From positions 1-35,360 of the forward strand of contig NZ_BJNM01000023.1 of NCBI RefSeq assembly GCF_006539685.1: a stretch of 35,360 nt of DNA, written 5' to 3'. The notes below the pieces were generated by a model. It was given only the letters and a program-made list of their open reading frames with translations, was not told where the DNA came from and did no database searches. The DNA comes from Gluconobacter oxydans (GTDB taxonomy: Bacteria; Pseudomonadota; Alphaproteobacteria; Acetobacterales; Acetobacteraceae). A program made the position numbers and the translations under genes. Below are positions 1 through 35,360 of this stretch, piece after piece (the first letter of the stretch is position 1; each line of letters starts with the position of its first letter).

Positions 1-267
1 CTGGTGCGCCCCGAGACGCGGGCGGCTTTCCGCAGGCTGGAATGGATGGGGCTGACGGATGCCCTGCGCGCCCTGCAACCCACCGGCCGTCATTATACGT
101 TCTGGGACTATCAGGCGGCAGCGTTCCAGCGGAACGCCGGGCTGCGGATTGATCATGCCCTGCTGTCCCCCCGCCTGACGGAACGGCTGAAATCCTTCGT
201 GATCGACCGGGACGAGCGCGCGAAGGAAAAGGCCTCCGACCACGTTCCGGTCCTGGTCACAGTCTGA
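1..267 (+). CDS. xthA: Exodeoxyribonuclease III, C-terminal part (5' end outside window)
   Basis: This is the last 88 codons of a gene entering from the left edge; the first base is in frame and no start codon is needed here. The product belongs to the ExoIII/AP-endonuclease family (endonuclease/exonuclease/phosphatase fold), which cuts DNA at abasic sites and degrades 3' ends in base excision repair. Visible family motifs are YTFWDY (equivalent of the aromatic YT-W motif), RIDHALLSP and the terminal KASDHVPV, whose Asp-His pair forms part of the active site. The stop TGA at 265-267 is followed by a GC-rich hairpin. Only the C-terminal third is present, so completeness upstream cannot be judged. 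The ExoIII assignment is confident; a more distant AP-endonuclease paralogue is possible. Confidence 0.85.
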   Translation: MVRPETRAAFRRLEWMGLTDALRALQPTGRHYTFWDYQAAAFQRNAGLRIDHALLSPRLTERLKSFVIDRDERAKEKASDHVPVLVTV

Positions 268-276
268 CAGCACAAG

Positions 277-302
277 GGGGCCGGAGACACGGCTCCGGCC
301 CC
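277..302. terminator. GC-rich hairpin between convergent genes
   Basis: A perfect 10-bp stem (GGGGCCGGAG, 277-286, with CTCCGGCCCC, 293-302) encloses a 6-base loop. It lies between the stop of the exonuclease gene and the stop of the convergent WxxGxW gene. There is no T-run on either side, so it is not a textbook intrinsic terminator; it may block readthrough or protect 3' ends in both directions. Confidence 0.45.
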
Positions 303-310
303 TGCCCGTA

Positions 311-583
311 TCAGGCGTGACGGAGATTGAAGCGTCGCGTCAGATGGCCCGGCTGCCACTGATAGCCGTTCCCGCTCCAGCGCCAGTGCCCCGGAATCCA
401 GCGCATGTCGCCATGATGGGGCGGGACAGGTTCGGGCAGAACATGCGGGGGCGGAGGCGGCTGGCGGTAAGGGCCGCTATAGGGCACGAACTGTGCATGG
501 GCTGTTCCCGTCATTGGCGCAATCGCCATCGTACCTGCAAACAGGGCGGAAACAGCCAAGATGCCTGACAGATGTTTCAGCAT
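311..583 (-). CDS. Small secreted WxxGxW-repeat protein (BcpO-like)
   Basis: A 90-residue protein with a Sec signal peptide: positive start (MLKH), hydrophobic core around residues 8-24 and a probable cleavage site after AHA (residue 30). The mature part has a Pro/His-rich linker (PPPPPH, PVPPHH) and two copies of an aromatic motif, RWIPGHW (61-67) and YQWQPGHL (74-81). These match the WxxGxW/YxWxPGHW repeats of small periplasmic or surface proteins in proteobacteria; their function is unknown. The start at 583 was preferred over an in-frame ATG six codons earlier because AAGGAG lies about 7 bases ahead of it. The upstream ATG would add MERRAW and put the ribosome site inside the gene. It is a single-gene unit facing the exonuclease gene. 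Confidence 0.7.
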   Translation of the reverse strand: MLKHLSGILAVSALFAGTMAIAPMTGTAHAQFVPYSGPYRQPPPPPHVLPEPVPPHHGDMRWIPGHWRWSGNGYQWQPGHLTRRFNLRHA

Positions 584-728
584 CCATGCTCTCCTTTCCA
601 TGACGCCTTGTCACGGAAAGATGATGCACGGCTTGTGTTGGCGCGTCTGAGGCGCATCTGTGGCGGAATCCGGGCAGTGCATAATTTTATGTTTCCGGAT
701 TTCGTGATCCCCGCATAACCGCAAAAAA

Positions 729-760
729 GGGCGCTTCCCGTGAAAGGAAGCGCCCTTTTT
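729..760. terminator. Bidirectional intrinsic terminator downstream of the ferritin-like gene
   Basis: A perfect 10-bp stem GGGCGCTTCC (729-738) / GGAAGCGCCC (746-755) is flanked by AAAAAA on the left and TTTTT on the right, so it works on both strands. On the minus strand it lies 22 bases past the stop of the ferritin-like gene. Confidence 0.9.
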
Positions 761-781
761 CAGATGTTCGATTGACCGCGA

Positions 782-1345
782 TCAGTTCAGGAAGGGCTTG
801 CCTTCATGAGCGACCAGCAGGTCGTGCAGATCGGTGGCATGATCTTCCTCGTCGGCCAGGAAGCCTTCGAGCATGATGCGGGTCGTGGGATCATTGTCGC
901 CGAAATAGCGGATCAGTTCCTGATAATGCTCGATCACGACGCGCTCGGCGATCAGATCCTGCTTCACCATTTCGACCAGGTTACCGCCATTGCCGTATTC
1001 GGTCGCAGAACGCGTGGCCAGACCTTCGGGGTTGAAGTTCGGCACGCCACCGAGCTGGTCGATGCGGTTGGCAGCGGCCAGCATGTGCTTGCGCTCGGAA
1101 GCTGCGTGCTCGCTGAACTCGGCACCGACGCTCTCGCTGGTCAGGCCTTCGACGGAAATGGCGTGCATCGTGTAGCGCAGGACGCAGACCAGTTCGGTCG
1201 CCACGACGGCCTGAAGGATATCGATCGTGGTCTTGACGTCACCCTTGTAGGTGGCGGTCACCGCACCGTCGTCGAGGGATTTTTTTGCGTTTGCGCGCAG
1301 CGTCTGCACGTCTGTCAGGAAGGCGTTCTTCTTGTCGTCGGCCAT
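782..1345 (-). CDS. Ferritin-like (bacterioferritin-type) diiron protein
   Basis: A 187-residue protein with a four-helix ferritin-like fold, probably cytosolic and involved in iron storage or peroxide detoxification. The expected diiron ligands are visible: Glu51 (ATELVCVLRYTMH), Glu84 with His87 (SERKHM), Glu134 (IAERVVIEH) and the EEDH cluster at 166-169. A roughly 40-residue N-terminal extension before the first helix is longer than in classical bacterioferritin. The ATG at 1345 was chosen; the frame stays open upstream only to a TTG at 1399, and AAGG sits about 11 bases ahead of the ATG, so initiation context is weak. The gene is monocistronic, with an intrinsic terminator behind it and the aspS terminator ahead. 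A Dps-like role cannot be excluded, but the EExH pairs favour a diiron ferritin. Confidence 0.82.
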   Translation of the reverse strand: MADDKKNAFLTDVQTLRANAKKSLDDGAVTATYKGDVKTTIDILQAVVATELVCVLRYTMHAISVEGLTSESVGAEFSEHAASERKHMLAAANRIDQLGGVPNFNPEGLATRSATEYGNGGNLVEMVKQDLIAERVVIEHYQELIRYFGDNDPTTRIMLEGFLADEEDHATDLHDLLVAHEGKPFLN

Positions 1346-1417
1346 TGGAGTGTCTGCCTTGAAGGTTGGGATCTGTTTCTCCAACGATAGAAATGACAAA
1401 GTGTTGCAGACGATATG

Positions 1418-1453
1418 AAAAAACCGGCATCTTCCGAATGAAAGATACCGGTT
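1418..1453 (-). terminator. Intrinsic terminator of aspS
   Basis: Read on the minus strand, AACCGGTATCTT (1453-1442) pairs with AAGATGCCGGTT (1433-1422) through one G-U wobble and is followed by a T-run. It starts 33 bases after the aspS stop and separates aspS from the ferritin-like gene. Confidence 0.85.
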
Positions 1454-1485
1454 CTCAACAGCGGATAAGGCTGCGTCAGGCTTAC

Positions 1486-3282
1486 TTACTTGCTGGCGGT
1501 CGGCTTGGGCTTCGGCAGGTCGAGCGCCAGATGAAGCTCCTTCAGACGGGCGGGCTCGACCGGGGCCGGTGCTTCCATCATCAGGTCCTCGCCGCTCTGG
1601 TTCAGCGGGAAGAGGATGACTTCGCGGATGTTCGGCTCATCGGCCAGCAGCATCACGATACGATCCACGCCAGGCGCTGCACCACCATGCGGCGGGGCAC
1701 CGTAACGGAAGGCGTTCAGCATGCCGCCGAAACGCTCTTCCACGACCTCGGGGCCATAGCCTGCGATCTCGAAAGCACGCAGCATGACGTCCGGCAGATG
1801 GTTCCGGATGGCGCCCGAGGACAGTTCCACGCCGTTGCAGACGATGTCGTACTGATAGGCGTTGATCGTCAGCGGATCCTGCGTGTTCAGCGCCTCAAGG
1901 CCACCCTGCGGCATGGAGAACGGGTTGTGCGAGAAGTCGACCTTCCCGGTTTCCTCGTTCAGCTCGTACATCGGGAAGTCCACGACCCAGCAGAAACGGA
2001 AGGCGTTCTTCTCGATCAGGTCCAGCTCGGTTGCGACCTTGGTGCGCACCACGCCGGAGAATTTGGCGACTTCATCGCCCTTGCCTGCGGCGAAGAACAC
2101 GGCATCCCCGGCCTTGAGGCCGCAGATTTCACGGATGCTCTCGACGCGATCGGCTTCGAGGTTCTTGACGATCGGGCCCTTGCCGCCTTCTTCCCCGAAG
2201 ATGATGTAGCCCAGACCACCGGCACCGTTTTCACGGGCCCAGCTGTTCAGCTTGTCAAAGAAGCCGCGCGGACGGTCACCCGCACCCGGAGCCGGGATGG
2301 CACGGATCTGGCCACCGGAGGCTGCGATCTTGGCGAACAGACCGAAACCGGAGTCGCGGAAGGCATCCGTGACGTCCTTGATGATCAGCGGGTTACGCAG
2401 GTCTGGTTTGTCGGAGCCGTAGTCACGCATCGCATCGGCATACGGAATACGCGGGAATGCGCCGTCCGTGATCTTCCAGCCTTCGGGCGTGAATTCGTTG
2501 AACACGCCGGCGAGGACGGGTTCGAGCACGGTGAAGACGTCTTCCTGCGTGACGAAGGACATCTCGAAATCGAGCTGGTAGAACTCGCCCGGGCTGCGGT
2601 CAGCGCGCGAGGCTTCATCACGGAAGCAGGGTGCGATCTGGAAGTAACGGTCGAAACCGGCGACCATGGCAAGCTGCTTGAACTGCTGCGGAGCCTGCGG
2701 CAGGGCGTAGAATTTGCCCGGATGCAGACGCGCCGGGACGAGGAAGTCACGCGCACCTTCCGGGGACGAAGCCGTCAGGATCGGGGTCTGGAACTCGGTG
2801 AAGCCCTGCTCGATCATGCGCTGGCGCAGGCTCGTGATAACCTTGCTGCGGAGCATGATGTTCTGGTGCATCTTGTCGCGGCGCAGGTCGATGTAGCGAT
2901 ACTTCAGACGCAGGTCTTCGGGATAGTTCTCGTTGCCCGCCACCTGGAACGGCAGGACTTCGGCGCTGGAGCGGACCTCAAGGGCGTCCGCCAGAACCTC
3001 GACGTCACCGGTCGGCAGGTTCGGGTTGCGCTGGGAACCGTGACGCACCACGACCTTGCCGGTCACGGTGATGACGCTCTCGACGCGCAGGCGCTCGGCC
3101 TTTTCCAGCAGGTCCGTGCCAGCGGGAATGACGATCTGCGTTACGCCGTAATGGTCGCGCAGGTCGATGAACAGCAGGCCGCCATGATCGCGCTTGCTGT
3201 GCACCCAGCCGGAAAGGCGGACAACCTGCCCGGCATTCTCCTCACGCAGGGCGCTACAGTCATGGGTGCGGTATGGATGCAT
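1486..3282 (-). CDS. aspS: Aspartate--tRNA ligase
   Basis: A 598-residue class II aminoacyl-tRNA synthetase that charges tRNA-Asp (and possibly tRNA-Asn) with aspartate in the cytoplasm. The N-terminal OB-fold anticodon-binding domain ([23 protein letters not shown]) is followed by the catalytic core with motif 2 ([16 protein letters not shown]), the bacterial GAD insertion and motif 3 ([15 protein letters not shown]). Length is normal for bacterial AspRS. The start MHPYRTHDC at 3282 is preferred over an in-frame ATG 21 codons upstream because AGAGG lies 6 bases before it and the homologous N-terminus begins there. The sequence does not reveal whether the enzyme is discriminating or also misacylates tRNA-Asn. 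It ends at a clear terminator, and 93 bases separate it from the oxidoreductase gene upstream. Confidence 0.96.
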
Positions 3283-3375
3283 GTCGGGCCTCTTCAACGT
3301 CCTGTGCGGATAAGTGGGCGCAGGAAGCCGGGACGGCCCTCTCATGTCAAGTTTTCTGCGACCTCGGGGACGCGT

Positions 3376-4947
3376 TCAGGCCTTTTCCTGCATGAAACCA
3401 TCGAAATCGACCGCAGCCCGCGCCATATCGGCGGCATGCCCGGCCCCGGCCAGGGCGATGGGCCTGCCGTCTTTGAGATAGGTCGCGAGGAACTTGAATC
3501 CGCGGATATCGCCTTCCAGCGCCACGTTATCGAAGCTCTCGCCCCAGCCCAGAAGCTCGATCTTCTTGCCGAACTGCTGCGTCCAGAACCACGGCATCGG
3601 CACGTTGGGGGTGTCATGTCCCATCATCGCCAGGGCCGCGATCCTCCCCTGCACTTCGGCATGGCGCCAGTGCTCGATTCGCCGTGGTGCGCCGTCATGG
3701 AAAACGGCAGAGGCATCCCCGGCCGCATACACGCCGGAATAGACCCCGGCCTCACCGCCTCTGGTCACGCGCATCTGACCGTTCACGACAATCGCGCCGC
3801 TCTCATCGCGCTCCAGACCCGACACATAATCCGTGGCGGGTGTCACACCCACGCCCAGCAGCACGAACGCGGCAGGCAGACGGGTTCCGTCGTCGAGTTC
3901 CACACCCGAAGCCGTTCCGTCCTTGCCGTCCTCGGCATAGATTTTCGTGACCCGCGCATCCGAGACGAACGCCACGCCGTTTTCTTCATGCAGCTGGCGC
4001 AGGCGGATACCAATTTCGCGGCCGAACTGCTTTTCCATCGGGATTTCGCTGTCGGAGATGATCGTCACGCCTACACCGCGTTGCCGCAGGGAAGAGGCGG
4101 CTTCAAGCCCGATAAACCCTGCCCCCACGATCGTCACCGCCAGATCGGGATCCAGAATGGCGGCGATCCGCTCCGCATCCGCCTCACGGTGCAGCGTATA
4201 GACGCCCTTCATGTCCACGCCCGGAATATCCGGCTTTCTGGTCACGGCCCCCGTCGCAATCAGGACATGATCGGCCGTCAGTTCCGTCCCGTCCTGTAAT
4301 TTGGCCGTACGGGTCTGCGGATCGAACTGCGCCACATGCCCGCGGACACGGGTAATGCCGCGCTGGGTATAGAATTCCTCTTCCCGAACCGGGGGCGCAT
4401 GAGCCTTTTCGGATTCGCTGACGAGAACGGTCTTGCTCAGGGCGGTGCGGTCGTAAGGAAGATCCTTTTCCTCGCTGACCATCGTGATAGTGCCCGCAAA
4501 CCCTTCCGCCCGAAGCGTCACCGCCGCACTGACAGCCGCCGCCCCGGCGCCGAGAAGCAGGACACTTTCGTTTTCCTGTCGTTTTTCCGGAGCCTGACGC
4601 TGCTTCGGCTTCAGCCCGACCAGCACACGGCCATCAACGATCTGGACCGGGTACTGCGGCAGGGGGTCGAGCGCCAGTGGTTCAACGAGGCTGCCATCCG
4701 TCGCATCAAAAACCGCTTTGTGCCAGGGACAGACCAGCACACTTCCTTTTTCCGTCTTACAAAAAGCGCCCTGCTCCAGCGGCGCCTCCTTGTGGGGGCA
4801 TTTTCCGGCGAAACCATGCACATTCTCCCCGTCCCGGATGAGAACCACCGGCGTGCCGTCCAGGGAAAACGGCGTGATTTTTCCGTCTTCGAGCGCATCA
4901 AAAGCGCAGAGATCGCGGAAATCGGCGGTCGGGGCGGATTGGGACAT
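3376..4947 (-). CDS. Rieske/FAD-dependent ferredoxin reductase-like oxidoreductase (AIF-like)
   Basis: A 523-residue fusion. Residues 8-110 are a Rieske [2Fe-2S] domain with ligands in CPHKEAPLEQG (Cys50, His52) and CPWH (Cys73, His76). Residues 128-420 are a pyridine-nucleotide/FAD oxidoreductase with GAGAAAVS at 133-140 for FAD, VTIVGAGFIGLEAA at 271-284 for NAD(P)H and GVYAAGDASAVF near 405. A C-terminal reductase domain follows. This order matches AIF-like (AIFL) ferredoxin/rubredoxin reductases, which pass electrons from NAD(P)H through FAD. The physiological partner is unknown; no ferredoxin, oxygenase or P450 gene lies nearby. The start at 4947 follows GGGAGG at good spacing. The protein is probably cytosolic, since no signal peptide is visible. 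Confidence 0.88.
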   Translation of the reverse strand: MSQSAPTADFRDLCAFDALEDGKITPFSLDGTPVVLIRDGENVHGFAGKCPHKEAPLEQGAFCKTEKGSVLVCPWHKAVFDATDGSLVEPLALDPLPQYPVQIVDGRVLVGLKPKQRQAPEKRQENESVLLLGAGAAAVSAAVTLRAEGFAGTITMVSEEKDLPYDRTALSKTVLVSESEKAHAPPVREEEFYTQRGITRVRGHVAQFDPQTRTAKLQDGTELTADHVLIATGAVTRKPDIPGVDMKGVYTLHREADAERIAAILDPDLAVTIVGAGFIGLEAASSLRQRGVGVTIISDSEIPMEKQFGREIGIRLRQLHEENGVAFVSDARVTKIYAEDGKDGTASGVELDDGTRLPAAFVLLGVGVTPATDYVSGLERDESGAIVVNGQMRVTRGGEAGVYSGVYAAGDASAVFHDGAPRRIEHWRHAEVQGRIAALAMMGHDTPNVPMPWFWTQQFGKKIELLGWGESFDNVALEGDIRGFKFLATYLKDGRPIALAGAGHAADMARAAVDFDGFMQEKA

Positions 4948-5025
4948 CGAGTATGGCCTCCCGGCTGGGAAATGGGGACAGTCATGAAAGCGAACGCAGC
5001 ATAGGCCGCCCGGTTGGCAAACATC

Positions 5026-5060
5026 AAAAAACCCGCCCGGACGTCAGGTCCGGACGGGCT
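5026..5060 (-). terminator. Intrinsic terminator after the DUF2076 gene
   Basis: On the minus strand CCCGTCCGGAC (5058-5048) pairs with GTCCGGGCGGG (5042-5032) with one G-U pair and a 5-base loop, followed by six T. It lies about 30 bases past the DUF2076 stop and ahead of the oxidoreductase gene, which should therefore have its own promoter in 4948-5025. Confidence 0.88.
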
Positions 5061-5090
5061 TTGAATGATGCCTGCCTGAGAGGGGCAGAC

Positions 5091-5864
5091 TCAAAACATG
5101 TCGTCGAAGCCGCCGCCGTCACCGCCGCCGAAATCTCCGCCACCACCAGCATCACCGCCGCCGCCAAAGTCAGAATCGGAGAAGCTGCCGGCATCGGTCC
5201 CGGCACCACCGAAGGGATCGGAGGCCGAAGCATCGCTGCCGTAGTTGTTGATGATGGTGTCGCCACCCGCACCCCAGCCACCGGCAGCATCACCACCAGC
5301 ACCGTGATGATCGGAGAACAGGCCTTCAAGCGCGTTGGCGGCCATCATACCGCCAGCCACACCCGCGGCCGTCGTCAGAGCCGAGCCGAGGAAGCCCGAG
5401 CCGCCGCGCTGGAACATGCCCGGCTGATAACCCGGCGGGTAAGCGTACTGCTGCTGCGGCATGAAGTTCGGCGGCGGAGCGGCCTGCGAACCCCAGCCCG
5501 GCGGCGGTGCCGACTGCTGCGGACGGTTGCCGCCGCCACCGAACAGGCCCCCGAACAGTCCCGGCTTGGACCCGCCCGACTGCTGCACCTGTGCGAGCTG
5601 CTGCTGGGCCTGCTGGAGTTGGAACTCGAGCTGGCGGATGCGGTTCTGCGCCTGCGCGAGCGCGGCTTCCTGCACCACGGCCATCTGGGTGATGCGGTAG
5701 CGGGCTTCCGGATATTTCTGGAAGTTCTCGGCGATGAAGCGGTCCGCTTCAGGGTCGATCGGCGGCAGGGGCGCGGCCGGTGGCTGTCCAGGCCCCGTGA
5801 CCTGCGGCCCTCCCCCGACACGGGCGACGAAACGGGCGATCAGATCGCGTTCTTCGTTGTTCAT
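5091..5864 (-). CDS. DUF2076 domain-containing protein, Gly-rich C-terminus
   Basis: A 257-residue protein of the DUF2076 family, whose biochemical role is not established. The N-terminus ([16 protein letters not shown]) and the segment [37 protein letters not shown] are the recognisable conserved parts. A Gln-rich coiled coil (about 75-100) follows, then a Pro/Gln linker, a short hydrophobic Ala/Gly stretch ([25 protein letters not shown]) and an acidic Gly/Asp-rich tail ending DDMF. The fourth codon, ATG at 5864, was chosen over ATGs at 5873 and 5870 because GGAAGG then sits 9 bases upstream instead of touching the start. No signal peptide is evident. The gene is divergent from glyQ and ends at a strong terminator. 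Confidence 0.75.
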
Positions 5865-6018
5865 CGTCATCATCCTTCCAGATGAAGAAATTGCAGAGCG
5901 TCAATCATATGATGCACTCGCGCCCAGTCTACAAGATCGGCGAAATGACGCTCCCTTCCGGTTAGGGGCCTGTGCCTGTAAGGTGGCGCCCGATTTCTGC
6001 CAACCGGAGCCTATCGAA

Positions 6019-6897
6019 TTGTCTGCGACCCGGCCGCTCTGCTTTCAGGACCTGATCCTGCGCCTTCATCAATTCTGGTCCGAGAAGGGCTGCGCCATCC
6101 TGCAGCCTTACGATACCGAACTCGGAGCAGGCACGCTCTCCCCTCACACCACGCTCCGCGCGCTCGGCCCCAAGCCCTGGGCCGCCGCCTATGTGCAGCC
6201 CTGCCGCCGTCCGTCGGATGGCCGTTACGGCGAGAACCCGAACCGCCTGCAGCACTATTACCAGTATCAGGTACTGCTCAAGCCGACGCCGGAAGACAGC
6301 CAGCAGCTTCTGCTCGACAGCTACCGCGCCATCGGGATCGATCCGGAACTGCACGATATCCGATTCGTCGAGGATGACTGGGAAAACCCGACCATCGGCG
6401 CCTGGGGGCTGGGCTGGGAAGTGTGGTGTGACGGAATGGAAGTCTCGCAGTTCACCTATTTCCAGCAGGTTGGCGGTATTCCGACCGTCATGCCGTCCAC
6501 GGAGTTGACCTACGGGCTCGAGCGTCTGGCGATGTATGTGCAGGGCGTCGAGAACGTCTACGACCTCGACTTCAACGGCAAGGGCCTGACCTATGGCGAT
6601 GTGTTCCTGCGCGCCGAGCAGGACTATTCGCGCCATAATTTCGAGCTCGCCGACACGCAGATGCTGCTGACCCATTTCAACGATGCCGAGCGTGAGTCCA
6701 TGCGTCTGGCCGAGGCCGGCGTGGCCCAGCCCGCTTATGACCAGTGCCTCAAAGCCTCGCATCTGTTCAATCTGCTCGATGCGCGGGGCGTGATCTCCGT
6801 GTCCGAGCGCGCATCCTATATCGGGCGCGTCCGTGAGCTCGCCAAAGACGCCTGCGAAGCCTGGCTCGCCGGTGAGGAGGAGACGTCCCATGGCTGA
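6019..6897 (+). CDS. glyQ: Glycine--tRNA ligase alpha subunit
   Basis: A 292-residue catalytic (alpha) subunit of the bacterial heterotetrameric glycyl-tRNA synthetase. Family sequence is unmistakable: [34 protein letters not shown] and [10 protein letters not shown]. No ATG is available at the expected N-terminus. The best start is TTG at 6019, with GGAG (6006-6009) 9 bases upstream, giving L(M)SATRPLCFQ, which matches the family's usual start. A GTG 12 codons earlier (5983) is the alternative, with a poorer ribosome site. The stop TGA overlaps the glyS start by 8 bases, indicating translational coupling for balanced subunit production. The 5873-6018 gap should hold promoters for both glyQ and the divergent DUF2076 gene. 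Confidence 0.96.
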
Positions 6898-8944
6898 ATT
6901 TTTTATCGAACTGTTCAGTGAGGAAATTCCTTCTGGCATGCAGGCTGGCGCAGCTGTTGAGCTGGGCAATATGCTGGCAAAGGCACTCAGTGGCCTGAAT
7001 CCGCGTGATCTGCGCACGTTCTTCGGCGCCCGCCGCATTGCGGCGAGCCTGACCGTCGATGCCGAAATCCCGGCCCGCAACGTATCCGAGCGTGGCCCGC
7101 GTGAAGGTGCGCCCGAGAAGGCTCTGGCCGGTTTCACCCGCAAGCATGGCGTGACACCCGATGAGCTGACGCTGGAAAACGGCTTCTGGGTCCTGAACAA
7201 ATCGCTTGATCCCGTGAGCGCGGAAAGCCGCGTGGCCGAAGCCGTGCCCGAGCTTCTGTGGAAGTTCCCCTGGCCGAAATCCATGCGCTGGGGTGCGGGC
7301 TCGAACTTCACCTGGGTCCGCCCGCTGCGCCGGATCGCCTGCCTGCTGGACGGGCATGTCGTACCGTTCGCTCTCGCCCGCGAGGGTGATGACGCACATG
7401 GTCTGAAGGCGTCCAACCTCTCCGAAGGCCATCGCTTTCTGGCGCCGGGTCCGTTCGAGATCCTGTCCGGCCAGCAGTGGCAGGAAGAGCTTGAGACGCG
7501 CTCGGTCATCGTGGACATGGATAGCCGCCGCGACATGGTGCGCACCGGCGTGACGCGTCTGGCGGACCAGCATGGCATCATGGTCGTACAGGATGACGGG
7601 CTGGTCGATGAAGTCTGTGGACTGGTCGAATATCCCGTCCCGCTTCTCGGCAAGATTGATGCTGCGTTCATGGATCTGCCTGCCGAAGTGATGCAGGTCT
7701 CCATGCGGATCAACCAGCGCTATTTTGCCCTGCGCAACCCGGATGGCAAGGCCGCACCGTATTTCGCGTTCGTCGGCAATCTGCCGTTCAAGGATGGCGG
7801 CAAGCTGACCACAGCGGGCAATGAGCGTGTGCTCCGCGCCCGTTTTGCCGATGCGCGGCATTTCTGGGATCTGGATCGCAAGACCAAGCTGGCCGACCGC
7901 GTTCCGGCGCTGGCGGCAGTGACGTTCCATGCCGAGCTCGGTACGCAGGCCGAACGCGCCGAGCGGATCTCGAAGCTGGCGGGCACCGTGGCTCAGGCCA
8001 TGGGTCTTGATGGCGCGCAGATCGCCCAGGCTGAACGCGCGGGTCTGCTGGCCAAGGCGGATCTGACGACCGGGATGGTCGGCGAGTTCCCGGAACTTCA
8101 GGGCGTCATGGGCGGCTATTACGCGGTGCATGATGGCGAGGACGAAGCCGTCTCTCGTGCCGTGGCGGAGCATTACCTGCCGCGCGGTCAGTCAGACGAC
8201 ACCGCGAAGGCACCGGTTTCGGTCGCGGTTGCCCTTGCGGACCGACTGGACCTGCTGGCTGGCTTCTTTGCCATTGGCGAACTGCCGAGCGGTTCGGGCG
8301 ATCCGTATGCGCTGCGTCGTGCAGCACTCGGCATCATCCGCACAATCCGTGACAACGGGCTGCGTCTGGACTTGTCTGAACTGTTCGCACAGGCCGCCAA
8401 TGGACGGACGGGTGGCGAACTGGCCAAGCTGCCGGACTTCATTGCGGAGCGCCTGCGCGTGCAGCTTCGCAGCGAAGGCGAGCGGCATGACGTGCTGGCC
8501 GCAACGCTGGCCGGTGGTCTTGATGGCGATCTGGTGCGGCTTCTGGCCCGGACCTCAGCGCTGTCGGAGATGATCCAGACGGAAGACGGGCGCAACCTGC
8601 TCGCCGCCGCCAAGCGCGCCGCCAACATCCTGCGCATTGAGGACAAAAAGGACGGCCCGCATACTGGCGCGCCCGATCCTGCCCTCTATACGCAGGACGA
8701 GGAACGCGCTCTGGCTACGGGTCTGGATCAGGCGGTCCCCGCGATTGAGACAGCTCTGAAGGAAGAGCGCTTCACCGATGCGATGCAGGCCATTGCGGCC
8801 CTGCGTCCGACGCTGGACCGGTTCTTCGAAGCCGTGACAGTCAATACGCCGGAACCGGAAGTGCGGGCCAACCGCCTCAAACTGCTGTCCCGCTTCCGGG
8901 AGACAACGGCACTGATCGCCGATTTCGGCCAGATCGAGGGCTGA
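6890..8944 (+). CDS. glyS: Glycine--tRNA ligase beta subunit
   Basis: A 684-residue beta subunit partnering GlyQ to charge tRNA-Gly; it provides tRNA recognition and anticodon binding. Recognisable parts are the N-terminal [38 protein letters not shown] and [24 protein letters not shown], followed by a C-terminal anticodon-binding (DALR-like) region ending [17 protein letters not shown]. Length is normal. The ATG at 6890 lies inside the end of glyQ with GAGGAGG in front, so the pair is translated in a coupled way. The frame extends 19 codons upstream to 6833, but that region is glyQ. Four bases after the stop the DUF2075-like gene starts, so the three genes probably share one mRNA. Confidence 0.96.
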
Positions 8945-8948
8945 GGCC

Positions 8949-10982
8949 ATGGGAGCGTGGTGGTCCGGATCCGTCACCACGTTCCTTCACACCCCACCGG
9001 ACCAGCTCTGCGCCGCCCTGTCCCACAAGGTGGTGCAGAACCGTTTCCAGGGCGAGCCGCAGCAGGCTCGTGCCTGGCAAGCGCAGATCGATCTTCTGCG
9101 CGATATCCTCCCCACAATTCCCAACGCACAGGACTGGCAGGTTCTGTTCGAGTTCCCGATTCCTCGGCTTGGCGGACGGATCGACACGGTCCTCGTGTCG
9201 CCCGGCGCGATTTACGTGCTGGAATTCAAGATCGGCTCGTCCAGTTTCGATGCGTCAGCCCTCTCCCAGACGGAAGGCTATGCGCTCGATCTGCTGGATT
9301 TTCATACCGCCAGCCGAAATCATCCGCTCATTCCCGTTCTGGTCGCCACGGATGCGCCGCCCCGCGCCCAGACAACGCCGCTTCTGTTGCCTTTGGGCGT
9401 CACAGAGGTTCAGCGCGTCAATGCGACCGGGCTGAAAACGCTCCTGACCACGCTGGCATTGCAGACGGCTCATACCGAAAATCCGCTGATTCCCGCTCAA
9501 TGGGAACATGCTCCTTACGATCCGGTCCCGAGCATCGTGGAAGCGGCACGGCAGATTTACGCCACACACAGCGTTGCCGATATCCACACCGCCCGTGCAG
9601 ATGCGACGAACCTGACACAGACTTCTGCCTGCATCGCCAGTATTCTGCAAAAAGCCCGGACGGAAAGGTGTAAGGTCATCGTGTTCGTGTCGGGTATTCC
9701 GGGCGCTGGCAAAACCTTGTGTGGGCTGAAAGCGGCTTTTGCAGATGGGGACGACGGGACGGGTGCGACGTTCCTGACAGGCAACCCCACTCTTGTTTCG
9801 GTGCTGCGGGAAGCTCTGACGCGCGATACGGTCAGCCGTGGGCAAAAACGTCTCCTCGTGGAGCAGCGGATGGAGTCCACCATCCAGTCCCTGACGAAGT
9901 TCCGCGATCACTATGTCGGACGGCCAGCGGAATGTCCGCCTGAGCATGTCATGGTCATTGATGAAGCCCAGCGATGCTGGAAGCAGGCTCAGGCTGTCCG
10001 CAAAAGTGCATCGCGGCATGTGAAGCTGACAGAGTCCGAACCTGCGCATCTGCTGGACATCATGGGACGGCACGACGGGTTCGCGGCCATTCTGTGCCTG
10101 ATCGGGCATGGGCAGGAAATCAATGACGGTGAAGGCGGTCTGGCCTGTTGGGGTGAGGCCCTTCTGAGCCATCCGGCATGGCGCGTTGAAGCCGCTCCAG
10201 ACGTGATCGGAACCGGGGATCTGACGCATCTGCCCACAACGCCTGAAGCCGGGCGGCAGCGTTTTCTGCATCTCGGTGTGGCCATCCGCTCCCTGCGCGA
10301 GGAAACTGCGCCGCGCTGGGTCAACGCCGTTCTGAACGGAGACGTCGAGACGGCGCAGCGTCTGGCCGGGCAGACGGATCTTCCGTTCCGTCTCACGCGT
10401 AGTCTGGACGATCTGCGGGCTGGGCTGCGACACCGTTCGCGCCTGACCTATCGGTGCGGACTGGTGGCAAGTTCGAAGGCCAAGCGGCTGCGGGCCGAAG
10501 GGTTGGGCTGCGAAGTCCCGCATATGGACGACAAAGCTGTCTCCCAATGGTTCCTGAACCGCTGGGTCCCGGATAAGGATATCCGGGCCTCCGACGCGCT
10601 CGAGACCTGTGCGACGGAGTTTGCCATTCAGGGACTGGAGCTGGATTTTGTGGGGTTGTGCTGGGACGGCGATCTGATCCGTGCGCCTTCAGGCGATCGC
10701 TGGCAGCCACGCCGCTTTTCAGGCACGAAATGGGCCAATGTCAGCACAGCAGAGGCGACGCTGTGGCGGCTGAATACCTATCGCGTTCTGCTGACGCGGG
10801 CGCGTTACGAAACGCTGATCTGGGTGCCGCAGGGCAGCGCGGATGATCCGACGCGTGATCCAGAAACGCTGGACCGGATTGCGGATTTTCTGATGAGGTG
10901 CGGCGTACGCCCACTGGAGCCTGCGGCCCCTGCACGGCCCTTCACTTTGCAGAACGATCTGGCAGACCTGCTTCAGGACTAG
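8949..10982 (+). CDS. DUF2075-family DNA/RNA helicase with N-terminal nuclease-like domain
   Basis: A 677-residue protein with two apparent parts. The N-terminal region carries RIDTVLV (Asp79) followed by YVLEFKIG (Glu92, Lys94), the D...ExK spacing of PD-(D/E)xK nucleases. The ATPase/helicase region has Walker A GIPGAGKT (249-256), Walker B VMVIDEAQR (334-342), a LIGHGQEINDGEGG segment, and late superfamily-1-like motifs EFAIQGLELDFVGLCWD and LLTRARYETLIWVP. This helicase part matches the DUF2075 (Schlafen-like AAA) family, often seen in nuclease or defence settings; the substrate is unknown. It begins 4 bases after glyS with only a weak GAGG, suggesting coupling to glyS. Its stop overlaps the rodA stop in a shared CTAG. 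Base composition does not differ obviously from neighbours. Confidence 0.8.
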   Translation: MGAWWSGSVTTFLHTPPDQLCAALSHKVVQNRFQGEPQQARAWQAQIDLLRDILPTIPNAQDWQVLFEFPIPRLGGRIDTVLVSPGAIYVLEFKIGSSSFDASALSQTEGYALDLLDFHTASRNHPLIPVLVATDAPPRAQTTPLLLPLGVTEVQRVNATGLKTLLTTLALQTAHTENPLIPAQWEHAPYDPVPSIVEAARQIYATHSVADIHTARADATNLTQTSACIASILQKARTERCKVIVFVSGIPGAGKTLCGLKAAFADGDDGTGATFLTGNPTLVSVLREALTRDTVSRGQKRLLVEQRMESTIQSLTKFRDHYVGRPAECPPEHVMVIDEAQRCWKQAQAVRKSASRHVKLTESEPAHLLDIMGRHDGFAAILCLIGHGQEINDGEGGLACWGEALLSHPAWRVEAAPDVIGTGDLTHLPTTPEAGRQRFLHLGVAIRSLREETAPRWVNAVLNGDVETAQRLAGQTDLPFRLTRSLDDLRAGLRHRSRLTYRCGLVASSKAKRLRAEGLGCEVPHMDDKAVSQWFLNRWVPDKDIRASDALETCATEFAIQGLELDFVGLCWDGDLIRAPSGDRWQPRRFSGTKWANVSTAEATLWRLNTYRVLLTRARYETLIWVPQGSADDPTRDPETLDRIADFLMRCGVRPLEPAAPARPFTLQNDLADLLQD

Positions 10983-12169
10983 TCGTCGTCATCGTCTTCC
11001 GTGCCGGGATCGCGTTCGTTGCGATGCACCCAGGCGGACATGAGCAGGCCAAAGCCGAACATCATCGTCAGCATGGCCGAACCGCCATAGGAAATGAGCG
11101 GCAGAGGCACGCCGCCGACCGGGATGGCGCCCATGACCATCGACAGGTTCACAGCGCAGTACAGAAAGAAATCCATTGCAATGCCCAGACCCAGCAGACG
11201 CCCGAACTGGTTGCGGCTGCGGATGGCGATGAGCATTCCGCCCATGACGAGCGTGCCTAGCAGCGTGATGACAGCAATCCCGCCGACGAAGCCCCATTCT
11301 TCGCCGATCATGGTGAAGATGAAGTCTGTCTGTTTTTCCGGCAGGAAGTTCAGCTGGCCCTGGCTTCCATGCAGGTATCCCTCGCCCCACATGCCACCGG
11401 AGCCAAGCGCGATTTTGGACTGGATGATGTTGTAACCCGCGCCCAGCGGATCATGCTCGGGGTGCAGGAACGTGTCGATCCTGGCCTTCTGGTAGTCGTG
11501 CAGATGGCTGTAGATCAGCTTGCCCATGAACGGCAGCGGCGCCACGAGCAGCAGGATCTGCCATAGCCGCATTCCGGCCGCGAAGAACATCGTCGCACCG
11601 ATGACGCCGATGATGGTCGCAGTTCCGAGATTGGGTTCCTTGAGCACCAGCAGGACCGGCAGCAGCGTCAGGAGTGCTGGCGGGATCAGGCGTAGCGGAT
11701 TGCCCATCCGCTCATTGCCGATGCGGTGAAACCACGTTGCCAGCATCAACACGAGGCCGATTTTGGCAAATTCGGAGGGCTGGAACTGCATGCCCGCCAG
11801 ATTGATCCAGCGTTCCGCACCTTTGCCCACATGTCCCATACGCAGCACAAGCGCGAGCAGCGTGACGGAAAGCAGGTAGATCGGCATGGACGCCATGCGC
11901 AGGATACGCGGACTGACGAGCGAGACGGCAATCATCATCACCAGCCCGAAGCCGAACCGCACCATTTGTGGTCCCGCAAACGGCTTGGCCGAACCACCCC
12001 CTGCCGAATACAGCGCAATGTAACCCACGCCCGCCAGCACACAGACCAGCAGCACATAAAGCCAGTTAACCTGAAGCAGGCGCGCCATCGGGCGGAAATC
12101 GGGTTCGGCCCGCAGGAGCCGCCGGTCGGATTTGAGGAAGCCGAACGTGTTCATGCCGTTCCGTCTCAT
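10979..12169 (-). CDS. rodA: Rod shape-determining protein RodA (SEDS glycan polymerase)
   Basis: A 396-residue SEDS-family integral membrane protein, the peptidoglycan glycosyltransferase of the elongation machinery that works with PBP2. There are about ten hydrophobic segments. Diagnostic motifs are FAGPQMVRFGFGL, FQPSEFAKIGLVL, LKEPNLGTATI, SQGQLNFLPEKQTDFIFTMIGEEWGF and GGVPLPLISYGGSAM. The C-terminus is an Asp/Glu-rich tail (DPGTEDDDDD). The ATG at 12169 overlaps the mrdA stop as ATGA, with GGGAG 7 bases before it; an alternative ATG five codons on (12154) has a weaker ribosome site. It is the last gene of the mreBCD-mrdA-rodA cluster and ends face to face with the DUF2075 gene, with no terminator between. 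Confidence 0.95.
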   Translation of the reverse strand: MRRNGMNTFGFLKSDRRLLRAEPDFRPMARLLQVNWLYVLLVCVLAGVGYIALYSAGGGSAKPFAGPQMVRFGFGLVMMIAVSLVSPRILRMASMPIYLLSVTLLALVLRMGHVGKGAERWINLAGMQFQPSEFAKIGLVLMLATWFHRIGNERMGNPLRLIPPALLTLLPVLLVLKEPNLGTATIIGVIGATMFFAAGMRLWQILLLVAPLPFMGKLIYSHLHDYQKARIDTFLHPEHDPLGAGYNIIQSKIALGSGGMWGEGYLHGSQGQLNFLPEKQTDFIFTMIGEEWGFVGGIAVITLLGTLVMGGMLIAIRSRNQFGRLLGLGIAMDFFLYCAVNLSMVMGAIPVGGVPLPLISYGGSAMLTMMFGFGLLMSAWVHRNERDPGTEDDDDD

Positions 12170-14166
12170 TGCGCCGCTCCCGGATCCGTCTGTTCCGGAG
12201 ATGCGGCGGGAGCAGGAACTGTCGGTGCAGGTGCGCTTCCGTCTGCGACCGGTGACGGTGTTTGCGCAACGCTCGGCGCAGGCGGACGCACATCGCTGGC
12301 GGGATCGCGCAGCAGGGTATCGGTCATGATGAGCTTGGCCAGTGGGGCGGCTTCATCCGCACCTGCGTTACCGTGCTCCACAACGACCGAGACCGCGTAT
12401 TTCGGATTGTCATAAGGCGCAAAGCAGATGAACAGCGCGTGGGGACGATACTCCCAGGGGAGGTTCATGGAATTGAAGTGTCCGGATTCACGCAGGGCCC
12501 GCGAGACGCGCCGCACCTGCGCGGAGCCGGTCTTGCCCGCCATCTGGATGCCCGGCAGATCCAGCCGTGCCTTGGGTGCCGTACCGTGCGGGTCATTGAC
12601 GACCGCGAACATCCCCCCGCGCACCACGTCCAGATACTCGGACGGCAGATCGACCTTTGCCACATCGTCCACGGAAGCCATCGCGGACATCTGATCATTG
12701 GTCGCCCGCAACAGATGCGGCTGCACATCCCGGCCCGAGGCAATGCGCGAGACATAGGTGGCAAGCGCCAGAGGCGTCACCTGCACGAAGCCCTGCCCGA
12801 TGCCGGCATTGACCGTGTCACCACCGTTCCAGTGGAAGCCGTGCTTCTGCCGCCATTCCGGCGTGGGAATCACACCAGCGCGGACATGCGGCAGTTCGAT
12901 CCCCAGCTTGACCCCCAGCCCCATCGCATTGCCCACGGCCTGGATCGGGTCCATGCCGCAGCGGCGCGCCACTTCATAGAAATAGACGTCGCAGGAATAT
13001 TTCAGGCCTTCGCGCATGTTGATGAGGCCATGCCCCCAGCGGTTCCAGCAATGGAAACGCACCCCGCCGAGATCATAATATCCCGGACAGTTGAAACGGT
13101 CTTGCGCCGTAACGGAACCGGATTTCAGAGCAGCAAGGGCCACCGCGGGCTTGAAGGTGGAGCCGGGCGGATAAAGGCCCGAAACCGCCTTGTCCACAAG
13201 CGGCGTACGAGGATCATTCGCCCATTCGTTCCACTGGGCGTGGCTCACGCCGGAGTCAAACAGCGACGGATCGAAGGACGGCGTGCTGACCATCGCCATC
13301 ACCTCGCCATTGCGGCAGTCCATGACCACCGCACTGGCGACACGATCCTCAAGGCGGTTGAGCACCTGCTGCTGGAGCACGGAATCCAGCGTCAGGCGCA
13401 CATCTTCGCCCTGCTGGCCTTCCACGCGATCGATCTCGCCAATGACACGACCGACCGCGTTGACTTCCATCTCCACGGAGCCTGGCTCACCGCGCAGCAC
13501 GGCTTCCTGCGTCTGCTCAATCCCGGCACGCCCGACGCGCATGCCCGAAAGCGAAAGCGTCGTGTCCTTTGCCACGTCCTCTTCGTTGGGAGGAGCGACA
13601 TAGCCCACGATATGGGCCGTCAGATCCTTGAACGGGTAAAGCCGCGTCGATCCAACATCGACCAGAACGCCTGGCAGAGACGGCGCATTAAGCTCGATGC
13701 GCGCCATGTCGTCCCAGGACAGGAACTCATGCAGGGTGACGGGGACGTATTTATGAACATGCCGCAGGTCGCGTTCGATCCGGGCGCGGTCATGCTCGTC
13801 CAGAGGAACGATCTGGGAGAAACGTTCGATAACGGCCGGAATATCCGTCGTCTCTTCGGGCATCAGAAGCGCGCGCCAGCTCACCTTGTTATCTGCCAGC
13901 GCCACGCCGAAACGATCATGGATCGTGCCCCGCGCCGGAGCGAGGAGGCGTTTGCTGGTCCGGTTGCGCTCGGCAAGCTGGCGCAGATGGCCACCATCCA
14001 CGACCTGCAAAGTGTAGAGGCGCCGCCCCAGCGCTCCCAGAACCCCGGCCTGCACGGCCATGACCAGCAGCGCACGGCGTGTGAAGACGCCACGCCCCGA
14101 CCGCACAGGCTCAGCCTGGCGCTTCTGGCGTATCCGAGACCGGAAAGGATTGTTTCGGGAAAACAT
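12166..14166 (-). CDS. mrdA: Penicillin-binding protein 2 (peptidoglycan D,D-transpeptidase)
   Basis: A 666-residue bitopic inner-membrane transpeptidase that crosslinks lateral-wall peptidoglycan with RodA. The short cytoplasmic N-terminus is followed by a membrane anchor (about 31-48) and a dimerisation/pedestal domain starting at RLLAPARGTIHDRFG. The transpeptidase domain has all three catalytic motifs: SxxK as STFK (336-339, nucleophile Ser336), SCD (391-393) and KTG (545-547). A Pro/Ala-rich tail after about residue 625 is typical of alphaproteobacterial versions. The start at 14166 has a weak Shine-Dalgarno; 77 bases separate it from mreD. The rodA start overlaps its stop. This is the MrdA type, not FtsI, judged by sequence and by its MreBCD/RodA neighbours. 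Confidence 0.95.
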   Translation of the reverse strand: MFSRNNPFRSRIRQKRQAEPVRSGRGVFTRRALLVMAVQAGVLGALGRRLYTLQVVDGGHLRQLAERNRTSKRLLAPARGTIHDRFGVALADNKVSWRALLMPEETTDIPAVIERFSQIVPLDEHDRARIERDLRHVHKYVPVTLHEFLSWDDMARIELNAPSLPGVLVDVGSTRLYPFKDLTAHIVGYVAPPNEEDVAKDTTLSLSGMRVGRAGIEQTQEAVLRGEPGSVEMEVNAVGRVIGEIDRVEGQQGEDVRLTLDSVLQQQVLNRLEDRVASAVVMDCRNGEVMAMVSTPSFDPSLFDSGVSHAQWNEWANDPRTPLVDKAVSGLYPPGSTFKPAVALAALKSGSVTAQDRFNCPGYYDLGGVRFHCWNRWGHGLINMREGLKYSCDVYFYEVARRCGMDPIQAVGNAMGLGVKLGIELPHVRAGVIPTPEWRQKHGFHWNGGDTVNAGIGQGFVQVTPLALATYVSRIASGRDVQPHLLRATNDQMSAMASVDDVAKVDLPSEYLDVVRGGMFAVVNDPHGTAPKARLDLPGIQMAGKTGSAQVRRVSRALRESGHFNSMNLPWEYRPHALFICFAPYDNPKYAVSVVVEHGNAGADEAAPLAKLIMTDTLLRDPASDVRPPAPSVAQTPSPVADGSAPAPTVPAPAASPEQTDPGAAQ

Positions 14167-14243
14167 CAGGGCAGGAATTCAGGATCCGGAAAAGAAAGCG
14201 GCTCTCCGCACGGCACAGGGCACGCGGAACACAAAAGACGCTG

Positions 14244-14810
14244 TCAGGCCTGATCGGGATTGGCAAATGTGCGGCGTCCCCAGACAAATAGCGCTGTCAG
14301 GCTGGGATAGATACCGATTGTCAGCGCTGCCTGAAAGAGGCCGGGTGCAGGAGAAAGAAGGGCCACGGCATGCAGGCACACGAGCGCCCACTGGAAAAAG
14401 GAAGCGAGAGCGGCAAAAACGCTGAAGATCAGCCATCCCGCGATGAAGCCCAGACGCGACAGGCCATAGCGCCAGTGATGCGCCACACCGTAGATCACCA
14501 GCAGTGACAGCAGCACGGTCCCCGGCGGCCCGAAGCTGAAGATCTCCACCACCAGTCCACACAGGAAAACCGCAAGAGCTGGCATGGAGCGCGGACGGCT
14601 GTAGGCCCAGAACCAGACCGTACACATCGCAATCCCGAACTGAAGCTGCGCCTGTCCGGGAATACCGAAGGGCGCGGACAGCAGGATCGCGGAAAACACG
14701 ATGAACAGGGACGGCATGGCTGCCCTGGCCGCCATATCGAGCGCGCGGCGGAAGGTCTGTTTCGGCTCGACGGCGGAATGCAGATGCGGCGTGGAGTTCT
14801 CGGCAACCAT
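14244..14810 (-). CDS. mreD: Rod shape-determining protein MreD
   Basis: A 188-residue polytopic membrane protein of the elongasome. Five or six hydrophobic segments are visible (for example AMPSLFIVFSAILLSAPFGI, ALAVFLCGLVVEIFSFGP and FIAGWLIFSVFAALASFFQW). MreD proteins are poorly conserved, so the call rests on hydrophobic profile, size and position directly after mreC. The start MVAENSTPH at 14810, 5 bases after the mreC stop, is preferred over an in-frame ATG 17 codons upstream, which would overlap mreC. The role, with MreC, is linking cytoplasmic MreB filaments to the periplasmic PBP2-RodA synthase. Confidence 0.85.
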   Translation of the reverse strand: MVAENSTPHLHSAVEPKQTFRRALDMAARAAMPSLFIVFSAILLSAPFGIPGQAQLQFGIAMCTVWFWAYSRPRSMPALAVFLCGLVVEIFSFGPPGTVLLSLLVIYGVAHHWRYGLSRLGFIAGWLIFSVFAALASFFQWALVCLHAVALLSPAPGLFQAALTIGIYPSLTALFVWGRRTFANPDQA

Positions 14811-14815
14811 GACGC

Positions 14816-15745
14816 TTACTGCCCTCCCCGCCCCGGCATGTCCGGCAGGTTGGGCAGCCATGAGAACGGCAGGGGACCGGTCAGAGGGTTCTGCGGCAGC
14901 TTTTTCACACGCACACGGCCGGGCGCATCCGGGGCCTGCGAGTCGTCATCGCCGTAATCGAACACGCGGACGATATCCAGACGATCCAGATCCGCATCCG
15001 GCACCACGACCGGACGGTTGGGCGCGCTGTAATGGACCGTGCCCACCGGCAACCCTGCCGGCATCGTGCTCTGGCCGCGGGTTTCCACGCGCTCGCCTTC
15101 AACGGGATGATGGTCCTGCGGATAGAAGATCAGGCGTGGGGACGCCGTGTCATCCCCGGCCATGATCGCATCGCCATGCGAACTTCCGAGCGTGACCGGA
15201 ATGCGGCTGGCATCGTCATTGATCATCAGGACGCGGACCGTATGGGGCCCCACTTCCGTGACACGCCCCAGCAGCCCGGCGGCATCCAGCGCGACATCCC
15301 CGATCCGGACGTCGTGGCCGCTTCCGACATCCAGCAGGACCGCGCGTGAATACGGGCCACCATCATCACGCGTCACACGGCCGGTCACATACTGGGGCAC
15401 CGTCTCGGGGATCCAGTGCAGGCTTTTCTTGAGACGGCCATTTTCCGCCGCGAGCGCCACGGCAACGTCATACCAGTGGCGCAGGGCGCGGTTTTCGTCC
15501 CGCAGACGGGCGTTTTCCTTCGCCAGATCCGTCGCACCGCGCAGATCCGTCAGCCAGACCTTTACCCGCTCCTGCGGCCAGACCAGTCCATGATAGGCCG
15601 GTGCCATGAAATCCGTCGCCATCAGACGCACCCCGTCAACGGAGGGACGACGGACCAGTCCGAGAAGGACGAGCCCGACCGCCAGCAGGATCAGGATAGG
15701 CAGGACGGCCTTTGCAAGCACCTGCCGGGCATGGATGGACAGCAT
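14816..15745 (-). CDS. mreC: Rod shape-determining protein MreC
   Basis: A 309-residue bitopic protein: short cytoplasmic N-terminus, transmembrane helix about 13-31, periplasmic coiled coil about 70-107 (TDLAKENARLRDENRALRHW, then ALAAENGRLKKSL), then the double beta-barrel MreC domain (GRVTRDDGGPYSRAVLLDVG, LLGRVTEVGPHTVRVLMIND, GLPVGTV). A Pro-rich tail ends in DMPGRGGQ. In this family MreC binds and activates PBP2 in the periplasm. The start at 15745 has only a weak ribosome-binding site and lies 18 bases after the mreB stop codon, consistent with cotranscription from a promoter upstream of mreB. Confidence 0.95.
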   Translation of the reverse strand: MLSIHARQVLAKAVLPILILLAVGLVLLGLVRRPSVDGVRLMATDFMAPAYHGLVWPQERVKVWLTDLRGATDLAKENARLRDENRALRHWYDVAVALAAENGRLKKSLHWIPETVPQYVTGRVTRDDGGPYSRAVLLDVGSGHDVRIGDVALDAAGLLGRVTEVGPHTVRVLMINDDASRIPVTLGSSHGDAIMAGDDTASPRLIFYPQDHHPVEGERVETRGQSTMPAGLPVGTVHYSAPNRPVVVPDADLDRLDIVRVFDYGDDDSQAPDAPGRVRVKKLPQNPLTGPLPFSWLPNLPDMPGRGGQ

Positions 15746-15763
15746 CCGGCGTCAGCCAAGTCC

Positions 15764-17020
<1,257 letters not shown>

Positions 17021-17108
17021 TCACGTTCTGTGTGTCTAGATCCGCGAAACCGTTCCGCCGCGCCTGTCATCGGGCTGCGGACCGGAACGCCAAACAGGAT
17101 GTTTTGCC

Positions 17109-17363
17109 ATGAAGACCTTCACAACACCCCGCTTTCTTGCAGCCCTGGCTCTTTGCGGTGTCGCCCTCACGGGTTGCGGCAGCCCGTATGACAGTGGCGC
17201 ACGCGCCGGATCTGGCGCCCTGATCGGCGGCGCCGGCGGCGCGGCCATCGGCGCACTGGCCGGCGGCGGCACGGGTGCGGCCATCGGGGCCCTTGCCGGA
17301 GCAGGCACAGGTGCGGCAGTTGGTGCAGCGACAACGCCCAACCGCCCACGCAACGGATATTGA
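17109..17363 (+). CDS. Small glycine-zipper lipoprotein
   Basis: An 84-residue lipoprotein. The signal peptide ends in a lipobox LTGC with Cys23 as the lipidation site. The mature part is almost entirely a glycine zipper: GALIGGAGGAAIGALAGGG followed by TGAAIGALAGAGTGAAVGAA, with GxxxG/AxxxG spacing that supports membrane-packed helices, and a short tail TTPNRPRNGY. It resembles outer-membrane glycine-zipper proteins (OmpA-associated/17-kDa antigen type). The start at 17109 has AGGAT about 9 bases upstream. The next gene, 48 bases downstream, encodes a paralogue with the same zipper and the same TTPNRP junction, so the pair looks like a tandem duplication. Confidence 0.8.
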   Translation: MKTFTTPRFLAALALCGVALTGCGSPYDSGARAGSGALIGGAGGAAIGALAGGGTGAAIGALAGAGTGAAVGAATTPNRPRNGY

Positions 17364-17411
17364 GCTATAAGCAGCGCTCTCTTCCGTTAAAGACGATCAA
17401 GGATTCGGACT

Positions 17412-17918
17412 ATGAGGACCGCTTTTTCCCACTCTGCCCTGCGCGGTACAGCGCTGGTCGGAGCATTCGCCACAGTCATGGCTCTGGGGGGATGTCAGGG
17501 AAACTATGATCCTGGCTCGCGCGCACTGGGAGGCGGCCTTCTGGGCGGCGGAACGGGCGCTGCGATCGGCGCTCTTGCAGGCGGTGGCCGTGGTGCGGCG
17601 ATCGGCGCACTGGCTGGCGGCGTTCTGGGTGCCGGCGCAGGTGCGATCACCACGCCCAACCGCCCCGGCTATCAGAGCGGCTATGCCAATGGCCAGCAGC
17701 AGAGTTATTACAACGGCCAGCAGGGTGCGTATCCGCAGCAGCAGGGCCAGTACATGCAGCCGCAGTACCAGTGCCCTCGGGGCACCACCTGCCAGCAGCC
17801 CCAGTATCAGTGCCCGCCCAACACAAACTGCCAGTATCCTGCCAACAGCGGATACTCACAGCAGGGTGGCTATCAGCAGCAGCCGGCCCAGAACTATCAG
17901 GGCGGCTACGGTTACTGA
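17412..17918 (+). CDS. Glycine-zipper lipoprotein with Gln/Tyr-rich tail
   Basis: A 168-residue lipoprotein: signal peptide with lipobox LGGC (Cys28), then YDPGSRALGGGLLGGGTGAA and two GAAIGALAGG repeats, closely related to the preceding gene. After the shared TTPNRP junction it carries a low-complexity tail of about 90 residues rich in Gln, Tyr, Gly and Pro. The tail has a repeated Cys motif, QCPRGTTCQQPQYQCPPNTNCQ, in which four cysteines sit in two CPxxTxC-like units. The tail could be surface exposed or disulfide crosslinked; no function is known. AAGGA lies about 9 bases before the ATG. Its stop codon lies inside an inverted repeat shared with the convergent permease gene. Confidence 0.78.
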   Translation: MRTAFSHSALRGTALVGAFATVMALGGCQGNYDPGSRALGGGLLGGGTGAAIGALAGGGRGAAIGALAGGVLGAGAGAITTPNRPGYQSGYANGQQQSYYNGQQGAYPQQQGQYMQPQYQCPRGTTCQQPQYQCPPNTNCQYPANSGYSQQGGYQQQPAQNYQGGYGY

Positions 17919-17946
17919 GACCTGAGGTCTGAAATCATAGGTCTCA
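17916..17946. repeat. Inverted repeat carrying both convergent stop codons
   Basis: TGAGACCT (17916-17923) pairs with AGGTCTCA (17939-17946) around a 15-base loop. The left arm contains the TGA of the lipoprotein gene and the right arm the reverse-strand TGA of the permease gene. A nested alternative hairpin AGACC-TGA-GGTCT (17918-17930) overlaps the left arm. There is no T-run, so termination is only a possibility. Confidence 0.5.
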
Positions 17947-18711
17947 GATCATTCTCAGACCGATGATCGCCAGGAGGATGCCCAGAAACCATCTCTGCGC
18001 ATCCTCTCGCAGGCGTCCAGCCAGCAGCGTCCCGAGCAGGATGCCTGGAATGGACCCCATAAGCAGTTCCACCAGCACAACGGTATCAACCGCGCCCTGA
18101 AGCCAGTGCCCCCCACCGGCCAGAAGCGCCAGCGGAACAGCATGAGCAATATCGGTTGCCACGAGTTCTCGCGTGCTGACCCGTGGATAAAGCACCGTCA
18201 GCGCCGCCATTCCGATGGCCCCTGCCCCCACCGACGAGAGCGTCACCAGCGTGCCCAGCACGACACCCAACACAACCGTCAGCACATCGACAATCTGCGG
18301 ACGCGGCGTTCCCGCACCGATGGACCATTTCTGGAGCCATGGCTTAAACAGGATGGCAGGAACCGTCAGCAGGAGCGCCACGCCCAGAACTTCGGTAATC
18401 AGCTTCGAAACAAACGGACTCGGGCCGAAATGGCGCAGGAAAATCAGGCACAGGAGTCCTGCGGGAAGGCTGCCGGCCATCTGAAGAAGAACGATTCTCC
18501 AACGTACAACACCATGATGCCGATTAAGGGCCGTGCCGAAGATCTTGGTGATGGCGGCATAGAGAAGATCCGTCCCTACGGCCGACTGCGGTTTGACGCC
18601 AAAAAGCAGGATCAGCAGCGGTGTCATCAGGGAGCCGCCACCCACACCGGTCATTCCCACCAGAAAACCAACCAGCAGTCCTGAAAGCGTATAAAGCCAT
18701 GAATGCGGCAT
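17944..18711 (-). CDS. TauE/SafE-family membrane permease
   Basis: A 255-residue polytopic inner-membrane protein of the TauE/SafE (sulfite exporter/DUF81) family, whose members export sulfite, sulfoacetate or other organosulfur anions. About seven or eight hydrophobic helices are visible. The two family half-repeats are seen as VGMTGVGGGSLMTPLLILLFG near the N-terminus and TLSSVGAGAIGMAALTVLYP near the middle. The start at 18711 has AAGGGA about 5 bases upstream. It is preceded by a short AT-rich promoter-like region and the leuA terminator, so it is probably transcribed alone. No sulfur-metabolism gene is adjacent, so the substrate cannot be inferred. Confidence 0.88.
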   Translation of the reverse strand: MPHSWLYTLSGLLVGFLVGMTGVGGGSLMTPLLILLFGVKPQSAVGTDLLYAAITKIFGTALNRHHGVVRWRIVLLQMAGSLPAGLLCLIFLRHFGPSPFVSKLITEVLGVALLLTVPAILFKPWLQKWSIGAGTPRPQIVDVLTVVLGVVLGTLVTLSSVGAGAIGMAALTVLYPRVSTRELVATDIAHAVPLALLAGGGHWLQGAVDTVVLVELLMGSIPGILLGTLLAGRLREDAQRWFLGILLAIIGLRMI

Positions 18712-18739
18712 GACGGTCCCTTATTCCACAGATAAGGAA

Positions 18740-18767
18740 ACCATACCGATCGTGTTATATTTGTCTA
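18740..18767 (-). promoter_or_regulatory. Candidate promoter of the TauE/SafE gene
   Basis: Read on the minus strand, TAGACA (18767-18762) and TATGGT (18745-18740) are separated by 16 bases, placing a start site about 20 bases before the ATG. It lies in the most AT-rich stretch of this part of the window (18712-18810). An imperfect palindrome AACTA-7-TAGTT (18779-18795) sits just upstream and might be an operator. Confidence 0.35.
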
Positions 18768-18810
18768 CTTCTTATATAAACTATCATATTTAGTTGTTTG
18801 TGTCCGTGTC

Positions 18811-18846
18811 AAAAAAACAGGCATGCAGGTCTCCCCGCACGCCCGT
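18811..18846 (-). terminator. Intrinsic terminator of leuA
   Basis: On the minus strand ACGGGCGTGC (18846-18837) pairs with GCATGCCTGT (18826-18817), including two G-U pairs, across a 10-base loop, and is followed by seven T. It begins 28 bases past the leuA stop. Confidence 0.85.
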
Positions 18847-18873
18847 TCCGTGAAAGCGTTCTGTACCTGTGAA

Positions 18874-20445
18874 TCAGGACAGCGCTTCCGGCTCCGTCCG
18901 CTCACGCTTGGTCAGGAGCTTGTTCAGCGCATGGATATAAGCGCGGACGGCGGACACAACCGTGTCGGCATCGGCGCCCTGCCCGTCCACGAGCTTGCCG
19001 TTTTCCTGCAGGCGGACCGTGGTGCGGGCCTGCGCGTCGGTCCCTTCGGTAACGTTGGCGACCGAGAACAGTGCGAGTTCGGCCGTATGCGGGAATGCTT
19101 CGCCAATGGCTCGGAACGCCGCATCAACCGGTCCGTTGCCGCTGACGGCCGCATACTGGATGGCGCCATCGACGCTGATTTCGAGCTTGGCGTGGGACTT
19201 CTGCTTCGTGCCGGACGCCAGTTCCAGAGAAATCAGGTGGACCCGCTCGTGATCGCGGCTTTCGTCATCGACGAGCGCGCGGATATCGTCATCGAACACG
19301 ACCTTCTTGCTGTCGGCCAGATCCTTGAAACGCGCGAAGGCGGCGTTCAGGGCCTCGTCTTCCAGCGGCGGGTAGCCGAGCTGCGCCAGCTTGTCGCGGA
19401 ACGCCGCGCGGCCGGAATGCTTGCCCATGACCAGCGAGGTCTTGTTCCAGCCCACGCTTTCCGGCGTCATGATCTCGTAGGTCGCGGCGTTCTTCAGGAT
19501 ACCGTCCTGATGGATGCCGCTTTCATGCGCGAACGCATTGCGGCCGACGATCGCCTTGTTCGGCTGGACATCAAAGCCCGTAATCGTGGCCAGCATGCGG
19601 GACATGCCCAACAGCTTCGTCGTCTCGATACCGGTCGTCTTGCCGTACTGGTCGTGACGCGTGCGCAGCGCCATGACGATTTCTTCAAGCGCCGCATTGC
19701 CTGCGCGCTCGCCGATGCCATTGATGGTGCATTCGATCTGACGTGCGCCACCTTCGACGGACGCCAACGTGTTCGCAACGCCGAGGCCCAGATCGTTATG
19801 GTTATGTGCGGAGAAAATGACCTGATCCGCACCCGGCACGCGCTCGCGCAGCATGGTGAAGATGGCGCGCATTTCTTCCGGCGTGGCAAAGCCGACCGTA
19901 TCGGGGATGTTGATCGTGTTGGCGCCATTGCGGATCGCCACTTCCACGCAGCGGCACAGGAAGTCCGGATCGGTGCGGGAGCCGTCCTCGGCCGACCATT
20001 CCACGTCATCCGTGAACTGGCGTGCCTTCTGGTTGCCCGACGCGATGATTTCCAGAACCGTTTCTGGCTCCATCCGCAGCTTGTACTTCATGTGCAGCGG
20101 CGAAGTGGAAATGAAGTTGTGAATACGCGGACGCTCAGCCTTCTTCAGTGCCTCGCCACAGGATTCGATATCACGCTTGCCACCACTGCGGGCCAGACCG
20201 CAGATGACCGACCCGCGGACTTCCTCGGCAATGCGACGCACGCTCTCGAAATCGCCTTCGGACGCCACCGGAAAGCCTGCTTCGATCACGTCCACGCCCA
20301 GATTGCTCAGCGCATGGGCCATGCGGAGCTTCTCTTCGAGGTTCATCGAAAAGCCGGGGGACTGTTCGCCGTCGCGCAGCGTGGTGTCGAAGATGATGAC
20401 GCGGTCGTCGGCGATCGTGCCGAAGGACGGATGGTGGAAGCTCAT
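18874..20445 (-). CDS. leuA: 2-isopropylmalate synthase
   Basis: A 523-residue enzyme condensing acetyl-CoA with 2-oxoisovalerate, the first committed step of leucine synthesis. The N-terminal TIM-barrel catalytic domain has the signature DTTLRDGEQSPG (20-31) and metal ligands His214/His216 in SAHNHNDLG. A linker follows, and a C-terminal LeuA dimer domain (about 385-510), which binds leucine for feedback inhibition in this family. Length is normal for the long-form LeuA. The start MSFHHPSFG at 20445 has no strong Shine-Dalgarno. Upstream lie a short Leu-rich leader ORF and alternative hairpins, so expression is probably attenuated by leucine supply. The amidase gene lies upstream on the same strand, the permease downstream behind a terminator. 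Confidence 0.96.
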   Translation of the reverse strand: MSFHHPSFGTIADDRVIIFDTTLRDGEQSPGFSMNLEEKLRMAHALSNLGVDVIEAGFPVASEGDFESVRRIAEEVRGSVICGLARSGGKRDIESCGEALKKAERPRIHNFISTSPLHMKYKLRMEPETVLEIIASGNQKARQFTDDVEWSAEDGSRTDPDFLCRCVEVAIRNGANTINIPDTVGFATPEEMRAIFTMLRERVPGADQVIFSAHNHNDLGLGVANTLASVEGGARQIECTINGIGERAGNAALEEIVMALRTRHDQYGKTTGIETTKLLGMSRMLATITGFDVQPNKAIVGRNAFAHESGIHQDGILKNAATYEIMTPESVGWNKTSLVMGKHSGRAAFRDKLAQLGYPPLEDEALNAAFARFKDLADSKKVVFDDDIRALVDDESRDHERVHLISLELASGTKQKSHAKLEISVDGAIQYAAVSGNGPVDAAFRAIGEAFPHTAELALFSVANVTEGTDAQARTTVRLQENGKLVDGQGADADTVVSAVRAYIHALNKLLTKRERTEPEALS

Positions 20446-20465
20446 GATTGTGATCGTCTCGTCTG

Positions 20466-20540
20466 GTTCAGGAAGGTTTTTGATCTGTCATCCCCTGAAC
20501 GCAACGGAGCGCTGTCCGCCTTGGATAAGGCGTTCAGGGG
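20466..20540 (-). promoter_or_regulatory. Putative leucine attenuator: mutually exclusive hairpins in the leuA leader
   Basis: Three segments in minus-strand order can pair alternatively. Segment A, CCCCTGAACGC (20540-20530), is perfectly complementary over 11 bases to segment B, GCGTTCAGGGG (20502-20492). The GTTCAGG within B is also complementary over 7 bases to segment C, CCTGAAC (20472-20466), which ends 20 bases before leuA. The leader-peptide stop codon lies inside segment A. A ribosome stalled at leucine codons would leave A free to pair with B, whereas one at the stop would cover A and release B to pair with C. No T-run follows C, so control may be translational or not of the intrinsic-terminator type. 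A small CGCCTT/AAGGCG hairpin (20517-20532) overlaps the end of A. Confidence 0.55.
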
Positions 20541-20578
20541 CCGATAAGTCGAAGCGAGAGGATCGAAAGAAACGTCAT
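20534..20578 (-). CDS. leuL: leuA leader peptide (Leu-rich, 14 residues)
   Basis: A short ORF reads MTFLSILSLRLIGP and stops at TGA (20536-20534). Four of its 14 residues are leucine (codons CTT, CTC, CTT, CTT) and two are isoleucine, as in leader peptides of branched-chain amino acid attenuators. It lies 88 bases ahead of leuA, on the same strand, and its last codons enter the first arm of an 11-bp hairpin. No clear Shine-Dalgarno precedes the ATG, which is the main weakness. An overlapping upstream ORF (ATG at 20628) ends at the same ATGA and could couple translation, but it may be chance. The assignment is from codon content and position only. Confidence 0.6.
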   Translation of the reverse strand: MTFLSILSLRLIGP

Positions 20579-20654
20579 GGCTGCGTTAAATGACCGATTC
20601 TTTCGTCATGCGCAACCCGCATGACCATGAAGGCTCTATTGCAATGTGAGCAGA

Positions 20655-21479
20655 TCAGCCCGTCATGACGCCTGCATGCGTGGCAAAATAGCGGTCTATG
20701 GCGGTTTTCATCGCACTGGCGACCTGGGTGCGATGCACAGCCTGGCGCAGTGCCGCTTCATCCAGCCGGTTGGACATGAATCCCATCTCCACAAGAACAG
20801 ACGGAATTTCGGACGATTTCAGGACCACGAAGGCCGCATGACGGGACGGATGAGCCAGGAGTCCGATCCTGTTGCGGAACGAATTGACGACACTTGCCGC
20901 CATGTGTGCCGAACCGCGCCGCGTTTCTTCCGAAACCAGACTGGCCAAGATCTGCTGCACGTCAGGCGACATGCCGTGAAAGGCCGGACCGGCAAAGCGG
21001 TCCGCACTGTTTTCCGTCCGGGCCAGAGACGCGGTCTGCGCATCCGAAGCCCCGCTGGACAGCGTATAGACGCTCGCACCGCGCACATCCCTGTCGTGCA
21101 GGGCATCGGCATGCATGGAAATGAAGAGATGCGCCTGATGCCGCTGGGCCAGTTCGACGCGTCCTTCCAGCGGAATGAAGCGGTCTTCGGAGCGCGTCAT
21201 GGCAACACGGTACTGACCCGATGCAAGAAGCTGACGGCTCAGTTCGGACGCGGCGGCTTCCGCGATATGCTTTTCATAGGTACCGGAAATCCCGATCGCG
21301 CCGGGGTCCTTTCCGCCATGTCCTGGGTCCAGCATGACGAGCGGCTTCGGAGGTGCGGCCCCGCGATGCACGGCGGGTGCAGACAGTTTCCTATGCAGCG
21401 GATGGCGCCCGAATGCTGCAACGGGAGTGAGCAACGGCAGCCCTGAGAGACCACTTACCAGTGTGCGTCGCGTCAGCAT
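20655..21479 (-). CDS. N-acetylmuramoyl-L-alanine amidase (Amidase_3, AmiC/LytC type)
   Basis: A 274-residue zinc amidase that cleaves the bond between N-acetylmuramic acid and L-alanine in peptidoglycan, typically for daughter-cell separation. Amidase_3 motifs are complete: LDPGHGGKDPGAIG with His54, Glu69 in GTYEKHIAE, His123 in FISMHADA, and the catalytic Glu in SVLVEMGFMSN. The N-terminus MLTRRTLVSGLSGLPLLTP has a twin-arginine followed by a hydrophobic run, so Tat export is likely. No AMIN domain is present. The ATG at 21479 was chosen because GGGAAC/AAGGG sits directly upstream and the signal peptide begins there; the frame is open another 62 codons without recognisable content. A TATGAT -10-like hexamer lies about 40 bases upstream (21522-21517, minus strand). 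Confidence 0.88.
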   Translation of the reverse strand: MLTRRTLVSGLSGLPLLTPVAAFGRHPLHRKLSAPAVHRGAAPPKPLVMLDPGHGGKDPGAIGISGTYEKHIAEAAASELSRQLLASGQYRVAMTRSEDRFIPLEGRVELAQRHQAHLFISMHADALHDRDVRGASVYTLSSGASDAQTASLARTENSADRFAGPAFHGMSPDVQQILASLVSEETRRGSAHMAASVVNSFRNRIGLLAHPSRHAAFVVLKSSEIPSVLVEMGFMSNRLDEAALRQAVHRTQVASAMKTAIDRYFATHAGVMTG

Positions 21480-22035
21480 CCCTTGTTCCCAGCGTTCGGC
21501 GGTGAATGACGGGGCGATCATACAGCACAAAACCCTGTCAGGAACATGGCAGAAAGCACCCGGAAAACAGCGCACGGACAAATGAAAAACGCCGCGCTTG
21601 CCACGGAAGGCTGTTTCGGCCATCCTGCGTGACAGGGACCTGTAAAGCGCGGTCCGACCGGACACGGGCTCACGCCTTTCCCGTACCGCTCCCGCCTTTT
21701 CCTGTCCCCGCCACGACGTCCCGTCGTTTGACAGATGCGCGACTAGCCCTCCGCATCCTGTCCTGACCGGATCGAACTGGCGATCTTATGGATTCCGGTA
21801 CAGGCCAGCCGCCCGTCCGGATCAGGTTTTTCATCCGGCTCCAGACTCTGGACCGGCCGTCTGTTCAGGGGACGAATGTCACTCAACGTGCTTGCAGCGA
21901 ACGACCTCACCGGAACGGGACCCAACGTGTCCCGCCGCTGTGCGTTCGGACTGCGCCGTTCCCTCCACCCCACACAATCTGACGTTCCGCCCGGCCAAGG
22001 CAGCCATTGCGGAGCGTCGTGGAGTTCAGTTTTCC
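21480..22035. other. Divergent intergenic region and long structured leader of rne
   Basis: This 556-base stretch has no convincing gene; short frames in it lack ribosome sites or recognisable content. It must hold the amidase promoter and the rne promoter. Stem-loops in the rne-proximal part are CCGGAT/ATCCGG (21818-21839), TCCAG-ACT-CTGGA (21840-21852) and CGGGAC/GTCCCG (21916-21934). A longer inverted repeat CCGCGCTT/AAGCGCGG spans 21592-21652. TTGACA at 21728-21733 is a perfect -35 hexamer, but no good -10 follows at normal spacing. A long structured leader is expected for rne, since RNase E in other bacteria limits its own mRNA through the 5' UTR. Confidence 0.5.
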
Positions 22036-24828
22036 ATGACCAAGCGTATGCTCATCGACACCACACACGCGGAAGAAACGCGTGTTGTGGTCATGGATGG
22101 TGACCGCGTCGAAGATTACGACGTCGAGACATCGACCAAGAAGCAGCTCAAGGGCAATATCTATCTTGCCAAGGTCATTCGCGTAGAGCCGAGCCTTCAG
22201 GCCGCTTTCGTCGAATATGGCGGCAATCGCCACGGCTTCCTCGCCTTCAGCGAAATCCACCCCGACTATTTCCAGATCCCTGTCGCAGACCGCGAGAAGC
22301 TCATCGCGCTCCAGGAAGAGGAAATTGCCGAGCGCGGTGAGTCTTCCGATGATGCCGAGACCGAAACGGTTTCCGAAGACGCCACGGACAGCGAAGACGG
22401 CGACAACCAGGACCGTCGCGCGCCCGAGACCGTCGGCGGCGAGCACGATACGGGTGAGGAAAGCGCATCGTCGCGCCGTACGGCCCGTTTCCTCCGCAAC
22501 TACAAGATCCAGGAAGTCATCCGCCGCCGTCAGGTGCTACTGGTGCAGGTCGTCAAGGAAGAGCGTGGCAACAAGGGCGCGGCCCTGACCACCTATATCT
22601 CCCTCGCCGGCCGCTACTGTGTCCTGATGCCCAATGCCCTGCGTGGCGGTGGCGTTTCGCGCAAGATCACGTCCGATTCCGACCGCCGGCGCCTGCGCGA
22701 CGTCATCGCGGAGCTGGACCTGCCGAAATCCATGGCGATGATCGTCCGTACAGCCGGTGCCGGTCGTCCGGCCGCGGAAGTGACCCGCGATTGCGAATAT
22801 CTGCTCCAGCTCTGGGACGACATCCGCTCCCATGCCCTGTCCTCGGTTGCGCCGACACTGGTCTATGAGGAAGCCAGCCTCATCAAGCGCGTCATCCGCG
22901 ACCTGTATTCCAAGGACATCGAAGACATCCTCGTGGATGGCGAAGCCGCCTGGAAGAGCGCGCGCGAGTTCATGCGCCTGCTGATGCCGAGCAATGCCAA
23001 CAAGGTGAAGCTCTGGCAGAACCGTGGCCAGAGCCTGTTCGCACGCTACAATGTCGAAGGCCATCTGGACGCGATGTTCTCGCCGACGGCCCGTCTGCCG
23101 TCGGGTGGTTATCTGGTCATCAACCAGACCGAAGCTCTCGTCGCCATCGACGTGAACTCCGGCAAGTCCACCTCCCAGCGCAACATCGAGGAAACGGCCC
23201 TGCGCACGAACCTCGAAGCCGCCGAGGAAGTCGCACGTCAGCTGCGTCTGCGCGATCTGGCCGGTCTGGTCGTGATCGATTTCATCGACATGGAAAGTCG
23301 CCGCCACAACGCGCAGGTAGAGAAGCGCCTCAAGGAAGCCCTGCGCTCCGACCGCGCCCGTATCCAGGTCGGGCATATTTCCCATTTCGGTCTGCTGGAA
23401 ATGTCCCGCCAGCGCCTGCGTCCGTCCATCGCGGAATCCGTCCTGACGCCCTGTCCGCACTGCCAGGGGACCGGCTTCATCCGTGGAACGGAAAGCTCGG
23501 CCCTGCACGTTCTGCGCGCCATTGACGAGGAAGGCGCACGCCAGCGTTCGTCCGAAATCGAGGTGCATGTGGGCTCGGACATCGCGCTTTACATCCTCAA
23601 TCACAAGCGCTCCTGGCTGGCGGATATCGAACGCCATCACCGCATGCAGGTGATTTTCCGCACGGAAGAGAACCTGGCTGCGGCTGACATGCGCATCGAG
23701 CGCCTTCAGGCCCAGACCCCGGCTCCCGCCCAGGTCCGTGCGCCGGAACGCGCACCGGAGCATATCCGTACGATCGAGATCATCGAGGAAGAAGCACCTG
23801 TCGTCGTGCGGACGGAAACGCCGGTTGTCGATGCCGAAATCATCGAGGACGTGGCCACATCCGAGAGCGAAGAGGAAAGCAACGGCGGTCGCCGTCGCCG
23901 TCGTCGCCGTCGTCGTGGTGGCCGTCGCGACCAGAACGGAGACGTCCCGGCAGCGGAAAACAGTCAGGAGCAGGATGCCCCGAAAGCTGAACCGCGCGAG
24001 ATCGCTGCTCCCGAAGCCGCTGACGAAAACGGCATCATCCCGGGCCGTCGCCGCACCCGCTTCAAGCGCGTCGTCAAGGACACCGAAGGGTCTGAAGATA
24101 CGGCTGCACAGCCCGTATCCGAGGCTCGTGACGTCACCCCGGCTGCGACCACCCGTTCGAACGCGCCTGCCCCGGCCCGTACCCCGCGTCGTCGTGAAGA
24201 GCGCGAGGAGCGTCCGGCACCGCGTCGCTATACGGGTCCGACACCTGCCGATCCGTTCGGTGGCAGCTTCGACATCTTCGATGTGATCGAGCAGGCCGAA
24301 TTTGAAGGGACGACCGAGGCCCTTCAAACCGGGATCAGCACGCCCACGGAAATCGTGATCGAGCATGTTCCGGCTGCTGAAACGACCATCGTCGTGGAAG
24401 AACCGGTGGCCGAGGAGGCCCCCAAACCCCGTCGTGGTCGCGGACGTCGTCCGGCCCGCGCCAAGGCTGTGGAAGCCGCTCCGGCCGAGACGATTGCGGA
24501 AGAAGCCCCGGCGGCAGAAGCCGCTCCGGCTCCGGAAGAGCCTGTGGCCGAAGAGGCGCCCAAGCCGCGTCGGACCCGGACCCGCCGAACGCCGAAGGCT
24601 CAGCCCGTCGAGGCTGAAGCTCCGGCTGAGCCCACCGCCGAAGTCGCTGCGGCTCCCGCGGAGACTGTTTCCGAAGAAGCCGTCAAGCCGAAGCGCACCC
24701 GCGCCCGTCGCACAGCGAAGGCCAAGCCTGTCGAGGCTCCGACCACGGAGGAAGGAAATATCCTTCAGCCGGTGAACATTGATGAAGTCGCGCCGACGAA
24801 GCGTCGTGCCGGCTGGTGGAAGCGCTGA
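22036..24828 (+). CDS. rne: Ribonuclease E (degradosome endoribonuclease)
   Basis: A 930-residue endoribonuclease for mRNA decay and rRNA/tRNA processing. The S1 RNA-binding region (about 37-195) is split by an acidic insert (about 97-148), a known alphaproteobacterial trait. Catalytic Asp372 (VAIDVNSGKS) and Asp415 (VVIDFIDME) have the 43-residue spacing of E. coli RNase E, and the Zn-link CPHC is at 473-476. The C-terminal half is disordered: an Arg-rich block near 620 and Ala/Pro/Glu repeats alternating with PKPRRxRxRR blocks. The end, KRRAGWWKR, resembles the Caulobacter GWW motif that binds PNPase, so a degradosome scaffold is likely. The start MTKRMLIDTTH at 22036 has GGAG 11 bases upstream; the frame is open 48 codons further but unlike the family. 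Confidence 0.95.
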   Translation: MTKRMLIDTTHAEETRVVVMDGDRVEDYDVETSTKKQLKGNIYLAKVIRVEPSLQAAFVEYGGNRHGFLAFSEIHPDYFQIPVADREKLIALQEEEIAERGESSDDAETETVSEDATDSEDGDNQDRRAPETVGGEHDTGEESASSRRTARFLRNYKIQEVIRRRQVLLVQVVKEERGNKGAALTTYISLAGRYCVLMPNALRGGGVSRKITSDSDRRRLRDVIAELDLPKSMAMIVRTAGAGRPAAEVTRDCEYLLQLWDDIRSHALSSVAPTLVYEEASLIKRVIRDLYSKDIEDILVDGEAAWKSAREFMRLLMPSNANKVKLWQNRGQSLFARYNVEGHLDAMFSPTARLPSGGYLVINQTEALVAIDVNSGKSTSQRNIEETALRTNLEAAEEVARQLRLRDLAGLVVIDFIDMESRRHNAQVEKRLKEALRSDRARIQVGHISHFGLLEMSRQRLRPSIAESVLTPCPHCQGTGFIRGTESSALHVLRAIDEEGARQRSSEIEVHVGSDIALYILNHKRSWLADIERHHRMQVIFRTEENLAAADMRIERLQAQTPAPAQVRAPERAPEHIRTIEIIEEEAPVVVRTETPVVDAEIIEDVATSESEEESNGGRRRRRRRRRGGRRDQNGDVPAAENSQEQDAPKAEPREIAAPEAADENGIIPGRRRTRFKRVVKDTEGSEDTAAQPVSEARDVTPAATTRSNAPAPARTPRRREEREERPAPRRYTGPTPADPFGGSFDIFDVIEQAEFEGTTEALQTGISTPTEIVIEHVPAAETTIVVEEPVAEEAPKPRRGRGRRPARAKAVEAAPAETIAEEAPAAEAAPAPEEPVAEEAPKPRRTRTRRTPKAQPVEAEAPAEPTAEVAAAPAETVSEEAVKPKRTRARRTAKAKPVEAPTTEEGNILQPVNIDEVAPTKRRAGWWKR

Positions 24829-24854
24829 TCCGTCAGCGCGTTCCGCGAACCATG

Positions 24855-24891
24855 AAAAAGGCCGGTCGGGATATCCCGACCGGCCTTTTTT
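24855..24891. terminator. Strong bidirectional terminator between rne and the lipoprotein gene
   Basis: The perfect stem GGCCGGTCGGG (24860-24870) / CCCGACCGGCC (24875-24885), loop ATAT, has AAAAA on the left and six T on the right. It serves rne on the plus strand and the convergent 120-residue lipoprotein on the minus strand. Confidence 0.95.
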
Positions 24892-24922
24892 CTTTTGTCC
24901 CGGATAAACCCTGAAGTCTGCT

Positions 24923-25285
24923 TTAGCGGCAGACGCTCTGTGCGCCGGTTGCTGCGATATAGGTCCCGGTCAGGGGCTGGAAACAGGCATTGCGCGGGCA
25001 GGAACTCGTGCTCGCCACGCTCTGCGGGTAGATCGCCGCCCCCGCCTGCGCCTGTTCCTGAAGCGCCGTTCCACAGAGCGGCGTATTCAGTGGGGCAGAC
25101 GGGTCATTGAACAGCTTCTTCTTGCCGTCTTCAGACGTCTCCTCGGCCAGACCCGGCGCAAAGTCCTGCGGCGGGATCCTGGTCTGCGTTGAGGGCGAGC
25201 CCGCAGGACGCGCTGGCGCCGTCGGCTGCTGGGCACAGGCTGCAAGCAGCGGCAGGGCAACGAGACTCAACCAGAACGAACGCAT
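24923..25285 (-). CDS. Small cysteine-containing lipoprotein, unknown function
   Basis: A 120-residue protein with a lipoprotein signal peptide (MRSFWLSLVALPLLAAC, lipobox LAAC, Cys17) followed by a Pro/Ala/Thr-rich linker. The C-terminal part has four further cysteines (71, 96, 101, 119), possibly two disulfide pairs, around PLCGTALQEQAQAGAAIYPQ and SSCPRNACFQPLTGTYIAATGAQSVC. I do not recognise the family. The start at 25285 has GGAG 6 bases upstream. It lies 36 bases after the xseA stop on the same strand, so it may share the xseA transcript, and it ends at the strong bidirectional terminator. An outer-membrane or inner-membrane location cannot be decided, since the +2 residue is Ala. Confidence 0.75.
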   Translation of the reverse strand: MRSFWLSLVALPLLAACAQQPTAPARPAGSPSTQTRIPPQDFAPGLAEETSEDGKKKLFNDPSAPLNTPLCGTALQEQAQAGAAIYPQSVASTSSCPRNACFQPLTGTYIAATGAQSVCR

Positions 25286-25321
25286 GCAGACTCCGGATCA
25301 CAGATCGGGTGGATGAAAAAT

Positions 25322-26875
25322 TTACAGTCCAAGATCGCCCTGCGGCGACAGGCTGTCCAGTCTTGCCCCCCGATCACCGTCGGCGAAAGACAGAACGACG
25401 CGATCCGCAACAGGACGGGCCTCGGCACTCGTGACGGGCTGCCCGTTCACATCCTGCACCAGGACATAGCCGCGACTAAGAATGGCACGGGGGGAGACGG
25501 CCTCAAGATGGCTGCCCAATCCCTGCAGCCGGGCCTGCTGGAGACGGATGGCGCTTCTGAGAATATCGGGGGACAGACGCTGGCGTTCCGTCCGAAGCTG
25601 GAAGGTCTGAAGCGAGCGCTGCCAAGCCGTATCCAGCTCACCTGAGACGAGACGCAACCCGGCCCGGCGACGCTCGATCAGCAGTTCCGGGCTGGGGAGA
25701 TGGGTCGTCGGCGCCGTCAGGCGGGCACGGGCGCGGCTGACGAGAAGCTCGGGCGCCGGCAGACGCAGGGCCTGCAACCGTGCACGACTGCGCCCGATCA
25801 GAAGCTCCGGTGACGGCAGGTGCATCCCCGGCGCATCGAGCCGGTTGCGAACCCGCATGACAAAGGACGGCAGCGCCAGATCAAGCCGCTGGCCACGATC
25901 GTCCAGACGCATCCGGGCGGAATCCAGCAGGCCAGGCAGATCCGGCAGGCGGGCGGCAGCCTGATCCAGTTGCGCGCGGGCCGTCTGGATGATGCGGGTC
26001 AGTGCCCCGGTCAGACGCGCATTACGATGTGCCATATCTGCGACCATTTCCGAGCGCAGGGGCACGGCCATTTCAGCCGCGGCGGTCGGTGTGGGCGCGC
26101 GCCGATCCGAGACGAGGTCAATCAACGTCGTGTCGGTTTCATGGCCGACAGCGGAAATGATCGGCACCGGGCAGTTCGCCACGGCACGCAGGACGCGCTC
26201 GTCATTGAAGGCCATCAGGTCTTCAAGCGAACCACCACCACGCGCGACGATCAGCACATCCGGCGTGCGCGGACGACGGACGGACATGCCTTCAATGGCC
26301 GCAGCGATCTGCGCGGCCGCGCCTTCACCCTGAACCGGAACCGGCCAGAGCAGCACATCCCGCGGGAAGCGACGACTGATCGTCGTGATGATGTCGTGCA
26401 GTACTGCGCCGGAGCGCGACGTGATGACGCCCACGAGAGACGGCAGGAACGGAATGGCTTTCTTGCGCTCGGGCTCGAACAGGCCCTCTTCAAGCAGCTT
26501 GCGACGCAAGCGCTCGATATTGGCAAGAAGCGCCCCCTCGCCCGCGAACTCCATGCGATCGATAACGAGCTGATAGCTGGAACGCTCGCCGTAAGCCGAG
26601 ACACGTCCGGTCGCGATGACCTCATTGCCGTTCTCTGGCGCCATGCCAAGGCGCGAGACGCTTCCACGCCAGATCACACCGGCGATCTTGCCGCCTTCAT
26701 CCTTGAGCGACAGATAGACATGCCCGGAGGGATAGCGCTTGAGTTCCGTGACCTCACCGCGCACCCGCACGCGCCCGAATCCACTCTCCAGCGTGCGTTT
26801 GATCGCCCCGGAAATCTCGGAAACCGAATATTGCGGAACATTCCCGCGGATCGATGCGCCATCACTCTCCATCAT
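25322..26875 (-). CDS. xseA: Exodeoxyribonuclease VII large subunit
   Basis: A 517-residue catalytic subunit of ExoVII, a metal-independent single-strand-specific DNA exonuclease that works with many copies of XseB. The N-terminal OB fold (YSVSEISGAIKRTLESGFGRVRVRGEV, YPSGHVYLSLKDEGGKIAGVIW) precedes the catalytic domain with VGVITSRSGAVLHDI, DVLIVARGGGSLEDL and ISAVGHETDTTLIDLVSDRRAPTPTAAAE. The long helical region that recruits XseB contains three near-identical units: LPSPELLIGRSRARL (353-367), LPAPELLVSRARARL (372-386) and LPSPELLIERRRAGL (393-407). Two start ATGs (26875, 26872) are adjacent and lack a strong ribosome site. xseB is not in this window. The gene is divergent from purD with only 66 bases between. 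Confidence 0.94.
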   Translation of the reverse strand: MMESDGASIRGNVPQYSVSEISGAIKRTLESGFGRVRVRGEVTELKRYPSGHVYLSLKDEGGKIAGVIWRGSVSRLGMAPENGNEVIATGRVSAYGERSSYQLVIDRMEFAGEGALLANIERLRRKLLEEGLFEPERKKAIPFLPSLVGVITSRSGAVLHDIITTISRRFPRDVLLWPVPVQGEGAAAQIAAAIEGMSVRRPRTPDVLIVARGGGSLEDLMAFNDERVLRAVANCPVPIISAVGHETDTTLIDLVSDRRAPTPTAAAEMAVPLRSEMVADMAHRNARLTGALTRIIQTARAQLDQAAARLPDLPGLLDSARMRLDDRGQRLDLALPSFVMRVRNRLDAPGMHLPSPELLIGRSRARLQALRLPAPELLVSRARARLTAPTTHLPSPELLIERRRAGLRLVSGELDTAWQRSLQTFQLRTERQRLSPDILRSAIRLQQARLQGLGSHLEAVSPRAILSRGYVLVQDVNGQPVTSAEARPVADRVVLSFADGDRGARLDSLSPQGDLGL

Positions 26876-26941
26876 GGCGCCAGTCTATGCTACGCACGCC
26901 GTCAAACGAAGCCCACGATTGCATAATAAAGGATAAGCGGA

Positions 26942-28171
26942 ATGCGCGTTTTGCTGGTCGGGTCCGGAGGGCGTGAACATGCCCTGGCTACATGTCTTGC
27001 GCGCTCACCGGGTCTGACCGCCCTTTATGCGGCACCGGGCAATCCCGGCATGGCGTCGGTCGCAACGCTCGTTCCGCTGAAGGCCGATGATGTCGCGGGG
27101 CTGGTGCGTTTTGCGCAGGAGCAGAAGATCGACCTGATCGTGCCCGGTCCGGAAGCGCCGCTGGTGGCAGGGCTGGCAGATGCCTGTGCCGAAGCGGGCA
27201 TTCCGTGCGCGGCTCCGACGAAGGCGGCGGCCCTGCTGGAAGGCAGCAAGGCGTTCACGAAGGACGTGGCGGATGCGGCCGGTATCCCAACGGCACGCTG
27301 GGAGCGCTTTGAAGAGGAAGCCCCGGCCATTGAGTTCGTGCGTCGTCGTGGCGCGCCGATCGTCATCAAGGCGGACGGTCTGGCTGGCGGCAAAGGCGTC
27401 GTCGTGGCCCAGAGCGTGGAAGAAGCCGAAGACGCCGTCCGCAGGCTCGGCATGCCGCTCGTGATCGAGGAATGCCTTGTGGGCGAGGAAGTCTCGCTCT
27501 TCGCGTTCTGCTCGGATGACAAGGCCGTGCTCATCGGGGCCGCACGCGATCACAAGCGCCTCGGTGATGGCGATACCGGGCCGAATACCGGCGGCATGGG
27601 GGCGATTTCCCCGCCCCCCGCTTTCGGGCGCGAGATGCAGGAAAAGGCACTCGACATCATGGTGCGCCCGATGCTGGCCGAAATGGTCCGTCGTGGCACG
27701 CCGTTCCGGGGCGTGATCTTTGCCGGGCTGATGCTGACGACCGAAGGGCCGAAGCTGATCGAATACAATGTCCGCTTTGGCGATCCGGAAGCGCAGGCCC
27801 TGCTGATCCGCCTGAAATCGGACCTGCTGCCAATCCTCGCAGCACTGGCGCAGGGCAGTCTCGAACACGCAGCGGCAGAATTTTCCGACGAGCACTCGAT
27901 CTCGCTGGTGCTGGCCGCGAACGGCTATCCGGACGCTCCGAAAAAGGGCGGCCGGATCAGCGGAATTGAACGCGCCGAAGCCGTTCCGGGCGTTTCGGTC
28001 TTTCATGCAGGCACGAAGCTGGTCGATGGTGTTCTGGTCGCGGATGGCGGGCGTGTGCTGACCGTCTGCGCAAAAGCTGAAACACCGGAAGAGGCCCGGA
28101 AACTGGCCTATGAAGGCGCCTCTGCGATCCAGTGGGACGACAAGATCTTCCGCAGCGATATCGGGTTGTGA
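26942..28171 (+). CDS. purD: Phosphoribosylamine--glycine ligase (GAR synthetase)
   Basis: A 409-residue ATP-grasp enzyme catalysing the second step of de novo purine synthesis, joining 5-phosphoribosylamine and glycine. Family features are the N-terminal MRVLLVGSGGREHALA, the GPEAPLVAG segment, IVIKADGLAGGKGVVVA, DHKRLGDGDTGPNTGGMGA and IEYNVRFGDPEAQ (metal-binding ATP-grasp motif). Length is normal. AAGGA lies about 8 bases before the ATG. The last bases overlap the GTG start of the next gene (GTGA), so the UDG-like protein is probably translated from the same mRNA. Divergent xseA lies 66 bases upstream. Confidence 0.97.
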   Translation: MRVLLVGSGGREHALATCLARSPGLTALYAAPGNPGMASVATLVPLKADDVAGLVRFAQEQKIDLIVPGPEAPLVAGLADACAEAGIPCAAPTKAAALLEGSKAFTKDVADAAGIPTARWERFEEEAPAIEFVRRRGAPIVIKADGLAGGKGVVVAQSVEEAEDAVRRLGMPLVIEECLVGEEVSLFAFCSDDKAVLIGAARDHKRLGDGDTGPNTGGMGAISPPPAFGREMQEKALDIMVRPMLAEMVRRGTPFRGVIFAGLMLTTEGPKLIEYNVRFGDPEAQALLIRLKSDLLPILAALAQGSLEHAAAEFSDEHSISLVLAANGYPDAPKKGGRISGIERAEAVPGVSVFHAGTKLVDGVLVADGGRVLTVCAKAETPEEARKLAYEGASAIQWDDKIFRSDIGL

Positions 28172-28857
28172 CGGATGGACCGGCACTGCTGGTCCAGAAG
28201 ATCTATCGGGAAACCGAAGCCTTATATGCAAGGCTTGCACCCGAAATGGGACAGGTTGCGCTGGGCTACCGTATTCTCTACGGTCCCCCGCGCCCCTGTC
28301 CCGACATTCTTTTCATCGGCTTTCAGCCGGGTGGGCGCACTCAGGATGCGCTGGACGGTCTTGCCGAAGGTCAACATACTTCATGGCCATCGCGATTTGA
28401 ATTTGCCGCAGCACCATGGCCGCTGGCGCGCGCAATCCGCAAAATCTTCAGCGTGGAAGATCTGGACCAATGCACCGGGCTGAATCTTGTTTTCTTTCGT
28501 GCGCCTTCGATGACTGCATGGCGACAAATTCCACGCCCGGTTCGCAAAGAGCTTGAGCGCTTCTCACTGGAGAAATGCGAGGAGATTGTGAAGGCTCTGT
28601 GCCCCCGCATGATTCTCGTCATTGGTCTTGGTACTTTTAAGGCTTTGGCTCAGGGACTGCCGGTTTTACGAAAAGAGCATGCGCGTCGGCCGGATGTGCT
28701 TGCTCGGGAAGGCCAGATCTGGGGCTTTCCAGCCATCGGCGTGGCACATCTCACAGGCAGCCGCATCAATCGTCATGATGCCGACAGGCTGGCCGCTTTT
28801 CTTCGGGACAAAACAGGTTTCCACGCAAACCCTGCATCACTGCACCCAGACATGTGA
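28168..28857 (+). CDS. Unrecognised protein with uracil-DNA-glycosylase-superfamily-like motifs
   Basis: A 229-residue protein. I do not recognise a named family, but the motif order resembles family 4/5 uracil-DNA glycosylases: FIGFQPGG (49-56) in the place of the first active-site loop, NLVFFRAPS (106-114) aligned with the NVVKCRPP-type segment, MILVIGLGTFKAL (148-160) as the central strand, and AHLTGS (193-198) in the place of the HPS/HPT loop. The N-terminal CxxC and the CRPP cysteine that would bind an iron-sulfur cluster are absent, although Cys137 is retained near the expected place. GTG at 28168 overlaps the purD stop as GTGA; an ATG 12 codons earlier would lie inside purD. Its last 21 bases overlap the convergent binding-protein gene. 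Base composition looks slightly lower in GC than neighbours. Confidence 0.62.
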   Translation: MTDGPALLVQKIYRETEALYARLAPEMGQVALGYRILYGPPRPCPDILFIGFQPGGRTQDALDGLAEGQHTSWPSRFEFAAAPWPLARAIRKIFSVEDLDQCTGLNLVFFRAPSMTAWRQIPRPVRKELERFSLEKCEEIVKALCPRMILVIGLGTFKALAQGLPVLRKEHARRPDVLAREGQIWGFPAIGVAHLTGSRINRHDADRLAAFLRDKTGFHANPASLHPDM

Positions 28858-30492
28858 AAACACCATGTGGCTCAGAAGCGTCGCATAATAATTCCCTAAC
28901 CGTTTCGAGACAAAATCGACCGTGCGCATCTGGATCATGGGGGCACCGGGCATCTGTTCCATGATGGCGTGTCCGGCCTCCTGCCAGATCGGGGCGGCTT
29001 TTGTCGGGTCTGTCTGGGAACGGGCCTGATCGAACAGGGTCTGGACGTGCTGGTCGCAGAAGCCCGTGAAATTCGGAGAAACGGCCGAGTTTGGATGGTA
29101 GTTGTCGCAGCCGAACAGGTCGTCCAGGAAGGTTGAGGCGGAAGGATAGTCAGCGAACCAGTAGGACAGCGCGATCTGGACGTGATTGGCGCTGTTCTGC
29201 TCGTAGGATTCCGCAAGCCCGGCCGTAATGGGGCGAAGCTGGACGTTCAGTCCGGCGGATTGCAGGGCATTGCGCAGATAGGTGCCCATCCCGAGTTCCA
29301 TGGCCCGGTTGGGAACGACCAGCGTCACGGAGGCTCCATCCGCACCGGCTTCATGGATCAGACGCCGCGCGCCTTCCAGATCCTGCGGGCAGTCCAGACC
29401 CAGATCGGCGCCCGGAATCCCGTGTGGCACCATCTGGCACAGCGGCTCGGAGATCGCGCTGCCACCAAACAGGATCGTCATGGCATGGCGATTGACGGCC
29501 ATGCTGACTGCCCGGCGCACGCGCACGTCCGTGAACGGCTTTTCATGCGTGTTCATTGCCAGATAATACAAACCCAGCAACGGCTCGATATGGACCTGGG
29601 ACGTGTAATGCGCGCCCAGTTCTCCCAGCCGGTCGGCAGGCTTGGCGTCCAGCATCCAGTCATACCGCCCCTGCTCGACCGCCGTGACCTGTGCCTCGTC
29701 CGACAGCCCGAAATCATATTCGATGCGATCCACGAAGCCGTCCGTCTGGGCCTGGGGGTTCCAGACGTGGAAGTACGGATTGCGCTCCAGAACCATCCCA
29801 TGTCCCGGATCGTACTGCGTGATGCGATACGGCCCGGTCCCGGGAACCGTTGCGCCGCCCATATCATGGACCGGGGTTGAAGCCGGCAGAATTACAGCGT
29901 GCGGGAATGCGAGCTTGTAGAGGAATTCGCCGTCCGGCTTCGTCAGATGGAAGACGATCTCGCCGGTTTCCGGATGCCCCTCGACACCGGGAAGCATACA
30001 GCGATCGGGCGTTTCCAGACATTCCGCAGCGCCTGCGATGCCGCCATAGAACGAGGCTGCGGTGGGGCTGCCCGCACGATATATCCGACGGAACGATGCC
30101 ACCACGTCTTCGACACGCACGGGCGCACCATCGGAAAAATGCAGCCCCGGACGCAAATGCAGGCGCCATGTCAGACCATCCGGACTGATCTGCGGCATGG
30201 CATCGGCAAGGTCCGGCACGACCTCCAGCCCCGCTGTTCCCCGCGCCAGACGGAAAGTCAGCAGCGGGTCGTACATGTTGACGAACACCTGCATGTACTG
30301 GGTGCCGTAATTGATCTGCGGGTCCAGCGTTCCGCCGGGGCCATCCGCCGTCAGATGCAGCGTACCGCCGCGATGGGGGCTGCCGAGCGTGATGCCGTTC
30401 CAGTCAGGCGGGGTCTGCTCTCCGGCAAATGCCTGAGAAGCGCCCGGCCCCAGCAACAGCCCCGCCGCGAGAAGCGCAGCCCCCCGCTTCAT
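28837..30492 (-). CDS. Periplasmic ABC-type substrate-binding protein, family 5 (peptide/nickel type)
   Basis: A 551-residue exported protein of the SBP_bac_5 family, which binds oligopeptides, nickel, haem or similar ligands for ABC import. The signal peptide MKRGAALLAAGLLLGPGASQAFA is followed by RGGTLHLTADGPGGTLDPQ, VPDLADAMPQISPDGLTWRLHLRPGLHFSDG and GTGPYRI, all typical. No permease or ATPase gene is near, so the transporter partner must be elsewhere. Four Cys in two stretches (ECLETPDRC, and GCDNYHPNS with FCDQH) could form disulfides. The ATG follows directly on the TGA of the SCO-like gene with no gap, implying coupled translation. The 3' end overlaps the convergent UDG-like gene by 21 bases. 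Confidence 0.88.
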   Translation of the reverse strand: MKRGAALLAAGLLLGPGASQAFAGEQTPPDWNGITLGSPHRGGTLHLTADGPGGTLDPQINYGTQYMQVFVNMYDPLLTFRLARGTAGLEVVPDLADAMPQISPDGLTWRLHLRPGLHFSDGAPVRVEDVVASFRRIYRAGSPTAASFYGGIAGAAECLETPDRCMLPGVEGHPETGEIVFHLTKPDGEFLYKLAFPHAVILPASTPVHDMGGATVPGTGPYRITQYDPGHGMVLERNPYFHVWNPQAQTDGFVDRIEYDFGLSDEAQVTAVEQGRYDWMLDAKPADRLGELGAHYTSQVHIEPLLGLYYLAMNTHEKPFTDVRVRRAVSMAVNRHAMTILFGGSAISEPLCQMVPHGIPGADLGLDCPQDLEGARRLIHEAGADGASVTLVVPNRAMELGMGTYLRNALQSAGLNVQLRPITAGLAESYEQNSANHVQIALSYWFADYPSASTFLDDLFGCDNYHPNSAVSPNFTGFCDQHVQTLFDQARSQTDPTKAAPIWQEAGHAIMEQMPGAPMIQMRTVDFVSKRLGNYYATLLSHMVFSHVWVQ

Positions 30493-31101
30493 TCAGCGCT
30501 TCGCCAGTTCACGCAGACGCGCGATCAGCGCATCGGCGTTGCCGTCAGCCGGAATGGTGCCAGCATAGCGGGCGTTCGGGTCCATGATGACGATCTGCGG
30601 CGCGGGAACGAAATGGTCCCCCTCCTTCTGGAGCGGCGCATGATATTCGGCCGTCATGGCCTTGATCATGTTCGGCGTAGCCGTGAACGGCATGACGTGG
30701 GGTGCGACGGGCAGGACATATTCCTTGAGCGGGTCAGCCTCGTCGAAGGGATTGAGCGAGACAGCCAGCGGCGAGACGCGGATACCCTCGGCCCGGAGCG
30801 TGACCAGCGCCTGTTCCATGCTCTTCAGCACGGGCTTGCACTTGTCCTCGGGGCAGTTGGCATCAAAGAACCAGACGAGCATCCAGGTGTTGTGGAAATC
30901 GCCTTCTGTGACGGTGCTCTCGCCCAGCGAGTCCAGCCGGAAGCTGCCGCCAACCTTATTGCCATTGGACTGGACCAGAAGGCCCGGACCACCATTGGAC
31001 GCCAGATGGAAGCCGACATATCCCAGAACGGCCGCCACGGCGAGAACGCCCCAGATGATGCGATTGCCGACCCGCTTGCGGCGTTCGTGATTGGTCTGCA
31101 T
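30493..31101 (-). CDS. SCO1/SenC-like thioredoxin-fold membrane protein
   Basis: A 202-residue protein with one N-terminal membrane anchor (about 14-33) and a periplasmic thioredoxin-like domain resembling SCO1/SenC/PrrC, which handle copper or thiols for cytochrome oxidase assembly. The redox motif is CPEDKC (83-88), one residue longer than the usual CxxxC, within LVWFFDANCPEDKC. His163 in GDHFVPAPQIVIMDPNARY is in the region of the third copper ligand, though spaced two residues further from the following MDP than usual. AGGA lies 5 bases further than the last G-rich bases before the ATG. It starts 13 bases after the polA stop and is fused stop-to-start with the binding-protein gene, so the three form an apparent operon. 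Confidence 0.78.
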   Translation of the reverse strand: MQTNHERRKRVGNRIIWGVLAVAAVLGYVGFHLASNGGPGLLVQSNGNKVGGSFRLDSLGESTVTEGDFHNTWMLVWFFDANCPEDKCKPVLKSMEQALVTLRAEGIRVSPLAVSLNPFDEADPLKEYVLPVAPHVMPFTATPNMIKAMTAEYHAPLQKEGDHFVPAPQIVIMDPNARYAGTIPADGNADALIARLRELAKR

Positions 31102-31114
31102 GACCTTCCTGTCT

Positions 31115-33949
31115 TTAATGTGCGTCAGCCCAGCTTGGGCCGATACCGGTTTCTACTTCAAGGGCCACGTCAAGTTTGGCGGCCCCTTCCATTTCCGTGC
31201 GAACGAAATCCGCCAGCGCCTTTGCATCCTGCTCCTCGACTTCGAAAAGCAGTTCATCGTGCACCTGAAGAACCATTTTCGCCTTCAGACCCGTCGCCGG
31301 CAGACGCCGCGCCAGATGGACCATGGCGCGCTTGATGATATCTGCTGCCCCACCCTGAAGCGGTGCGTTAATGGCCTGACGTTCCGCATAGGCACGACGG
31401 GCACCGTTCTTCTCGGTGATGCCTGGTACATAACAGCGGCGGCCGAACGGCGTCGTGACATAGCCGTGCTTTTTCGCCTCTTCCTTGGTTCGTTCCATAT
31501 AGGCACGGATGCCGGGATAGCGGGCGAAATAGGCGTCGATATAGGACCGCGCCTCGCCCGGTGAAATCTGGAGCTGCTGCGCCAGACCGAAGGCCGAAAT
31601 GCCGTAAATGATGCCGAAATTGATGGCCTTGGCCCGGCGACGGGTCAGCGGGTCCATACCTTCAAGCGGAATACCGAACACTTCGGACGCCGTACGGGCA
31701 TGAATGTCCTGCCCCAGACGGAAGGCTTCGAGCAGCGGTTCAATCTTCGCGACGTGGGCCAGAAGACGCAGTTCGATCTGGCTGTAATCCGCGGACAGCA
31801 GGACGCACCCGGGAGTGGCCACGAAGGCCTTGCGGATGCGTGCGCCTTCTTCCGTCCGGATAGGGATGTTCTGAAGGTTCGGCTCGTTTGAAGACAGCCG
31901 TCCCGTCGTGGTGATGGCCATCTGAAAGGACGTGTGAACCCGCTGCGTGTCCTGATCCATCTGCTGGACCAGCGCATCGGCATAGGTGGATTTCAGCTTG
32001 GCCAGCTGACGCCAGGCCAGGATTTTCTGCGGCAGTTCATGCCCCTGCTCGGCCAGCGATTCCAGAACCCCGGAATCCGTACCCCAGCTTCCGCTTTTCG
32101 TTCGCTTGCCGCCTGGCAGGCCCATTTCATCGAACAGGATTTCGCCAAGCTGCTTGGGCGAGCCGACATTGAAGCTCCGCCCGACCTGCTCGTGGATTTC
32201 CTGCTCGATCGTCCCCATGCGCTCGGCAAAATCGGCGGACATGCGGCGCAGTTCGGTGGCGTCCACCTTGATGCCGACGTCTTCCATATCCGTCAGGATC
32301 TGGATCAGCGGACGCTCGATTTCCTCATACAGCGCCAGCGCCTGACGGGTCCGCAACTGCGGACGCAGCACCTGCCACAGACGGAGCGTCACGTCAGCAT
32401 CCTCGGCGGCATAGGCGGTTGCGGCTTCGATTGCGACCTGCGCGAACGGAATACGCTTGCGCCCCGTCCCCGTCACGGAATCATAGGTGACAGGCGTATG
32501 CCCCAGATGCAGTTCCGACAGCTCATCCATCCCCTGCCCATGCTCACCGGCGGACTGGGCGTAGGAAATCAGCATCGTGTCATCGATAGGCGTAATCTCG
32601 GGAATGCCAGCGCCACGAAAGACGGTAAGGTCATATTTCGCGTTCTGGAACACCTTCAGGACGGACGCGTCCTGCAACAGCGGCTTCAGACGCTCCAGAG
32701 CCTCCGTACGATCCAGCTGACGAACGAAAGCTTCCCCCGTTGAATCTTCTTCCAAAAGATCACGTATGGTTTCGTGCAGGAACGGCACATAACAGGCCTT
32801 CCCCGGCGCAACCGACAGCGACAGCCCAACCATATTGGCCTGCCGGGCATTGAGGCTGTCTGTCTCAGTATCGACGGCCACCACACCTGCGGCCCGGGCG
32901 TCCGCAATCCAGCGGTCCAGCGCGTCCATGTCCGTCACGGTCTCATACGGACCATAAGGCGCATCGGGGATCGTAACGGCCGCAACCTCGTCCCGTGCAG
33001 CCGCCTTGTCCTCGGGCCGGACAATCTGGCGCATGAACGGGCGCGGCTTTGCGGCCAGACCCAGCCCCATACGCTGGATGGTGGAATGGAATCCCATTTC
33101 TTCCAGCCAGTCCCGCAGGGTCTCCCGAACAGGCTCGCGGCAGCCGAGTTCGCTGATCGGCTGTGGCATCGGCGCGTTGTCGTCCAACAGCACCAGTCTG
33201 CGGGACATGCGCGCGGCATCGGCATGCTCGATCAGATTGTCACGCCGCTTGGACGCCTTCATGGCCGGCGCGGCGGCGAGGATCTGCTCCAGCGTGCCGT
33301 ACTCATTCACGAGTTGCGCCGCGCCCTTCGGACCAATTCCCGGCACGCCAGGAACGTTGTCGGTCGAATCCCCCATCAGCGCCTGCACATCCACGACCTG
33401 ATCAGGACGGACGCCGAACTTGGCCTCGACCTCGGCCTCGCGGATCGGCTTCTGCTTCATCGGGTCCATCAGCTCGACGCCGGGACGCACGAGCTGCATC
33501 AGATCCTTGTCGGACGAAATGATGGTGCAACAGCCGCCCGCTTCCACCGCCGCTTTGGCATAGGCTGCGAGAAGGTCATCCGCTTCCCATCCGGCAAGCT
33601 CGATCGACGGCACGTTAAAAGCCGCCGTGGCATCGCGGATCAGGCCGAACTGCGGGCGCAGGTCTTCCGGAGCTTCGGGCCGGTGTGCCTTGTACTGCGG
33701 GTAGATCTCGTTGCGGAACGTCGTGCGACCGGCATCGAAGATCACGGCCAGATGCGTTCCCACATGGTCCCGCAGCAGACGCGCAAGCATGTTCGTAAAG
33801 CCATAGACCGCATTGACCGGCACACCCTGGGGGCTGCTCATCGGCGGCAGGGCATGGAACGCGCGGAAGATGAAACCGGACCCGTCGATCAGTACCAGAT
33901 GAGGCTTTTCCAGATCGACTTTTCCCAGATCAGGTTTTTCTGGCGGCAC
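31115..33949 (-). CDS. polA: DNA polymerase I
   Basis: A 944-residue family A polymerase for Okazaki fragment maturation and repair synthesis. All three domains are present: 5'-3' exonuclease (1-310; LVLIDGSGFIFRAFHALPP, GWEADDLLA, MGDSTDNVPGVPGIGPKGAA), a 3'-5' proofreading domain with an intact DxE (VAVDTETDSL, near 367), and the polymerase with motif A SADYSQIELRLLA (near 720), motif B RRRAKAINFGIIYGISAFGL (near 775) and motif C QVHDELLFEVE (near 896). The start is GTG at 33949, supported by GGGAGA 5 bases ahead; no ATG fits. Only 51 bases separate it from the divergent hydrolase, so their promoters overlap. It heads the polA-SCO-like-binding protein transcript. Confidence 0.97.
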   Translation of the reverse strand: MPPEKPDLGKVDLEKPHLVLIDGSGFIFRAFHALPPMSSPQGVPVNAVYGFTNMLARLLRDHVGTHLAVIFDAGRTTFRNEIYPQYKAHRPEAPEDLRPQFGLIRDATAAFNVPSIELAGWEADDLLAAYAKAAVEAGGCCTIISSDKDLMQLVRPGVELMDPMKQKPIREAEVEAKFGVRPDQVVDVQALMGDSTDNVPGVPGIGPKGAAQLVNEYGTLEQILAAAPAMKASKRRDNLIEHADAARMSRRLVLLDDNAPMPQPISELGCREPVRETLRDWLEEMGFHSTIQRMGLGLAAKPRPFMRQIVRPEDKAAARDEVAAVTIPDAPYGPYETVTDMDALDRWIADARAAGVVAVDTETDSLNARQANMVGLSLSVAPGKACYVPFLHETIRDLLEEDSTGEAFVRQLDRTEALERLKPLLQDASVLKVFQNAKYDLTVFRGAGIPEITPIDDTMLISYAQSAGEHGQGMDELSELHLGHTPVTYDSVTGTGRKRIPFAQVAIEAATAYAAEDADVTLRLWQVLRPQLRTRQALALYEEIERPLIQILTDMEDVGIKVDATELRRMSADFAERMGTIEQEIHEQVGRSFNVGSPKQLGEILFDEMGLPGGKRTKSGSWGTDSGVLESLAEQGHELPQKILAWRQLAKLKSTYADALVQQMDQDTQRVHTSFQMAITTTGRLSSNEPNLQNIPIRTEEGARIRKAFVATPGCVLLSADYSQIELRLLAHVAKIEPLLEAFRLGQDIHARTASEVFGIPLEGMDPLTRRRAKAINFGIIYGISAFGLAQQLQISPGEARSYIDAYFARYPGIRAYMERTKEEAKKHGYVTTPFGRRCYVPGITEKNGARRAYAERQAINAPLQGGAADIIKRAMVHLARRLPATGLKAKMVLQVHDELLFEVEEQDAKALADFVRTEMEGAAKLDVALEVETGIGPSWADAH

Positions 33950-34000
33950 GAATGTCTCCCTTCTCGCCCCGAAGGAGCGGACGTTCTAAAATCATCCGTG

Positions 34001-35035
34001 ATGATAGGCTCATTCCCTTCCGTTTCAAACCGCCTCGGACGTCTTTCCTTCGGACTGCTCTGCCTGATGACCCCGCTGGCCCTACAAGGCTGCACGGCAC
34101 CCCATATTCCGGACCTGCATCCGACAGCACAGGAAACGGCCCTCATCCCCCCGACACTCACACTCGACATGTCGGATGGCGCCCATATTCCCCTGCGACT
34201 GTATCCGGCCCTCACATCCAGTCCCCGCGGTATCATCTTGGCCCTGCACGGTTACGGCGACAGCCGGGATGCCTGGGAGTTCGCCGCACCGGTCTTCACG
34301 TCCCAAGGCTTTACGCTCGCCGCGCCGGACATCCGGGGCTTTGGCGGAACTGCCGACCGGGGTGGATGGAGCAGCACGGCCAGACTGGTGCAGGACACCC
34401 GCGAACAGGTGCTCTGGCTGCACACCCGCTATCCCGGCACACCCATTCACGTCATGGGAGAAAGCATGGGGGGCGCCATAGCCCTGCTTCTGGCCGCGAC
34501 AGACACGCCCCATATCAGCAGCACGATCCTGCTTGCCCCTGCGGCGCTCGATATCGGTCAGCCCTGGGAGAGCATTCTGGGTGGTCTTGATCTCCTAACC
34601 CCGCACTGGAAGCTCGACGGATCGGCCGTTCCCGGTCACCGGGTTGCAAGCGACAACCTCAAGGCCCTGCGGCGGATGTATTTCGATCCCCTCACCCTGC
34701 ACAGTTCGACGATCCATCCGCTCTATGGCCTGACCCTTCTGATGCAGGCCGCCTACAAAGCCGCCCCTCGGGCCCGGACCCCGCTGCTCATCATTTTTGG
34801 TGGCCGTGACCAGTTCGTCCTGCCCCCCTTCACGGCGCGTCTGCTCCGCAAACTACCCCCCGACACGAGGATCGACGAACTGCCCGGCGCCCATCACCTT
34901 CTCAGCCGGGACCACCGGGGCGCGGCACAGGATGCCGTCTCGTGGCTGACAGACCCCGACCGCTTCCTGCCATCAGGCGGCGATATCGCCGCTGCCGCAT
35001 GGCAGGCCACCGCCCAGACACAGACTTTTCCATGA
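34001..35035 (+). CDS. Alpha/beta-hydrolase lipoprotein (monoacylglycerol lipase/lysophospholipase-like)
   Basis: A 344-residue serine hydrolase with a lipoprotein signal: hydrophobic run RLSFGLLCLMTPLAL and lipobox LQGC (Cys31). The alpha/beta fold has an oxyanion loop LALHGYGDSRDAWEF, nucleophile Ser155 in GESMGG, Asp270 in FGGRDQF and His in GAHHLL (298/299), a complete catalytic triad of the Hydrolase_4 (monoacylglycerol lipase) group. Likely substrates are lipid esters at the envelope; this is inferred. The start is uncertain: ATG 34001 (or the GTG just before it) gives a full signal peptide but has no good nearby ribosome site, with GAAGGAG about 25 bases upstream. The frame is open far upstream, but that part is antisense to polA. 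Confidence 0.82.
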   Translation: MIGSFPSVSNRLGRLSFGLLCLMTPLALQGCTAPHIPDLHPTAQETALIPPTLTLDMSDGAHIPLRLYPALTSSPRGIILALHGYGDSRDAWEFAAPVFTSQGFTLAAPDIRGFGGTADRGGWSSTARLVQDTREQVLWLHTRYPGTPIHVMGESMGGAIALLLAATDTPHISSTILLAPAALDIGQPWESILGGLDLLTPHWKLDGSAVPGHRVASDNLKALRRMYFDPLTLHSSTIHPLYGLTLLMQAAYKAAPRARTPLLIIFGGRDQFVLPPFTARLLRKLPPDTRIDELPGAHHLLSRDHRGAAQDAVSWLTDPDRFLPSGGDIAAAAWQATAQTQTFP

Positions 35036-35083
35036 CCTTCTGCCAGCCGTATGCCCGGACGACAGAACTTTCAAAAAAGAGGG

Positions 35084-35112
35084 CTGGCAATCTGTCGCCG
35101 AAGCAGTTATCT
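35084..35112 (+). promoter_or_regulatory. Candidate promoter of tRNA-Arg
   Basis: CTGGCA (35084-35089) and TTATCT (35107-35112) are separated by 17 bases, placing the transcription start a few bases before the mature tRNA at 35123. The region just upstream has an imperfect inverted repeat TGCCAGC/GCTGGCA (35041-35089), which may also help end the hydrolase transcript. Confidence 0.45.
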
Positions 35113-35122
35113 GAGGGCGCAT

Positions 35123-35199
35123 GGACCTGTAGCTCAGCTGGATAGAGCGTTGCCCTCCGAAGGCAAAGGTCACGCGTTCGAATCGCGTCAGGTCCACCA
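35123..35199 (+). tRNA. tRNA-Arg (anticodon CCG)
   Basis: A 77-base tRNA with encoded CCA. The acceptor stem is GGACCTG (35123-35129) with CAGGTCC (35189-35195), discriminator A at 35196 and CCA at 35197-35199. The D-loop region TAGCTCAGCTGGATAGAGC, the anticodon stem TTGCC/GGCAA with loop CTCCGAA (anticodon CCG, reading CGG), and the T-arm GTTCGAATC are all present. The CCG tRNA-Arg is a frequent integration site for mobile elements, and the sequence changes character directly after it. Confidence 0.97.
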
Positions 35200-35253
35200 A
35201 ATTTCCTTGTTTTTCAGAGACTTAAGATTTTGGCTTGTCTCATTTCCCTCTAG

Positions 35254-35270
35254 CTTAGTGCTAGCATAAG
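35254..35270. repeat. Palindrome upstream of the terminal ORF
   Basis: An 8-base perfect palindrome TGCTAGCA (35259-35266) is flanked by CTTA (35254-35257) and TAAG (35267-35270), giving an almost complete inverted repeat with one unpaired base. It lies 24 bases before the start codon of the partial ORF and could be an operator. TCTAGC also recurs at 35249-35254 and 35309-35314. Confidence 0.4.
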
Positions 35271-35293
35271 GGCAGAAAACAAGGGTTTTACGC

Positions 35294-35360
35294 ATGGATA
35301 AGCATAGTTCTAGCGTAGTTTCCGCACCATATAATGTGTTCAAACAGAGGTGGACCCGTC
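35294..35360 (+). CDS. Start of an unidentified gene running off the window (possible integrase)
   Basis: An ORF begins at ATG 35294 and stays open to the window end (22 full codons, MDKHSSSVVSAPYNVFKQRW and onward). AAGGG (35281-35285) is 8 bases upstream, a normal ribosome site. It lies in an AT-rich segment (35200-35360 counts to about 42% GC) directly after tRNA-Arg. By position it could be a tyrosine recombinase, whose genes commonly start just beyond the tRNA target, but the visible residues contain no diagnostic motif, so the function is a guess. Confidence 0.5.
   Translation, partial: MDKHSSSVVSAPYNVFKQRWTR

Follow-up and report, generated by a model that had tools for sequence, protein, structure and literature searches.

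A conserved TTG start codon on glyQ in Gluconobacter and related acetic acid bacteria

The glyQ locus

The window, by which we mean the whole 35,360-nucleotide stretch of DNA analysed here, belongs to a Gluconobacter-like genome of 2.7 Mb and contains the genes for the two subunits of glycine--tRNA ligase, glyQ and glyS, with a third gene behind them and a divergent gene in front (Table 1). GlyQ matches NF006827 over nearly its full length at 475.2 bits, the curated cut-off being 369, and is 93% identical to the Gluconobacter thailandicus protein in a comparison from which entries for the window's own genome, or for one very close to it, were possibly excluded. Comparisons within the genus used a set of 26 genomes, the window's own included; 25 of these could be assessed upstream of glyQ, the contig of the remaining one (L006) ending too near.

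Table 1. Genes and sequence elements at the glyQ locus (window coordinates; genus counts refer to the 26-genome set or its 25 assessable members).
Feature	Position	Strand	Remarks
DUF2076 gene	5091-5873	-	divergent from glyQ
TTCCGG, putative -35 of the glyQ promoter	5956-5961	+	fixed 17-nt spacing in 25/25
TAAGGT, putative -10	5979-5984	+	TGTAAGG in 25/25; overlaps GTG 5983-5985
GTG, rejected alternative start	5983-5985	+	in frame in 12/25 assessable genus genomes
GGAG, Shine-Dalgarno sequence of glyQ	6006-6009	+	exactly 9 nt before TTG in 26/26
TTG, start codon of glyQ	6019-6021	+	invariant in 26/26 genus genomes
glyQ, glycine--tRNA ligase alpha subunit, 292 aa	6019-6897	+	PF02091, E=4.2e-139; NF006827
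glyS, beta subunit	6890-8944	+	PF02092, TIGR00211; GAGGAGGAG upstream of ATG
Third gene, Schlafen-group-3-type helicase, apparently accessory	8949-10982	+	PF09848, E=1.4e-78; PADLOC PDC-S41, E=6.6e-224

The ATG of glyS lies within glyQ, the two genes sharing 8 nt (6890-6897), and in 25 of the 26 genus genomes it occupies the same place, at -5 from the glyQ stop; coupling of the two genes is likely. In one congener, L015, the overlap is 1 nt (TGATG) rather than 8 nt.

The third open reading frame begins 4 nt past glyS, and from this spacing alone the three-gene transcript proposed in the earlier note is plausible. A helicase is not a constant neighbor, however, being present behind glyS at 5 of the 15 loci examined (L175, L176, L177, L179 and L185), and it looks like an accessory passenger. 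A three-gene transcript may thus exist in the window, not at the locus in general. The PADLOC family matched by the helicase, PDC-S41, is a candidate defence family. At L179 and L185 the helicase is apparently broken, no listed open frame being as long as the match.

TTG 6019 as the start of glyQ

The TTG triplet is in the glyQ frame, and nine bases (6010-6018) separate it from the GGAG. The frame remains open for a considerable distance upstream, with an in-frame stop at -107 codons from the TTG in the window (row L001), and the potential starts within it are a GTG at -12 codons, a TTG at -54, a GTG at -74 and an ATG at -95 (position 5734). The earlier note had stated that no ATG occurs near the N-terminus of the family, and this holds, position 5734 being the nearest in-frame ATG upstream. 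That ATG was rejected as a start, lying far upstream and opposite the DUF2076 gene, as was the ATC at 6013, which is replaced by ATA, ATT, CTC or TTC in some relatives.

The PF02091 match begins at residue 9 of the TTG-started protein, and when GlyQ is aligned to PDB chain 7eiv_A, the alpha subunit of the E. coli glycine--tRNA ligase, residue 8 of each falls in the same column. Initiation at TTG therefore yields an N-terminus of the expected length.

The combination of TTG and GGAG at exactly 9 nt, which had been singled out as the best fit, was confirmed in the window and recurs in all 26 genus genomes. To judge whether the triplet is conserved as a start or as a leucine codon, it can be set against the internal leucines of GlyQ: among the 28 columns in which leucine is invariant, none keeps a single codon across the 26 genomes, and TTG accounts for 4.1% of the codons in these columns. 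Because internal leucine codons drift whereas the start TTG is invariant, the triplet is conserved for initiation rather than for encoding leucine.

Published descriptions of initiation in G. oxydans place these features within the ordinary range. According to PMC5756330, the SD sequence of the species is aGGAg with a spacing of 7.9 +/- 2.8, so that the glyQ GGAG at 9 nt falls within normal limits, and TTG accounts for 29 of 973 starts (3%). TTG is a normal minority start (PMC5756330, PMC11497404), with a share of 4% in 69 genomes, and in E. coli a UUG start gives about 30% of the output of AUG (PMC11497404). That a weak TTG start may limit output of the GlyQ subunit, as the earlier note proposed, is possible.

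Spread of the TTG start beyond the genus

Loci were taken as the better matches among 187 hits in 200 genomes of the family, together with named records, an uneven sample that, after removal of 6 exact duplicates, comprised 108 distinct sequences. A scoring rule assigned the starts, giving 46 TTG, 59 ATG and 3 GTG. Three calls were then set by hand (L159 and L162 to ATG, L141 to GTG), after which the counts were 44 TTG, 61 ATG and 3 GTG; L141 and L143 carry an extra TTG at -20, and their start calls are uncertain. SD-linked TTG starts occur in the named Asaia (L034) and Bombella (L032) loci and in other genera too, whereas the named Komagataeibacter, Gluconacetobacter and Acetobacter loci (L035-L038) start with ATG.

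A protein tree was built for 75 of the 108 rows, without 11 near-copies picked by hand and 22 rows at a greater distance. It contains 37 TTG rows (18 of them outside the genus), 35 ATG rows and 3 GTG rows. The start codon requires 6 changes on this tree, against a mean of 27.4 after shuffling, in a topology of modest support with 29 of its 68 inner branches open. Acetobacter ATG rows fall among the TTG rows. In a nucleotide tree, AT-rich ATG rows nest beside L022, inside the TTG clade; the protein tree was preferred. Because L026 and the Neokomagataea anthophila locus L033 have identical coding sequences from the first family residue on, the genus group of 26 appears to include Neokomagataea.

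The simplest reading of these sequences is one TTG origin with later changes: TTG would have arisen within the crown acetic acid bacteria and persisted, except where particular lineages afterwards replaced it by ATG or GTG. A separate observation from an alphaproteobacterial genome concerns two glyQ matches (G045:C5:18638-19549) that share a 1130-codon open frame, suggestive of a fused GlyRS.

A putative promoter and leader upstream of glyQ

In all 25 assessable genus genomes, the TAAGGT element is preceded at a distance of 17 nt by TTCCGG (20 genomes), TTTCGG (4) or TTCCGA (1), and the intervening 17-nt spacer occurs in 18 distinct sequences. The motif TGTA[AT][GT]GT, picked after inspection of the rows, lies no more than 110 nt before the called start in 37 of the 108 rows, of which 25 belong to the genus, compared with a mean of 0.4 in mononucleotide shuffles. 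Related TGTATGGT or TGTAATGT elements lie upstream of several ATG- and TTG-started relatives, and the composite pattern CTTCCGG-N12-20-TGTAAGGT turns up a single time in the window's genome, at glyQ.

We infer from this conservation that TTCCGG-17-TAAGGT is the glyQ promoter. Two results fit it less well: a promoter consensus scan did not report the element, its only hit being on the minus strand (5931-5904), and TTCCGG agrees poorly with the -35 of G. oxydans, 'ttGnnn' in PMC5756330. The predicted -10 ends 34 nt before the TTG. Transcription would start about 6-9 nt past TAAGGT, at about 5990-5993, leaving a glyQ leader of some 26-29 nt; 16S rRNA would pair with the GGAG and the initiator tRNA would read UUG as formyl-methionine. 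A search of positions 5800-6200 against Rfam gave two matches, one of 20 bits where the gathering score is 120 and one of 14 bits where it is 45, and no T-box or riboswitch.

Alternative readings of the start region

The closest competitor for the start codon is GTG 5983, initiation at which would make GlyQ 12 residues longer. The window and 11 congeners carry it in an uninterrupted glyQ frame, but in the other 13 of the 25 assessable genomes an in-frame stop lies 8 to 19 codons before the TTG instead, and the stretch between the two holds no ATG, GTG or TTG. No GGAG-type SD precedes the GTG, just partial GTG or GGTG matches at 8 nt, and the invariance of the TTG amid varying leucine codons also speaks against it. 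Since the GTG overlaps the conserved -10-like element, it would not be transcribed from the predicted promoter and probably lies outside the glyQ mRNA. The earlier note had preferred TTG to this GTG, and the conservation in 26 of 26 genomes, the upstream stops and the codon invariance bear that preference out; the GTG is almost certainly not the start. Initiation at TTG could in turn be part of a regulatory switch in which a conserved RNA hairpin masks the SD. The SD is indeed predicted to be base-paired (under 10% unpaired) in 18 of the 26 genus sequences, including the window. The hairpin is weaker in the other 8, however, where the downstream arm differs (in L022 alone the upstream arm differs too), the window leader folds less stably than its shuffles (z +1.30), and the Rfam scores are far below gathering. 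We regard such a switch as highly improbable and dropped it on account of the 8 weakened hairpins and the z value. The joint explanation, which we hold with very little doubt, is that glyQ is translated from TTG 6019 in an SD-led manner, with GTG 5983 probably outside the mRNA, and that the TTG is inherited.

Compatible with the use of TTG is a further proposal, that the weak start has been selected to hold down or balance synthesis of the GlyRS alpha subunit. The argument for it comes from a 34-row clade, chosen by us as the TTG rows that form one pure group in the protein tree: 5.7 changes from T to A or G were expected from the 4-fold sites of glyQ, and no change of TTG to ATG or GTG was seen (P0 0.0033). 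The P0 of 0.0004 for a 43-row clade was set aside as biased, as that clade omits ATG and GTG rows falling between. SD spacing offers a second argument, being 7-10 nt in all 37 TTG rows of the 75-row set and 10-13 nt in those ATG rows that have a GGAG core (19 of 35); the shorter spacing of the TTG rows could be compensation, and the difference may equally be mere ancestry. Against selection, the change of T to A taken alone gives 2.66 expected changes in the clade and a P0 of 0.07 even unscaled, and the genus alone gives 2.99 expected changes and a P0 of 0.05, likewise unscaled. Moreover, in PMC5622118 switches away from TTG starts run at roughly half the pace of 4-fold sites (to AUG, 0.0174 versus 0.0344; to GUG, 0.0142 versus 0.0314). 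Scaled by hand to these rates, the expectations fall to about 2.7 for the clade and 1.4 for the genus, with P0 of about 0.07 and 0.24. The Acetobacter ATG rows among the TTG rows make TTG look dispensable, and the change count is not zero if one follows the nucleotide tree in placing the AT-rich ATG rows within the clade. Retention of TTG is therefore weakly above expectation, the excess being suggestive at most, and selection for reduced or balanced synthesis seems to us unlikely. Quite unlikely is the more specific proposal that UUG is actively maintained in Gluconobacter, Neokomagataea and Bombella, with shorter SD spacing as compensation, and sets the alpha:beta balance of glyQ-glyS. The glyQ start looks like ordinary, inherited variation.

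Relation to known start codons

Like ordinary bacterial TTG (UUG) starts, that of glyQ is an in-frame TTG that follows a normal SD core and is read by initiator tRNA. Unlike them, it opens a conserved synthetase gene and is common to several genera. Start-switch data in PMC5622118 indicate that selection generally favours AUG. The closest comparison is with glyQ of Komagataeibacter, Gluconacetobacter and Acetobacter, the same gene with the same CGGAG SD core, which differs in its ATG start and, in the sampled rows, in its SD spacing of 10-13 nt. Among the literature matches listed for TTG or UUG starts of glyQ, GlyRS and synthetases and for GlyRS coupling, none was on this start in the portions of text available.

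The TTG call is correct, and the biology is ordinary. The call establishes where a synthetase subunit begins and makes glyQ a clear-cut case of an old non-ATG start that a housekeeping gene carries throughout a clade, of use for start-codon annotation and for testing whether non-ATG starts are tolerated or selected. A likeness to yeast GRS1 is coincidental: that gene is eukaryotic, and its enzyme form and initiation mechanism are unrelated. What the two share is that GRS1, too, encodes a glycyl-tRNA synthetase and has TTG as an alternative initiator (PMC2909995).
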